From an uncultured Verrucomicrobiales bacterium (GTDB lineage Bacteria; Verrucomicrobiota; Verrucomicrobiia; Verrucomicrobiales; DEV007): DNA of 51,105 bases. Both the position numbers and the translations under genes were made by a program. The number at the start of each line of letters is the position of its first letter. Positions within the stretch are counted from its first letter, which is position 1. The stretch covers positions 1-51,105 of the forward strand of contig CALAHF010000185.1 in assembly GCA_937891465.1 (NCBI GenBank), written 5' to 3'. The notes under the pieces are model-generated. The model did not search any database. It had not been told where the DNA came from and was given only the letters and a program-made list of their open reading frames with translations. Below, in pieces: positions 1-51,105 of this stretch.

Positions 1-1
1 C

Positions 2-502
2 TTGTATCTCGTTGATTGGCGACTTCAGGACGGGGAAGAGTCTTTCCACGACACTGCGGTCGAAGGTATTTACAACGTCTTGAATCCTTACGAAGATCCG
101 TTTGGTCTTTCGCTTTATGGGGAAGTAAAATTTGCCGATGAGTTTCTCGAGCTCGAGGGGAAAATTCTGCTGCAGAAACACTTCGGCCCGCTCTCTGTAG
201 TTTATAACTTCATCCTTGAAACTGAGTGGGAAGAAGCCGGTCTCAGCGAAGTTAAAGGCGAGATTGGAAACACATTCGGCGTCAGTTACATGTTGAATCA
301 GAAATTTGGAATCGGTGGCGAGTTTCTCCACGAAGTTGAAATCGCAGACTGGGAGGACGCTGGCAAATCAGCTTTTTACGTAGGGCCAAACGCGAGCTTT
401 CGTTCAGGACCAGCGTGGGTAACCGCAGCCGGATTGTGGGAAGTTTCTGAGACCGAAGAGCCTGAGTTTCAGCTCCGTTTGCTGACTGGGTGGCACTTCT
501 AA
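2..502 (+). CDS. C-terminal part of a probable outer-membrane beta-barrel protein (5' partial)
   Basis: The reading frame is open from the window edge, so the true start lies upstream and only about 166 residues are visible. The sequence alternates short hydrophobic and polar stretches with many aromatic residues, and it ends in Trp-His-Phe. A terminal aromatic residue is typical of outer-membrane barrels recognised by the Bam machinery. No catalytic motif is visible and I do not recognise the family. A small cytochrome-like lipoprotein begins 21 bases downstream on the same strand, so the two may be co-transcribed. Barrel assignment is inference from composition and the C-terminus. Confidence 0.55.
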   Translation: MYLVDWRLQDGEESFHDTAVEGIYNVLNPYEDPFGLSLYGEVKFADEFLELEGKILLQKHFGPLSVVYNFILETEWEEAGLSEVKGEIGNTFGVSYMLNQKFGIGGEFLHEVEIADWEDAGKSAFYVGPNASFRSGPAWVTAAGLWEVSETEEPEFQLRLLTGWHF

Positions 503-523
503 ACCGTTGTCCTTTCTTTGGAA

Positions 524-835
524 ATGAAACTAAAAACTCTTTCCACAAAGATTTGCGCGTTGGCTGTTTCAGTCGGCGCGTTTTTCTTTGTTGGTTGTGA
601 AACCACGGGTACGACAGGATCGTCTTCGAAAAAAAGCGCGGCAACAGGGTCGTCTCCCGTGGCAGAGGGCCGTCGGTTGTTTTTTGGTCGATGCACATCT
701 TGTCACGCTCCGGAGCCAGTGCACACCTATCCGCTTTCGGAGTGGCGGCCCATCATTGCTGATATGTCGGATGATGCCAAGCTGACGTCATCGCAACGAT
801 CAGCGCTCATGGCGTATGTGAAGTCAGTGTATTAA
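524..835 (+). CDS. Small cytochrome-c-like lipoprotein with one CxxCH motif
   Basis: A 103-residue protein if started at the ATG at 524; a TTG six bases upstream is the alternative. The N-terminus is a lipoprotein signal peptide with a hydrophobic core and a lipobox ending in Val-Gly-Cys. A Ser/Thr/Gly-rich linker follows, then Arg-Cys-Thr-Ser-Cys-His, the haem-c attachment motif CxxCH. A C-terminal helix resembles the end of class I cytochromes. The domain is only about 55 residues, very short for a cytochrome, and the distal methionine ligand is uncertain (a Met occurs in the DMSDD stretch). It probably sits in the periplasm attached to a membrane. Redox partners are unknown. Confidence 0.75.
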   Translation: MKLKTLSTKICALAVSVGAFFFVGCETTGTTGSSSKKSAATGSSPVAEGRRLFFGRCTSCHAPEPVHTYPLSEWRPIIADMSDDAKLTSSQRSALMAYVKSVY

Positions 836-840
836 AATAC

Positions 841-885
841 GCGGCTGCTGCCGTTAAATAAAATTTAGATCTTTCCAGCAGCCGC
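841..885. terminator. Hairpin between convergent genes, possible bidirectional terminator
   Basis: GCGGCTGCTG at 841-850 is the exact reverse complement of CAGCAGCCGC at 876-885, giving a 10-bp GC-rich stem with a 25-nt AT-rich loop, followed by AAGTTTT on the plus strand. It lies just after the cytochrome-like gene and overlaps the last codons of the convergent dioxygenase gene. Terminator function is inferred from position and shape. Confidence 0.5.
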
Positions 886-1644
886 AAGTTTTGCATCCAG
901 ATGAGCCTGATAAGCCGCTTTGGCGCGGGTGTCTTCGCGACAACTTTCAGCGAAGAAAACGGCGCCTAACGCTTGTCTAGTTTTGTTACCGGAAACATTT
1001 CCATCCGCCCAATGGATCGTCCGCGAATGATGCGCGATCAAATGGCCAGCTTTACAGGGGATTTTCCGCGCGTTTTTTAAATCGTTGGGGATTCCAAAGT
1101 CCAAAATGGATTGGGAAAATCCTAATGTTTCGGAATCACCATGAGCCCTGGTCCCAAATTGATGTGACCCCTCGACATAATTGAGGCAGCCTTGTTCAGG
1201 GGCAACATCTTCCAAAGCGATCCACAGGGTGATCGCGTGATTTGGTGACAGGTGAAAATAATATCCATCCTGATGAGGCGGAGTCGGAGTGCTGACCTTT
1301 GGCGACTTATTGAAATACTGCAGGTTTTTGGGAACTACTTTCTCTCCCAGGCATGCTTCGGCAAGTGCGGTCAATTTACTGTCCGGCGCCATCAACTTGC
1401 CGAAATAGGCATCGAGCGAGTCCATGTTTTGGAGCTGTTTCAAAGTCGAGCCATCAGATTTGTCATCATAGTAAACCTCTTTTTTGCTCATCGTCGGAAC
1501 GACATCGCGAATGAAGCGCTCTCTGTTCTCGTTCAATTGAGCGACTTCGTCAGAATTAAAAAAATCTGGAATCGAGATATACCCGGCGGCGTTGAAATCG
1601 TGGGCAAGTTTTTCAGAATCGAGGGAGATTTGCGGGGTGTCCAT
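865..1644 (-). CDS. Phytanoyl-CoA dioxygenase (PhyH) family Fe(II)/2-oxoglutarate oxygenase
   Basis: A 259-residue cytosolic protein with the double-stranded beta-helix signature of the PhyH family. The iron ligands are visible: His124 and Asp126 in His-Gln-Asp-Gly, and a distal His at about 211 in Ile-His-Trp. A downstream Lys-Thr-Arg-Gln probably supplies the 2-oxoglutarate-binding arginine. The segment ending Gly-Ser-His is also typical. The family couples 2-oxoglutarate decarboxylation to substrate hydroxylation. It starts 24 bases after the sulfatase/esterase/sialidase fusion gene, so it is probably the last gene of the sialoglycan operon. The substrate is not predictable. A modified sugar or sugar acid would fit the context, but that is speculation. 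Confidence 0.85.
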   Translation of the reverse strand: MDTPQISLDSEKLAHDFNAAGYISIPDFFNSDEVAQLNENRERFIRDVVPTMSKKEVYYDDKSDGSTLKQLQNMDSLDAYFGKLMAPDSKLTALAEACLGEKVVPKNLQYFNKSPKVSTPTPPHQDGYYFHLSPNHAITLWIALEDVAPEQGCLNYVEGSHQFGTRAHGDSETLGFSQSILDFGIPNDLKNARKIPCKAGHLIAHHSRTIHWADGNVSGNKTRQALGAVFFAESCREDTRAKAAYQAHLDAKLAAAGKI

Positions 1645-1668
1645 GAGGTGAAATTACCGGAGACTCGT

Positions 1669-4600
1669 CTATTTTTGATTCAGCAGTGCTTCGATCGAAT
1701 AGCGAACAAAGACAAGCTCGCCCGGCGTCTCGTAAACCAGGCCGATTTTGTCATCGCCGATCGCGGTCATGCACGAATACGCGGACGGGCCGGCGTCTAC
1801 TAGCGTGTGCCACTTTTCGGGCCAGGTAAGTCCTTCATCGTTACTAACTTTGATCGTCATTTTGGCGCGGCCTTTGGTTTGCGCGGGATTAGAGAAAAAT
1901 AAAAGCGGTCCGTATTTTTCCGTTTCGACCCGGATCAAGCTGGCCATGCAAACCGGTTCGGGTAGGGCGCTGCGGGAGGTTGAGTGTTCCTGCCACGTCG
2001 CACCCAGATCTTTCGTTGTGTAGATCGCGCGACTACCGCCTCGATTGTCACGGCAGTTGATCATGATCGAACCGTCGGCAAGTTCGACCAACTGCGCTTC
2101 AGTCGTGTCGATTTTTACACCAGTCCCGATCTTCCAAGTCGCACCACGATCTTTAGAATAAATCAGCGTCGAGAACGGTTTGCCGTTCACCGGTTCTTCA
2201 TTTTCTCCGCGAAATTGCGCCGGAAAAACCAGCGTTCCGTCTTTCATGGTTATTCCATTGCCGGGTCCTTGCAGGACGAAGCGCCAGTTCGGATCTTTGA
2301 CTTGTTTCGTGATATTAATCGGTTCACTCCACGTTTTTCCGTCGTCATCACTCTTCGTCAGCATTAGTTGACCCGTTTCATCCGGCTCCAAACCGGGGCC
2401 CGAGCCACGCCAGGATCGCTCGCCGTGGCTCCATGTTGCTGCCACCCAAATCGTCCCGGTCTCTCGATCCACCAGCACTGCCGGGTCACCGATTCCGTCG
2501 TAGCTCCATTTCGAGTCGTCTCCCATGTCCATGATGACTCGCATCGGTTCCCATGTCGTACCGCCGTCTGTGCTGCGGTTCATTCCCACATCGATATCGC
2601 CTGGCAAATCCCCGCCGCGTCGATTTCGATTGTCGTAAACTGCAATCAACGTTCCTGCATTGGTGGTCGCCAGCCCCGGAATCCGCGTCGAGTTCACGCC
2701 GTCCTGACCGAGCGTTCTTAATTTCACGCGATGCTCAGGCTCTATCGCGACCAACCCGGGCGGCATTTTGTCGAGGATTCGCAAATGGTCGATCAACACG
2801 CCGCTTCCCTTTGGTGTGGTTGCAGTCAGCTTCAGTTCCGAAAAATCTGCTTTCAGCGGGATTGCCACGGATGATAGAAACGCGCGGCCGACAACCACTT
2901 TTCCAGCGCCATCAAAAATTTTTGGCCACTCTTCAGAGGCGGCATTTCGCGCATAGACTTTGAATTCAAACGGGGCGCGACTTGTCCAGCGCTCTGCTTG
3001 AAAAGCCAGCACCTTCCCGGATTTTACAGTCTTCGGAAACCGGATCGTCAGCTCACGGTTCTCGCCGCTGAGGAGATGCAGCCCGTGTTTTCCCTTCCAT
3101 GGATGCGTGTCGGAAATTTTCGCATGTCCAGGCGTGGCCGAAAGCGTGATGCCATCCGAAATTAGATCACCTGAAATTTCTCCCGCTTTCACATTCTCAA
3201 ACCCCGTTCCGACGCCTTCAATTTTTTCTTCAGCAACAGGTGGCTTCGCCGGTAAAACCAAAGGCCAGTCGTCCGTTCGAAAGGGCGCGACCGGCAATCC
3301 TGTTTCCGCACAAGTGATCGTCGCTTTTGGATCGTTTTCCCATGCGTAACGAATAGCTTCGATTTTCGAACCAACAGGGTCTGTTCGGCAAACCAACCCT
3401 GTTGGTTCGTTTTGTGTGATTAGCACTTTCTTAAACATCCGATCCTTCCCTGCGACAGAAATTTCAGCGTCGGTGGACAGTTTTACAGGTCGATCAAAGG
3501 TAAGTGCCCCAGACTTCTCTCCGAGTTGCCAACCCGTGAGTCGCGGTGCTTCGGCGACGAAGTCATTTCTATATTCATGTTTTAAAGCGAGCTTCGCCAA
3601 CCGCTCACCGATCGGCTTTTTCGTGGTTGGATGCACATTGGTTGGGTGGCCCACGTCAAACGTGATCGCCATATGCGTGTTCGGGACGAGTGTGTCGATC
3701 TTTGATTGGACTTCGCGAAACGCCGCCCATTCGCGGTTCAGGCCAGGGAGCTGTACGAAGTAAAACGGCAGGTCGTCGTCTTCAAATTCTGTCCGCCATG
3801 ATTCGATCAGCTTCTTGTGTGTCACGAAATTCTTCTTCGAATCGATCGGTGGCGAGCCTGCTCCATCTTCAGTCGCGTTCGATTCGCCCTGATACCAAAT
3901 CACGCCACGGATCGGCATTTTTTCGAAAGGGCGAATGCCGGCTTCGAACAAGAATCCGGGTTCGAAGGGATGATGTGGCGTCGGCGCTGTTTGATTCTCA
4001 GTCCACTTCGTGAGATTCAGTTTCGCCCGTCCTGCGACCCATTTTGGAAGATCAGAATTCTCCAGCCAATTTGGATCCGCCGTGTCATTTGGAATCCACG
4101 CTTCCATCGGAGAACCGCCGACTGCATTGCAAATTAGACCAATTGGGACGCCGGTCTCGGCTTGAAGCATTTTTCCAAAGTGATATGCGACCCCTGAAAA
4201 ATCCGGAACAGAATCTGGCGTTGCGACCTGCCAACCTTCTGATTTGTAAAGATTGTCGGAGAAGGTGTTCCGTAATTGAAGAAGGGGAAATTTGCCGCTT
4301 CCGGGGTGAATCGTCGATACTAGGTTCTGGATTCGGAGATTGGGATTTTTGGAACTCGCGATCGAGTTCTTTGCATCTGCCGTCTGTTTCAGCATCCAGC
4401 GCATGTTGGATTGGCCGGAGCAAATCCAGACATCGCCAATCAAAATGTTTTGTCTTATTATGAGATCATCACCCTGACGAATGAATAGCTCTTGAGGACG
4501 TTCCGTTGGATCTAATGCTGTAATTTCAATTGACCATCGACCGTTCGAATCGGCTGTGGTCTCTTTTTGCTGTCCGCTGAAAGTAACTTCAATGACAGAG

Positions 4601-6222
4601 GCCGGGGGCGCTGTCCCCCAAATTGGAATGGATTGGTGACGCTGCAAAACCATGTTGTCAGTGAATACCGGATCGAGAATCAGTTCCGACTGGTGAGCTT
4701 TTCGCCAGCCTTCGCCACGATTTAGAATGCGACTGAATCGGTCTCTTTCCTCCAATGTCGCATCGGGTGATTTGTCCGCTACATCGGATGCTGATTCATT
4801 TTTTGAGTGATCAACGATTACCCGCTCCTTCACTTCTCCCGTCTTTAAATCCACCCATTCAGTATATCGATGCTTGTCAGTTCGCACCGAGTAACCTCGC
4901 ATTTTTCCTTTTGTGAATTGGGAGAAGGCTCGGTTTTTCCATGCGAGATTTGGTTCTTCAAGCAATGGAACCAAGCTTTCTCCCTGCTGCTGGTCCCAAG
5001 CGCGGGGAGGCACGCCCACCAAATCTGCGAGTGTCGGGTAAATATCAACCAGCTCAACAATCGCATCACAGTCTCCAGACGATTTTTCAGGCGCACGGAT
5101 GATTAATGGCACTCGAGTATCGAGTTCGAAATTTGTGGTCTTCCCCCACAACCCTCGTTCACCGAGATGATAGCCGTGATCGCTCCACAGCACGACGATG
5201 GTATTTTCGGCAAGGCTCTGGGAGTCGAGTTCTGCTAGAACACGGCCAATCTGGGCGTCGATGTAACTGATGCATGCAAGATAAGCGTGCCGGACTTTTC
5301 GTTGATCCGCTTCCAGGATGGGCCCTTTTTTCTGCTGATCAGTGTAACGCCGAAGCTCGCCAGATCCATGCATCGAAATCGATGGAATGCCTTCCGTTTT
5401 CAGAGTCGCTTGGTCGGCAAGCGGGATAGAATTTGTGTCGTAGAGGTCCCAATATTTCTTTGGCGCAATGTAAGGCGAGTGCGGTTTGATGAATCCAACC
5501 GCGAGAAAAAACGGTTTATCGGAATCGGCGAGTTCAATCAAAGATTTGACGGCGTGATCGGCAACTTGGCCATCGTAAAGCACGTTGTCGGCGACATCAG
5601 GTGCTTCAGTTGCCGTACCGAAAACGAGCTTCTTTGTCCAATCATCTGCGCTGGGGTTTTTGGGCTTGTAGATTTTTTCGTAAACGCCTTTCGCTGCTTC
5701 GATTCCTTCTTCAGTGTAGTAGTAACGAGGGCCAGGGCGGAACGTCGGAATGCTCCACGATTTGGGATCGCCAAAGGTGTCTGCGACGGTTCGCGAGCTG
5801 CCTTCAGGAAAAACGCCGTGATAGATTTTTCCCATTGATCGCGAGTGGTAGCCGTGATTTTTAAATAGCTGGGGCAGCGTGACGATGTCGGGATGGATGT
5901 CGCGAAAATGCGTGTGGTTTCCATGAACTTGCGTGGCATCGGGGCGAAGCCCAGTCATCACCGATGCGCGAGACGGTCCGCAAATTGCTTGCTGGCAGTA
6001 GGCGCGATCGAATCGAACACCGGTTGCTGCGAGAGCATCAATGTTCGGAGATTTCGCGATTTTTGATCCGTAGCAACCGAGTTCGCAACGAAGGTCATCG
6101 ATTGCTATGAAGAGAATGTTGGGTGCTTGTTGGGGTTCTCCATAAGGTGGTTTCGCAGCAAATAGCTGAAGTGAGAATGAAACCAATGCCAAAGAGGAAA
6201 TGAAGCGTGAGAGCATTTTCAT
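1669..6222 (-). CDS. Three-domain secreted enzyme: sulfatase, sialate O-acetylesterase, sialidase
   Basis: A 1517-residue protein with an N-terminal signal peptide (about 1-23). Residues about 33-490 form a type I sulfatase: Asp42-Asp43 metal ligands, Cys81-Gly-Pro-Ser-Arg85 (the C-x-P-S-R formylglycine site), and a distal Asp-His near 348. Residues about 515-990 are a sialate O-acetylesterase (SASA) domain with Ser in CSGQSNM near 600 and WYQGESN near 773. A beta-sandwich-like linker spans about 1000-1150. The C-terminal part from about 1175 is a sialidase-type propeller with a TRIP motif (cf. FRIP) and five Asp boxes such as STDGGTTW. The reading frame is continuous, so no frameshift is needed for the fusion. 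A palindromic repeat is inserted in the SASA domain (see 3367-3409). It lies in the sialic acid operon. The combination would let one polypeptide desulfate, deacetylate and desialylate a glycan. Domain calls are firm; substrates are inferred. Confidence 0.9.
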   Translation of the reverse strand: MKMLSRFISSLALVSFSLQLFAAKPPYGEPQQAPNILFIAIDDLRCELGCYGSKIAKSPNIDALAATGVRFDRAYCQQAICGPSRASVMTGLRPDATQVHGNHTHFRDIHPDIVTLPQLFKNHGYHSRSMGKIYHGVFPEGSSRTVADTFGDPKSWSIPTFRPGPRYYYTEEGIEAAKGVYEKIYKPKNPSADDWTKKLVFGTATEAPDVADNVLYDGQVADHAVKSLIELADSDKPFFLAVGFIKPHSPYIAPKKYWDLYDTNSIPLADQATLKTEGIPSISMHGSGELRRYTDQQKKGPILEADQRKVRHAYLACISYIDAQIGRVLAELDSQSLAENTIVVLWSDHGYHLGERGLWGKTTNFELDTRVPLIIRAPEKSSGDCDAIVELVDIYPTLADLVGVPPRAWDQQQGESLVPLLEEPNLAWKNRAFSQFTKGKMRGYSVRTDKHRYTEWVDLKTGEVKERVIVDHSKNESASDVADKSPDATLEERDRFSRILNRGEGWRKAHQSELILDPVFTDNMVLQRHQSIPIWGTAPPASVIEVTFSGQQKETTADSNGRWSIEITALDPTERPQELFIRQGDDLIIRQNILIGDVWICSGQSNMRWMLKQTADAKNSIASSKNPNLRIQNLVSTIHPGSGKFPLLQLRNTFSDNLYKSEGWQVATPDSVPDFSGVAYHFGKMLQAETGVPIGLICNAVGGSPMEAWIPNDTADPNWLENSDLPKWVAGRAKLNLTKWTENQTAPTPHHPFEPGFLFEAGIRPFEKMPIRGVIWYQGESNATEDGAGSPPIDSKKNFVTHKKLIESWRTEFEDDDLPFYFVQLPGLNREWAAFREVQSKIDTLVPNTHMAITFDVGHPTNVHPTTKKPIGERLAKLALKHEYRNDFVAEAPRLTGWQLGEKSGALTFDRPVKLSTDAEISVAGKDRMFKKVLITQNEPTGLVCRTDPVGSKIEAIRYAWENDPKATITCAETGLPVAPFRTDDWPLVLPAKPPVAEEKIEGVGTGFENVKAGEISGDLISDGITLSATPGHAKISDTHPWKGKHGLHLLSGENRELTIRFPKTVKSGKVLAFQAERWTSRAPFEFKVYARNAASEEWPKIFDGAGKVVVGRAFLSSVAIPLKADFSELKLTATTPKGSGVLIDHLRILDKMPPGLVAIEPEHRVKLRTLGQDGVNSTRIPGLATTNAGTLIAVYDNRNRRGGDLPGDIDVGMNRSTDGGTTWEPMRVIMDMGDDSKWSYDGIGDPAVLVDRETGTIWVAATWSHGERSWRGSGPGLEPDETGQLMLTKSDDDGKTWSEPINITKQVKDPNWRFVLQGPGNGITMKDGTLVFPAQFRGENEEPVNGKPFSTLIYSKDRGATWKIGTGVKIDTTEAQLVELADGSIMINCRDNRGGSRAIYTTKDLGATWQEHSTSRSALPEPVCMASLIRVETEKYGPLLFFSNPAQTKGRAKMTIKVSNDEGLTWPEKWHTLVDAGPSAYSCMTAIGDDKIGLVYETPGELVFVRYSIEALLNQK
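3367..3409. repeat. Palindromic repeat copy 1, inside a coding sequence
   Basis: This copy is a near-perfect palindrome with outer arms CGAACCAACAGGGT and ACCCTGTTGGTTCG and a short interior. It is read in frame on the minus strand as about 14 residues (NEPTGLVCRTDPVG) within the esterase domain, near residue 944 of the fusion protein. All other full copies in the window lie outside confident genes or at their starts. Confidence 0.9.
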
Positions 6223-6243
6223 CGTTAAAAAATGAAAGGGAAT

Positions 6244-7161
6244 TTAGTAACCACGCGCGAACTGAATATCGAGCGTTTGGATTTGAGTGTGAAGCGCCGC
6301 GTCCTGAACAGGCAAAACAATGGCATCTTCGTCGGAATCGTTATGATGCGAATGCCACCAGCCGGGAGGCGTTACGAAAACTGATCCGGGTGTCCACATT
6401 GCCTTCACCGGATTGACAATATTTCCATCCGCATCCAGATTCCGACCGATCATTGTGTAAGTGTCAGGACCCGCCGAGACGCACAAGTCGAGCGCGATGG
6501 AATTGTGGCGATGGGCCTTCTGGCGAGTCTGACGCGGCAACAAATTGTAGAGCGACCACATGGTGTGCGTGACCGTTTTTGTGATCGGGCAATCGACATT
6601 CGCCAGTAGAATTCCGTTCCGGTTCTTGTCGTGGCCTTCGTTCTGAGCGCGGACTTTGGCGAGCTCATCTTCGAGGCATTCGTAGCTGAAAAACACAGAG
6701 CGAAATTGGGCAGCATCAGGTTTTGCACCGAGATAGTTGAAGAGAGGTTCGTCGTTCACCCAGTAAAATGCAGTGTCTTCTTCAGCCGTGTGTTTGAAAA
6801 CAGAACCGCCGGGCGTCGCGAAATAATCGCCGGTCTTCCACGTCACGGTTCCCTCGGGCGTTTCGGTTTTTCCGCGTCCGCGAATGCAGAAAAACACCTG
6901 CGAGGCTGATTGCGCCTCGGTTTCGAGGGATTCACCTGGATTGATGTGAACGAAGTTCGCCATCAGACTCGGGCCAGTACACGGATACGGCGTTCCCATT
7001 TGCCCGGCTAAATCGAGCGGGATGACGCGCGTCTCATCGATTTGATGCATCGCAGAAGGGAACAATTCGATCTCGATCTTCGGCATGCGGGGATTCACCG
7101 CCGAGGTGTATTCGAAGTATTCAGTATTCGCCGCCCATGCAGCATTGAGGGATTCGCTCAT
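6244..7161 (-). CDS. Two-cupin protein resembling gentisate/hydroxynaphthoate dioxygenases
   Basis: A 305-residue cytosolic protein with two cupin halves. The first (about 65-135) contains a glycine-rich turn and an FATPGG segment before a His. The second (about 205-290) carries Ala-His-Arg-His and a later Trp-Trp-His-Ser-His-His, giving a good set of metal-binding histidines. Length and layout match bicupin dioxygenases of the gentisate 1,2-dioxygenase type, but an aromatic substrate would be odd here. It sits 4 bases after the sulfatase gene and 21 bases before the fusion gene, so co-transcription is likely. It could instead be a sugar-binding or isomerase-type bicupin. Function within sialoglycan use is unknown. 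Confidence 0.7.
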   Translation of the reverse strand: MSESLNAAWAANTEYFEYTSAVNPRMPKIEIELFPSAMHQIDETRVIPLDLAGQMGTPYPCTGPSLMANFVHINPGESLETEAQSASQVFFCIRGRGKTETPEGTVTWKTGDYFATPGGSVFKHTAEEDTAFYWVNDEPLFNYLGAKPDAAQFRSVFFSYECLEDELAKVRAQNEGHDKNRNGILLANVDCPITKTVTHTMWSLYNLLPRQTRQKAHRHNSIALDLCVSAGPDTYTMIGRNLDADGNIVNPVKAMWTPGSVFVTPPGWWHSHHNDSDEDAIVLPVQDAALHTQIQTLDIQFARGY

Positions 7162-7165
7162 AGAT

Positions 7166-8593
7166 TTATTCTCCGTAAAATTCTTTCAAATGACTCCAAA
7201 CTTCTTTGCTTCCCTTCTTCGGATGTCGTTTCGGATCTGAGACTTCTTTGATGTAGAAATCGACATTTTTAGGATCGAGAAACGGGTCGTTGATCTCCTT
7301 TTGGAAATCTCGCATCGCTTTGAAAAGCTCGTCCTGTTTTGCTTTGTGTGCCGGACTGTTGGCGAGATTTTTGAGTTCGAACGGGTCCGTATCCAAATCG
7401 TAGAGTTCAAATTCTGGTGGATCGACATAGGCCGGATCCCAGACCGCCATGGGGATTTTTGTATTGTTATAGCGCGAAATTGCGACCCCGTTTGTCATCC
7501 GAACGGGGTTGTAGATGAATTTGTAGTGGTCGTCGCGAATTCCAAAAGTCAGATATAGCAAAGTGGATGCCGAGCCGGTATTGAACGTGTGAATGTATTT
7601 CCGACGGGGCAATCTCGGATTCTGTAATTCCTGCAGTGGCGAGCCGACCAGCTCTTTTGGAATTTTGATTCCCGCTTCTCTCAGCACACTCGGCAGAATA
7701 TCCATCGACGAAACCATCGCGTTTTCGACGTGGCCTTTGTAAAACGATTTCGGGAAATTCACGATCATCGGCACCTTCACGCCGCCCTCGTAGCAAGTTG
7801 TTTTTCCACGGGGGAAATCACCGCCGTGATCAGCCATATAAATGACCAGCGTGTTTTCTCGCTGACCCGACTTTTCGAGATCAGCGAGCACCATCCCGAT
7901 TCCTTCGTCGAGCCGGTTCATGCAATTCAGATAGTTTCGCATTTCCTCACGAAGCCGCGGCGTGTCGCAACCGATCCAGGGGAGGGGAGGAATGTCGCCT
8001 TCGACCATTTTAGTTGGATACCCTGCCTTTGATTTTCCAATGAAGGCGCGGTGGGCGTCCGAATAATTGATGATCGCGAGAAACGGTTTATTCTCCTTCT
8101 CCGCATTTTCAAAAATTGTCCTCGCCTGAGCAGCGTATTCCTCGATGGAAAAGGTACTGTTAAAATTGGCCGATTTGATCCCGCGATAATCGATGTAGTC
8201 CTCAACGATGCTCTCGGGGTTCACGTGGGTTTTCCCAATAAAGCCTGTGTAGTAGCCCGCTTCCTGCAGGTAGGCGGGCATGGTTTTAAAGTGTTTGTAG
8301 AAAGCGAAACGATGGGTCGCGAGTCCGATGTGTCCGGTTTGGCGAGTGTAGAGCCCCGTCAAAAATGCTGCGCGAGACGGACTGCAAACGGAATAGGGAA
8401 CATAGGCGCGATCATACCTGACACCGCCCGCTGCGAGCGAATCGAGGAAAGGTGTGTGAACGCGGGTGTCGCCATAGCATCCGATTTGCTCGGAGTTGTC
8501 TTCAGAGACGATGAACAAAATATTCGGCTTTTCTGCAAAAGCATTGAATGCGAAAAGGAATCCGAAAAGTAGGAGCAAAAACGCAGTTTTCAT
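7166..8593 (-). CDS. Secreted sulfatase, heparan N-sulfatase/sulfamidase-like
   Basis: A 475-residue protein with a clear signal peptide (hydrophobic 4-19, cleavage near Ala20). The type I sulfatase signature Cys70-Ser-Pro-Ser-Arg74 is followed by a typical LTGLYTRQTGH segment. Glu31-Asp32 near the N-terminus and Asp-His in MADHGGD provide the calcium-site residues. The overall length and the HPKKGSK-type tail resemble the N-sulfoglucosamine sulfohydrolase branch. Activation needs a formylglycine-generating or anaerobic maturase enzyme, which is not in this window. The start overlaps the stop of the SGNH gene by 4 bases, so they are translationally coupled. The real substrate may be sulfated mucin or glycosaminoglycan sugars. 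Confidence 0.88.
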   Translation of the reverse strand: MKTAFLLLLFGFLFAFNAFAEKPNILFIVSEDNSEQIGCYGDTRVHTPFLDSLAAGGVRYDRAYVPYSVCSPSRAAFLTGLYTRQTGHIGLATHRFAFYKHFKTMPAYLQEAGYYTGFIGKTHVNPESIVEDYIDYRGIKSANFNSTFSIEEYAAQARTIFENAEKENKPFLAIINYSDAHRAFIGKSKAGYPTKMVEGDIPPLPWIGCDTPRLREEMRNYLNCMNRLDEGIGMVLADLEKSGQRENTLVIYMADHGGDFPRGKTTCYEGGVKVPMIVNFPKSFYKGHVENAMVSSMDILPSVLREAGIKIPKELVGSPLQELQNPRLPRRKYIHTFNTGSASTLLYLTFGIRDDHYKFIYNPVRMTNGVAISRYNNTKIPMAVWDPAYVDPPEFELYDLDTDPFELKNLANSPAHKAKQDELFKAMRDFQKEINDPFLDPKNVDFYIKEVSDPKRHPKKGSKEVWSHLKEFYGE

Positions 8594-9261
8594 TTGATTT
8601 CAGTCTTCTTGAGAAGTGCAGCAGTCACCTTTGCAATAATCGCAGCACCGCCGGCGTTCGGGTGAATGTTGTCGGGGAATAGAGCATCTTCATTGCGAAG
8701 CGGCCGCTCCATATCGATTGATTCGATATCCATTTTCTTAACCACTTTCACAATCTCTCGATTTATCTTTTCGATGCGGGCGTCTTCAAAAAACGCGTGA
8801 CCTTTGAACAATGGGGCGAGGGAAGCCCACACAATGATTCGCGGTTTGCTGGCGAGCGATTGGTAGGCGGTGAGTAATTCGATGTAGTCCGTCACGAAAT
8901 CATCCTCGAATTTGTCAAAATCCATCAAGTCATTGATTCCGAGATTGCAGATCACGATGTCGGGTTCGAAAGCCAATGCGTCTTCATGTTCTTTCATGAA
9001 AATGAAGGCGCGCTTCTGTTTGCCTCGCATCGATTTCTTCAGTATGCTGCGCCCCGAATTTCCAAAATTTCTGACTTCAGATTCGGCCCCTAAAATCTGT
9101 TGAAGCTGGGCTGGGTAAGTCCCTTCAGGATCTTTAATCCCATGGCCAAACGTGATTGAATCTCCAATGCACGCGATTTTGACCGCCGGTTTTGCGTCTT
9201 GAGCAATGGATGACTGGAACGCCAAGAGCACTAGGGCGGCTGAACAAAGAAGGGATTTCAT
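8590..9261 (-). CDS. Secreted SGNH/GDSL hydrolase, probable carbohydrate esterase
   Basis: A 223-residue protein if started at the ATG at 9261, which gives a clean signal peptide (MKSLLCS, then a hydrophobic core, cleavage near 20) and an ATGA overlap with the upstream gene. A start 30 bases earlier is possible but would place charged residues before the signal. Block I is Gly33-Asp34-Ser35, the nucleophile. Block III is Gly-Ile-Asn-Asp, and the C-terminal Asp-x-x-His is in DNIHPN. This is the standard SGNH fold of esterases that remove acetyl groups from sugars. In this operon a sialate O-acetylesterase role is the natural guess, in parallel to the SASA domain of the fusion protein. Confidence 0.85.
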   Translation of the reverse strand: MKSLLCSAALVLLAFQSSIAQDAKPAVKIACIGDSITFGHGIKDPEGTYPAQLQQILGAESEVRNFGNSGRSILKKSMRGKQKRAFIFMKEHEDALAFEPDIVICNLGINDLMDFDKFEDDFVTDYIELLTAYQSLASKPRIIVWASLAPLFKGHAFFEDARIEKINREIVKVVKKMDIESIDMERPLRNEDALFPDNIHPNAGGAAIIAKVTAALLKKTEIK

Positions 9262-10394
9262 TTCTTCGCCTCGCCTTTCGTGGGGGTGCATCGCACCGCC
9301 AAAACCTGAGTCGTTCGAATTCCCGGTTTGATTTCTCCTGACGGGATTACAAAAAATCCATCTCTCATCGGGACCACCGGAACAGTAACGGGCGGGGCAA
9401 AGGTTTCAGGCACGACTCCCACTTCTGTCCATGTGTCAGGCTTGGCGTTGTAGGCTCTGATCGTTCGAGAAAATCCGGGATGTTCTGTTCCTTGCCCGTT
9501 GATTTCCGGTCGTGCCGCAATTTGATCCCGGATAAATTCTGCGCCCACTCCGCCGAGCATCATTAATTGTGAATCTCCTGCTGGAACCGCGTTCATTGGT
9601 GCAGCTGATAATCCGATAGGTAAATCTGCAAGGCGTTTCCATTTCAATGATTTTGGGTCCAGCTGATAACAATCGCGGAGGAAATCCAGTTTCTCCCCGG
9701 TGAGACGGTCCTTGGAATAAGCGGGCGCTGATTCGGACATCGCGTCGCGCCCTGCGAAAAGGAACAATTTTCCACCCAGAACACCGGCAGTGGAATGCAC
9801 GCGGCCTCGAGCACCTGCCGGCCAGGGAATCTCTTCCCACGCCGGCACCGTCGTATTCAATTCGATGCGAAACGCTTGCTTTACGATGCCCTTTACTGAA
9901 CGGCCTGAGAATACATAGACTGTGGTTTCAAGAGCCGCGCCGCTGGCTTCTGCGAGCGGAATAGGGAGATTGGGAAGCGTTAAAAAATGTGGCTTACCAT
10001 TTTCCAGCTTCAATTCAAAAGCGGAATTTGTTGGCTCGTTATTAGAGTCAGATCCGCCTACCATAACGATGGAGTCCCTCGAGGGAATCGAAAATGACAG
10101 GCCGTAAGCTGTTACTTTAGGCAGCTTAATTTCAGAAACGATCCACTGTTTGGCATTTTTTTTGAGAATGAAAATTCCGTCGTGCCAGACCTTCTTTCCC
10201 CCTTCCCAAGGCGGGGCCTCGGGGAAGTTTGCTCCGCCGGTGACAATCAAATTACCTTCGATGGCACCTGCAAATGGTCCGGCAAATCCGCGTTCGTCTG
10301 GAATTGCGGGTAGTGATTTCCACTTCAGCGCGTCCCCAGCGGCGCCCAGTTGACTAAAAAGAAAGAGGGTGAGTAGGGAAAGAGCCGTTTTCAT
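9258..10394 (-). CDS. nanM: Kelch-repeat N-acetylneuraminate mutarotase (NanM-like)
   Basis: A 378-residue protein with a signal peptide (about 1-19) followed by a six-bladed kelch propeller. Repeats of hydrophobic-GG motifs are visible (VTGGANF, MVGGSDS, VFSGRS, LFAGRD, MLGGVG). The arrangement matches the cyclically permuted mutarotase family that includes NanM, which converts alpha- to beta-N-acetylneuraminate in the periplasm after sialidase release. Its place between a sialidase and an esterase in a locus with N-acetylneuraminate lyase strongly supports this. Its stop overlaps the SGNH start by 4 bases. A palindromic repeat lies in the 64-base gap to the upstream sialidase gene. Confidence 0.85.
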   Translation of the reverse strand: MKTALSLLTLFLFSQLGAAGDALKWKSLPAIPDERGFAGPFAGAIEGNLIVTGGANFPEAPPWEGGKKVWHDGIFILKKNAKQWIVSEIKLPKVTAYGLSFSIPSRDSIVMVGGSDSNNEPTNSAFELKLENGKPHFLTLPNLPIPLAEASGAALETTVYVFSGRSVKGIVKQAFRIELNTTVPAWEEIPWPAGARGRVHSTAGVLGGKLFLFAGRDAMSESAPAYSKDRLTGEKLDFLRDCYQLDPKSLKWKRLADLPIGLSAAPMNAVPAGDSQLMMLGGVGAEFIRDQIAARPEINGQGTEHPGFSRTIRAYNAKPDTWTEVGVVPETFAPPVTVPVVPMRDGFFVIPSGEIKPGIRTTQVLAVRCTPTKGEAKK

Positions 10395-10410
10395 TGCGGG
10401 AAGTATTTTC

Positions 10411-10456
10411 GATCCGATAGGGTTGGTTCGACGAACAGACCCTGTTGGTGCGTGAA
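10411..10456. repeat. Palindromic repeat copy 2
   Basis: GATCCGATAGGG, GTTCGACGAACA and ACCCTGTTGG form the typical two-arm element. It begins 2 bases beyond the sialidase stop codon (minus-strand gene 10459-12672) and sits between it and the mutarotase gene, so it would be present in the operon transcript. Confidence 0.9.
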
Positions 10457-10458
10457 AA

Positions 10459-12672
10459 TTATTTCAAGTCTTTTGGAATTTCGCCGTCGCCAGTGGCTTC
10501 GCCTTTAAGTAGCCATTTCAAATTGAAGCGCGCGACTTTGGATTGACCCTCGCTTTCGAAGTTAAGATAAATCCAGCCTTCGCTCGGGGTTCCGAGACGG
10601 CCGACATTCATCGAGGAATAAGCGCCTGAGCCATCGAACACGAGACGCTTCACTGGCCACGTTTTTCCTCCATCGAAGCTTGCCCAGACAGTGGCTCGCT
10701 CACGCTTCGATTCTTTGGTGTCGATGTTAGAAAAGATCAGGATGTCACGTCCTTCGATTGGCAGTCGCGTCAGGCCGCCCATGCAACCGTAGCTGCGGTG
10801 TTGATGACCGTCCGGGAGAATGTCGATCACTTTAAAATCAGTCCACGTCTTCCCGCCGTCGTTGCTCCATGCTTCGCGTCGCCGCGTGTTCTTCGGGCGC
10901 TCCTGCCAGTGGACGCGGCTATTGTAGTAAATGCGGCCATCGCTCAACTCAGCCAGTGTGGCTTCGCCAGTTCCGTTTTCTGGAAAGGGCTCGCTAACCT
11001 GCCACGTCTTGCCGCCGTCGTCGGAAAACATCGCGTTGGTGTAATGCGTATGCCAAATCGATTCGGGTCGGTTTCCTGCCCCGTAAAATCGCGTCGGGCG
11101 AATGAGGCGGCCGGCGTGTTTTCCATGGCGAAGCGTGATGCCATGTTCGTTCATGTGCATCGAAACGGCATCACCGCGGCTATTTGGCTTGATAGTCGGC
11201 GTCTCCGGTTTCCACGTTTTTCCGTCGTCCTTGCTTCGATAAATCGTCAGCGGCGCAGGCGGGTGTTTGTCTTCGACGAAAGCTAAGATATCCCCTGTCG
11301 TTTCATCGACAGTCGTTCCACCGCCTTGAAATCCAGGCTTCGCGATCACTATTTCGTCGCCCCAGGTCTTGCCCCCATCTTCACTTCGCCGTGAGCGGAC
11401 TTGCGTATTTCCCCATGTCGCGAGAACCGTTCCGGCATTGGTGACGACGATGTTCGGGAATCGTTCGCCTTTGAAAATTGGCTGAATGTCTAACTCAGGC
11501 TCTCCGAGAAATGGTTCGAGCGATCCCTCGGTGGAGGCCGTTTTTTTTTCAAATTCGTCTAACTCGCCCAACTTCAGCCTGACGCTTAGAATGTAAGGCT
11601 CGGCCCCTTTTTCCCAATGACCGTAGGTCGTGGTTACGACCGTGTCGTCGGGGAGCAATTCGACGCCGGGGTAGGCGCAGTCAGCACCCTTGTGATTGTC
11701 TTTGAGCCGGACGTGATATTGACCCGGACGATTCTCCACAAGATCTTTATAAGTTCCAACCCAGGCAACCCAGTCGTCTTCGTAGGGACCCTTTGAACCC
11801 TTCGGTGAGTTGCTGCGAAAGGAGATAAACAGTCGGCCGTCTTCCGTATATTTGGCGGTGTGGCGGTCGCCGTTCAGTGAAGCTGGAACTTCACGGGGGG
11901 CGGTCCAGGTTTTGCCTTCGTCATCGGAAAAGATGATGTGCGTATTTTTCCGACGGGCGTTTTCTCGAAGCAGTACTGCAATTTGTTTTCCGTCAGGAGA
12001 CCGCAGTGCACCGGGTTCGCAAAGGTGAACGTCGCTGGATTCGTAGATGGCTTTGGGCACGGCCCATGTCAGGCCACCGTCAGTCGAGGTAGTGGTGAAA
12101 AGCGTGAAAACTATCGGGTCTTTTTGATCCGGTTTGGGAGTCATAAATCGACCGTCGTCGTGAAAAAATGCCATGTAATGGCCTGGACCGGTTTTCAAAT
12201 CAATGACCGTTCCCATGACCACGATACCGCCCCAATCGCCGACGGGTTTGAGTTCGCCCCAGTTCGCGCCGTCGTCTTCGGTTACTGCGAGCCTTGCAGG
12301 ATAAAGACCGGACCACATGATGATTCGCTTTTTGCCTTCGGCATCAATGACCCGATGCATAGTCGGGACTTCTTTACTGGTTGCCCAATTTTCGGGTGTT
12401 GGAAGGCGGTTGGTCCAGGTTTTTCCACCGTCGGAGCTGCGTTTGTAAACAATCCCGCCTTTTCCGTGGCCTTTGGGATAAACGCAAAGCATCGTCTTTC
12501 CGTCTTCGAGAAGAACCGTTGTCGGGTGCCCGAGATACTGTCCTTTTTCGCGATCGACGACGACTTGGCGATCCGTTTGATCCGTCAGGTCAATGTTGCT
12601 GACTTGTGCTTGTGACGCACTTCCCAAAAGGAATGTGGCGAGGAGAATGGTGGCTTTATTGGGTAACTTCAT
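10459..12672 (-). CDS. Secreted protein with two sialidase-type propeller domains
   Basis: A 737-residue protein with a signal peptide (cleavage near Ala22). The first half (about 35-385) and second half (about 395-720) each look like a sialidase propeller. Nine Asp boxes of the S-x-D-x-G-x-T-W type are visible: four in the first half and five in the second, for example SSDGGKTW, SDDEGKTW, SKDDGKTW and SNDGGKTW. The first half starts with GHPTTVLL, as in annotated exo-alpha-sialidases, and the second with a FRIP-like Arg-Phe-Pro-Asn. GH33 enzymes release terminal sialic acids. One half could have turned into a binding domain. Its ATG overlaps the regulator stop by 4 bases. It is probably the main secreted sialidase of the locus. 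Confidence 0.85.
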   Translation of the reverse strand: MKLPNKATILLATFLLGSASQAQVSNIDLTDQTDRQVVVDREKGQYLGHPTTVLLEDGKTMLCVYPKGHGKGGIVYKRSSDGGKTWTNRLPTPENWATSKEVPTMHRVIDAEGKKRIIMWSGLYPARLAVTEDDGANWGELKPVGDWGGIVVMGTVIDLKTGPGHYMAFFHDDGRFMTPKPDQKDPIVFTLFTTTSTDGGLTWAVPKAIYESSDVHLCEPGALRSPDGKQIAVLLRENARRKNTHIIFSDDEGKTWTAPREVPASLNGDRHTAKYTEDGRLFISFRSNSPKGSKGPYEDDWVAWVGTYKDLVENRPGQYHVRLKDNHKGADCAYPGVELLPDDTVVTTTYGHWEKGAEPYILSVRLKLGELDEFEKKTASTEGSLEPFLGEPELDIQPIFKGERFPNIVVTNAGTVLATWGNTQVRSRRSEDGGKTWGDEIVIAKPGFQGGGTTVDETTGDILAFVEDKHPPAPLTIYRSKDDGKTWKPETPTIKPNSRGDAVSMHMNEHGITLRHGKHAGRLIRPTRFYGAGNRPESIWHTHYTNAMFSDDGGKTWQVSEPFPENGTGEATLAELSDGRIYYNSRVHWQERPKNTRRREAWSNDGGKTWTDFKVIDILPDGHQHRSYGCMGGLTRLPIEGRDILIFSNIDTKESKRERATVWASFDGGKTWPVKRLVFDGSGAYSSMNVGRLGTPSEGWIYLNFESEGQSKVARFNLKWLLKGEATGDGEIPKDLK

Positions 12673-13358
12673 CTTGATTCATCAAAGAAATTCAAAACAG
12701 TGTCGCGACCAAATCGAAGTTGATCGCGGACGAGGGATTCGGCTTTTGCGGAGTTGCGCGTTTCAAAATGCTGAAGCAACTCCGAATGGGATTCTAAAGT
12801 GGAGCGAACCAACTTTTCCGAAAGCAGCTTTGGCGATCCACGATGCGCCGCGAAACATTGCGTCAAAACGTGAAGCTCATTCGTGATTTTCGATAGCACG
12901 CGATTGCGAGATGCGGTGATCATCACGCTGTGAAAACGCTCGTTGATTTCAAGCCAGCGATCCAAATCGGCTTCGGTCGCGCCACGTTTTCTCGCCGTAA
13001 TTTTCTCGCCGAGAGCACTCCATTCTTTCATCAAGGCAGAGAGCTCGCTCAATTCATGACTGGTGATTAATCGCGCCGCTTCTCCCGCAGAAAATGGCTC
13101 GAAAAGCTCGCGAACATCGTAAATTTCTGAAATTTCTTGTCGGTCGAATTTTCGAACAAATGCGCCAGCACCAGCAACTTGCTCGACAACGCCTTCGCTG
13201 GCGAGGCGGCTGATCGCTTCCCGCACCGGAATGAAACTGGTGCCCAAATCGTCGGCTAGCTTGCGGTTCACTAATCGAGAACCGGGCGCGAGTTTTCCCG
13301 TAAACACCATTTGGCGAATGTGATCGTAGGCTTTCTCGCTGAGTGAAACAGTTGACAT
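12669..13358 (-). CDS. GntR-family regulator with FCD ligand domain (NanR-like by context)
   Basis: A 229-residue protein. Residues about 5-70 form a winged helix-turn-helix of the GntR class, with the pattern KLADDLG, then PVREAISRL and a GAGAFV wing. Residues about 80-220 are the alpha-helical FCD domain, with Asp and His residues suited to binding a metal and a small acid. FadR-subfamily members in sialic acid loci (E. coli NanR) sense N-acetylneuraminate. It is the first gene of the minus-strand operon and overlaps the sialidase start by 4 bases, so it is expected to control its own operon and the divergent lyase genes through the palindrome at 13424-13437. Confidence 0.88.
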   Translation of the reverse strand: MSTVSLSEKAYDHIRQMVFTGKLAPGSRLVNRKLADDLGTSFIPVREAISRLASEGVVEQVAGAGAFVRKFDRQEISEIYDVRELFEPFSAGEAARLITSHELSELSALMKEWSALGEKITARKRGATEADLDRWLEINERFHSVMITASRNRVLSKITNELHVLTQCFAAHRGSPKLLSEKLVRSTLESHSELLQHFETRNSAKAESLVRDQLRFGRDTVLNFFDESR

Positions 13359-13423
13359 GGGCGGTTAAAAACGAAGAAAAAGATTGCGCGTTCGATTATG
13401 CTATAACATTATCTAACGAATTT

Positions 13424-13437
13424 GTGACACTTGTCAC
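13424..13437. promoter_or_regulatory. Candidate GntR operator in the divergent promoter region
   Basis: GTGACA-CT-TGTCAC is an exact 6-2-6 inverted repeat in the 156-base gap between the regulator and the lyase gene. On the minus strand a GTGACA hexamer in it is followed after 18 bases by GATAAT, so the site may overlap the -35 box of the regulator promoter. FadR-type GntR proteins bind short palindromes of about this size. Assignment is by position and symmetry. Confidence 0.5.
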
Positions 13438-13452
13438 GAAAAAACTTTTCTA

Positions 13453-13500
13453 CGAAGCAATAGGGTTGATTCATCGAACAGGCCCTGTTGGTTCGTGAAG
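13453..13500. repeat. Palindromic repeat copy 3
   Basis: GAAGCAATAGGG, GATTCATCGAACAGG and CCCTGTTGGTTCG. It occupies the 5' leader of the lyase gene, ending 14 bases before its ATG and starting 15 bases after the candidate operator. It would be transcribed if the promoter is upstream. Confidence 0.9.
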
Positions 13501-13514
13501 CTCGCTTTATACGT

Positions 13515-14444
13515 ATGAAACTCACAGGACTTGTCGCAGCCACCTACACGCCGTTTCACGCAGACGGAACGCTCAATGCCGATCTGATTTCGCCGATGAT
13601 TGATCACATGATCGATCGCGGTGTTGCGGGCTTTTACATCTGCGGAAGCACGGGGGAGGGGGAATCACTGACTCTCGATGAACGCAAGCAAGTTGCCGAA
13701 GCGACAGTCTCGGCGGCGAAAGGCCGAGTGCCGGTTGTGGTTCAGGCAGGACACAATTCCATCGACTCAGCCTGCGAGTTGGCACGGCACGCAGCCGAAG
13801 TCGGAGCCGATGCGATTTCGACGTTGCCGCCGACTTATTTCAAGCCGTCGACCCCTGAATTGCTGATGGAATACATCGCGAAAGTTGCGGGATCAGCCCC
13901 GGATTTGCCGTATTACTATTACCATATTCCGCGTCTGAGTGGCGTTGCTTTTGACACTGTGAATCTTTTGAAACTCGCTAAAACCAGCGTTCCGAGTTTT
14001 GCCGGAATCAAGTTCAGCGACTTTTTTCTGGCGGAAATGATGGCGTGCCAGGAATTTGATGATGGCCGCTACGATATTCTTTTTGGTTCCGACGAAATGA
14101 TTCTCGGAGCACTGGCCACCGGTGCTAAGGGAGCCGTGGGAAGTTGTTATGGTTTTGCTGCGCCACTTTGGTTGAAGATCATTGAAACATTTAAGGCTGG
14201 AAATATCGAGGAGGCTCAGGGGTGGATGCGAAAAGCCGCACGATTGGTTCGCTTCATTGCTGGTGATCCGGGGCCTTTTCAGGGCTGTGTGAAGCAGGTG
14301 ATTTGGCCGATGCTGGGCTTTGATGTCGGAGCGTTGCGCCTTCCTCAACCTGCTATGGATAAGGCTGCGATTGATCAAGCGAAACGCTGGCTCGACGAAA
14401 CGAGGTTCGGGGAAGAAATCGTGAGCGGGAATTTTTCACTGTAA
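13515..14444 (+). CDS. nanA: N-acetylneuraminate lyase
   Basis: A 309-residue class I aldolase of the DHDPS/NAL family that splits N-acetylneuraminate into ManNAc and pyruvate. Seen directly: Ser45-Thr46 in GSTGEG, Tyr136 before HIPRLSG, Lys166 in Gly-Ile-Lys-Phe (the Schiff-base lysine, at nearly the same position as in E. coli NanA), and GSDE in the following strand, which is typical of the NAL branch. The ATG at 13515 is chosen because upstream in-frame codons come from a palindromic repeat; a TTG at 13488 would add nine residues. The stop overlaps the epimerase start by one base (TAATG), so the two are coupled. Divergent from the sialidase operon. Confidence 0.92.
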   Translation: MKLTGLVAATYTPFHADGTLNADLISPMIDHMIDRGVAGFYICGSTGEGESLTLDERKQVAEATVSAAKGRVPVVVQAGHNSIDSACELARHAAEVGADAISTLPPTYFKPSTPELLMEYIAKVAGSAPDLPYYYYHIPRLSGVAFDTVNLLKLAKTSVPSFAGIKFSDFFLAEMMACQEFDDGRYDILFGSDEMILGALATGAKGAVGSCYGFAAPLWLKIIETFKAGNIEEAQGWMRKAARLVRFIAGDPGPFQGCVKQVIWPMLGFDVGALRLPQPAMDKAAIDQAKRWLDETRFGEEIVSGNFSL

Positions 14445-15649
14445 TGGAACGGGAACAAATCGGGAAATATCGCGACCTCTATCGAGACTCATTGCTGGAC
14501 GACATCATTCCGTTTTGGCAGAAAAACGGAGTCGATCACGAAAACGGTGGTTTTTTCAATGCGGTCGACCGTGATGGATCGCTGTTGGATTCTGACAAGA
14601 GCGTTTGGTTGCAGGGGCGTTTTTCGTGGCTGCTGGCAGCGACTCACAATGCGTTTGAGCCGAAGAATGAGTTGCTCGATCTTGCGAGAACGGGAATCAA
14701 ATTCATCGACGAGTATTGTTTTGATCCAGAAGATGGTTTGATGTGGTTTCAGATTACAGCGGATGGAAAGCCGATCCGGAAGCGGCGTTATCGTTTTTCA
14801 GAAGCGTTCGCTTGCATCGCGAATGCTGCAGTTTTTGAAGCTACGGGTGATTTAGATTGTGCTCGGAAAGCAGCGGATCTCTTCGCAACGTTCGAAGCGC
14901 ATGCCAATGATTCAAGCCTGTCACCGTTTCCGCCGAAATTCACCGGGACACGGCCCTCGAAGGGAATCGGTGCACCGATGATTGCGATCAACATGGCGCA
15001 GATTTGCCGCGATGCGAAAATCGAAGGAGTGAATTGGAATGCGAAAATCGATGCCGCGATTTCGGAAATTGTTTCAGATTTTGTGCACGACGATATTGAA
15101 TGCGTCATGGAAACCGTGGCGACAGATGGTTCGCGGATCGACGATCATTTTGACGGTCGCACGCTGAATCCCGGGCATGCGATCGAAGCGGCGTGGTTCA
15201 TTTTGCACGAAGCCAAATGTCGCGGGAATGATACCGAATTGATTGCGCTCGGCACGAAAATGCTCGATTGGATGTGGGCTCGCGGTTGGGACAAGGAATT
15301 CGGCGGGATGCTTTATTTTGTAGGGGTCGATGGCAAGCCGGTGCAGGAATACTGGCACGACATGAAATTTTGGTGGCCGCATGACGAAGCGATTATCGCG
15401 ACGCTTTTGGCCTATCAGCTAACCGGAGATTCCAGCTACGCAGAGATGCACCAGCAGGTTCACGACTGGACTTGGGCGCATTTTCCAGATCCTGAATACG
15501 GTGAGTGGTTCGGTTATCTCAGACGTGACGGCGCGGTTTCAAGTCCGGTGAAAGGCACGCTCTGGAAGGGGCCGTTCCACACGCCACGGATGATGCTAAC
15601 GTGCTGGCAAATTTGCGAGGAAATGCTCGAAGACCAGTCCGCGTCTTAA
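14444..15649 (+). CDS. N-acylglucosamine 2-epimerase
   Basis: A 401-residue (alpha/alpha)6-barrel protein of the AGE family. Conserved elements include a WLQGR motif near 55, WWPHDEA with His313, and HTPRM with His379. The two histidines match the general acid/base pair of the family. It interconverts ManNAc and GlcNAc without prior phosphorylation. Coupling to nanA through TAATG supports this substrate and suggests the route used by Bacteroides-type nan loci, where lyase and epimerase are followed by a GlcNAc kinase instead of NanK/NanE. It abuts the convergent aroE gene with no spacing. Confidence 0.9.
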   Translation: MEREQIGKYRDLYRDSLLDDIIPFWQKNGVDHENGGFFNAVDRDGSLLDSDKSVWLQGRFSWLLAATHNAFEPKNELLDLARTGIKFIDEYCFDPEDGLMWFQITADGKPIRKRRYRFSEAFACIANAAVFEATGDLDCARKAADLFATFEAHANDSSLSPFPPKFTGTRPSKGIGAPMIAINMAQICRDAKIEGVNWNAKIDAAISEIVSDFVHDDIECVMETVATDGSRIDDHFDGRTLNPGHAIEAAWFILHEAKCRGNDTELIALGTKMLDWMWARGWDKEFGGMLYFVGVDGKPVQEYWHDMKFWWPHDEAIIATLLAYQLTGDSSYAEMHQQVHDWTWAHFPDPEYGEWFGYLRRDGAVSSPVKGTLWKGPFHTPRMMLTCWQICEEMLEDQSAS

Positions 15650-16600
15650 TTAGTCTTTCAATGCATCAGTGAGGCCTTTTCGCATGGCTTCAACGGGCGC
15701 TTCTTGATTGAACCAAAATTCAAATGCCAAAGCGCCTTGCCACAACAACATGCTGAGACCATTCGCCGCACGTGCTCCGGCGGCCTCTGCGTCAGCAAGT
15801 AATCGAGTGCGAGGCGGGGAATAAATCATATCGTAAACCAAATGATGTGGCTGAATTTGATGGCAGGGAATTAACGGTGGGTCGGTCGTCTTCATGCCGA
15901 TCGAAGTAGCATTGACGATTAGGTCGATTTGATACAATTCGTTGGCGAGAGCTTCAGCGTCTTCCAAGGCAATGGCTGTTAACCGTTCTGCCGGGCCTTC
16001 CAAACGATCGGGATCGTGAAAAAATTCTTCGAGTTCGGCCTCGAGAGTTTTGACTTTCGAAAGCGTCCGGTTTGCAAGAACGAGCCGCTCGCAATGTTCC
16101 ATGGCGCATTGAACTGCGACGGCGCGGCCTGCTCCGCCGCCAGCGCCGAGAATCAGGATACGGAGATCTTTCAGGTCGACGGAAAACTCTTCACGAATCG
16201 CGCGCTGAAATCCGGGGCCGTCGGTGCTGTGGCCCGTGAGTTCACCATTTTCCTTATTTACCAAAACCGTGTTCACAGCACCTGTGCGGCGAGCGACTTC
16301 TGATACGTGATCGACGATTTTCGCGACCTCTGTTTTGTGGGGAATCGTCACGTTGGTGCCAATGAAACCTTGCTTTGGAAGCTCGCGAAGCGCCGTTTCC
16401 AAGTTCGCAGGAGCGATATGAAGTCGAACGTATTCCGCATCGATTTTGGCCGCCTCAAGTGCCGGATTGTGCATTTGCGGCGAAAGCGAATGCGCAATGG
16501 GATCTCCAAAAACCGCAAGTTTCCCCGGCTTTGCGAGCGCCTTGGATGCGTTCGCCCACGATTGCAGATCAGCGAGTGAGTAGGTTGTATTGTCGGACAC
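15650..16600 (-). CDS. aroE: Shikimate dehydrogenase
   Basis: A 316-residue cytosolic enzyme reducing 3-dehydroshikimate with NADPH. The N-terminal substrate domain has GDPIAHSLSP and NVTIPHK with the catalytic Lys. The NADP domain has the glycine-rich GAGGGAGRA and the NRT motif after the second strand. The C-terminal region has NGLSMLLWQGA, a family hallmark. The start is a GTG at 16600. The bases immediately upstream belong to a palindromic repeat, so the initiation region derives from that element. Slightly longer than usual at the N-terminus (about 25 extra residues). Not functionally related to the sialic acid genes. Confidence 0.93.
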   Translation of the reverse strand: MSDNTTYSLADLQSWANASKALAKPGKLAVFGDPIAHSLSPQMHNPALEAAKIDAEYVRLHIAPANLETALRELPKQGFIGTNVTIPHKTEVAKIVDHVSEVARRTGAVNTVLVNKENGELTGHSTDGPGFQRAIREEFSVDLKDLRILILGAGGGAGRAVAVQCAMEHCERLVLANRTLSKVKTLEAELEEFFHDPDRLEGPAERLTAIALEDAEALANELYQIDLIVNATSIGMKTTDPPLIPCHQIQPHHLVYDMIYSPPRTRLLADAEAAGARAANGLSMLLWQGALAFEFWFNQEAPVEAMRKGLTDALKD

Positions 16601-16650
16601 GATTCGGAATCAATAGGGGTGGTTCGACGAACAGACCCTATTAAATTAGG
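16601..16650. repeat. Palindromic repeat copy 4, abutting the aroE start
   Basis: Left arm AATCAATAGGGG, centre GTTCGACGAAC, right arm ACCCTATT. The change CCCTATT opposite AATAGGG restores perfect pairing compared with CCCTGTT in other copies. The outer right arm is degraded. It lies directly upstream of the GTG start of aroE on the minus strand. Confidence 0.85.
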
Positions 16651-16999
16651 GCTATCTTCCGGTCCCGCTATCGCGGAACCCTCAGACCGCTGGCGAGCCA
16701 GCTTGTCGCCCTGTTGGATCGAAACGTCGTTCCTAATGAACAGGATATGTTCGATGAATCAACCCTGTTGATTTGTGAAAGCATTTTCAAATCAAAGCAC
16801 ATCAGCAACAGTTTGCTCACTTTTGAATCTGATTTGGGACAATCGTTGCTTCGCGCTAAGTGATCGCAAACGGAGATTGGATGCAGATTGAATCAAATGC
16901 ACGTGGAGCGAGGGCGTGGGTAAGGTGTCCTTTGCGCCTTGAATTTTGTTGCACGGAGACGCAGAGCACACAGAAGCGGGATAGACAAAAATAAAATGA
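16651..16999. other. Non-coding region with nested small hairpins
   Basis: About 350 bases without a convincing gene. It holds two compact inverted repeats (CCGCTATCGCGG and GCTGGCGAGCCAGC), a lone repeat tail CCCTGTTGGATCG near 16710, palindromic copy 5, and a stretch around 16945 reading CACGGAGACGCAGAGCACAC that resembles degraded intergenic repeats seen in many genomes. A 71-codon minus-strand frame here has no recognisable features and was not called. Confidence 0.5.
16735..16780. repeat. Palindromic repeat copy 5 (diverged)
   Basis: ATGAACAGGATATGTTC, GATGAATCAACCCTGTTGATTTGTG. The centre and right half match the family and the left arm is diverged. It lies in the aroE upstream region next to copy 4. 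Confidence 0.75.
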
Positions 17000-17022
17000 T
17001 GCACCACCGATTTGGCGATGCA
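16984..17022 (-). terminator. Intrinsic terminator of the TPR/VWA gene
   Basis: On the minus strand TGCATCGCC and GGTGGTGCA can pair over 9 positions (two G-U wobbles) around a 5-nt loop, followed by ATCATTTTATTTTT. It starts 18 bases after the stop of the 17041-19707 gene. Confidence 0.6.
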
Positions 17023-17040
17023 TTTTTTTCCTAAAATTTA

Positions 17041-19707
17041 TTAAAAACTGTCGTCGCGCGATACGCTGAACTCAATCGCTTCGGTTTTGGTGAAGCGATC
17101 GCGTTCGTCTCCAGGTCTCACGAGCTGACAGATGAAGCCTTCCCACAATTCCATGTCGGCGCGAAATCCGCGAGCACGAAGCAGGAGCTTATTGCTGGTG
17201 GTCCGAGCGTGAAGCTGGAGCTTAGCGAATGAAGGGCCTTGTACAGTGACTTCGCGAACGCCGTTAGGCAACGTCCGGTAAAGCACGTTGTAAGGTGTCA
17301 CATTGTGACCACGCTTGAAGCCGAGACGCTCCCATGCGGCGTCGTAGGTATCACCAGCGGCACCGGGAAGGTGAAAGATGGCGCGGTTGTCGCTTACGGC
17401 CACGCGAACTTCGTCGAGTTTCAAGCCGTCTGCTGGATAATCCGGAGCAAAGTAACGGTCATTTTTTTCGCGAGCAAGTGGTGGAATAATGAAGTAAATG
17501 TGAGCATCGTCGCGCTCGCCTTCAGCGGGTTTTTCAGCTACGTAGGTGCCGGTCGCGGTGTCCTCTTTAAACCAGAAAATGACCTTAAATTCGAGGTCGT
17601 CCTCGAGCATCATGTTCCAGGTAAACTCGTTGCCATCGAGCTTGGGTTCTTCGATGTGTTTGATGAATTTACGGCGACGCCAGTGGAGTCGATTATCGGT
17701 TCCCATTGTGTATTTCGCGCTGTGGTAGCCGAAAATAACGGGACGCTGAAGGAAGCCTTCTTTGTCTTTCAGGTAGATGTAGGCACGTGCTTCGGGACCG
17801 TGAAGTGCAATATCAAAGTTCTCGTATTCGAAGACTTTAAGCTCGTCTTTGAAGAAGGTCTTGGTGTGAGACCAGTAATCTTTGTCGATATCGCGCGTGG
17901 GGCGACGAGTCGCGAGTGTTACACCTTCTGGAACTGGAGTTGGCTTGTCGACTTTGACCATGAGCGGCTCCGGTGTATCATCTTTCGGGCGAAGAATGTC
18001 GGAGAGAGGAGGAAGCTTGCGGCCCAGTGTCCGGCGGGCAACCTTGTTGTGAATCGTGGCGAGGTGATCGGATTCTTCAGATGCCGGCTGAACGTAGGTT
18101 TTGATTTTGCTGCGCCCCAAACGCTGCCCGAGGGAAGCGGCGAGTTCTTCATCTACAAAGTCTTCGAAGTCGGAGAAAATGTAGAGCGAATCGCATTTCT
18201 GATCGACGAGGAAGTCTGCAGCGGAAGAAATTCGGTTGCTTCCACCGCGAGCGATGAAGGAGTTCGGCCGTTTTTTAAACGTCTCGATCAAGCGATCAAC
18301 GGCTCGTTGCGGGGCTTTGCGTGGCAAATCATTCCACAAAAACCAATAAGGGCTGTTTCCTTTTTCCCACTCTTTAGGCCAATGAGGCATGACCTCTTTT
18401 TCAACGATTGGATAAATGCGAGTCGCCTCTGCTTTACCCATCATCAGGGCATTGTTGATGTAGACGATTGGAGCGTTTTTGTAATTCTTGTCGACCTCGC
18501 GAACAACCATAGGAAGGAATTCTGCCATGGAACCCGAAACGTCGAGAATCACGCCGAGAACTTCGCCTTCGATAGGTTCACCAAACATCATGACTGACTC
18601 GGTCGAGGTCATTGCCGGGGCAAAAGCCATCGACGGAGCAAAGGCAACGTCTTGTGCGGGGACGCTGATGTCCCCCTGAACGGAAATGTTCGGGACCGAG
18701 AAATTCGAAACCCCGGCAGCTGAAACGACGTTGGTGACGGTTGCCGCAGCTGTTTGGTTGGTAATTTTGGTGCGCTCAACATTCACGTTGTCGATCACTT
18801 CTTCCTCTTTATTAGCAACGGAGGTCGCAACAATCGAAGGAGGTGCGTCTCGCGGTGGAAGCGAAATCACGAGAGCGAGTGGCCCCAAAATTGCAAGGTG
18901 AATGAGAATGGTCATTGCCAGCGAAATGACTTTGTCCCGCTGCATGGTCCGCAGGCGAGTCAATGCTGACGCCTTTTTCGATTCGGCAATGAAGGCCGCT
19001 TCGTCTTCTAATTCAGGATCGTAGGGAACTTCCTTTTCGGATCCAACCGCGAGGACGGGGGCTTCTGCTGCTTCCTTTTTTGGTGCTGCTGCAGGATTCG
19101 GGGCAACTGGTTTTGCCTGCGCCGCCAGTTCATCCAAACTCGGTTTTGGCGTTGCTGTATCCACATCGATCAGTGAAACAGTTACATCGATCAGTGAAAC
19201 AGTTTGCGCACCTCCTGCGGGAGTGGCCCCTGTCGGAGTCGGAGCTTGAAGCGCTACCGGAGCCGCAATTTCGAGGACTTCGTCGTCAGTCGTTATGACA
19301 GATGCGGGAGCTGCTTTTGCGACGGGCGTTTCGTCCTGAACAATGGCGACCGCTATGGGGACTTCTTCTTCTGCTTCCTCAACAACGGCTATAGTGGGCA
19401 GGGCAACACCATGAACTTCTGAAATTTCTGCAAGGGCCGCTTTTGCATCCGCATTTTCGGGATTGGCTTGGAGAACCGACTGGATAATTCCCAAGCCGTC
19501 TTCAGCTGCGCCAACCTTTGCGTAGGAAAGACCTGCGGCAATTAGTGAACTCTCGTCTTCAGGCAAAACCTCAACCTCATTGATCACTTCAATGGCAGTA
19601 TCCATCTGGTCTGCAGAAACGCAGGCGTCAATCAACGCATAGCGATTTTCCCAATCTGAAGCGTTAGAATCCAGTGCTTTTCGTAATGCGTTGATGATGG
19701 CGCTCAT
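17041..19707 (-). CDS. Large membrane-anchored protein: TPR-like N-terminus, one TM, VWA-type domain
   Basis: An 888-residue protein with no signal peptide. Residues about 1-105 are helical repeats resembling TPRs. About 110-255 is Ala/Pro/Glu-rich linker. A single hydrophobic segment near 268-290 (ILIHLAILGPLALVISL) probably spans the membrane. The region beyond has a VWA-type metal motif Asp-Val-Ser-Gly-Ser near 393, then about 450 residues that I do not recognise. Predicted topology is cytoplasmic TPRs with an external VWA part. It is divergent from a DUF4175-like gene and MoxR, which suggests one envelope system with the VWA genes at 36827-46370. A 21-bp tandem duplication in the linker (19163-19204) repeats VTVSLID. 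Function unknown. Confidence 0.8.
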   Translation of the reverse strand: MSAIINALRKALDSNASDWENRYALIDACVSADQMDTAIEVINEVEVLPEDESSLIAAGLSYAKVGAAEDGLGIIQSVLQANPENADAKAALAEISEVHGVALPTIAVVEEAEEEVPIAVAIVQDETPVAKAAPASVITTDDEVLEIAAPVALQAPTPTGATPAGGAQTVSLIDVTVSLIDVDTATPKPSLDELAAQAKPVAPNPAAAPKKEAAEAPVLAVGSEKEVPYDPELEDEAAFIAESKKASALTRLRTMQRDKVISLAMTILIHLAILGPLALVISLPPRDAPPSIVATSVANKEEEVIDNVNVERTKITNQTAAATVTNVVSAAGVSNFSVPNISVQGDISVPAQDVAFAPSMAFAPAMTSTESVMMFGEPIEGEVLGVILDVSGSMAEFLPMVVREVDKNYKNAPIVYINNALMMGKAEATRIYPIVEKEVMPHWPKEWEKGNSPYWFLWNDLPRKAPQRAVDRLIETFKKRPNSFIARGGSNRISSAADFLVDQKCDSLYIFSDFEDFVDEELAASLGQRLGRSKIKTYVQPASEESDHLATIHNKVARRTLGRKLPPLSDILRPKDDTPEPLMVKVDKPTPVPEGVTLATRRPTRDIDKDYWSHTKTFFKDELKVFEYENFDIALHGPEARAYIYLKDKEGFLQRPVIFGYHSAKYTMGTDNRLHWRRRKFIKHIEEPKLDGNEFTWNMMLEDDLEFKVIFWFKEDTATGTYVAEKPAEGERDDAHIYFIIPPLAREKNDRYFAPDYPADGLKLDEVRVAVSDNRAIFHLPGAAGDTYDAAWERLGFKRGHNVTPYNVLYRTLPNGVREVTVQGPSFAKLQLHARTTSNKLLLRARGFRADMELWEGFICQLVRPGDERDRFTKTEAIEFSVSRDDSF
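19163..19204. repeat. 21-bp perfect tandem duplication within the linker of the VWA gene
   Basis: The unit ACATCGATCAGTGAAACAGT+T occurs twice back to back (19163-19183 and 19184-19204). It is in frame and adds seven residues (SLIDVTV type) to the low-complexity linker. It looks recent because both copies are identical. Confidence 0.95.
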
Positions 19708-19752
19708 ATCAGGTGTTTTTTCTAATTGAAGGGCACAGAAATGTCACGTGTT

Positions 19753-19782
19753 TTGTCATACGTAAATTCCCCTAGTTATATT
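19753..19782 (+). promoter_or_regulatory. Candidate sigma-70-type promoter for the coiled-coil/MoxR genes
   Basis: TTGTCA (19753-19758) and TATATT (19777-19782) separated by 18 bases, about 140 bases upstream of the ATG at 19924, in the gap between two divergent genes. This is a consensus match only. Confidence 0.35.
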
Positions 19783-19923
19783 GGAATCCCAGCCTTGTTT
19801 TGTGACTAGATTCTGAATTTATTTTAGCCGTTGTTAAAGCGTCGCCCGGCCCATTTTTTCTCTTTGAAAATATCCCGCAATGCAGCGGTTTACAATGGGG
19901 CGGATTCAGGTGTAATTCGCACG

Positions 19924-21978
19924 ATGTCCGAAGCCAGTTCCAGCACTCCGCCAGTTGATGCGGTCGCCCGTCTCGAAGCGGCTGCGGCTCGTGTTCAGGG
20001 GCGGTTGTCGCGGGTGAAGACTGCTGGTTTTTTCAGTAATTTCACGCCCTGGTTTGTCGTTGTGGCGTTTCCTGTGCTTATTGCCGTTCGTTACTGGCAG
20101 GGCTTTTCACGGCTCGAAGCGTTGTTTCTGGGACTCGGCCTGATTGCGCTTTGGGCTGTCACGGGCGCTGTAATTGGATTTTTTAGAAAGCCTTCTTTGC
20201 TCGATTCTCTTTCGGTTTGGGATTCGGTGGATGGAAAAAAAGACCTGTTTTCGTCAGCGTGGTCGTTCGAAAATGAGCGTCGTCAGCAGAAACGTGAGCT
20301 TGCCGAAGGTGAAAAACTTCATATTTCGCGGGCGATGTCGGCCGTTTCTGAAGTGCGCAAACGGCTCCCGTTGGTCATTCAAATGCCAACTTTAGGGCGA
20401 GCGTTTGCCGCGTTGGGAATTCTCGCGATCGCCGTGATCACCATCTTGCCAACCATGTCAGTCGATGAAGGTGAACAGCTTCTGACTGAAGAAATGCAGG
20501 CCGAAGCAGAAAAACAAAGCGAGCGGCTCAAAGAAATTGCGGCGGATCTCGATAAAATGGCGGAAAAAGGCGAGATCGAGAAAAGTGGTCTCGAAAAACT
20601 GCGCAGCGATGTGGATGAAGCGGCTGACGGCCTGGCCGATTCCGAAGGGAAAACCGCGAATGAAATGATCGAGGGGCTTGAAGCGCGAGCGCGTGCTGCC
20701 GAGAAGTTGGCAGAGAAAATGGGGGCTGTGGACAATCAGTGGGCATCCGAAGAAATGATTCGCGAGATGAGTCAGCACGCCGATTTCGCAGATTTAGCCG
20801 TGACGATTAAAGACAAAAATGCGGATTCCGCCTCTGCCGAAGCGGATAAAATTGCGGATTCTCTGGCGATTGATGAGCTGAAAATCGAAACGCGGGAGCG
20901 AGTCACGACCGCTTTGGAACGAACCATGGAAGCCGCTAACGAAGTCGATAAAACCAAAGTCGTCGGAGAGCGGATCGGCAATGCTTCCCGCAAAATGGCG
21001 GATCAGCAGGCAAAGACCGCCGCCCGTGAATTCGAAGAACTTGCCAAATACTTTCAGACGGTAAAAGAACGTGATATTGCCCGGAAAAAACTCGAAGAGC
21101 TCGCCGGAAAGCTCCGTGATGCCGGCAGTAAGATCAGCGGCAGCAAGCTGGAGAAAATGAAGCAGCTAGCCAACGGACAGAATTCTCCGAAAGGTCAAGG
21201 CGCGGGCAAAGGGAACTCGCCGAAAGGCCTGCAATCGATCGCTCAAGTCCCCATGCCGATGCCGAATCAGCCCATGCCGCAAATGCCACGACAGGGGCCA
21301 AACGGAGCACCGCAGATGCAGCCGGGTGCTCAGGGTGCCATGCCTGCACCAATTCCAGGTGTGGGTCAACAACTTCAGCCGGGGCAGAAAGGTCAACCGA
21401 GCCAAAAAGGAAAAGGGGAGCAGGCAAAATCAGGAATGATGGCTCCGGTTCCCGGGCAAAAAGGTGGCCAGAAGGGCAAAGGTCAAAAGGGGATGGCTGC
21501 GGCGATGAATCCAAACGGAAAGCCTGGCCAGAATGGAAAAGGAGGAGCTCAACCGGGATTGATGGCTCCTGTGCCGGGTGCGGTTCAGGGAAGTCCGCAG
21601 CCGGGTTCGATGCTAGGCCAGGCAGGAGGACAAAGCCCCGGCGGGAGTGGGCAATCGGCTCAAGCTGGAAATGGTGGACTTGAGGCAGGGCAGGGGACCG
21701 CAGCGATGGGAAATCAGGCCACGCAGGCAATGAAAGCAGTGACGGACGCTAACGTGGCGGCTCAGATTAACAAAAACGGAGATTCCACCTTTCGTGCCAT
21801 TGAAGGTCAGGCTCGCGCCGAGAAAGCAACGCTCGAATCACAAGCCGCGATGCTTTCTACCATTCGCGCAGAGGAACAGGCGCTCGATGGCAAATCACTT
21901 CCTGCTTCGCGAAAAAATCAGGTTCAGCGCTATTTTACTGAAATTCGAAAGCAGTTCGAAAAAGCGGACGGCAATTGA
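19924..21978 (+). CDS. DUF4175-like membrane protein with coiled coil and Gly/Gln/Lys/Pro-rich segment
   Basis: A 684-residue protein from the ATG at 19924; an upstream ATG at 19831 would add a basic, non-conserved stretch. Three hydrophobic segments are seen near 38-56, 63-86 and 157-180. A long charged coiled coil (about 185-430, rich in Glu/Lys/Ala) follows, then a low-complexity tract (about 430-610) of repeated Gly-Gln-Lys-Gly and Met-Pro-Ala-Pro-type units, and a helical C-terminus. The layout is like DUF4175 proteins found beside MoxR/VWA genes in other bacteria; this is resemblance, not proof. MoxR starts 73 bases downstream. Likely an envelope scaffold. Confidence 0.75.
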   Translation: MSEASSSTPPVDAVARLEAAAARVQGRLSRVKTAGFFSNFTPWFVVVAFPVLIAVRYWQGFSRLEALFLGLGLIALWAVTGAVIGFFRKPSLLDSLSVWDSVDGKKDLFSSAWSFENERRQQKRELAEGEKLHISRAMSAVSEVRKRLPLVIQMPTLGRAFAALGILAIAVITILPTMSVDEGEQLLTEEMQAEAEKQSERLKEIAADLDKMAEKGEIEKSGLEKLRSDVDEAADGLADSEGKTANEMIEGLEARARAAEKLAEKMGAVDNQWASEEMIREMSQHADFADLAVTIKDKNADSASAEADKIADSLAIDELKIETRERVTTALERTMEAANEVDKTKVVGERIGNASRKMADQQAKTAAREFEELAKYFQTVKERDIARKKLEELAGKLRDAGSKISGSKLEKMKQLANGQNSPKGQGAGKGNSPKGLQSIAQVPMPMPNQPMPQMPRQGPNGAPQMQPGAQGAMPAPIPGVGQQLQPGQKGQPSQKGKGEQAKSGMMAPVPGQKGGQKGKGQKGMAAAMNPNGKPGQNGKGGAQPGLMAPVPGAVQGSPQPGSMLGQAGGQSPGGSGQSAQAGNGGLEAGQGTAAMGNQATQAMKAVTDANVAAQINKNGDSTFRAIEGQARAEKATLESQAAMLSTIRAEEQALDGKSLPASRKNQVQRYFTEIRKQFEKADGN

Positions 21979-22051
21979 TCGCCAAACTTTTATTGACCAA
22001 TTTTCTAAAAACTGAACACTCCAGAACGTTCACAGAACTTCATTTTCCTTC

Positions 22052-23071
22052 ATGACCAGCGACCACCTCGATACCGAACTCACGGCTTTCACCTCGAAAT
22101 TTACCGAGCTGAAAACGGAAATTCATAAAGCCATTGTCGGTTACGACGATCTCCTTACCGAAACGCTCGTTGCGATTTTTTCACAAGGTCATATTCTCCT
22201 CGAAGGAGTTCCCGGATTGGGAAAAACGTTTCTCGTGAGGACTTTGTGCGATGTGATGGGGGTTGAGCCTGGCCGAATCCAGTGTACCCCGGATTTGATG
22301 CCGGCTGACATTCTTGGAACTCACATCGTGAACGAGAATGAAGAAGGTCGCCGAGTGATGCATTTTGAAAAAGGTCCCGTGTTTGCCAACTTGGTTCTCG
22401 TCGACGAAATCAACCGCGCGACTCCCAAAACTCAGGCAGCCCTTCTCGAAGTCATGCAAGAGCGTTCCGTCACTGCCGGTGGCGACACCATGATGCTACC
22501 CGCCCCGTTTTTTGTAATGGCGACGCAAAATCCAATGGAAATGGAGGGAACTTACCCGCTTCCTGAAGCCCAGCTCGATCGGTTCATTTTCAAGCTGAAG
22601 GTTCCGTTCCCTGATGAAAAAGACCTCATCGAAATTTCGAAGCGGACCACCGGATTTCACACGACTGAACTGAACCGCGTGATTTCTGCGGAAGATTTGC
22701 TTCGTTTTCAGGAAGTGCTGACCCACGTGCCGATTGCAGATCACGTGACCGCATTTGCCGCGCAGTTGGTCCTCGCGACCCACCCCGAAAATGCTTTCGC
22801 CAACGATCAGGTAAAACGCTACGTCAGTTACGGCTCCAGCCCTCGCGGGCTTCAGGCGCTCATTCGCGGGGCTCGCGTCCATGCCGTGCTTGACGGTCGG
22901 ACCGCGGTTTCAACCGATGACATTCGCGAAGTCGCCATGTCGGCAATGCGTCACCGCGTGATCTTAAATTTCGAAGGCGAAGCAGAAAACATCAACGTCG
23001 ACGCTTTGGTAAAAGACATCATCGATGGTCTTGCCACATCAGGTCAGACCGCAGCCGCCGCAGCAGCCTGA
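22052..23071 (+). CDS. moxR: MoxR-family AAA+ ATPase
   Basis: A 339-residue cytosolic ATPase. Walker A is Gly52-Val-Pro-Gly-Leu-Gly-Lys58-Thr59. Walker B is LVLVDEINRA near 115-124. The sensor region reads ATQNPMEMEGTYPLPEAQLDRF, a MoxR fingerprint of which only part is quoted in usual motif lists. The C-terminal lid contains GSSPRG. MoxR ATPases act with VWA-domain proteins as chaperone-like complexes, for example in metal insertion or envelope stress tolerance. VWA partners here are at 17041, 36827, 37800 and 43728. The usual tight moxR-DUF58 order is broken, with about 13.7 kb between them. Confidence 0.93.
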   Translation: MTSDHLDTELTAFTSKFTELKTEIHKAIVGYDDLLTETLVAIFSQGHILLEGVPGLGKTFLVRTLCDVMGVEPGRIQCTPDLMPADILGTHIVNENEEGRRVMHFEKGPVFANLVLVDEINRATPKTQAALLEVMQERSVTAGGDTMMLPAPFFVMATQNPMEMEGTYPLPEAQLDRFIFKLKVPFPDEKDLIEISKRTTGFHTTELNRVISAEDLLRFQEVLTHVPIADHVTAFAAQLVLATHPENAFANDQVKRYVSYGSSPRGLQALIRGARVHAVLDGRTAVSTDDIREVAMSAMRHRVILNFEGEAENINVDALVKDIIDGLATSGQTAAAAAA

Positions 23072-23148
23072 TCCAAACGAGCTATGGCGAATTGATGAGC
23101 GAGTGTGTAAGTTAGTAAAATGCGGCGCGGTGTTAAAAAAATAGTTCT

Positions 23149-23197
23149 ACGAACCAATAGGCTCTGTTCATCGAACAGACCCTGTTCGTTCGTGAAA
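23149..23197. repeat. Palindromic repeat copy 6, overlapping a gene start
   Basis: ACGAACCAATAGGC, CTGTTCATCGAACAG and ACCCTGTTCGTTCGTGAAA. The GTG near its right end (23192-23194) is the best start for the downstream TPR/propeller gene. Confidence 0.9.
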
Positions 23198-26100
23198 ATT
23201 ATTCTGGGCCTGATTCTGTCGGTGAGCTTCGCTTTTTCACAGGACGCTCCGGCAGAGGCGGAACTCTCCGACTTCGATAAAACGTCGCTGAACTTACGTA
23301 CCGCATTGCATTACGATTCGGCAATCGCCGCCCCACTGGATAGTCTGGTTCGGTTGTATCAGAAAGAAGATCGGATTGAGGACTTGATTGGTCTTTACCA
23401 GGCGCATATCGCACAATATCCGGAGGATGCCGGTGCAAAAGCGGTTCTCACACGGCTCCTGCGAAAATTGAATCGGGCGGGGGCTGGTGAATTTGTGACT
23501 GCTGCGTCTCAGCTTCATCCGGATAATTCAGTTTTGCAGCACCTCTTGTTTCAGCATTTGCAGGATCGGAATGACCCGCGTGCGGTCGAGGTGTTGTCTC
23601 GCGCCATCGAACTGGAATTGCTAAAACCGGGCCGTCGCGATGGCTGGTTGGAAGAATTACTCAAGATTTCAGCCGAAGGTAAAGGCCGCGAGCTTGCGAT
23701 AGGGCATCTAACGGCGTTGCTAAATTTGGAAAATCACACAGCAAAGACGCTGGAGGCTTTGTCTGCACGAATGCAGCGCTATGGGTTTTGGGAGTTGTCG
23801 CTCAGCGCGGTGACGAAAGCTCTGGCGAAAGATCCGGATGCTGAAGCCAAAGTGGAGCTGCAGGTTCGAGCAGCAAAAGCAGAAGCGTCCCTGGGGAACC
23901 GGGAACCGGCAGGCCAGCGGCTCGACGGGTTACTGGCAAAGTTGGCGCCCGATTACTGGCGGCGTCGTGAAATCATGAGCTTGCGGGTGAATTTTCTCGC
24001 CAATGACGCGGAGCGCGAAGCGATGTTGGCAACGGCAAAAGCCGGCTGGGAAGCGAATCCAGCGAGCGAATCTGCGGTGCTTGATTATGTGGAACTGCTG
24101 GCTGCCAGTGAGCTCCGGCGAGATGCCATCAAAGTGCTAAACGATGCTGCGGTGGTGTTGCCAACTTCGGAACGGCTCGAGGCAAAAACGCTGGAGTTGC
24201 TTGAACGAATTGGTGATGAGCGGGAATTGGAAGTGTATTTGGAAAAGCGGCTTGCAGCATTTTCGGAACGGGATGATTTGCGATACCGAATTGTGAAAGC
24301 ACAGTATTTGCTCGGAAAAACTGAGCCGGCTGAAGTGAATTTCAAGCGGGTCATGGCAGGGCTCTCCGAGGAGGATAAGGGGCCGCGATTACTCGATTTG
24401 GGGCGGTATTTACGGAATTCAAATTTGCCGGGGCAGGCGGTGCCGATTTTTGAAACGTTTCTTGCTACAAATCCTGCACGCCTCGATGTGCGGCGGGAAC
24501 TCGCTGAAACACACCTAACGCTTGATCAGAAATCGATCGCTCGAAAGGTGGTTGGGGAATTGGACGTGACTCATGCTGAGATTGAGAATTTCCTCGATGT
24601 CGTTCAATTCATGGTTCGCGAAGAGTTTTTTGCCGAAGCGAAAAAGGCGCTGGAAAAACGACTCGGCATAGAGCCAGAGCAATTCGAATTGCGATTGTTG
24701 CTCACGAGAGTGTTTGGAAAGACCGGAGATCGTGAAGCCGCAGAATCCTTGTTAAATTCAACTCGTGAAATCGCTGACACGCCGTCCCGTTACCGCTCGT
24801 GGTTGGAAACAGGATTGGAAGTTCATGAACTCTTTGATGATGTCGCGCTGTTTTTTGATCGCGAACAGGCCCGGTTTGGAACGAAGTCGAACGGTGGAGA
24901 TACGGCTGAAAAATGGACTTCTGCTGAGATCGAAAAATTTCTTATTTTATGTGAAACGGGCGAACGCAGCCAACTCACTGATCGGGTTACTCAGGCAATT
25001 CGGACAAAGCTCCTGACCGATGATTTGGCGCTGGATGTTCGACTGAAGCTTCGATTGCTACTCGTTACCGCGCTGGGAAATCAGCCAGAGAGGGGAGCTG
25101 AGATTGAGGAACAGCTCAAGCTCTTGGCGATCGAAAATCCGTCGCAAAAAGATGAATACACGCTTCGTCTGGCGCTTTTGTATCACTCCCTGAATCGTCC
25201 GGATTTGACGAGTCCGGCGCTCTCGGAGGTCACCGTGTCGAATGTTTCTGACGTGTCGGTTTTACGAGCCGCAGCTCCCGTATTTATTGAGTTTGGACTT
25301 GTGGATGCGGCATCAACGACGCTTGAACGAGTGACTGCGGCCGAGCCGGAAGCCCTCGCTAACTGGGAAAAAAGGTTGTCGCTTCTTGCTGCATTGGGCC
25401 GGGAAATTGAACTTCGGAAGGTGATTCGGGATCTTCTTGGAGGCGTTAATCGGATTGAGTTGAGCGTTGATTCGATCGATGCTTTGCGCCGTCATTTGCT
25501 TGATTCTCATTGGCGGAGTGTGGCTTCATTGATTGCTAAACAAACGCCGGAATCGCTTGCCGAAGTCCTGCCATTACTGGAATCCGTCCAGCGCGAGGCG
25601 ACTGACAGCGATCGGCTATGGGGACTGTGGGCGCGGGCATTTGTGTTGAATGCGCTGGACCGAGTTGACGCTCGTGACGCGGCGATCGAAGAGTTAACGG
25701 CTGCTGCGTATGAAGGAAATGCAAATGCAGCGAGGGCCGCCGCGGATGCGGAAACACAGATTGTTTTTCCTGACGGGCTCGCGATTTCACTTCCTGCAGC
25801 AATGGATCTGTTGACGGGCCCAACAGGGGACAAAAGCGCCGCGGAAAGCCGCCAGAAGACAGAGGGGCCGCTGACCCAGCCTAAGCTGGACTGGGCATTT
25901 GAAGTCGATGGCGGTGCTCGTGTTTTACAAATTGAGCCCGTTGGAAAAGACGTGGTGCTCATTCTCGATGATCGCGGAACGATGTATTCGGTTGAAGCAG
26001 CGAGTGGGAAATTGAAGTGGCGGGAGCGCTTTGGATTGCCGGAGACCACCTTTACAAATTCAGGTTCGAGGCGACTTCGAGGAAATACACTAGGGGCAAC

Positions 26101-27514
26101 TGGAGGCAGTGGAATTCAGATCGCCAACCAGTATTTTCGCGTTCAGCAAAGCGGTAGCTCGCTGTCAGTTCAGCAGTTAGTGGCTCCGTTTCAAACGGCA
26201 ACGTTGAACGCGGGCGGAGCTTCAGTGACCGGTGCGGCGGGGATTGGAGCGACCGGTTGGGATGCATCATCCGTCAAGCTCGTTCGCCGTTTTGCCACGG
26301 ATGGTGAGAGCCAATTTTTCATGACATTTGGCGATGAAATCAGTGCGTTCGAAGCCACAACCGGCAAGCTTTCGTGGAATGCGCATCTCGGGGCGTTGAG
26401 CGAAGGGGAGCGCCAAATGGTCTCCAATCTGGCGCGGCCTGAGACGTCATTGGCAATCGACGGGGAGCGGCTCATTGCCTTCTCACCAGCGACTTCGGTT
26501 GCGTCCGGATTTTCTGCAGAAAATGGAAAGTTACTGTGGCAACGAACGTTGAATTCCAATGCCGCAGACAACCTCTTTTCGCTGAACAGTGGCATGACGG
26601 TTGATGGAGGCCGCGTGTTTCTGTTTGGAAGCGAAAGCGTGATTCTTGATTCCCAAAGCGGCGACACCATTTGGAAATTTGACGGCGTCGGAGTACAAAA
26701 ATTTCCCGTGAAACTGCGAGCGCAGGAAAAAGCTGTGGCGGATGAACTTGCCGCTCAAGCTGAAGGTCCGATCGTAACCACTCCAACGAAAGCCTGGGCT
26801 GGAGGTAGCGTTTCGCTGTCACACGAGCGTCCTGGAATGCTTGATCACCTCACGGCAGGGAGTGATCGGAAATTGACTGTAAAATCATTTACAAAGAACC
26901 GCGGTGCGTTGGTTGCCCCAGCTGTCTACTGGTCGGCATCGAGAATTCATAATCGAACGCCTTCTGCAGCTTCGTTGGATGGCGACCGCCTGTTGTTGAT
27001 GGATCAATACGGCATTCGCGAGATTTCGTTGCGATTCCCGCTGGCCTCCCGTCAAATCGATGTGAGCGGCACATTTCTCGGAACCGCAGGTGACAACGCG
27101 TGGTTTTTGGAGCGCGATTCGATTGTCCGCGTTGATTTAGGAAATCGCGAGATGTCTGCGGATTCAAAATACTCGATTTCACTGGCGGGTCTTGCTCTCG
27201 ATGGTGAATCCAGTGCTGTGATGAGCGGTTCGCGTGTCTATGTGACTGGTCCGGGCGGCATGGCGATTTTCAATGCTCATAGTGGGCGTGTGATTTCCGA
27301 AAGCCGCTGGCCAGAAGAATTGGAAGCCTACCGCACCAAATTTGGTGGGAGTGCCGCTGGGATTACCGGGACTCGTTACGTCATTCAAGGACTCGTGAGA
27401 TCACCAGCTGCCGGATATGCCGCAATCGCGAATAACCCGGTAGAACGCACGTCAGGATCGACTTTGTATTCCAAGATCGGTGAGTCGAGCGTGGTCGCGT
27501 TGCGGGGCGAGTGA
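23192..27514 (+). CDS. Secreted TPR plus PQQ-like beta-propeller protein
   Basis: A 1440-residue protein if started at the GTG at 23192, which gives a compact signal peptide (VKIILGLILSVSFAFSQ). An in-frame ATG at 23120 would prepend 24 residues translated from the palindromic repeat. Residues about 30-900 consist of helical TPR-type repeats. From about 910 a PQQ/quinoprotein-like propeller is seen (LILDDRGTMYSVEAASGKLKW and later ASGFSAENGKLLW units). No quinone-binding residues are assignable. It follows moxR by 120 bases on the same strand. Similar proteins are common in PVC bacteria and may organise the periplasm or bind ligands. The role is unknown. Confidence 0.8.
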   Translation: MKIILGLILSVSFAFSQDAPAEAELSDFDKTSLNLRTALHYDSAIAAPLDSLVRLYQKEDRIEDLIGLYQAHIAQYPEDAGAKAVLTRLLRKLNRAGAGEFVTAASQLHPDNSVLQHLLFQHLQDRNDPRAVEVLSRAIELELLKPGRRDGWLEELLKISAEGKGRELAIGHLTALLNLENHTAKTLEALSARMQRYGFWELSLSAVTKALAKDPDAEAKVELQVRAAKAEASLGNREPAGQRLDGLLAKLAPDYWRRREIMSLRVNFLANDAEREAMLATAKAGWEANPASESAVLDYVELLAASELRRDAIKVLNDAAVVLPTSERLEAKTLELLERIGDERELEVYLEKRLAAFSERDDLRYRIVKAQYLLGKTEPAEVNFKRVMAGLSEEDKGPRLLDLGRYLRNSNLPGQAVPIFETFLATNPARLDVRRELAETHLTLDQKSIARKVVGELDVTHAEIENFLDVVQFMVREEFFAEAKKALEKRLGIEPEQFELRLLLTRVFGKTGDREAAESLLNSTREIADTPSRYRSWLETGLEVHELFDDVALFFDREQARFGTKSNGGDTAEKWTSAEIEKFLILCETGERSQLTDRVTQAIRTKLLTDDLALDVRLKLRLLLVTALGNQPERGAEIEEQLKLLAIENPSQKDEYTLRLALLYHSLNRPDLTSPALSEVTVSNVSDVSVLRAAAPVFIEFGLVDAASTTLERVTAAEPEALANWEKRLSLLAALGREIELRKVIRDLLGGVNRIELSVDSIDALRRHLLDSHWRSVASLIAKQTPESLAEVLPLLESVQREATDSDRLWGLWARAFVLNALDRVDARDAAIEELTAAAYEGNANAARAAADAETQIVFPDGLAISLPAAMDLLTGPTGDKSAAESRQKTEGPLTQPKLDWAFEVDGGARVLQIEPVGKDVVLILDDRGTMYSVEAASGKLKWRERFGLPETTFTNSGSRRLRGNTLGATGGSGIQIANQYFRVQQSGSSLSVQQLVAPFQTATLNAGGASVTGAAGIGATGWDASSVKLVRRFATDGESQFFMTFGDEISAFEATTGKLSWNAHLGALSEGERQMVSNLARPETSLAIDGERLIAFSPATSVASGFSAENGKLLWQRTLNSNAADNLFSLNSGMTVDGGRVFLFGSESVILDSQSGDTIWKFDGVGVQKFPVKLRAQEKAVADELAAQAEGPIVTTPTKAWAGGSVSLSHERPGMLDHLTAGSDRKLTVKSFTKNRGALVAPAVYWSASRIHNRTPSAASLDGDRLLLMDQYGIREISLRFPLASRQIDVSGTFLGTAGDNAWFLERDSIVRVDLGNREMSADSKYSISLAGLALDGESSAVMSGSRVYVTGPGGMAIFNAHSGRVISESRWPEELEAYRTKFGGSAAGITGTRYVIQGLVRSPAAGYAAIANNPVERTSGSTLYSKIGESSVVALRGE

Positions 27515-27516
27515 AA

Positions 27517-30093
27517 TCAAGATTCCGGCTCGGGCCAATCGTGTTTCGGGTAACGTCCGCGTAGCATCGTGCGGACACCGGCATAACTGCCTTTCCAGAA
27601 TCCGGCTAGGTCTTCGGTGACTTGTACCGGACGAGAGTTTGGCGCGAGGATTTCGATGAGCAGTGGCACGCGGCCGTTGGCGATAGTCGGAGTCTCGCGA
27701 ACTTTGAAGAGGTGCTGAATCAGCACGGAAATCTTGGGTTTAACCGCCGGATCGGGATCGTAAAAAATCTTCACACTGCGGCCACTGCTCAGCTCGATTC
27801 GTTCGGGAGCAAATTGATCGAGCAATCGATATTGGTGAGGCGGGAGCCACTCCGCTATAGCAGTTTTGACGGCGCGATCTTTGATCTGCTTGTAGCTTAG
27901 CCCACCATCACAAATCTGAATGAGCAACAACAGCCGTTCTTCTTCGCGAATTGAAGGGATTTCGTATTCGGGAAATGCCGCGGCGACCGTGTTGATCCGA
28001 CCGATTTCCTGCTCGATTGCCTGATCCCAGCGTTTCAAAATTAAATTTCCGGCCATCACTTCGCGGGCCAGAATTTCGGCGGCTTCATCAAGCGGCGGTT
28101 CGCCACGGGGGCGGCTTTCGAGAACCAAATCACGGAAGCGGCGTTCTTCGCGGGCTTCGACGCGACGATTGGTTTCATTGTAAACCGCTCCGACTTTGTC
28201 GACAAAATCATCGGGTAAAATCTCCGCGAGCATCGATTCTTCAAGCCGTGTGGCGAAGTTCAATTTCACGTTCAAATTGCGACCTTCGATCTCGATCATT
28301 TCGCCGGCGATGAAAAGCCGCGTTCCTTTTGAATCCGAAGCGACGCTGTCTTTTTCCAGTTGTCCGCACCGGCCGCCGATCACGGAGCAGGCGAGGGTGC
28401 TCGTGCTATTTCGCAACGCAACACGATCGGAAAACCCGGTGAGCAAAATCCGCGCAACCTCGTCCGAATCCGGTTCGCGATCCTGATGCTCGACGTTGGA
28501 AAGCCGACGAACCGATTTCGAGAACTGTTGCGCCATCTGGCCAATTTCTCGCGATGCATTGGCGTTAATGCCCATGCTATCACAATGGCCGACGTTGAAT
28601 TTCGCACTTGAGGCAGAACTCCAGGCGCGAACCAATGCTTGGAAATCAGAGCCGTCGTCGGGTTCACGAAAATCATCGAGCGTCAGATCTGAGCTACGTC
28701 GTTTCTGTTTTGGAAAGATCGGGCGGCCTTGGGTGGCGGCGGCGATGATCGAAAAGTATTCCAGACATCCGGCATCCGCTGCTGCGATCAATACGCGGGC
28801 AAAACGAGGAGTCAGCGGCACTTTCGACATCGCGAGACCAATTTTGGTGAGCGATTCATCTTCGGGATCCAACGCCCCTAGTATCGTGAGCCATGAAAAA
28901 GCCGCATTCAAGCCTTGAGGATTGGGAGCTTCGAACCATTCGAATCCACGCACATCTTCAATGCCCCCGGCTTTCAAAACCAGCACGGCTTCGCTCAAAT
29001 CCATCCGCTGAATTTCGGCTGGCGTTGCCGGCGGGCGGCCTTCGTGATCGCGTTCACTCCACAAACGGATCGCCACACCGGCGCGGGTTCGTCCTGCTCG
29101 ACCGGCGCGTTGATCGGCCGAAGCTCGCGATATTTTCTCGATCGTCAGTGTGGAAATCCCGCGTCTCGCGTCAAAACTTGAGCGCCGCTCCACTCCTGAA
29201 TCGATCACGGTAGTGACACCATCGATCGTAATTGAAGTTTCGGCGACATTCGTAGCGACGACGATTTTGGGCTGTGAACTTTTCCCGACCGCGGCGTCTT
29301 GTGCGTTTGGGGAGGCCTCGCCAAACAGCTCGTGAATTTCGATGCCCTTTGTCCAACTGGCGTTTTTCAAAGCTGCGACCGTTTTGCGGATTTCATGGCG
29401 GCCCGGCATGAATACCAACGTGTGGCCTTCGATTTTACCCATCTCGCGGAACCGTTCGCGGATGGCCCGCGCTGTGTGATCCCACAACTGATCACCGTGC
29501 CGTTCTTTGGCTGGCGAATAGCGGATTTCAACGGGGAACATTCGTCCTTCTGATTTTAGGTGTTGCGTTCCGTCGCCAAGGTAGCCGACCAATGATTCCG
29601 TCTCCAACGTGGCGGACATCGCGACGATTTTTAAGTCGGGCCGCCGGATTTTTTGAACTCCAAAACAGCGGGCCAGGGTAACGTCGCCGAAAAAATGACG
29701 TTCGTGAAATTCATCAAATATCACTGCGGAAACCCCATTCAAGTTGGGGTCTTCCAGCAATCGACGGAGCAAAATTCCTTCAGTGACATAACGAATTCGG
29801 GTCTCCCGGGAAACCACATTTTCGAAACGGACCTGATAGCCGACGTCATCGCCGCACCGGCCGTCGCGTTCCTGAGCTACCCGCCTTGCCAGCATTCGGG
29901 CTGCCAACCGACGTGGTTGAAGCACATAAATATCGCCATCGCATTTCCCCGAATCGAGCAGCATCTGCGGAACTTGAGTCGATTTTCCAGATCCCGTCGG
30001 CGCTTCAATAACGATGCGGACATTCTTTGAATCCAACGCAGCACGCAGATCGGATTCGATTTCAAAAATAGGCAGCGAGCGATCGCGAGGCAT
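27517..30093 (-). CDS. hrpB: ATP-dependent RNA helicase HrpB
   Basis: An 858-residue DEAH-type helicase. Walker A is Thr33-Gly-Ser-Gly-Lys-Ser-Thr39. The DExH box is Asp127-Glu-Phe-His130, and SATLE marks motif III. Motif VI is QRAGRAGR in the second RecA domain. The C-terminal half has the helical HA2 domain and the HrpB-specific tail ending in DWPEP, as in the E. coli protein. Length matches the family. It is convergent with the TPR/propeller gene (2-base gap). A palindromic repeat ends 5 bases before its ATG. Its cellular role in bacteria is poorly defined. Confidence 0.93.
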   Translation of the reverse strand: MPRDRSLPIFEIESDLRAALDSKNVRIVIEAPTGSGKSTQVPQMLLDSGKCDGDIYVLQPRRLAARMLARRVAQERDGRCGDDVGYQVRFENVVSRETRIRYVTEGILLRRLLEDPNLNGVSAVIFDEFHERHFFGDVTLARCFGVQKIRRPDLKIVAMSATLETESLVGYLGDGTQHLKSEGRMFPVEIRYSPAKERHGDQLWDHTARAIRERFREMGKIEGHTLVFMPGRHEIRKTVAALKNASWTKGIEIHELFGEASPNAQDAAVGKSSQPKIVVATNVAETSITIDGVTTVIDSGVERRSSFDARRGISTLTIEKISRASADQRAGRAGRTRAGVAIRLWSERDHEGRPPATPAEIQRMDLSEAVLVLKAGGIEDVRGFEWFEAPNPQGLNAAFSWLTILGALDPEDESLTKIGLAMSKVPLTPRFARVLIAAADAGCLEYFSIIAAATQGRPIFPKQKRRSSDLTLDDFREPDDGSDFQALVRAWSSASSAKFNVGHCDSMGINANASREIGQMAQQFSKSVRRLSNVEHQDREPDSDEVARILLTGFSDRVALRNSTSTLACSVIGGRCGQLEKDSVASDSKGTRLFIAGEMIEIEGRNLNVKLNFATRLEESMLAEILPDDFVDKVGAVYNETNRRVEAREERRFRDLVLESRPRGEPPLDEAAEILAREVMAGNLILKRWDQAIEQEIGRINTVAAAFPEYEIPSIREEERLLLLIQICDGGLSYKQIKDRAVKTAIAEWLPPHQYRLLDQFAPERIELSSGRSVKIFYDPDPAVKPKISVLIQHLFKVRETPTIANGRVPLLIEILAPNSRPVQVTEDLAGFWKGSYAGVRTMLRGRYPKHDWPEPES

Positions 30094-30098
30094 TTAAC

Positions 30099-30144
30099 AA
30101 ATCAACAGGGTTTGATTGCCAAATCAACCGAGTTGATTCGTAAA
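30099..30144. repeat. Palindromic repeat copy 7 (diverged)
   Basis: AAATCAACAGGGTTTGATT, GCC, AAATCAACCGAGTTGATTCG. Both outer arms carry ATCAAC/GTTGAT in place of AACCAAC/GTTGGTT, so outer pairing is preserved by changes on both sides. It lies just upstream of the hrpB start on the minus strand. Confidence 0.8.
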
Positions 30145-30170
30145 TAGGCTGCTTATTCCACACCCGTCAT

Positions 30171-31121
30171 TTATTCCCCGGGGCCGTCACTCTCAGACTT
30201 CACCAATTCAAAGGACGTAATCATTTCCTCGACCTTGGGAAACATCTTCGCTTCGTAGTCGGGAAAAATCGTGATGACAATGAAATACCCGCGGTTTCCA
30301 TCCATGAAAATCCATTGACGCCAGCGGACTTTTTCACCCTCCAGATTGGAGGGGATCATCGTATCGTAAAAGAGCGCGTCCAATTTGCCCACTTTGGCGA
30401 GTTTCATCAGGTCTTCGGTCGCTTTTGGGTTCACGCGTTTGGCCCAATGCATCGCAATCCGGAGCCGCATTTTTTCTGAGAAATCCGGATCGGCTTTTTC
30501 ACTGGCTTTTTGGGAAAACTCACCCAGCTCGTAGATGTCCATGCCAACTGGATATTCCGGGGGCCGATGCATCACCCACGTTCCCTGATCAATCGCGGCC
30601 CAGCCCTCTGACAGTTTGAATTTAAAAGATTTGGTTCGTTCTTTGGTCTCCTTAAACTCAAAAATCGCGATGTCCTTGATCTGAGCCGGCTTCTTTTTCT
30701 CCTTCGTCTGCGAACCGATGAATTGATTGGTCGGATCATACTTCCACGTGGAAGTTGTCTGACGGCCGATTGAATCGAAAAACTCGCGCAGAGTTGGGTT
30801 GCAGCCGGTTGGAAAGGTCGATTGCAGGGGCTTTTCAGGAATTTCCTTCGATTTGGACATCAACCCGATGCTGGTTCCTAAATCGATCCGGCTTTTGACG
30901 AAAAACATATTCCCAAATTGTTTGAACGAATAGCTCATCCCGCCTTCAAGCCTTTTGTTCAGAATCTTTTCCAGTTTGGCATCGGTCAATACGACCACGG
31001 CCTGTTTTTTTATTTTAGCTTCTGTTTCTTTCGGCTTCGAATCCTGAGCAGACAGATTGAATGATAGAAGAAGCGACAGAAAAATGGAGAAAAGGGTGAT
31101 TCGCGAACAAGTGAAATTCAT
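30171..31121 (-). CDS. Secreted protein of unknown function
   Basis: A 316-residue protein from the ATG at 31121, which begins a good signal peptide (SRITLFSIFLSLLLSFNLSAQ). An upstream ATG would add 22 residues without signal character. The mature part is Lys-rich with a mixed alpha/beta pattern; the central region repeats short Phe-Lys-x-Lys stretches. The segment MHWAKRVNPKATEDLMKLAKVGK is helical. No catalytic motif or known family was recognised. It is divergent from a second small secreted protein 90 bases away, and the intervening gap holds no clear site. Confidence 0.7.
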   Translation of the reverse strand: MNFTCSRITLFSIFLSLLLSFNLSAQDSKPKETEAKIKKQAVVVLTDAKLEKILNKRLEGGMSYSFKQFGNMFFVKSRIDLGTSIGLMSKSKEIPEKPLQSTFPTGCNPTLREFFDSIGRQTTSTWKYDPTNQFIGSQTKEKKKPAQIKDIAIFEFKETKERTKSFKFKLSEGWAAIDQGTWVMHRPPEYPVGMDIYELGEFSQKASEKADPDFSEKMRLRIAMHWAKRVNPKATEDLMKLAKVGKLDALFYDTMIPSNLEGEKVRWRQWIFMDGNRGYFIVITIFPDYEAKMFPKVEEMITSFELVKSESDGPGE

Positions 31122-31211
31122 TGAGACGGAAACGGTTGTAGTGGCGCATTCAGAGTCTACCCAGAAGTCGAGGAACGAAGAAATCATGAACGAAGCCGAT
31201 CCACTTTGAAA

Positions 31212-31697
31212 ATGATCAGCGCCGCGTTACACTTCGTGATGAGCAATGCTAAGGCCTTTCGTTTTTTAGCCCTGCTGGTCGTTTTTTTCGCCGGGAGCTC
31301 CCATGGGCGACCGCACTTTGTTTTGATGGATTCTTCGTCCGTGGATCATGCTCCATCCAGTTACGGATATACCGTGAAATCAACGGAGAATGGGGCGAAC
31401 ACAGTTTTCCTGTTAACACTCACGGCTTCTGCGGCGAAAGCGTTGAGCGGTGCAAAGGTGTTTTTTCATACCAATGTGAAAGATGAGCCATCGATTAAGG
31501 TTGTGATCGAAGTGGTCGAGAACAAGGGCAAGACGATTCGCTTTTCGGTTCCGACCAAGCATCTAAGCAACTGCCTTCTCGAACTGGATTCGGTTCCCGG
31601 TGAATTTTCAAAACGCCCTGTTGGAAGCAATCCTATTTACGCTGATTTTTCAGGTTATCGGTTGGCTCTCCATGCTGCGAAGGAGGTTAACAAATAG
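31212..31697 (+). CDS. Small secreted protein of unknown function
   Basis: A 161-residue protein if started at the ATG at 31212; a TTG six bases upstream and a later ATG (residue 10) are alternatives. A hydrophobic segment (FLALLVVFFAGSSHG) near 20-34 is a likely signal peptide. The mature part alternates beta-strand-like stretches (VFLLTLTASAAKAL, KVVIEVVENKGKTIRFSV), suggesting a small beta-sandwich. No family was recognised. The next gene on the strand starts about 100 bases downstream, with a AAGGAG-like sequence in between. Confidence 0.6.
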   Translation: MISAALHFVMSNAKAFRFLALLVVFFAGSSHGRPHFVLMDSSSVDHAPSSYGYTVKSTENGANTVFLLTLTASAAKALSGAKVFFHTNVKDEPSIKVVIEVVENKGKTIRFSVPTKHLSNCLLELDSVPGEFSKRPVGSNPIYADFSGYRLALHAAKEVNK

Positions 31698-31795
31698 CCA
31701 GTGAGCGGTTGCATGGCATTATTAAATACAAGAGAACATCACGTTTATAATTTGCTGGATACGCTCTTTATTTAAGGAGACGCCAAAAATACCGA

Positions 31796-32374
31796 ATGAA
31801 CAGTACGACGAACGATTCAAAAAAACTGTTAGCACTCAATAAGCCGAAGGGATATGTGGTTACCCGCTCTGACGAACTTGGGCGAAAAACTGTCTATGAT
31901 CTTTTACCTGATTGGGTTTTTGAGGATGGATGGATGCCCGTCGGACGCCTTGATCTGGATTCCAAGGGCCTTCTATTTTTCACAACCAAAGGCAAAACCG
32001 GTGATGCGTTAACCAAACCCGGGAATTGCATGAAGGTATACGAGATATGGGTCAGGGGCCACGTGACCGACGAACATATTGCCGCGGCAAAAAAGGGAGT
32101 AAAAAGCAAAGGCGATCTGCTCAAAGCGGTTGGCATCGAAAAAAAAGGCATTGGTGGCGCAAAAACAAAGCTCACAGTAGAAATTGACGAGGGAAAGAAT
32201 CGGCATATCCGCCGTCTTTTTGGAGCACTGAAAGACCCAAAGTTTGGGACGCCTTTAAAGGTCCTGAAATTGAAACGAATCAGCATTGGCAGTTTGAAAC
32301 TCGACCTCGAAAACGGGAAGTGGCGTTTTCTTTCCGTGGAAGAAGAGAGGATGCTATTGAAGGATCTTGATTAG
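31796..32374 (+). CDS. RsuA/RluB/RluE-family pseudouridine synthase without S4 domain
   Basis: A 192-residue enzyme that isomerises uridine in rRNA. The N-terminus begins directly with the catalytic domain (LLALNKPKGYVVT), and the catalytic Asp lies in GRLDLDSKGLL near 43-53. Most family members have Thr where Ser occurs here. NRHIRRLF is the conserved arginine motif of this family. RsuA and RluB carry an N-terminal S4 RNA-binding domain, which is absent, so the protein is closest in layout to RluE. The exact target uridine cannot be stated. Confidence 0.87.
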   Translation: MNSTTNDSKKLLALNKPKGYVVTRSDELGRKTVYDLLPDWVFEDGWMPVGRLDLDSKGLLFFTTKGKTGDALTKPGNCMKVYEIWVRGHVTDEHIAAAKKGVKSKGDLLKAVGIEKKGIGGAKTKLTVEIDEGKNRHIRRLFGALKDPKFGTPLKVLKLKRISIGSLKLDLENGKWRFLSVEEERMLLKDLD

Positions 32375-32460
32375 CTCTTAACCTTTAATCTTCTCCTGAC
32401 ATCGATGGCATAATTTATGAGGGGCCGATCCGATCCCTGCTTCTATCAGAACGAACTTGA

Positions 32461-33384
32461 ATGGACTCTCCAGAAACTTCATCGAATCCACCCCTGCTCG
32501 CTGGCATCGAAGCAGGCGGGACGAAATATGTTTGCGCAGTCGGGCATGATCCTGAAAACCCGCTCAGTGAAATCCGTTTCCCTACGGGGGAGCCGGGCGA
32601 TACGATTGGTGAAGCCGTCAATTTTTTCCGTGAAGCAATCGAGCAATATGGGCCGATCGGGGCAATGGGAATTGGCACCTTTGGCCCCGCAGATATCAAT
32701 TCACGATCCTCCGGTTACGGCGGAATTTTAACGACCCCTAAACCGGGCTGGGCTGGATACAACGTAGTTTCAGCGCTTCGAGAGCGGATGGGTGAATCCG
32801 TCCCGATCACATTTGAAACCGATGTGAATGCAGCTGCTGTGGGCGAAGCTGAATTCGGTGCCGCGATTCAAAAACGAAACGTCTGTTACATCACCATTGG
32901 CACGGGAATTGGCGGCGGATTTCTTCACGATGGAGTGCCTCTCCATGGTCGGATGCATCCGGAAATCGGGCATATGTTGGTGCCCAATCTTGAGGGGGAA
33001 TACGAGATGTCGAATCCCGGCAGCGTTTGCCCGTTCCATGATAATTGTATCGAGGGATTTGCAAGTGGCCCTGCGATTGAAAAGCGGTGGGGAGCGCCTG
33101 GCCACGAACTCTCTGATGACCACCCCGCCTGGGATTTACAGGCTCGTTATTTGGCGCACGGTTGCGTGAATTTGACTGCCGCGTGGTCGCCTGATGTCAT
33201 CATTATTGGTGGCGGGGTGATTCAGCAGAAGGGATTGATTCCAAGAATCCGTGAACATTTTGCGAAACTGGCCGGCGATTACTGGGGGAATTTGCCGCCG
33301 ATGGAAGACTACATTCAGGAACCCGGTCTCGGGCAACAGGCGGGTATCGTAGGTGCGCTGGCGTTGGCCCAACGATTGCTTTGA
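32461..33384 (+). CDS. ROK-family sugar kinase, fructokinase-like
   Basis: A 307-residue kinase. The phosphate-binding region is AGIEAGGTKYVCA near 15-27, and the second nucleotide loop is TIGTGIGGG. Catalytic Asp lies in TDVNAAA near 121. The zinc site has His in HPEIGHM, then Cys-Pro-Phe-His-x-x-Cys, the H-C-H-C pattern of bacterial ROK fructokinases. Fructose or mannose is the usual substrate. Because the sialic acid locus makes unphosphorylated GlcNAc and has no kinase, this enzyme is a possible partner (cf. RokA in Bacteroides), but it is 17 kb away and this is only a hypothesis. A hairpin terminator follows. Confidence 0.87.
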   Translation: MDSPETSSNPPLLAGIEAGGTKYVCAVGHDPENPLSEIRFPTGEPGDTIGEAVNFFREAIEQYGPIGAMGIGTFGPADINSRSSGYGGILTTPKPGWAGYNVVSALRERMGESVPITFETDVNAAAVGEAEFGAAIQKRNVCYITIGTGIGGGFLHDGVPLHGRMHPEIGHMLVPNLEGEYEMSNPGSVCPFHDNCIEGFASGPAIEKRWGAPGHELSDDHPAWDLQARYLAHGCVNLTAAWSPDVIIIGGGVIQQKGLIPRIREHFAKLAGDYWGNLPPMEDYIQEPGLGQQAGIVGALALAQRLL

Positions 33385-33395
33385 ATCATGTGGGG

Positions 33396-33456
33396 GCGAG
33401 CGCGTGAGCGAGTGGCTTATAAACTGATCTACTCGCTCACGCTCGCTGTCACATTT
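33396..33456 (+). terminator. Long hairpin after the ROK kinase gene
   Basis: GCGTGAGCGAGT (33402-33413) pairs exactly with ACTCGCTCACGC (33431-33442); a few more bases outside pair with a bulge. A 17-nt loop separates them and CATTTTTAC follows. It ends just before a short repeat copy. Confidence 0.6.
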
Positions 33457-33458
33457 TT

Positions 33459-33480
33459 ACGAACCAACCCTATTGGTTCG
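33459..33480. repeat. Palindromic repeat copy 8 (internally deleted)
   Basis: ACGAACCAACCCTATTGGTTCG keeps the outer arms CGAACCAA and TTGGTTCG but has lost the interior, leaving a short hairpin. Confidence 0.75.
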
Positions 33481-33628
33481 AAAAAAAACGAAGGTGAATC
33501 ATAACGTTTTTTACTGAATTTTTGCTTCAATGGGCGTCGATTAGTCCCCGGCATGATTTTGGCACTGATGACGCGCTTCTGAAATGGGAACCAGTTATTG
33601 ACCCGTTTCTTGCCAAAAAAATCACATC

Positions 33629-33970
33629 TCAAGAGAGGGTGACGACTTTAAAATCCAGAAGGAGTCCCCGATTCCAGGCTGTGAGATAGTAGGAGCCACC
33701 GCCATCGCCGAGCTCAAATTGGGGCAGTGACGGAAGGAGTGAATTGATTTGTGTCGCAGTGAGCCGGGTTGGTGCAGACCAATTGGGTTCCGTCCGGTCA
33801 AGTTGGTTGTTTTGGAAATGGGTGAGCCTGCGGTTGAAGTCCATTGCTTTTATCAGTCGTATACCTTCCTTCAATTGTGAAACAGTGATTCGGCTTCTGT
33901 GAAATTTGGACGAAAACTGAAAATTCGACTGATTTTGCTGCCTCAGCCTAAGGCAAAGCGATTTTTCCAA
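33629..33970 (-). CDS. Possible small hypothetical protein
   Basis: A 113-codon open frame with fairly protein-like composition in its C-terminal two thirds (for example SQLKEGIRLIKAMDFNR and PQFELGDGGGSYYLTAW). No signal peptide, motif or family was recognised. It is divergent from the ABC permease gene 66 bases away. The first 30 residues look less protein-like, so the start may be internal. The 148 bases between repeat copy 8 and this frame hold nothing I can name. Confidence 0.3.
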   Translation of the reverse strand: MEKSLCLRLRQQNQSNFQFSSKFHRSRITVSQLKEGIRLIKAMDFNRRLTHFQNNQLDRTEPNWSAPTRLTATQINSLLPSLPQFELGDGGGSYYLTAWNRGLLLDFKVVTLS

Positions 33971-34036
33971 TGAAGGTTCACGATAGAGGCAATTTTTCGT
34001 TTACAAATTCGGCGTCTCTCCGTTCACTTCTTCTTT

Positions 34037-35731
34037 GTGAGTCGGAAGTTCTCCATCGCCATCTTTGCTATCACTGCGGCTTTTTTCGCGGTGTTTTTCC
34101 TGTTTCCTATTTGGAAGACAGTTCAGGAAGCGTTTCGCGGAGCCGATGGTGGTTTCACGTTGGCTTATGTCGGCGAGGTTTTCAAAAACCCGATCTATCT
34201 CGAGGGACTGATCAACTCGTTGAAGATGGGCGTTTTCTCGACCCTAGGTTGCATCATCATCGCGCTGCCTTTGGCCCTGATGGCGAACACCTATCGCTTT
34301 CCGGGGAAAGATGTTTTGAATTCGATGTTGTTAATCCCCATGATTTTGCCGCCATTTGTCGGGGCATTGGGAATCAAGCAGTTTCTCGGGCAAGCCGGGG
34401 TGCTGAACGCATTTCTTGTCAAAATCGGAATAATGGATCCGGGGGCTCCGATCGATTGGTTGGGCGATGGCGCGCTGTTTGGCGTGGTTGTGATGAACGC
34501 GCTGCATTTGTATCCGATCGCGTATCTGAATATCTCGGCAGCGCTGGCAAATCTCGATCCGGCGATGGAAGAAGCCGCGGAAAATTTGGGGTGCACTGGA
34601 TTTCAGCGACTTCGGAAAATCACTCTGCCGCTCATCATGCCGGGCATGTTTGCCGGAGCGACCATCATTTTCATCTGGGCATTTACGGAATTGGGGGTGC
34701 CGCTGGTGTTTGATTTTGGGCGCGTCACGTCCGTGCAAATTTTTGATGGAATCAAAGACCTCAGCGGCAATCCGTTTCCCTACGCGCTGGTTGTTGTGAT
34801 GCTGGTATCGACTTTGATTTTGTATTTGATCGGTAAAATATTCTTTGGCCGCGACAACTTTTCATCATCCGGTCGCGCCTCGACCGGCCGCCATCTAAAA
34901 ACGCCCAACCCCTGGATGGCCGCGCTTTGCACCGGTTCGTTCGTTTTTGTGACTGGAGTGGCGATTCTGCCACACATCGGTGTCGTGTTGCTTTCCGTGT
35001 CGTCGGATTGGTATCAGACCATTCTCCCCGAAGGTTTTACTGCTCAGCATTACGAGGACGCGTTGGGGCATCCGCTCACGGTGAATTCCATCGCGAATTC
35101 GCTGAAATACGCTTCTCTCGCGACTGTGTTTGATATCGTTCTTGGTATCGGGATTGCCTACGTCGTCGTGCGGACTCGTTTGCCCGGGCGACAGCTGCTT
35201 GATGCCATGGCGATGCTACCACTCGCCGTTCCCGGATTGGTTTTGGCCTTCGGTTTTCTCGCGATGACTCGGGAAGGACAGCCGTTCCACGGTCTGATGC
35301 TCGGCGAAAATCCACTGATTATTCTGGTGATCGCCTATGCAGTGCGAAGGCTGCCCTATGTCGTTCGGAGCGCCGCGGCCGGATTTCAGCAAACCAGTGT
35401 CAGCCTTGAAGAAGCTGCCCAAAACCTCGGTTGCCCGCCGCTACGGGCGATGCGCAAAATCACGATCCCACTAATCGCTGCGAACCTCATTGCCGGCGGC
35501 TTACTCGCGTTTTCATTCGCAATGTTGGAGGTATCCGATTCGCTCATTCTCGCGCAGCAGCAACAGCATTTCCCGATTACAAAGGCGATTTACGCTCTCA
35601 TTTCATCGCTGGGAAATGGGCATCATCTCGCCAGTGCACTTGGCGTGTGGGCCATGGTTTTCCTCGGGGTAACGATTATCGGGGCCGGGATTATTCTCGG
35701 GAAAAAGATGGGGGCTTTGTTCCGGGTGTGA
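34037..35731 (+). CDS. Fused two-domain ABC transporter permease (iron/thiamine/spermidine type)
   Basis: A 564-residue inner-membrane protein with about 12 TM segments in two homologous halves. Each half carries the EAA loop that contacts the ATPase: EEAAENLGC...LPLIMPG near 175-205 and EEAAQNLGC...IPLIAAN near 455-485. This fused arrangement is seen in FbpB, ThiP and AfuB-type permeases. The start is a GTG at 34037; no in-frame ATG gives a sensible N-terminus. No ATPase or solute-binding gene lies next to it, which is unusual. The substrate cannot be read from sequence; ferric iron or a small organic cation are the usual options. Confidence 0.88.
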   Translation: MSRKFSIAIFAITAAFFAVFFLFPIWKTVQEAFRGADGGFTLAYVGEVFKNPIYLEGLINSLKMGVFSTLGCIIIALPLALMANTYRFPGKDVLNSMLLIPMILPPFVGALGIKQFLGQAGVLNAFLVKIGIMDPGAPIDWLGDGALFGVVVMNALHLYPIAYLNISAALANLDPAMEEAAENLGCTGFQRLRKITLPLIMPGMFAGATIIFIWAFTELGVPLVFDFGRVTSVQIFDGIKDLSGNPFPYALVVVMLVSTLILYLIGKIFFGRDNFSSSGRASTGRHLKTPNPWMAALCTGSFVFVTGVAILPHIGVVLLSVSSDWYQTILPEGFTAQHYEDALGHPLTVNSIANSLKYASLATVFDIVLGIGIAYVVVRTRLPGRQLLDAMAMLPLAVPGLVLAFGFLAMTREGQPFHGLMLGENPLIILVIAYAVRRLPYVVRSAAAGFQQTSVSLEEAAQNLGCPPLRAMRKITIPLIAANLIAGGLLAFSFAMLEVSDSLILAQQQQHFPITKAIYALISSLGNGHHLASALGVWAMVFLGVTIIGAGIILGKKMGALFRV

Positions 35732-35829
35732 TCAAATCATCTTCACTTGTTGCCGTTTCCCGACGAAAGGCATCGAATTCCTTTGTTCCGGTGTTGCGTC
35801 GGCGTGTATTGCCGTCTAGTTGATTTAAA

Positions 35830-36267
35830 ATGAGTAAGTTATCAATGATTTTTGATCGTCTCACGGCAAGTATTGTCCCGGGGATGATTTGCGATGGAAA
35901 TCGACGGATACTTTTTATCAACAGAGCGTTTTTGGAAATGTGCGGGCATGAAGAGGGTGATCTGCTTGGGAAGACTCCGGGGCGATTGCTGCAGGGGCCG
36001 GAATCTGATGTCGATACCAAGGATAAAGTTAAGAAAAATCTTGAGATTGCAGTTCCGTTCGATTTTTCGATCACCAATTACCGGAAGGATGGCTCAAATT
36101 TTTTTGCCGGGATTTTCGTAAACCCGTTTGTCGAAGGGAGCGATTCATCGGGCTATTTTGTCGGAGTTGGATGTGAGCTTGAGCAATTGGAGGACTCGCC
36201 GGTCAAGACCGGACCATCAGAATTCCGAAGGGCTGCGAGAAATATTCTCCAGCTGGTTCATGGCTGA
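35830..36267 (+). CDS. Single PAS domain protein, LOV-like sequence without the reactive cysteine
   Basis: A 145-residue soluble protein consisting of one PAS domain and a short tail. The strands FINRAFLEMCG, the helix region GKTPGRLLQGPESD, and NYRKDGSNFFAGIFVNPF match the PAS_9/LOV pattern. In photosensing LOV domains the helix motif carries Asn-Cys-Arg, whose Cys forms the flavin adduct; here the place is Pro-Gly-Arg. It therefore probably does not do classic LOV photochemistry. No kinase or output domain is attached, so it may interact in trans. Gene neighbours give no hint. Confidence 0.8.
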   Translation: MSKLSMIFDRLTASIVPGMICDGNRRILFINRAFLEMCGHEEGDLLGKTPGRLLQGPESDVDTKDKVKKNLEIAVPFDFSITNYRKDGSNFFAGIFVNPFVEGSDSSGYFVGVGCELEQLEDSPVKTGPSEFRRAARNILQLVHG

Positions 36268-36354
36268 AGAGCTTGCGCAAGCCACGCTTTCGATTCAGCG
36301 ATTCGGGAATTGCGTGCGGGCCATGAACATTTTGGCATGACGATTTTCGGGCCG

Positions 36355-36615
36355 CTAGGATTTTGGATCTGGAGGCAGTCGCAATATATCAGGATCGTTT
36401 GCGAAAAAATAGACATGTCCGCAATTCCCGCAAACGACTGCTGAGGCTTCGGTTCGTTTGCGTCCTTTAAAAACCAGTGCATCTGGATTGGAATCTCTGG
36501 CCAGCCTCATTGTTCACTGCCGTTGGCCTTCGCCATAGTCCAAGGGCTTCACATTCGGAATCAGATCTCCCGACCCGCAAATCACACACTTTTCGAATTT
36601 GATCAGTTTTGCCAT
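36355..36615 (-). pseudogene. Zinc-ribbon small protein gene interrupted by an in-frame TGA
   Basis: Reading from the ATG at 36615 gives 33 residues with Cys-Val-Ile-Cys, a TGA at 36516-36514, and then 52 more residues in the same frame with Cys-Gly-Asn-Cys, ending at a TAG. Together they resemble a known small bacterial protein family with an N-terminal CxxC followed by DLIPNV, and a PDALxFKG segment before a second CGxCG. The second part could initiate at an ATG 4 bases after the TGA, but it would lack the first Cys pair. A nonsense mutation is the simplest view. Readthrough cannot be excluded. Confidence 0.65.
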
Positions 36616-36726
36616 AGATAACAATTGCATGCCCTGGTTTCCCGATCGATTACAAAGACCCGCTCAATTTCTCTTCTTCACGCCGAAATACGCAGCTTGA
36701 TCCGCATGAGTTTCCAGCACACACTC

Positions 36727-36772
36727 ACGATCCAATAGGTTCTGTTCATCGAGCGGATAGTGTTGGATCGTG
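36727..36772. repeat. Palindromic repeat copy 9
   Basis: ACGATCCAATAGG, CTGTTCATCGAGCGG and TGTTGGATCGTG. Outer arms GATCCAA and TTGGATC changed together relative to GAACCAA/TTGGTTC. It lies upstream of the DUF58 gene. Confidence 0.85.
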
Positions 36773-36826
36773 GCCTGTTCTGTTTGTTGGACGAAGGTCC
36801 AAAGCTCAATGACCTTTTCATAAACG

Positions 36827-37750
36827 ATGCCGGAAGCCACCCCTGAATCCAAAGCTGCAGAAGATTTCTTTGATGTGGAATTTCTTGATCGTTTGCGGGC
36901 GCTTTTCCTGAAACTGCGGAAGCGCCGTCAGCTCAAGAAAAAAGGGATGCAATCCACGCCGGCGACGGGTTACACGCGGGAGTTTAAGGATTTCCGGCAT
37001 TACACGAAGAACGACGATTACCGTGCAATCGATTGGCGGCTCTACGCGCGGTTGGATCGGCTTTTTGTCCGTCTTTACGAGGAAATTCAGGAATATCACA
37101 TCCACGTGCTTGTCGATACCAGCGCTTCGATGGCGCAGCCGTTTGCGGAAAAGAAAACGGCCGCGCTGAAACTGGCGGTCGCGCTTTCGTATCTTGGACT
37201 AGTGGGCCAGCATCGGGTGAGTTTGTATCAAATGGCGGATAAAGTTGGTGATCCGCTCCCACCGATGAAAGGGCAGGGAAATGTGAAGCGAGTGATCGAT
37301 TTTGCGAAGCGACTCGAATTTGGTGGCACGACGGATCTGAACGCGTGTTTTCGCGATTTTCAGCCGTCGCGTCAGCGCTATGGAATCGTATTTGTGATAT
37401 CGGATCTGTATGGTCAGGATGTTGATGAGGCCCAGAAAGCGATTCGTCACGCAACGAGCTGGCCGGGTGAGGTTCATTTCATTCAGGTGTTTCATCCGTG
37501 GGAGGAAAAGCCGGAGATCGATGGCGAAATCGAGTTGATCGACGTCGAAACCGACGAGCATCGCCGCTTGTGGTTTACGCCGAAGGATTTGAAGAAATAC
37601 GAAGCCCGTTATCAGCAGTTTTTGTCGGAGATCGATCATGCCTGCAAGACCCGGCAAATTGATTATCAGCGCTGGCGAACGGATTTGCCCTTCGAAGAGC
37701 TGTTTTTGGATTTGCTGTCGCGGGGGAGTGCCTTGGCGAGTGGGAATTGA
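36827..37750 (+). CDS. DUF58/VWA-domain protein
   Basis: A 307-residue cytosolic protein of the DUF58 family, the usual partner of MoxR ATPases. The N-terminal half contains YTREFKDFRHYTKNDDYRAIDW, a strong DUF58 signature (quoted parts: DFRHY and AIDWR near 65). The VWA-type motif Asp-Thr-Ala/Ser-Ala-Ser appears as DTSAS near 103. The C-terminal part has a helical end with WRTDLPFEELF. The BatA-like gene follows after 49 bases, so the two are probably co-transcribed. moxR itself is 13.7 kb upstream. Role is inferred from the family: part of a MoxR-VWA chaperone or envelope-integrity complex. Confidence 0.88.
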   Translation: MPEATPESKAAEDFFDVEFLDRLRALFLKLRKRRQLKKKGMQSTPATGYTREFKDFRHYTKNDDYRAIDWRLYARLDRLFVRLYEEIQEYHIHVLVDTSASMAQPFAEKKTAALKLAVALSYLGLVGQHRVSLYQMADKVGDPLPPMKGQGNVKRVIDFAKRLEFGGTTDLNACFRDFQPSRQRYGIVFVISDLYGQDVDEAQKAIRHATSWPGEVHFIQVFHPWEEKPEIDGEIELIDVETDEHRRLWFTPKDLKKYEARYQQFLSEIDHACKTRQIDYQRWRTDLPFEELFLDLLSRGSALASGN

Positions 37751-37799
37751 TCGAGCTATCGTGTTTGAAACTTGAAACTGAATCCTTGAAACTGCGCCA

Positions 37800-39773
37800 G
37801 TGACTTTTCTAAATCCATCTCTGCTCGGACTTCTCGGACTGGTTCTGATTCCGTTTGTGCTGTATTTTTTTCGTCGAAAATCGAAGCGGTTTAGCGTTTC
37901 GACGTTGGTGTTTTTCAAAACGCTGGCGCGGGAGCATCAGGAATCGGCTTGGCTGCGGCGGATGAAGAAATTTCTGTCGCTGCTGATGACGCTCATCATT
38001 TTGTGCGCGGCAATTTTTGCGCTGTCGCGACTGATTTTCTCGTCGGGGACAGCGGACGATGTGCGGACAGTCGTGGTGCTGTTGGATCGATCAGCATCGA
38101 TGGCGGTTGAGGACGAGAACGGGACTTCCCGATTGGATGCAGCGATTGCGCAAGTTAAGGACGAGCTTTTAAAAATCCCCGAAGACGTAGGAGTCGCGCT
38201 GATTGCGTATGACGTTCGACCGGAGATTTTGCAGCCACGAACGTTCAAACGGCGCGAGCTGATTTCGCGTTTGGGAGAAGTGGCGGTTCGGCCGATGTCG
38301 GGAGATTCCGGTGCTGCGCTGGACGCTGCCAACGTCCTCGCCAAGCTGGAAACTCCGGCGGCGATTTGGCATTTGAGCGATGATCCGGCGGGTTCATTTT
38401 CGAGCGATCCGGAATCGGAATCGACTGAAAACGCAGAGCCGGAAGTGGCGAGTGCTGATGCCGGTGTTCGAGTCGACGAAATTTCGGTCGCGCTGCCTAA
38501 TCCGATCAATGTTGGCATCACTGCGTTCAATGTCCGTTCCGTGCCGTTGGAGCATGGGCAATTCGATGCGTATGTTCAAGTTGCCCTGAATGATGATGCT
38601 CCGAAAGACGAAACGGTCATCGCCAAACTGGAGGTTATCGTCGGGAGCATACCTTCCCAAATTCGTGAACTGGAATTGAAGCCTGGGCAGCGGGAAGGGC
38701 TTGTTTTGAAGCTGAATGGTGCTGAAAATCAAATGCTGCGGCTTCAGCTGAGTTCGGAAAAAGATGCGTTATCAACTGACAATGTAGTGCTTGCACCATT
38801 GCCCGACGCCCGCCCAATTGTTGCGGCGTGGATTCGGCCAGATCCCGAGAAAGAGCCGGTCGATCCGTATTTGCAGCTTGCACTGAACTCAATTCACGAA
38901 GACGGGCAGCTGGAACTCTATGCAGGAACGCCGGACGATTGGCCGATCGAAGGCGTTGATGTGGTGATTTTTGATCGCTGGTTGCCGGATACCTGGCCAG
39001 AAAATTTGCCGGCGATTGTGTTGAATCCGCCGAGAAATGTCGGGCCGATTGTGGCGCAGCAGCTCCCCAATGGAATTCCGCATGACGAAATTCGAGTAGG
39101 AAATGAAGAGCATCCGCTGCTGTTTCGCGTGGCCAGCAATCGCATTGCGCTTACACAGACCGCTGTATTTTCAGTGGCAGGCTCGATGGAACCGATTTGG
39201 TTGGCAGGACAGGAACCAGTGCTCGCAGCCGGTGAAGTCAAAGGCCAGCGAATTGTCATGATGGGCTTCACGCCGGGGCAATCCGAGCGGCTCCCGTTGC
39301 TCGCTTCGTTTCCGATTTTAATGGCAAATTCATTGCTGTGGGCAGTGGAATCTTCGCCTGGATTGCAGCGTCAGTTTCGTGAATACAGCACGGGTGAGCT
39401 GGCTGAAATCAATGCACCAGACGTGACGTGGTCGCGCTGGGAAGATGGACGTTTAAAAAAGAGCCGGACGAAAGTGGAGGGCGGTTTGATGGAACTGAAT
39501 CAGGTGGGGATTTTTGAAACCATTCCGACGGACCCAAAAACGCCGAAACAAATGGGATCCGCATTTTTGCTGTCAGCCAACGAATCGAATGTTCGTGGTG
39601 CCCGGGAAGCTGGGACTGGTGCAGCCGGAGCAGAATTGAATCAGGCGCCCGAGGCTGAGCCGGCGAAGCGGGCAGGCTGGTTGCGAGGCGATTTGACGTG
39701 GTTGTTTCTTGCGATTGCCGTGATTTTTCTGATCGTCGAAAGCTACTTTTTCCACCGTCACGCGGTGTATTGA
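37800..39773 (+). CDS. BatA-like membrane protein with VWA domain
   Basis: A 657-residue protein starting at GTG 37800. The N-terminal hydrophobic segment with FLNPSLLGLLGL and a following basic stretch (FFRRKSKRFSVSTL) match the N-terminal domain of BatA-type proteins. A second TM near 60-80 precedes the VWA motif Asp-Arg-Ser-Ala-Ser near 101. The middle (about 210-480) is beta-rich, and a third hydrophobic segment close to the C-terminus (LTWLFLAIAVIFLIVESYFF) anchors the end. It follows DUF58 directly. The family has been linked to aerotolerance and envelope function; here the function is inferred. Confidence 0.82.
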   Translation: MTFLNPSLLGLLGLVLIPFVLYFFRRKSKRFSVSTLVFFKTLAREHQESAWLRRMKKFLSLLMTLIILCAAIFALSRLIFSSGTADDVRTVVVLLDRSASMAVEDENGTSRLDAAIAQVKDELLKIPEDVGVALIAYDVRPEILQPRTFKRRELISRLGEVAVRPMSGDSGAALDAANVLAKLETPAAIWHLSDDPAGSFSSDPESESTENAEPEVASADAGVRVDEISVALPNPINVGITAFNVRSVPLEHGQFDAYVQVALNDDAPKDETVIAKLEVIVGSIPSQIRELELKPGQREGLVLKLNGAENQMLRLQLSSEKDALSTDNVVLAPLPDARPIVAAWIRPDPEKEPVDPYLQLALNSIHEDGQLELYAGTPDDWPIEGVDVVIFDRWLPDTWPENLPAIVLNPPRNVGPIVAQQLPNGIPHDEIRVGNEEHPLLFRVASNRIALTQTAVFSVAGSMEPIWLAGQEPVLAAGEVKGQRIVMMGFTPGQSERLPLLASFPILMANSLLWAVESSPGLQRQFREYSTGELAEINAPDVTWSRWEDGRLKKSRTKVEGGLMELNQVGIFETIPTDPKTPKQMGSAFLLSANESNVRGAREAGTGAAGAELNQAPEAEPAKRAGWLRGDLTWLFLAIAVIFLIVESYFFHRHAVY

Positions 39774-39951
39774 TCGATTGCCGCAAAATTTCCGAGGTGG
39801 GTCGAGTCGTCCCTGACGAGCCGCGCGGTCCGATAAGGGGTTGAAATCACCTTCCAGCTCCCCGGCGAAGCGATTGGATTGGGGGTTTCTCGGACCACTA
39901 GGCTCAGCGGGACGCTTCAGCCCACCTCGAAACACTTTTCCGCCCGCATCT

Positions 39952-39996
39952 TTCGAACCAACCCTGTTCGTTCATCGAATATACCCTATTGCATCG
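39952..39996. repeat. Palindromic repeat copy 10
   Basis: TTCGAACCAACCCTGTTCGTTC, ATCGAATATACCCTATTGCATCG. Best read in minus orientation. The interior of one arm is shortened. It lies 42 bases before the ATG of the Tat lipoprotein. The rest of the 265-base gap shows nothing else. Confidence 0.8.
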
Positions 39997-40038
39997 TTGG
40001 GAGGTTTTGGTTTAACGTTGGGAAGAAAATTGAAATTT

Positions 40039-40959
40039 ATGAAAGATCCGCAACCCTCCTCTTCTCGCCGCCGTTTTCTTGAAACTTCAACGCTTGCAGC
40101 GGCTGCGGCCGGTTCGATGGGGCTTGGTGGATGTGCTTTCGACGAAAAAAGGAAAGACGAGCCGCTTTTTAAAATTTCACTGGCGCAATGGACGATCAAT
40201 CCGGAGCTGAAATCGGGGAAAGTCGACAATTTGGATTTTGCGAAGGTCGCGAGTGATCACGGAATTTTCGGGATCGAATATGTGAATCAGTTTTTCATGG
40301 ATAAAGCGTTGAACGCAAAATATATCGCTCAGATGAAGCTGCGAGCGGCTGACCTCGGGGTGAAGAGTTTGATCATCATGTGTGATCGCGAGGGAAATAT
40401 CGGCGATCCGGATGCAAAGAAGCGGGCGCAGACGGTAGAGAATCATCGCAAGTGGATCACGGCAGCGAAGGTGCTTGGGTGCCATTCAATCCGCGTGAAC
40501 GCCGGAAGCTCGGGGACCTACGAAGAGCAGGTGAAGCTAGCCGCTGATGGGCTTTCCAAGTTAACGGCGATCGGCGCAGAGCTCGAAATTAATGTGATCG
40601 TGGAAAATCACGGTGGTCTTTCCAGCAATGGTGATTGGCTGGCAGAGGTGATTAAAAAAGTGGATCACGAGCGCTGTGGAACGCTGCCGGATTTCGGGAA
40701 TTTCCGAATCAAAGACGGGGAGAGCTATGATTCGTATCTCGGAATCGAAAAGCTGATGCCGTGGGCCAAAGGCGTTTCGGTGAAAGACATTGTGTGGGAT
40801 GACAATATGAAGCAGTCGCCCCTGGATTATGAACGGATGCTGAAAATCGTTTTAGATGCAGGATTCAACGGCTATTGCGGGATCGAGCACGGTGGATTTG
40901 TGGGGCTGAATCCGTCGCGCGAGCGGTTGGAGCAGGCACGGGAAAAACTCTCGGCGTGA
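40039..40959 (+). CDS. Tat-exported lipoprotein, sugar phosphate isomerase/epimerase family
   Basis: A 306-residue protein started at the ATG at 40039, which opens a twin-arginine signal (SSSRRRFLETS) and a lipobox-like Gly-Gly-Cys. A longer frame upstream reads through a palindromic repeat and is unlikely. The mature part is an AP-endonuclease-2-type TIM barrel (xylose isomerase-like): IVENHGGLSSNGDWL, LPDFGNF and GYCGIEHGG contain the Glu, His and Asp ligands expected for a divalent metal. These proteins act on sugars or inositols; the substrate is unknown. A secreted protein gene follows within 33 bases, probably in the same operon. Confidence 0.87.
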   Translation: MKDPQPSSSRRRFLETSTLAAAAAGSMGLGGCAFDEKRKDEPLFKISLAQWTINPELKSGKVDNLDFAKVASDHGIFGIEYVNQFFMDKALNAKYIAQMKLRAADLGVKSLIIMCDREGNIGDPDAKKRAQTVENHRKWITAAKVLGCHSIRVNAGSSGTYEEQVKLAADGLSKLTAIGAELEINVIVENHGGLSSNGDWLAEVIKKVDHERCGTLPDFGNFRIKDGESYDSYLGIEKLMPWAKGVSVKDIVWDDNMKQSPLDYERMLKIVLDAGFNGYCGIEHGGFVGLNPSRERLEQAREKLSA

Positions 40960-40991
40960 ATGGTTCGGTATCTGCAGGGTATTTTTCCCCG

Positions 40992-41618
40992 ATGAAAAAA
41001 CTTCCGATCACTCTGGTTCTGCTGGCTCTTGGAATGGCCACATCTGTATTCGCAGATCAATTTGTGCTGTTCGACGCGACGTTTGATTTAACTAAAGAGG
41101 AAGCGGATAAAACCAAATCGCATCTCTTTGTAAAAAAAGAGATGCGGAACAAAGACATGCCGACGGACTGGACCGCTCCGGTGGATTATCGGAACGGGAC
41201 GATTCATCTGCGGCTCGAGGTTTTGGAAAAACCAGCGGGTGATGAAGCAACGACCTGGAGCGTTTGTTACATCCCGAACAAGGGCCAGAAGAACGGTTAC
41301 GGCTGCACCAATACGCCGAAATACACCAAAGCCGGAGTTTATGAAAAGGACGTGAAGATGACGGAGTTTTGGGAGAATGATTCGATCATTTGGAGTGAGG
41401 GAATCAAGATGATGTCGCTCGTCATCAAAGACACAAGCGGCGGCAAAGGGCATGCGCACAATCGCAAAGACGCCGAGAAATTCTTCCCAACGAAAGTGCG
41501 ATTTACGCTCGTTCAGGTGTCGAAAGGCGACACTTACGATGCTTCATTGGTGGCTGAGCTTTTGAAAAAGCCGAGCGTAAATGGAAGGGCTGATGAAGCG
41601 AAGAAAGAATCAGAGTGA
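40992..41618 (+). CDS. Secreted protein of unknown function
   Basis: A 208-residue protein from the ATG at 40992, with a clear signal peptide (LPITLVLLALGMATSVFA). The mature part starts as a beta-rich domain (FVLFDATFDLTKEEADK) and contains several Trp residues and a single Cys pair (Cys-Tyr and Gly-Cys-Thr). I do not recognise the family. It sits 32 bases after the Tat lipoprotein isomerase and is convergent with the ubiquitin-like lipoprotein, 5 bases apart. It may be the extracellular partner of the isomerase, which is inference from adjacency. Confidence 0.72.
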   Translation: MKKLPITLVLLALGMATSVFADQFVLFDATFDLTKEEADKTKSHLFVKKEMRNKDMPTDWTAPVDYRNGTIHLRLEVLEKPAGDEATTWSVCYIPNKGQKNGYGCTNTPKYTKAGVYEKDVKMTEFWENDSIIWSEGIKMMSLVIKDTSGGKGHAHNRKDAEKFFPTKVRFTLVQVSKGDTYDASLVAELLKKPSVNGRADEAKKESE

Positions 41619-41623
41619 ATTGA

Positions 41624-41989
41624 TCACTTCAGTTTCACTTTAATATTTCCGACCGGGTCATTTGATCCGGGCCCAGGATCGCGAAAGCCAAGGTCGCCAA
41701 TCGTTCCTTCGATCTTTTTTCCGGCAACACGGAGATCGAATGTTGCGGGCGCTAAGCCTAGTTTCTCGGCTGCAAAGGCGTGAACTTCGGTGTGGGGAGT
41801 TGATTCCTTTACTTTCATTGTAACGGGTGGAATACCCGTTTTGTGTACAAAAATGTTAAACGATCCATCGTGTGCTTCCGCGGAAGGTTGAGGTGCCGCA
41901 TTCCCATTTCCCTCGCTGTCACCACCACAAGCGGTGAGAAAGGTGGTGGCTGAAACTGCGCAAATGATTGAGAGACAGATTGTTTTCAT
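41624..41989 (-). CDS. Lipoprotein with a ubiquitin-like (beta-grasp) domain
   Basis: A 121-residue protein. The signal peptide ends in Leu-Thr-Ala-Cys, a classic lipobox, and a short Gly/Asn/Ala-rich linker follows. Residues about 43-121 line up by eye with ubiquitin: a first hairpin (FNIFVHKTGIPPVTMKVKE) matches the beta1-beta2 turn, HTEVHAFAAEKLGL matches the central helix, FDLRVAGKKIE matches the RLIFAGKQLE strand-turn, and a final strand NIKVKLK ends the domain. There is no C-terminal di-glycine, so it is unlikely to be a conjugated modifier. It probably sits in the periplasm or outer membrane as a binding module. Fold assignment is inference. Confidence 0.7.
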   Translation of the reverse strand: MKTICLSIICAVSATTFLTACGGDSEGNGNAAPQPSAEAHDGSFNIFVHKTGIPPVTMKVKESTPHTEVHAFAAEKLGLAPATFDLRVAGKKIEGTIGDLGFRDPGPGSNDPVGNIKVKLK

Positions 41990-42042
41990 GGGAGATGGAC
42001 GTTTCGAGATGGATGTTATTCACGGCACTTTGCCGGAGAATT

Positions 42043-43170
42043 TCATTTTGCAAATAAAATGCAAATCGGTGCCGGAACGTTGATGACGCCTCCACGCTGG
42101 TAAGTCAGCTTTCCGGTTTCCGAATCGATTTTGTGCGCTGCGATCGTGTGGGAATCAGCTCCGGCTGCGAGTAACCACGTCGCTGAAGGATCGAAGTTGA
42201 TGTTCCTTGGAAAGGCTCCGCGAATGGGCTGGACTTGAATCACTTCAAGCTTGCCCGTGGCAGGATCGGCTTGATATACGGAAACGGTGTCGTGCCCGCG
42301 ATTTGATGAGTAAACGAATTTGCCGTTCGGGTGAACGAGGATTTCAGCTGACGAATTGAAGGTCTCAGCGTCTTTTGTTTCCTCGCTGATGGCCTCAGTT
42401 GTCGTATGCGGAGTCGCGGTTCCCGCAGCTGCATCCCACGCAAATGTCGTGACAGAAAGGGCAAGTTCGTTGAGCAGGTAGATGAATTTTCCGTCAGGAG
42501 AAAACTTCATGTGACGTGGACCACCGCCGGGAATCGACTGGCCAACGCCGTGTTTTGTGATCGCTGGATTTTTGAGATCGATTTTGTAGATCACGATTTG
42601 ATCGAGTCCAAGATCGGGAACGAGTGCGTATTTTCCGTCAGGCGAAAACCCGCAGTAGTGAGGGTGAGGGGAGTCCTGCCGTTTTTCAACAACGCCGGAG
42701 CCGCCTTTGTGTTCGGTCACTGTGGGAGCACCGATTTTGCCGTCGGCATCAAGCGGAAACAGGGCGGTCGAGCCGCCACCGTATTGCGCGGTGAGCAAAA
42801 ATTTCCCGGAAGGATGAATTGCAATGTGGGCACCGCCGCCGTCGGGGTTTACCATTTCGCAGCATTTTTCGAGCGATCCGTCAGCCGCAATTTGATAGCC
42901 TGCGACTCCCGCTCCGCTTTCCAGGCGAGCCACTGCATAGAGTTTGTCGCCATCGGGGTGAATCGCGATGAAGCCGGGTGAACCAATTTCGGCAGCGAGT
43001 TCGGAGTTGGTGAACTTCCCGTTTGTTGCATCAAACGTCGCGCGATAGATGCCTTTTGAGCCTTTTCCTCCGGTGCCAAAATAGACGGTTTTTGGCTCAG
43101 CAAATGTGGTCGATGTGGCAAAGCCAACGGATGCGAGCAGGACGAAAAATCGGGGCGCGTTCAATATCAT
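42043..43170 (-). CDS. Secreted lactonase, 6-phosphogluconolactonase (YbhE) family propeller
   Basis: A 375-residue protein with a signal peptide (cleavage near Ala24). Seven blade-like repeats are visible, for example FIAIHPDGDKLYAV, HIAIHPSGKFLLTA, CGFSPDGKYALVPD and ILVHPNGKFVYSSNRG. These match the seven-bladed lactonase propellers related to E. coli Pgl (YbhE). A Glu and His/Arg pocket near HPHYCGFSPDG and GGPRHMKF is typical. Export means it does not act in the pentose phosphate pathway and may open extracellular sugar lactones. It lies 53 bases upstream of the ubiquitin-like lipoprotein gene and could share its transcript. Confidence 0.87.
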   Translation of the reverse strand: MILNAPRFFVLLASVGFATSTTFAEPKTVYFGTGGKGSKGIYRATFDATNGKFTNSELAAEIGSPGFIAIHPDGDKLYAVARLESGAGVAGYQIAADGSLEKCCEMVNPDGGGAHIAIHPSGKFLLTAQYGGGSTALFPLDADGKIGAPTVTEHKGGSGVVEKRQDSPHPHYCGFSPDGKYALVPDLGLDQIVIYKIDLKNPAITKHGVGQSIPGGGPRHMKFSPDGKFIYLLNELALSVTTFAWDAAAGTATPHTTTEAISEETKDAETFNSSAEILVHPNGKFVYSSNRGHDTVSVYQADPATGKLEVIQVQPIRGAFPRNINFDPSATWLLAAGADSHTIAAHKIDSETGKLTYQRGGVINVPAPICILFAK

Positions 43171-43239
43171 TTCCCTGATCTTACCACAAATCAGGCGGCT
43201 CGCATCGACTTGAAAGCCACTCTTTCGCGTGCTGCCACG

Positions 43240-43488
43240 TCAGCGAGTTTTTTCGAAAGACACGAGGCTTTTCTCGACCGGACTGGATTTTTCACGAGTA
43301 AATTTCGCCATGAAATGGAGCGCAGAAACCCGTGAAGTCTTCCGATCGGCATTCTCGATAATTTCGAGAGAGAGCAGCTCACCATTTAGTGCCAAATCCA
43401 GGGTAAACGTCCGTGCTGCGAGAGATTCTCCGACCACAGTCCACCCGTCAGCAGCCAGCTTGACTAAATCGAAGTGGCTGATGGCCAC
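43240..43488 (-). CDS. Possible small hypothetical protein
   Basis: An 82-codon frame with protein-like composition (FDLVKLAADGWTVVGES and TLDLALNGELLSLEI). No signal, motif or family was recognised. It overlaps no confident gene and reads toward the lactonase gene 69 bases away. Repeats 11 and 12 lie upstream. It may be real or a chance frame. Confidence 0.35.
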   Translation of the reverse strand: MAISHFDLVKLAADGWTVVGESLAARTFTLDLALNGELLSLEIIENADRKTSRVSALHFMAKFTREKSSPVEKSLVSFEKTR

Positions 43489-43603
43489 AACGGCCTAGAA
43501 AAGCGGGGTAAGATATTGAAACCTCATCCCCAAAAGAATCCAACCGATCACGCCACGGAAATGATGGGAAATTCGTGGGATGTGGGCTTTAATCCTGACT
43601 TCC

Positions 43604-43650
43604 ACGAAGCCATAGGGTTGGTTCGTCGAACGTACCCTGTTGCTTCGAAA
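43604..43650. repeat. Palindromic repeat copy 11
   Basis: CGAAGCCATAGGG, GTTCGTCGAACG and ACCCTGTTGCTTCG. Both outer arms show the same GAAGC/GCTTC variant, so outer pairing is intact. It lies head to tail with copy 12, five bases apart. Confidence 0.9.
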
Positions 43651-43654
43651 AGGC

Positions 43655-43704
43655 GTTTCGAAAGGATAGGGTTTATTCGTCGAACAGACCCTGTTGCTTC
43701 ATGA
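43655..43704. repeat. Palindromic repeat copy 12
   Basis: TTTCGAAAGGATAGGG, ATTCGTCGAACAG and ACCCTGTTGCTTCATG. Tandem with copy 11. It lies 23 bases before the ATG of the 880-residue VWA gene. Confidence 0.9.
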
Positions 43705-43727
43705 CGCTTTGTTTTGTGTAATTTTAA

Positions 43728-46370
43728 ATGGACTGGCTTCACCCTCAACTTCTGCTACTTGCGATCCCGGCTTTTCTTCTGCTGGTGTGGTTTGATGCGA
43801 AGTCGTCGCATCCGATGTCAGAAAAGCGGCGGCGTTGGCTGTTGATTGTCAGGACGTTGCTGGTGCTGATCGGATTGTTGGCGTTGGCTTCGCCGGCGAG
43901 GGTGGTGAATTCGAATAAGCAGGCTGCGATTTTTGTGATGGATCACTCGCGGTCTGAGGGAGAGGAGGGCTTGCAGAAAGTGTATGAAACCACGGCTGCG
44001 ATCCGAAAGGGGCTATCGGCGGATGTTGAGGCGGGATTTATTGCGGAAGGGCGAGAGTCGCGGGTGCTGGCGTATCCTGGCGAAACGGTGAGTGATGACT
44101 TTTTTGCGAAACCGAATTTGGATTTGATCGAGGAAATTGGTGCAGAATCGAATTTTGCGGCGGCGATTCGGATGGCGAAAGGAATTTTTCCCGGGGGAGC
44201 GTCGCGGCATATTGTATTAGTTAGCGATGGCAATGAGACAACCGGTTCGCTGGAAACGGTCGCGGAGGAAGCGGCGGTCGCGGGGCTGAAAATTCATGCG
44301 ATCGGGGTGAGCGGAACGGCGCGCCCAGACGTGCGGGTGAAGAAGGTGCTGGCGTCGCAATCGAGGCTGAATGAGGGCGCGACGTTGGAATTGACGGCCA
44401 CGATAGAGAGTTCGTTGGCGGGATCAGGGAAGGTGCGGCTTTTTGAGAATGGGCTCGAAGTGGAGAGCCGGGACATTGAAGTAAAGGTGGGAAGTCAGGA
44501 GGAGATGGTTTTTTCCAGAACGCCGGAAAAGCGGAATATTTACAACTATCGGGTCGTGGTGGAAGGGTTTGAGGGAGCGGATGCGATTCCCGAAAACAAT
44601 GAATCGCTCGCGATTGTGGATGTGCGCGGAAAGCCGTTGCTGCTTTATGTCGAAGGTGAGGAGGGCGAGGCGAAGTATTTGCAGCAGGCGATGGACCGCG
44701 AGGGGATTCGGCTGGATGTGCGGACTCCGGAAGGATTGCCCGATAATTTGCGTGAGCTGGCGGGTTACGACGGCTTGATTTTATCCGACATTCCGGCGCA
44801 TCGGATCGGGGAAGCGCGCATGGGAGTGATTCGTGATTATGTAGACAAACTGGGCGGCGGTTTTGTCATGATTGGCGGCATGAATTCATTTGGCGTCGGC
44901 GGATACTATAGGACTCCAATCGAAGATATCCTGCCGGTGAAATTGAAAGCGCCGGATCAGGAAGAGCAGCAGAGTTCTGCGTTGGCGCTGGTGATTGATC
45001 GGTCGGGTTCGATGGCGGGACAGAAGATCGAGATTTGTAAGTCGGCGGCGATCGCGACGGCAGATTTGCTTTCAAAGAAAGATTATATCGGCATCTACGC
45101 GTTTGATTCTCAAGTCCATGTAGTGGTGCCGATGACGAAGGTCAGTTCAACGGCGGCGATTGCGAATCAGATCAATATTCTCAGTTCCGGTGGCGGCACG
45201 AACATTTTCCCGGGGATGCAGGCGGCGAAGGATGAACTGAGCAAAACCAAGGCGAAGGTGAAGCACATGATCGTCCTGACCGACGGACAAACAAGTGGGC
45301 AGGGGTATCAACAGCTAGCGTCACAGTGTCATGCGGATGGGATCACGATTTCGACTGTGGCGGTTGGAGCGGGAGCGCAGGTGGGGCTTTTGCAAAGCAT
45401 TGCGGCGGCTGGTGGCGGGCAGAGTTACGTGACGATGGACCCGACGGCGATCACGCGAATTTTCACTCAGGACACGATGGTTCATACAGGCCGAATGCTT
45501 CGGGAAGAGGCTTTTGTTCCGCAGCTCGTCGAACCGCATCCGATGCTGAAAGATTGGGTGGATGACGCCACTCCACCTTTGCTGGGCTATGTAAAAACAA
45601 ATCGGAAAGCGACGTCGCAAATCCCACTGGTGACTGACGTGGGTGATCCGCTGTTGGCTCACTGGCGATTTGGTTTGGGAAAAGTGACTGCGTTCACCTC
45701 GGATTGTAAAAGTCGCTGGGGAGCGCTGTGGGTGACGGGATGGGATGGATACAGCCCGATGTGGGCTCAGATTTTGCGTGAGACCGCGCGAGCGCCGCAG
45801 GGCCAGAACATGGATTTGCGGCTTTCTGAAAATGGCGAGGAAGTTCGTTTCGAAGTTGATCTGCTCGAAGATGCTGGAACCCGCCGCAATGCCGCGACGG
45901 TGACGGCAGACGTGTTTTTTGTTCCCAGTCACGCGCTTGGGTCCAGCATGAAGCCTGTCGGCGAAGCCATGGCACTCGATCAAGAGGGGCCGGGTTTGTA
46001 TGGCGGTAGCTTTCGCCCCACCGATCCGGGCGTGTTTTTAGTGAGAGCCAGTTCCGGTGCGCGGATGGTTTCGGCGGGGCACGTTCACAATCCGAGTGCG
46101 GAAGCCGCAACGGGGCAGGTGAATGAAGAATTGCTCCGAAAAGTGTGTGAGATGACCGGAGGAACTTATTTGGAAAATGCAGATCAGAAACTGGAACTGA
46201 CCGGTTCAAACGTCTCGCGCTACGTTGAACTCTGGCCGTTTTTGCTGTTCGCGTTTCTTGCGCTGTTCGTGGTGGATTTGTTGATCCGCCGTTGGGAAAA
46301 TCTGCTGGGGCTGTTTGAGCAGGTGGGTGGGATTTTTGGTGGCGGGAAAAAGGCGAGGGCGAAGGGGTAA
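43728..46370 (+). CDS. Membrane protein with two VWA domains and a glutamine-amidotransferase-like segment
   Basis: An 880-residue protein. Two TM segments lie in the first 65 residues (LLLLAIPAFLLLVWF; LLVLIGLLALAS). The first VWA region begins near 66 with Asp-His-Ser-Arg-Ser. About 300-410 (LLYVEGEEGEAKYLQQAM, then a GGGFVMIGGMNSFGVGG turn) resembles the class I amidotransferase-like fold often fused to such proteins. The second VWA near 420 has Asp-Arg-Ser-Gly-Ser and the later Thr and Asp (LTDGQTSG). A C-terminal TM (WPFLLFAFLALFVVDLLI) ends the chain. This is the layout of the largest protein in MoxR/VWA clusters of PVC bacteria. The BatA-like gene is 4 kb upstream rather than adjacent. 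Function unknown. Confidence 0.85.
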   Translation: MDWLHPQLLLLAIPAFLLLVWFDAKSSHPMSEKRRRWLLIVRTLLVLIGLLALASPARVVNSNKQAAIFVMDHSRSEGEEGLQKVYETTAAIRKGLSADVEAGFIAEGRESRVLAYPGETVSDDFFAKPNLDLIEEIGAESNFAAAIRMAKGIFPGGASRHIVLVSDGNETTGSLETVAEEAAVAGLKIHAIGVSGTARPDVRVKKVLASQSRLNEGATLELTATIESSLAGSGKVRLFENGLEVESRDIEVKVGSQEEMVFSRTPEKRNIYNYRVVVEGFEGADAIPENNESLAIVDVRGKPLLLYVEGEEGEAKYLQQAMDREGIRLDVRTPEGLPDNLRELAGYDGLILSDIPAHRIGEARMGVIRDYVDKLGGGFVMIGGMNSFGVGGYYRTPIEDILPVKLKAPDQEEQQSSALALVIDRSGSMAGQKIEICKSAAIATADLLSKKDYIGIYAFDSQVHVVVPMTKVSSTAAIANQINILSSGGGTNIFPGMQAAKDELSKTKAKVKHMIVLTDGQTSGQGYQQLASQCHADGITISTVAVGAGAQVGLLQSIAAAGGGQSYVTMDPTAITRIFTQDTMVHTGRMLREEAFVPQLVEPHPMLKDWVDDATPPLLGYVKTNRKATSQIPLVTDVGDPLLAHWRFGLGKVTAFTSDCKSRWGALWVTGWDGYSPMWAQILRETARAPQGQNMDLRLSENGEEVRFEVDLLEDAGTRRNAATVTADVFFVPSHALGSSMKPVGEAMALDQEGPGLYGGSFRPTDPGVFLVRASSGARMVSAGHVHNPSAEAATGQVNEELLRKVCEMTGGTYLENADQKLELTGSNVSRYVELWPFLLFAFLALFVVDLLIRRWENLLGLFEQVGGIFGGGKKARAKG

Positions 46371-46454
46371 ATCCAGCTTCTTTTCTTGAACACAAGGTGT
46401 GTCGAAAAGAGTTTTCCGTCTGCTGGTTGGCGATCGCTTTACTTGGAACCCGGC

Positions 46455-47100
46455 TCAGAAAATGCCGAGACGGTTCAGCAACAGCGGCGCTCCGATGATC
46501 AGGACTGCTCCGGTGAGATCGAAGAGAATACCGGTTGTAAACATGTCGCGAACCTTCAATCTTCCGGTGCCGTAGACGATCGCGTTCGGCGGGGTGGATA
46601 CGGGGAGCATGAATCCGTAACTCGCCCCGAACGCGCAGGCCATAATCACGAGCGACGGGCTGACATGTTCAAAACCCGGCTGTGCCAGCACCGTCAGCAT
46701 AATGGGAATCACGATGGCGGCGGAGGCGGTATTGGATGAAAACTCGGACATGATGATCCCGAACAGCACCGCGGCCGCCACCAGGGCAAGGACGCCCCAT
46801 TCTGGATTGAAGGCGAACAATCCCAGCGTCTCGGCAAGGCCGGTGTCTGACAGCATCTTGCCGAGGGTCAGTCCGCCGCCGAACAGAAGAATGGTTCCCC
46901 AATCAATGTGTTTCGCGTCGCTTCAGTCCAGGTTTGGTTGTTTTCCCGCGGGCAGGAAAAAGAGAATCAGCGATGCGCCAATGCCCACAACGCTCATGGG
47001 AAGCCGCTCCGCAACCGTTGTGACCCAGGCTGCTTCAGGAAAAGCGATTTTCAACAGTCCGGGAGCAATCCACAGGAAAACCGCGAGGGCAAACACCGCA
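46455..47100 (-). pseudogene. C-terminal remnant of a DASS/SLC13-type anion symporter with a nonsense codon
   Basis: Reading the minus strand from about 47100 gives membrane segments (AVFALAVFLWIAPGLL; VVGIGASLILFFLPAG), then an in-frame TGA at 46925-46923, then DAKHIDWGTILLFGGGLTLG. The family has Trp-x-x-Ala here, so TGA probably replaces TGG. The downstream part carries SNTASAAIVIPI and GFMLPVSTPPNAIVYGTG, the conserved SLC13 motifs, and ends at 46455. About one third of the usual length remains. The 5' part is cut off exactly where kinase-coding sequence begins on the other strand. GC content is higher than in neighbouring genes. Confidence 0.8.
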
Positions 47101-48054
47101 GCGACATCTACAGCCTCGGCGTGCTACTCTACGAGCTACTCACCGGCAAGCCGCCTTTCGACGGGAAGACGCTGGTCTCCGCCGGTTATGAAGAAATGCG
47201 CCGTATCATCCGCGAGGACGAGCCGCCAAAGCCCTCCGTCCGCCTGAGCACCGTCGCCGGCGAAGAACGCACCACTCTCGCCAAGGCCCGCAAAGTCGAT
47301 CCGGCAAAACTCTCCCGCCTCGTTGGGTCCGACCTCGACTGGATCGTGATGAAGGCGATCGAAAAGGACCGCACCCGCCGCTACGAGACGGCCAATGCCT
47401 TCGCCGCAGACATCGGAGCCTTCCTCACTGACGAGCCGGTCAGCGCGACGCCGCCAAGTGCGGGCTACAAGCTCCGAAAGTTCGCCACCCGGAAAAAAGC
47501 GGCAATCGGTGTGGCCGCATTGATCGCGGTCCTCCTCCTGGGCGGGATCGCGGCAACCAGCTGGCAGGCGATTGCGGCGAACCGGGCGCGTGCCCAGTCA
47601 GACCGCGACAAGGAGGACGCCGTGGCGGCTCAGGGTAAGGAGCGCGAGGCGCGCGAGGACGCGGAAGCCATTTCGACCTTCCTCGTCGAGATCTTCCAAA
47701 GCCCGGACCCGGAGCGCGACGACCGCACCATCACGGTGGCCGAGACGCTCGACACCGCCGCGGAGAAACTGGAGACCGACCTCGCTGGCCAGCCTTTTCG
47801 CCGCGTCAAGCTACAGGCCAACCCTCGCCCGGACCTACCAAGCCCTCGGCCTCCACCGGGAGGCCATCCCGCTGCTGGAGAAAGTGCGGGACTACTTTCT
47901 CGCCGCGGCTGACTTTGGTCCGGAGCACCCGGACACGCTCACGGTGATGAACAACCTGACGACTTCCTACCACGTCGTCGGCCGCCGGGACGAGGCGCTC
48001 AAGATGCAGGAGGAGGTACTAGATCTTTACCGCAAGGTGCTGGGTCCGGAGCAC
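47100..48054 (+). pseudogene. Truncated, frameshifted Ser/Thr kinase-TPR protein
   Basis: The frame begins within kinase subdomain IX (Ser-Asp-Ile-Tyr-Ser-Leu-Gly), so the ATP-binding and catalytic-loop parts are missing. The rest of the kinase lobe, a TM segment (AAIGVAALIAVLLLGGIAA) and a linker follow. At about 47820 one extra A shifts the frame: the sequence continues in the next frame as TLARTYQALGLHREAIPLLE and TPR units, up to LGPEH at 48054. With the A removed the join reads naturally. The layout kinase-TM-TPR is typical of planctomycete and verrucomicrobial kinases. High GC. Non-functional as it stands. Confidence 0.82.
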
Positions 48055-48306
48055 GTCGATGCGGATGCCATCGAGATCGCCGCTCCGATCGAAAAAGCAG
48101 ACGAACTGCTCGCCGTGCACGAAGCGCTCGACGCCCTCGCCGAACACGATGCTCGCAAGGCAGAGCTGGTGAAGTTGCGCTACTTCGTGGGCCTCACTAT
48201 AGACGAAGCTGCCGAAGTGCTCGGCGTCTCCGCTCCCGCCGCTAAGCGCGACTGGACCTATGCCCGCGCTTTTCTTTTCCGGACGATCCAGGAGGCCGAA
48301 AAGTGA
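48055..48306 (+). pseudogene. C-terminal remnant of an ECF sigma factor fused to TPR remnant
   Basis: Directly after the TPR part, in the same frame, comes a helical stretch (AVHEALDALAEHDARKAEL) and the sigma region 4 helix-turn-helix (KLRYFVGLTIDEAAEVLGVS, then AKRDWTYARAFLF). This is the ECF type that usually precedes kinase-TPR genes in PVC genomes. Region 2 and the linker are absent. The order is reversed relative to the usual sigma-kinase pair, so it probably results from a deletion joining two adjacent modules. The stop is a TGA at 48304. Confidence 0.8.
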
Positions 48307-48465
48307 ACCCTCGCAAATCTGGAAAAATGGATCAAGCCAGCTTCTTGATCATTGGATGCTTCGAAATGAGCTTTCCATCCACATTCGGTCGACTGCGGCA
48401 CCTTCTTTCTTATTTCTAAAAAGTAGGCTGGCAATCTGAGAACTTGAGGCCGAAGATTCCCTGCA

Positions 48466-50379
48466 ATGAAATCCAAGCTCCATTCAATCTGGTCTGCGCT
48501 CCGAAGTCGCTTCGGAGTGTTCGGATTGTTGCTTGTTGCCGGAGTGATCGCGGTTGGATTCTTTGTCGATCTAGATATCCTAACGAAGGAGACATCCGAA
48601 GTAAATGGCATCCGGGAAAAATATGAGGCAGGCGATAAGCTGAGCATTCGCGAGCGAATCGAGCTTGGGAACTGGGATGCCGAATTGGGGATCGGGTTCT
48701 TGTGTGTGATTTTACTGGGCTCATGCTGGTTGTGGGCGCGAAAACTTCCAGAGAACAACGGGTTAAAGATCGATCGCCGGAAGTTGTCATGGAAGTTTTG
48801 GCTGCCATTGCTGCTCGCTGTAGTTTTGGCGGGGAATTTCAGGGCCCCGCGATTGGATCACAGCTTGTGGAATGATGAAGAGCTTGCCGTTCGAAAATAC
48901 ATCGTCGGCAGCTATGTCGTCGATCCAGCGACAGGGAATTTGGAATTCAACCCCGTTTCCTGGGAGCGAACGTTTTTCTACAGTCTGAGTGGTAACAATC
49001 ACATTGTTCAAAGTGTCATGAGTCGCATCGGTAATTCGGTGTGGGCAAAAGCCACCGGTGCAGAGAAAGGCGCGTTCAGCGAGTCGGCACTTCGAATGGG
49101 ATCTCTCATTGCAGCGCTGGCGACAGTTGCGCTGTTCGGTTTTTGGTTGGCGCGAGAGGGGCACCCCGTTGCAGGGATCACGGGTGCTTTCATTCTTGCG
49201 CTGAATCCATGGCATATTCGGTATGCGGTTGAGGCCCGCGGGTATTCAGTGCTCTTGTTGTTTGTCGTTTTGCTCTTCTTTTGTTTGCATCCCGCCCTGC
49301 TGACAAACCGGTGGCGATGGTGGATCGGCTTTGGCGCAGCGCAAACCATGGCATTGCTGAGTTTTGCGGCTTCGCTTTTATTGATCGCTCCGTTGAACCT
49401 GGTGGTTCTCGTTCTATTGGCCAAAGGCCGAAACGGTTACGGTTTTTGGCGTTGGGCGTTTGTCTGCGCCTGTGGAGCGGGATTGGTCGGGTTTTTCATG
49501 CTTCCGACAATTATCGGGTCTATGGGATGGCTCAGTACGCTGCACGAAGTTGAATTAAACCGCAGCGAGTGGCCCAGAGAGCTCTGGGGGCACATGATGC
49601 TCGGGACGCATTGGTTTACGAGCAACCCTAAATTCGAAGACGGTATCGGAATTCGAAATATGTTGGATTCGGGCGTTGCCATGCAGGTTTTGATTACAGT
49701 GGGAATCCCGTTGCTTGCCCTTGTGGGAATTGGGATTGCCATTGCAAAGAATGCCGCTGCGAGATTGCATATTTTTGTGATGGCCGGTGCGATCCTTGTC
49801 ATTGGAATGTACCGGTCTTTCAGTGATACACCGTTCCACATTTGGTATGCGATTTACCTCCTCCTGCTTTTCATTGTTGCGTTCGGATTTCTGGGCGAGG
49901 CGGCGACATTATTATTTAAAATTAAAGCGTCTCGCCGGGGAATCGTTCAGGCGATTGGAGTTGTCGTTGTGGTAGGGTTTTATGGGTGGATTTCGCAGGC
50001 GCCGCGAGAGAGTATTGTAAAATTTGAACGTCATCCGATGCGGGCCGCTGTCGGGAAAGTGCGTGGCGATAAAATACCCGCAGTGGATGCTGGTGAAGGC
50101 CTCGTAACGGTTTCGTTTGGTTCAGGGGCGAAGCAATTGCAGTCCTACGATCCCCGGGTTCGTTCTCCCAAAACACTGCAGGAGTTTGAGGGGACTCGCG
50201 TTCAGGCCAGAAAAAATGGTGATCGACTGGTTGTTTATGTGACGGGGCCTTTGCATATCAAACTCTCCAAACCCGAAATTCTCGCGGTGTTGGAAGACAA
50301 AAAACAATTTAAAAACCGTGGTTTGGTGAAGGGAATTGAATCGTTTTGGGGCATCCAAATTTACGAAGCGAAAAAGTAA
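48466..50379 (+). CDS. GT-C type membrane glycosyltransferase (ArnT/PMT-like)
   Basis: A 637-residue inner-membrane protein with about 10-12 TM segments. The first periplasmic loop has SLWNDEELAVRKYI near 135-150, with the acidic pair used by GT-C enzymes to bind the lipid-phosphate sugar donor. The loop-helix NPWHIRYAVEARGYS is also typical of this class. The C-terminal 130 residues are soluble and probably periplasmic. It transfers a sugar from a polyprenyl carrier to lipid A, a protein or a polymer; the acceptor is unknown. It starts 160 bases after the graveyard region and is followed by two repeat copies. Confidence 0.82.
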   Translation: MKSKLHSIWSALRSRFGVFGLLLVAGVIAVGFFVDLDILTKETSEVNGIREKYEAGDKLSIRERIELGNWDAELGIGFLCVILLGSCWLWARKLPENNGLKIDRRKLSWKFWLPLLLAVVLAGNFRAPRLDHSLWNDEELAVRKYIVGSYVVDPATGNLEFNPVSWERTFFYSLSGNNHIVQSVMSRIGNSVWAKATGAEKGAFSESALRMGSLIAALATVALFGFWLAREGHPVAGITGAFILALNPWHIRYAVEARGYSVLLLFVVLLFFCLHPALLTNRWRWWIGFGAAQTMALLSFAASLLLIAPLNLVVLVLLAKGRNGYGFWRWAFVCACGAGLVGFFMLPTIIGSMGWLSTLHEVELNRSEWPRELWGHMMLGTHWFTSNPKFEDGIGIRNMLDSGVAMQVLITVGIPLLALVGIGIAIAKNAAARLHIFVMAGAILVIGMYRSFSDTPFHIWYAIYLLLLFIVAFGFLGEAATLLFKIKASRRGIVQAIGVVVVVGFYGWISQAPRESIVKFERHPMRAAVGKVRGDKIPAVDAGEGLVTVSFGSGAKQLQSYDPRVRSPKTLQEFEGTRVQARKNGDRLVVYVTGPLHIKLSKPEILAVLEDKKQFKNRGLVKGIESFWGIQIYEAKK

Positions 50380-50392
50380 AAATACGTTCTCA

Positions 50393-50435
50393 CGATCCAA
50401 CCCTATCCGTTCGTCGAACGAACCCTGTTGGATCG
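50393..50435. repeat. Palindromic repeat copy 13
   Basis: CGATCCAACCCTATCCGTTCG, TCGAACGAACCCTGTTGGATCG. Outer arms GATCCAAC/GTTGGATC and the centre CGTTCG/CGAACG pair; the middle part does not. It lies 14 bases after the glycosyltransferase stop. Confidence 0.85.
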
Positions 50436-50445
50436 AAAATCCCTA

Positions 50446-50467
50446 ACGAACCAACCCTGTCGAACGG
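50446..50467. repeat. Palindromic repeat copy 14 (partial)
   Basis: ACGAACCAACCCTGTCGAACGG: one outer arm and part of the centre only. It sits 10 bases from copy 13. Confidence 0.65.
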
Positions 50468-50861
50468 GAAATTTTGAAATACTAAAAAGAATCAATTTTA
50501 CCGTTGGATACGCGATCGCGCCGGCCAGTTAGTTGATATGTCTTAAAAGTAAGGATTTGAGCTGTTCACTTGGGGGAGTAGGCTATTGATTTTTTAAGGT
50601 TTAAGTGGTTGATAATGAGGTCGTTAACTGGAATTTGAGGGCAAGTCAGCCTTCTCTCCCGATATTATGAGTTCCTAACCCACTCAGCGTAGTGGATTTG
50701 CCAGATTTTTCTAAGGCTTGCTTAGTTGAGTGGATTCCGTCAAAAGAGAGGGGCATATTTAAGAATTTTCCAACAATCCTACTTGGAAGGAGAAAAAAAT
50801 TGGATTTCCAAACCAGAGTTTCGACTCTCTCCCCTCCTACATTGCTAAATCCCCTAATGTT
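50468..50861. other. Leader region of the exoprotein gene, no gene recognised
   Basis: About 390 bases, AT-rich in its first half. Open frames of 66 and 75 codons on opposite strands overlap each other and show no recognisable features. GGAAGGAGAAAAAAATTGG near 50790 contains a Shine-Dalgarno-like AAGGAG, but no convincing frame follows it. Probably holds the promoter of the downstream gene. Confidence 0.4.
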
Positions 50862-51105
50862 ATGTCTACGCATTCCCGCGCTTCATCAGTGATGCACTCT
50901 GCTCGTTTTCAAGGGTTCGTTTCAGCTCTGCTGCTGCCCTCCCTTGGTTTATTTTCAGTCCCGACGATGGCAAATCCATCGGGAGGAATCGTAGTTCATG
51001 GAGGCGCTGAAATTGGAGAGGGTCTCAATGGACACCTTTCGATTCTGCAAAGCACTGACAAAGCGATCATCAACTGGGCTGATTTCTCGATTGGCAAGGG
51101 AGAGG
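50862..51105 (+). CDS. N-terminus of a two-partner-secretion (FHA/hemagglutinin-type) exoprotein, 3' partial
   Basis: The ATG at 50862 opens a frame that is uninterrupted to the window end (81 codons). An in-frame ATG 30 bases later is an alternative. A signal peptide with hydrophobic core FVSALLLPSLGLFSVP precedes a mature start NPSGGIVVHGG. The following GHLSILQSTDKAIINWADFSIGKGE matches the TPS domain signature of filamentous-hemagglutinin-type proteins (T/S-D-x-A-I-I-N-W-x-x-F-x-I-G). Such proteins cross the outer membrane through a TpsB partner, which is not in the window. They are usually adhesins or surface polymers several hundred to thousands of residues long. Confidence 0.85.
   Translation, partial: MSTHSRASSVMHSARFQGFVSALLLPSLGLFSVPTMANPSGGIVVHGGAEIGEGLNGHLSILQSTDKAIINWADFSIGKGE

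Follow-up and report, generated by a model that had tools for sequence, protein, structure and literature searches.

The region from 46455 to 48306 of the window, a GC-rich stretch of approximately 2 kb, is probably the decayed remainder of probably acquired genes and not a working system. The window, which was the DNA examined in this study, comprises the whole of contig C185 (51,105 bases) in a 5.97-Mb draft genome of 229 contigs and 95.6% completeness. Three gene pieces were found in the region as follows: the end of a DASS anion transporter gene on the minus strand; a part of a Ser/Thr kinase-TPR gene on the plus strand; and the end of an ECF sigma gene on the plus strand. All three had been proposed by a sequence-only reading of this DNA, and all three were recovered by profile matches, reading frames and alignments to relatives. 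The same reading called them unrelated fragments, which is not supported for the kinase and the sigma factor, as such genes form one intact pair at two loci in related genomes (L085 and L089). In kind, the region most likely represents ordinary gene decay of a kinase-sigma pair beside a transporter stub.

The central piece (47097..48057, plus strand) corresponds to the middle of a Ser/Thr kinase-TPR gene, as indicated by profile matches and by DNA and protein identity, and includes the end of the kinase domain, a hydrophobic segment and the first TPRs. Positions 47097-47822 encode the kinase domain end, the hydrophobic stretch and a charged part, and positions 47788-48306 give TPR_12/TPR_10 matches followed by a Sigma70_ECF match. 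The kinase and TPR readings lie in different frames separated by a frame change near 47820, which bears out the earlier description of a kinase-TPR fragment disrupted there. As a Ser/Thr kinase (PF00069), the piece did not qualify; it covered positions 178-252 of the 263 in the Pkinase profile and scored 26.3 bits against a cut-off of 31.7. The N lobe and the catalytic loop HRDxKP are absent, and similarity begins at RSDIYSLG. The closest DNA match, on contig C500 of genome G008, was 74% identical in a 971-column alignment (47096-48063), and JAHEDC010000462 was 72% identical in protein.

The piece to the left (46455..47111, minus strand) is the 3' part of a gene of a DASS-family anion symporter whose 5' part is missing, as determined by profile matches and alignment to relatives. 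This tail of 218 residues shows one continuous homology across an in-frame TGA at 46923-46925, as the sequence-only reading had noticed. The piece after the TGA matched Na_sulph_symp with 79.3 bits (cut-off 27), and the test for a full-length DASS protein (TIGR00785) failed on this same piece, with 96.5 bits against a cut-off of 198.6 over profile positions 298-438 of 444. The 63-residue piece before the TGA has no family match alone and aligns to DASS relatives when the stop is read as X. The nearest DASS tails with long open frames were 53% identical over the tail and were found in two of the 73 other family genomes (G049 and G039); in a wider sample from the order, 48 of 385 other genomes had a match to the tail at E<=1e-25.

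The first join, at which the DASS piece (minus strand) meets the kinase piece (plus strand), was placed at 47088..47111 from the limits of similarity to either gene. The DNA similarity to kinases begins between 47093 and 47103, mostly at 47096, and the DASS protein similarity reaches to approximately 47111; thus, the transporter and kinase frames do meet within a few bases near 47100, as was first described. In seven kinase relatives, just 5-7 of 15 bases match before approximately 47097, and the match holds from there onward. The DASS and kinase pieces are divergent and both lack their 5' ends, so one deletion between divergent neighbours would suffice, and this join may represent a second deletion of that kind. 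With no DASS relative closer than about 53% identity, the join could not be placed as a short-homology join. At no locus examined did a DASS gene adjoin a kinase gene or a kinase-sigma pair. Leaving aside the loci of the window itself, a DASS match was obtained at just one of the loci examined, L082 (33.8% identity), which had been chosen for another gene, and the idea of DASS as a kinase partner was dropped. Because no examined locus pairs DASS with the kinase-sigma genes, the arrangement of all three genes side by side is conjectural, and the DASS piece is possibly of separate origin.

The piece to the right (48049..48306, plus strand) is the 3' end of an ECF sigma gene and includes the linker and region 4 with the stop codon, with region 2 missing, according to the Sigma70_ECF profile and identity to relatives. 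The requirements of an ECF sigma factor (PF07638/TIGR02999, regions 2 and 4) were not satisfied, since only positions 117-183 of the 185 in the Sigma70_ECF profile were covered and the TIGR02999 score was 71.3 bits against a cut-off of 126.15. The piece is 77-78% identical to the sigma factors of L085, L089 and L098. Moreover, it continues the TPR piece in frame, which amends the initial description of fragments joined edge to edge. This second join lies at 48043..48063, where the TPR motif G-P-E-H runs into the sigma linker V-D-A-D; it was delimited by match limits, with one kinase match stopping at 48063 and one sigma match beginning at 48043, and by the motif in relatives. The TPR copies displayed for relatives carry G-x-E-H followed mostly by P-D/E-T-L. 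Among the seven sigma linkers displayed, exact G-x-E-H was present in three, namely GGVEHV (L089), SGQEHV (L048) and GKEHV (L047), and the other four showed the near variants GAERV (L085), NAEHI (L098) and GVAHV (L104 and L096). As the join falls in a stretch that both parent genes could encode in the same phase, an in-frame fusion would follow by itself. To judge from these aligned motifs, a join at G-x-E-H, common to kinase TPRs and some sigma linkers, would explain the fusion.

The relation between the kinase and sigma pieces was addressed through gene order in relatives. A scan of the genome collection with the kinase piece found 142 relatives, 80 loci were kept, and sigma genes were sought at them with two sigma queries. 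At 31 of the 80 loci, a same-strand sigma gene preceded the kinase gene by no more than 300 bp. An intact sigma gene directly downstream was observed at only two, L085, where the kinase frame occupies 4034-7651 and the sigma gene begins at 7644 (an overlap of 8 bases), and L089, where the kinase frame occupies 5131-8637 and the sigma gene begins at 8634 (an overlap of 4 bases). A truncated sigma gene directly downstream was found at two more, L127 (4 positions past the kinase end) and L096, in which the sigma piece begins where the kinase tail frame ends and the tail frame itself follows an in-frame stop. Other placements were 2.4 kb downstream (L098), 1.6 kb upstream (L108) and on the other strand only (three loci), and the remaining 40 loci, nine of them cut inside the kinase frame, had no sigma gene within the stretch examined.

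L085 and L089, which belong to genomes of the host's own family (G061 and G067), hold the second and sixth closest kinases, with 67% and 64% identity to the window piece, and their sigma tails are 77% identical to that of the window. Both loci encode complete kinase and TPR domains, a complete Sigma70_ECF domain is present in L085, and the L089 sigma factor is 74% identical to that of L085 over residues 1-179. Among the seven closest kinases, a sigma gene was seen only at these two loci; L086 and L090 are complete and lack one, and L084, L087 and L088 run off the ends of their stretches. In the window, the kinase piece comes first and on the same strand as the sigma piece, exactly as in L085 and L089. 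Because the two intact pairs share this order and strand, the kinase and sigma pieces were read as one pair with an internal deletion. The comparison suggests that they are probably one gene pair minus the kinase tail and the sigma front, and we infer that the two genes were originally adjacent and that the kinase end and sigma start were deleted.

An unlikely alternative is that two neighbouring sigma-first modules existed and that a deletion began within the TPR part of one kinase gene and reached into the sigma gene of the next module. The far commoner occurrence of sigma upstream than downstream of the kinase (31 of 80 loci) speaks for it and counts against a single pair, and the host's own contig C214 holds a sigma gene, a kinase gene and a second kinase frame in a row. 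On the other hand, it is directly behind the kinase that the window's type of sigma gene stands in L085 and L089, and, among sigma factors at least 70% identical to that of L085, L104 alone provides a case directly upstream of a kinase; those of L096, L127 and L098 are found 0.6-3 kb downstream of one, and the 10-kb stretch examined for L185 contains no kinase. Tandem modules would also require a second module of which nothing else survives. Of the earlier proposal of deletion between related modules, the decayed and deleted state of the DNA stands, and a deletion between modules is possible, with a deletion inside one pair being the simpler course.

The composition of the region is unlike that of its neighbours, as had been proposed, and the 500-base GC and GC3 checks placed the main pieces above the host range. 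GC in 500-base windows rose to 0.68 inside the region, compared with a contig mean of 0.522 (sd 0.036). The GC3 values were 0.734 for the main DASS piece, 0.819 for the kinase, 0.836 for the TPR and 0.714 for the sigma piece, and 20 host genes had a mean of 0.555 (sd 0.035, range 0.496-0.627). Four of the five pieces fell outside the host range; the 171-base 5' DASS piece (0.596) fell within it, and both flanking genes are of normal composition. In L085, the sigma gene has a GC of 0.65 and the kinase gene 0.57 on a contig at 0.518. The two L089 genes are both at 0.52, close to the 0.518 of their contig stretch, and the C214 module is at 0.51. The GC-richness may thus be partly a property of the gene pair itself, as in L085, though not in L089 or C214. 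Furthermore, when seven candidates per genome were scored across the order, close kinases (E<=1e-70) were present in 14 of 386 sampled genomes including the host's own. The 13 matching genomes among the 385 others were labelled as four families, with a best identity of 74%, and this patchy distribution agrees with gain and loss. The proposal of acquired DNA is supported by the composition and by the patchy close kinases, with the caveat that the high GC is perhaps partly the pair's own.

Searches whose queries were the retained pieces alone did not find a fuller copy in the host's own assembly, and the full-length sources sought elsewhere in the genome did not appear. The next best matches were a kinase (54%) and a sigma factor (44-45%), both on C214 with the sigma gene upstream, and DASS matches of at most 33%; one further weak kinase match was on C38. 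At these identities, the C214 module was ruled out as a source. The C214 module itself (L005, 236-4971) consists of a sigma gene, a 1076-aa kinase gene and then a second kinase frame, with at least 300 identical bases 3008 bases apart, and its doubled kinase reflects a tandem duplication of recent date or an artefact of the assembly. Two kinds of carrier were also considered. Twenty plasmid records all had less than 60% identity to the kinase piece, the best being a Paludisphaera borealis plasmid with 53.9% over 85% of the query, and a plasmid carrier was rejected. Four viral-contig stretches fit a search pattern and none encoded a relative, and a viral carrier was likewise rejected.

Assembly or sequencing errors at the joins, the stop or the frame change might hide intact genes. 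The genome is a draft of 229 contigs, and single-base defects are typical products of such errors. However, base errors cannot remove the kinase front and back, the sigma front and the transporter front. Moreover, no second copy of the retained pieces, the only queries used, lies on other contigs; the joins share at most about 12 bases, which would be short for an assembler overlap; and the flanking genes are normal in composition. An explanation by errors is accordingly quite improbable.

Substitutions were compared between the window pieces and their relatives. In seven kinase comparisons, pN was 0.169-0.252 and pS was 0.462-0.864; in three sigma comparisons, the values were 0.113-0.149 and 0.491-0.834; and in two DASS comparisons, they were 0.322-0.325 and 0.596-0.720. 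Two comparisons between intact kinases gave pN/pS pairs of 0.183/0.609 and 0.196/0.853, to which the window kinase is similar. The excess of pS over pN would point to decay that is not old, yet it mostly mirrors the long history before decay and hints only faintly at a recent date. The same values bear on the conceivable reading that the fused TPR-sigma4 frame (at most 47788-48306) encodes a new protein with a function, such as a decoy or a TPR protein that binds DNA. In its favour, the fusion keeps the reading frame, which stays open as far as the stop codon of sigma, and the substitutions show constraint. Such constraint is, however, equally expected from the time before decay; no start site has been shown and no other strain was found in which conservation could be seen; and region 4 alone makes no sigma factor. 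On this sequence comparison, a functional fusion would be very improbable indeed.

Taken together, these data are best explained, and with reasonable though not high confidence, by a non-functional remainder of acquired DASS and kinase-sigma genes that was trimmed by deletions. The source DNA would have come, probably by acquisition, from a member of the Verrucomicrobiales, or a near relative, with a higher GC content, in which an ECF sigma gene overlapped the end of a large gene for a membrane Ser/Thr kinase-TPR protein and a DASS anion transporter gene stood in front of the pair in the opposite direction. One deletion would have removed the back of the kinase gene and the front of the sigma gene by pairing of the short G-x-E-H coding motif, and the fusion would be in frame because the two genes carry this motif in one and the same codon phase. 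A further deletion would have removed the facing 5' parts of the transporter and kinase genes, and a nonsense change and a frame change could have arisen before or after the deletions. As the kinase catalytic loop and sigma region 2 are lacking and less than half of the transporter is left, the remnant is expected to do nothing. Because half of the kinase loci show no sigma gene and no more than three of the seven linkers carry the motif exactly, this scenario is held less firmly, and the tandem-module alternative more, than they would otherwise be.

The borders of the region were examined in view of the earlier suggestion of an integration hot spot. The left border is an intact host gene for a VWA-domain membrane protein (43728..46370, plus strand; Pfam VWA, 104 bits), for which 13 genomes of the family and order contain full-length counterparts at 55-73% identity; the single genome available from the same genus has a copy that is 86% identical over residues 1-633, and the contig there ends inside the gene. 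The right border is an intact host gene for a membrane glycosyltransferase-like protein with a PMT_2 domain (48466..50379, plus strand; Pfam, 26.1 bits, equal to the cut-off), homologues of which were found in 25 of 37 genomes including the host's own, none of them exceeding 38% identity across most of the protein. The longest word common to the flanks is a 10-bp direct repeat, CCAGCTTCTT, with a left copy at 46373..46382 and a right copy at 48337..48346. Looked at after the fact, this word may mark a duplicated target or be coincidental, as it was equalled in 13 of 2000 shuffles and at 61 of 3000 random pairs of contig places. No tRNA was present in the window, and no Pfam match to an integrase or transposase above the cut-off was obtained among ORFs of at least 50 aa in 46371-48465. 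The suggestion of a hot spot thus received nothing beyond this weak repeat.

An empty site was not found for comparison, as the same-genus contig stops inside the VWA gene and the other relatives are too distant. When the five nearest ORFs downstream of the VWA gene, up to 6 kb away, were compared, they differed among ten relatives, and no two of these ORF sets matched each other. The sole match was between the glycosyltransferase-like protein of the window and one in G013 (36.6% over 191 residues), which sits one gene further on, behind a minus-strand gene. This hints that the two border genes were once neighbours, though the glycosyltransferase-like protein family has many paralogues. The synteny beyond the VWA gene is variable, which does not prove a hot spot.

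Two further features of the window were observed. Twelve imperfect, REP-like 46-base repeats, approximately one per 4 kb, lie at 3366, 10409, 13452, 16605, 16732, 23149, 30097, 36727, 39953, 43604, 43658 and 50392, and none lies inside 46455-48306. Most are outside long ORFs, those at 3366, 23149 and 39953 being inside ORFs, and the three that were tested as DNA fold into hairpins better than shuffles do (z -3.9 to -5.1). The repeats had no Rfam match, and an RNA element was rejected for the window as a whole, in which no Rfam match reached gathering scores. In addition, the contig ends at 50862-51105 inside an ORF that by eye resembles the N-terminus of a two-partner-secretion exoprotein and whose 81 residues had no Pfam match.

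Broken sigma genes were surveyed among 55 sigma matches besides that of the window; nine with an open frame of less than 140 aa were inspected singly, the other 46 being left aside. Three were cut by a contig end (L219, L224 and L225). Two in G010 contained a frame change (L218 and L220), for which draft errors are possible, and two were sigma tails whose front was missing inside the contig (L221 in G061 and L207 in G067). L222 was a weak sigma tail (39%), and L223 yielded no sigma match, with its kinase in two pieces. Broken sigma genes inside contigs therefore occurred at four places in three relatives. The L207 place is the same as L089 4694-4903 (minus strand; match 4900-4703), where a relic sigma gene stands beside the intact kinase-sigma pair; its reading TLQATALVHKALDALAEHD joins two V-H-E-A places of the intact sigma factor and looks like a shortening within the sigma gene. 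Separately, L096:8213-11269 (MAG Bin_38_5) contains three truncated sigma starts, 90-96% alike, behind a kinase gene. These are followed by a gene lacking a Pfam match with an HNH gene, another gene lacking a match with a PIN gene, and a 42-bp minisatellite that precedes a full-length sigma gene of another type. A fourth truncated 5' copy is at L127:8614-9436 (MAG Bin_38_5). The L096/L127 array may be an insertion point or duplicated debris.

As three or more relatives also contain broken sigma genes, the likely backdrop is ordinary birth-and-death within a patchily distributed family of regulatory genes. The remnant suggests that regulatory pairs of kinase and sigma genes are gained and lost in this bacterial order, and a kinase-first gene order is shown to exist alongside the commoner sigma-first order. 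A bolder and rather improbable reading is that the kinase-sigma boundary is a recurrent point of breaking and insertion in Verrucomicrobiota, at which short TPR/sigma coding motifs favour deletions and truncated 5' ends of sigma genes pile up, each with other DNA behind it in one genome (L096). If so, the window would be one outcome of a process that could make chimeric regulators like the TPR-sigma4 frame, and a repeatedly breaking boundary would provide a natural test bed for short coding repeats that drive the loss and fusion of signalling genes. A literature search by titles and the beginnings of abstracts, with most subscription papers outside its scope, returned no account of the decay of such modules in Verrucomicrobiota. 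By itself, the remnant is an ordinary relic of little weight, and it serves as a warning that relic pieces should not be annotated as independent genes.

The intact relatives resemble known kinase-controlled sigma factors. According to a review (PMC8103513), in ECF sigma factors encoded beside Ser/Thr kinases, uncharged residues take the place of the acidic DAED motif in region 2, and phosphorylation of a threonine or serine there activates the factor, examples being EcfP-PknT of ECF43 and EcfK-PknS. In 52 sigma match rows aligned by eye, the DAED place read QATA in 20, QPTA in 18 and other residues in 14; a threonine stood at the second or third position in all 52, and the acidic first position was kept in nine. 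By analogy, the intact relatives likely encode a kinase-controlled sigma factor. Like EcfP-PknT and EcfK-PknS, they pair an ECF sigma factor with a Ser/Thr kinase and carry a threonine at the DAED place; unlike these systems, nine of the 52 retain the acidic first residue. The window itself differs from them in that neither gene is whole and the part of the sigma factor with the phospho-acceptor is deleted. With genomic islands and hot spots, the region shares GC-rich DNA between two host genes; it differs in that the scans found no integrase, transposase or tRNA and the repeat ends are unconvincing. The region agrees with pseudogene remnants of horizontally acquired genes, with which it shares foreign composition, truncation, nonsense and frame changes and the lack of a fuller genome copy. 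No essential difference from such remnants was apparent, and the detail of interest is the in-frame fusion at a motif common to two neighbouring genes.
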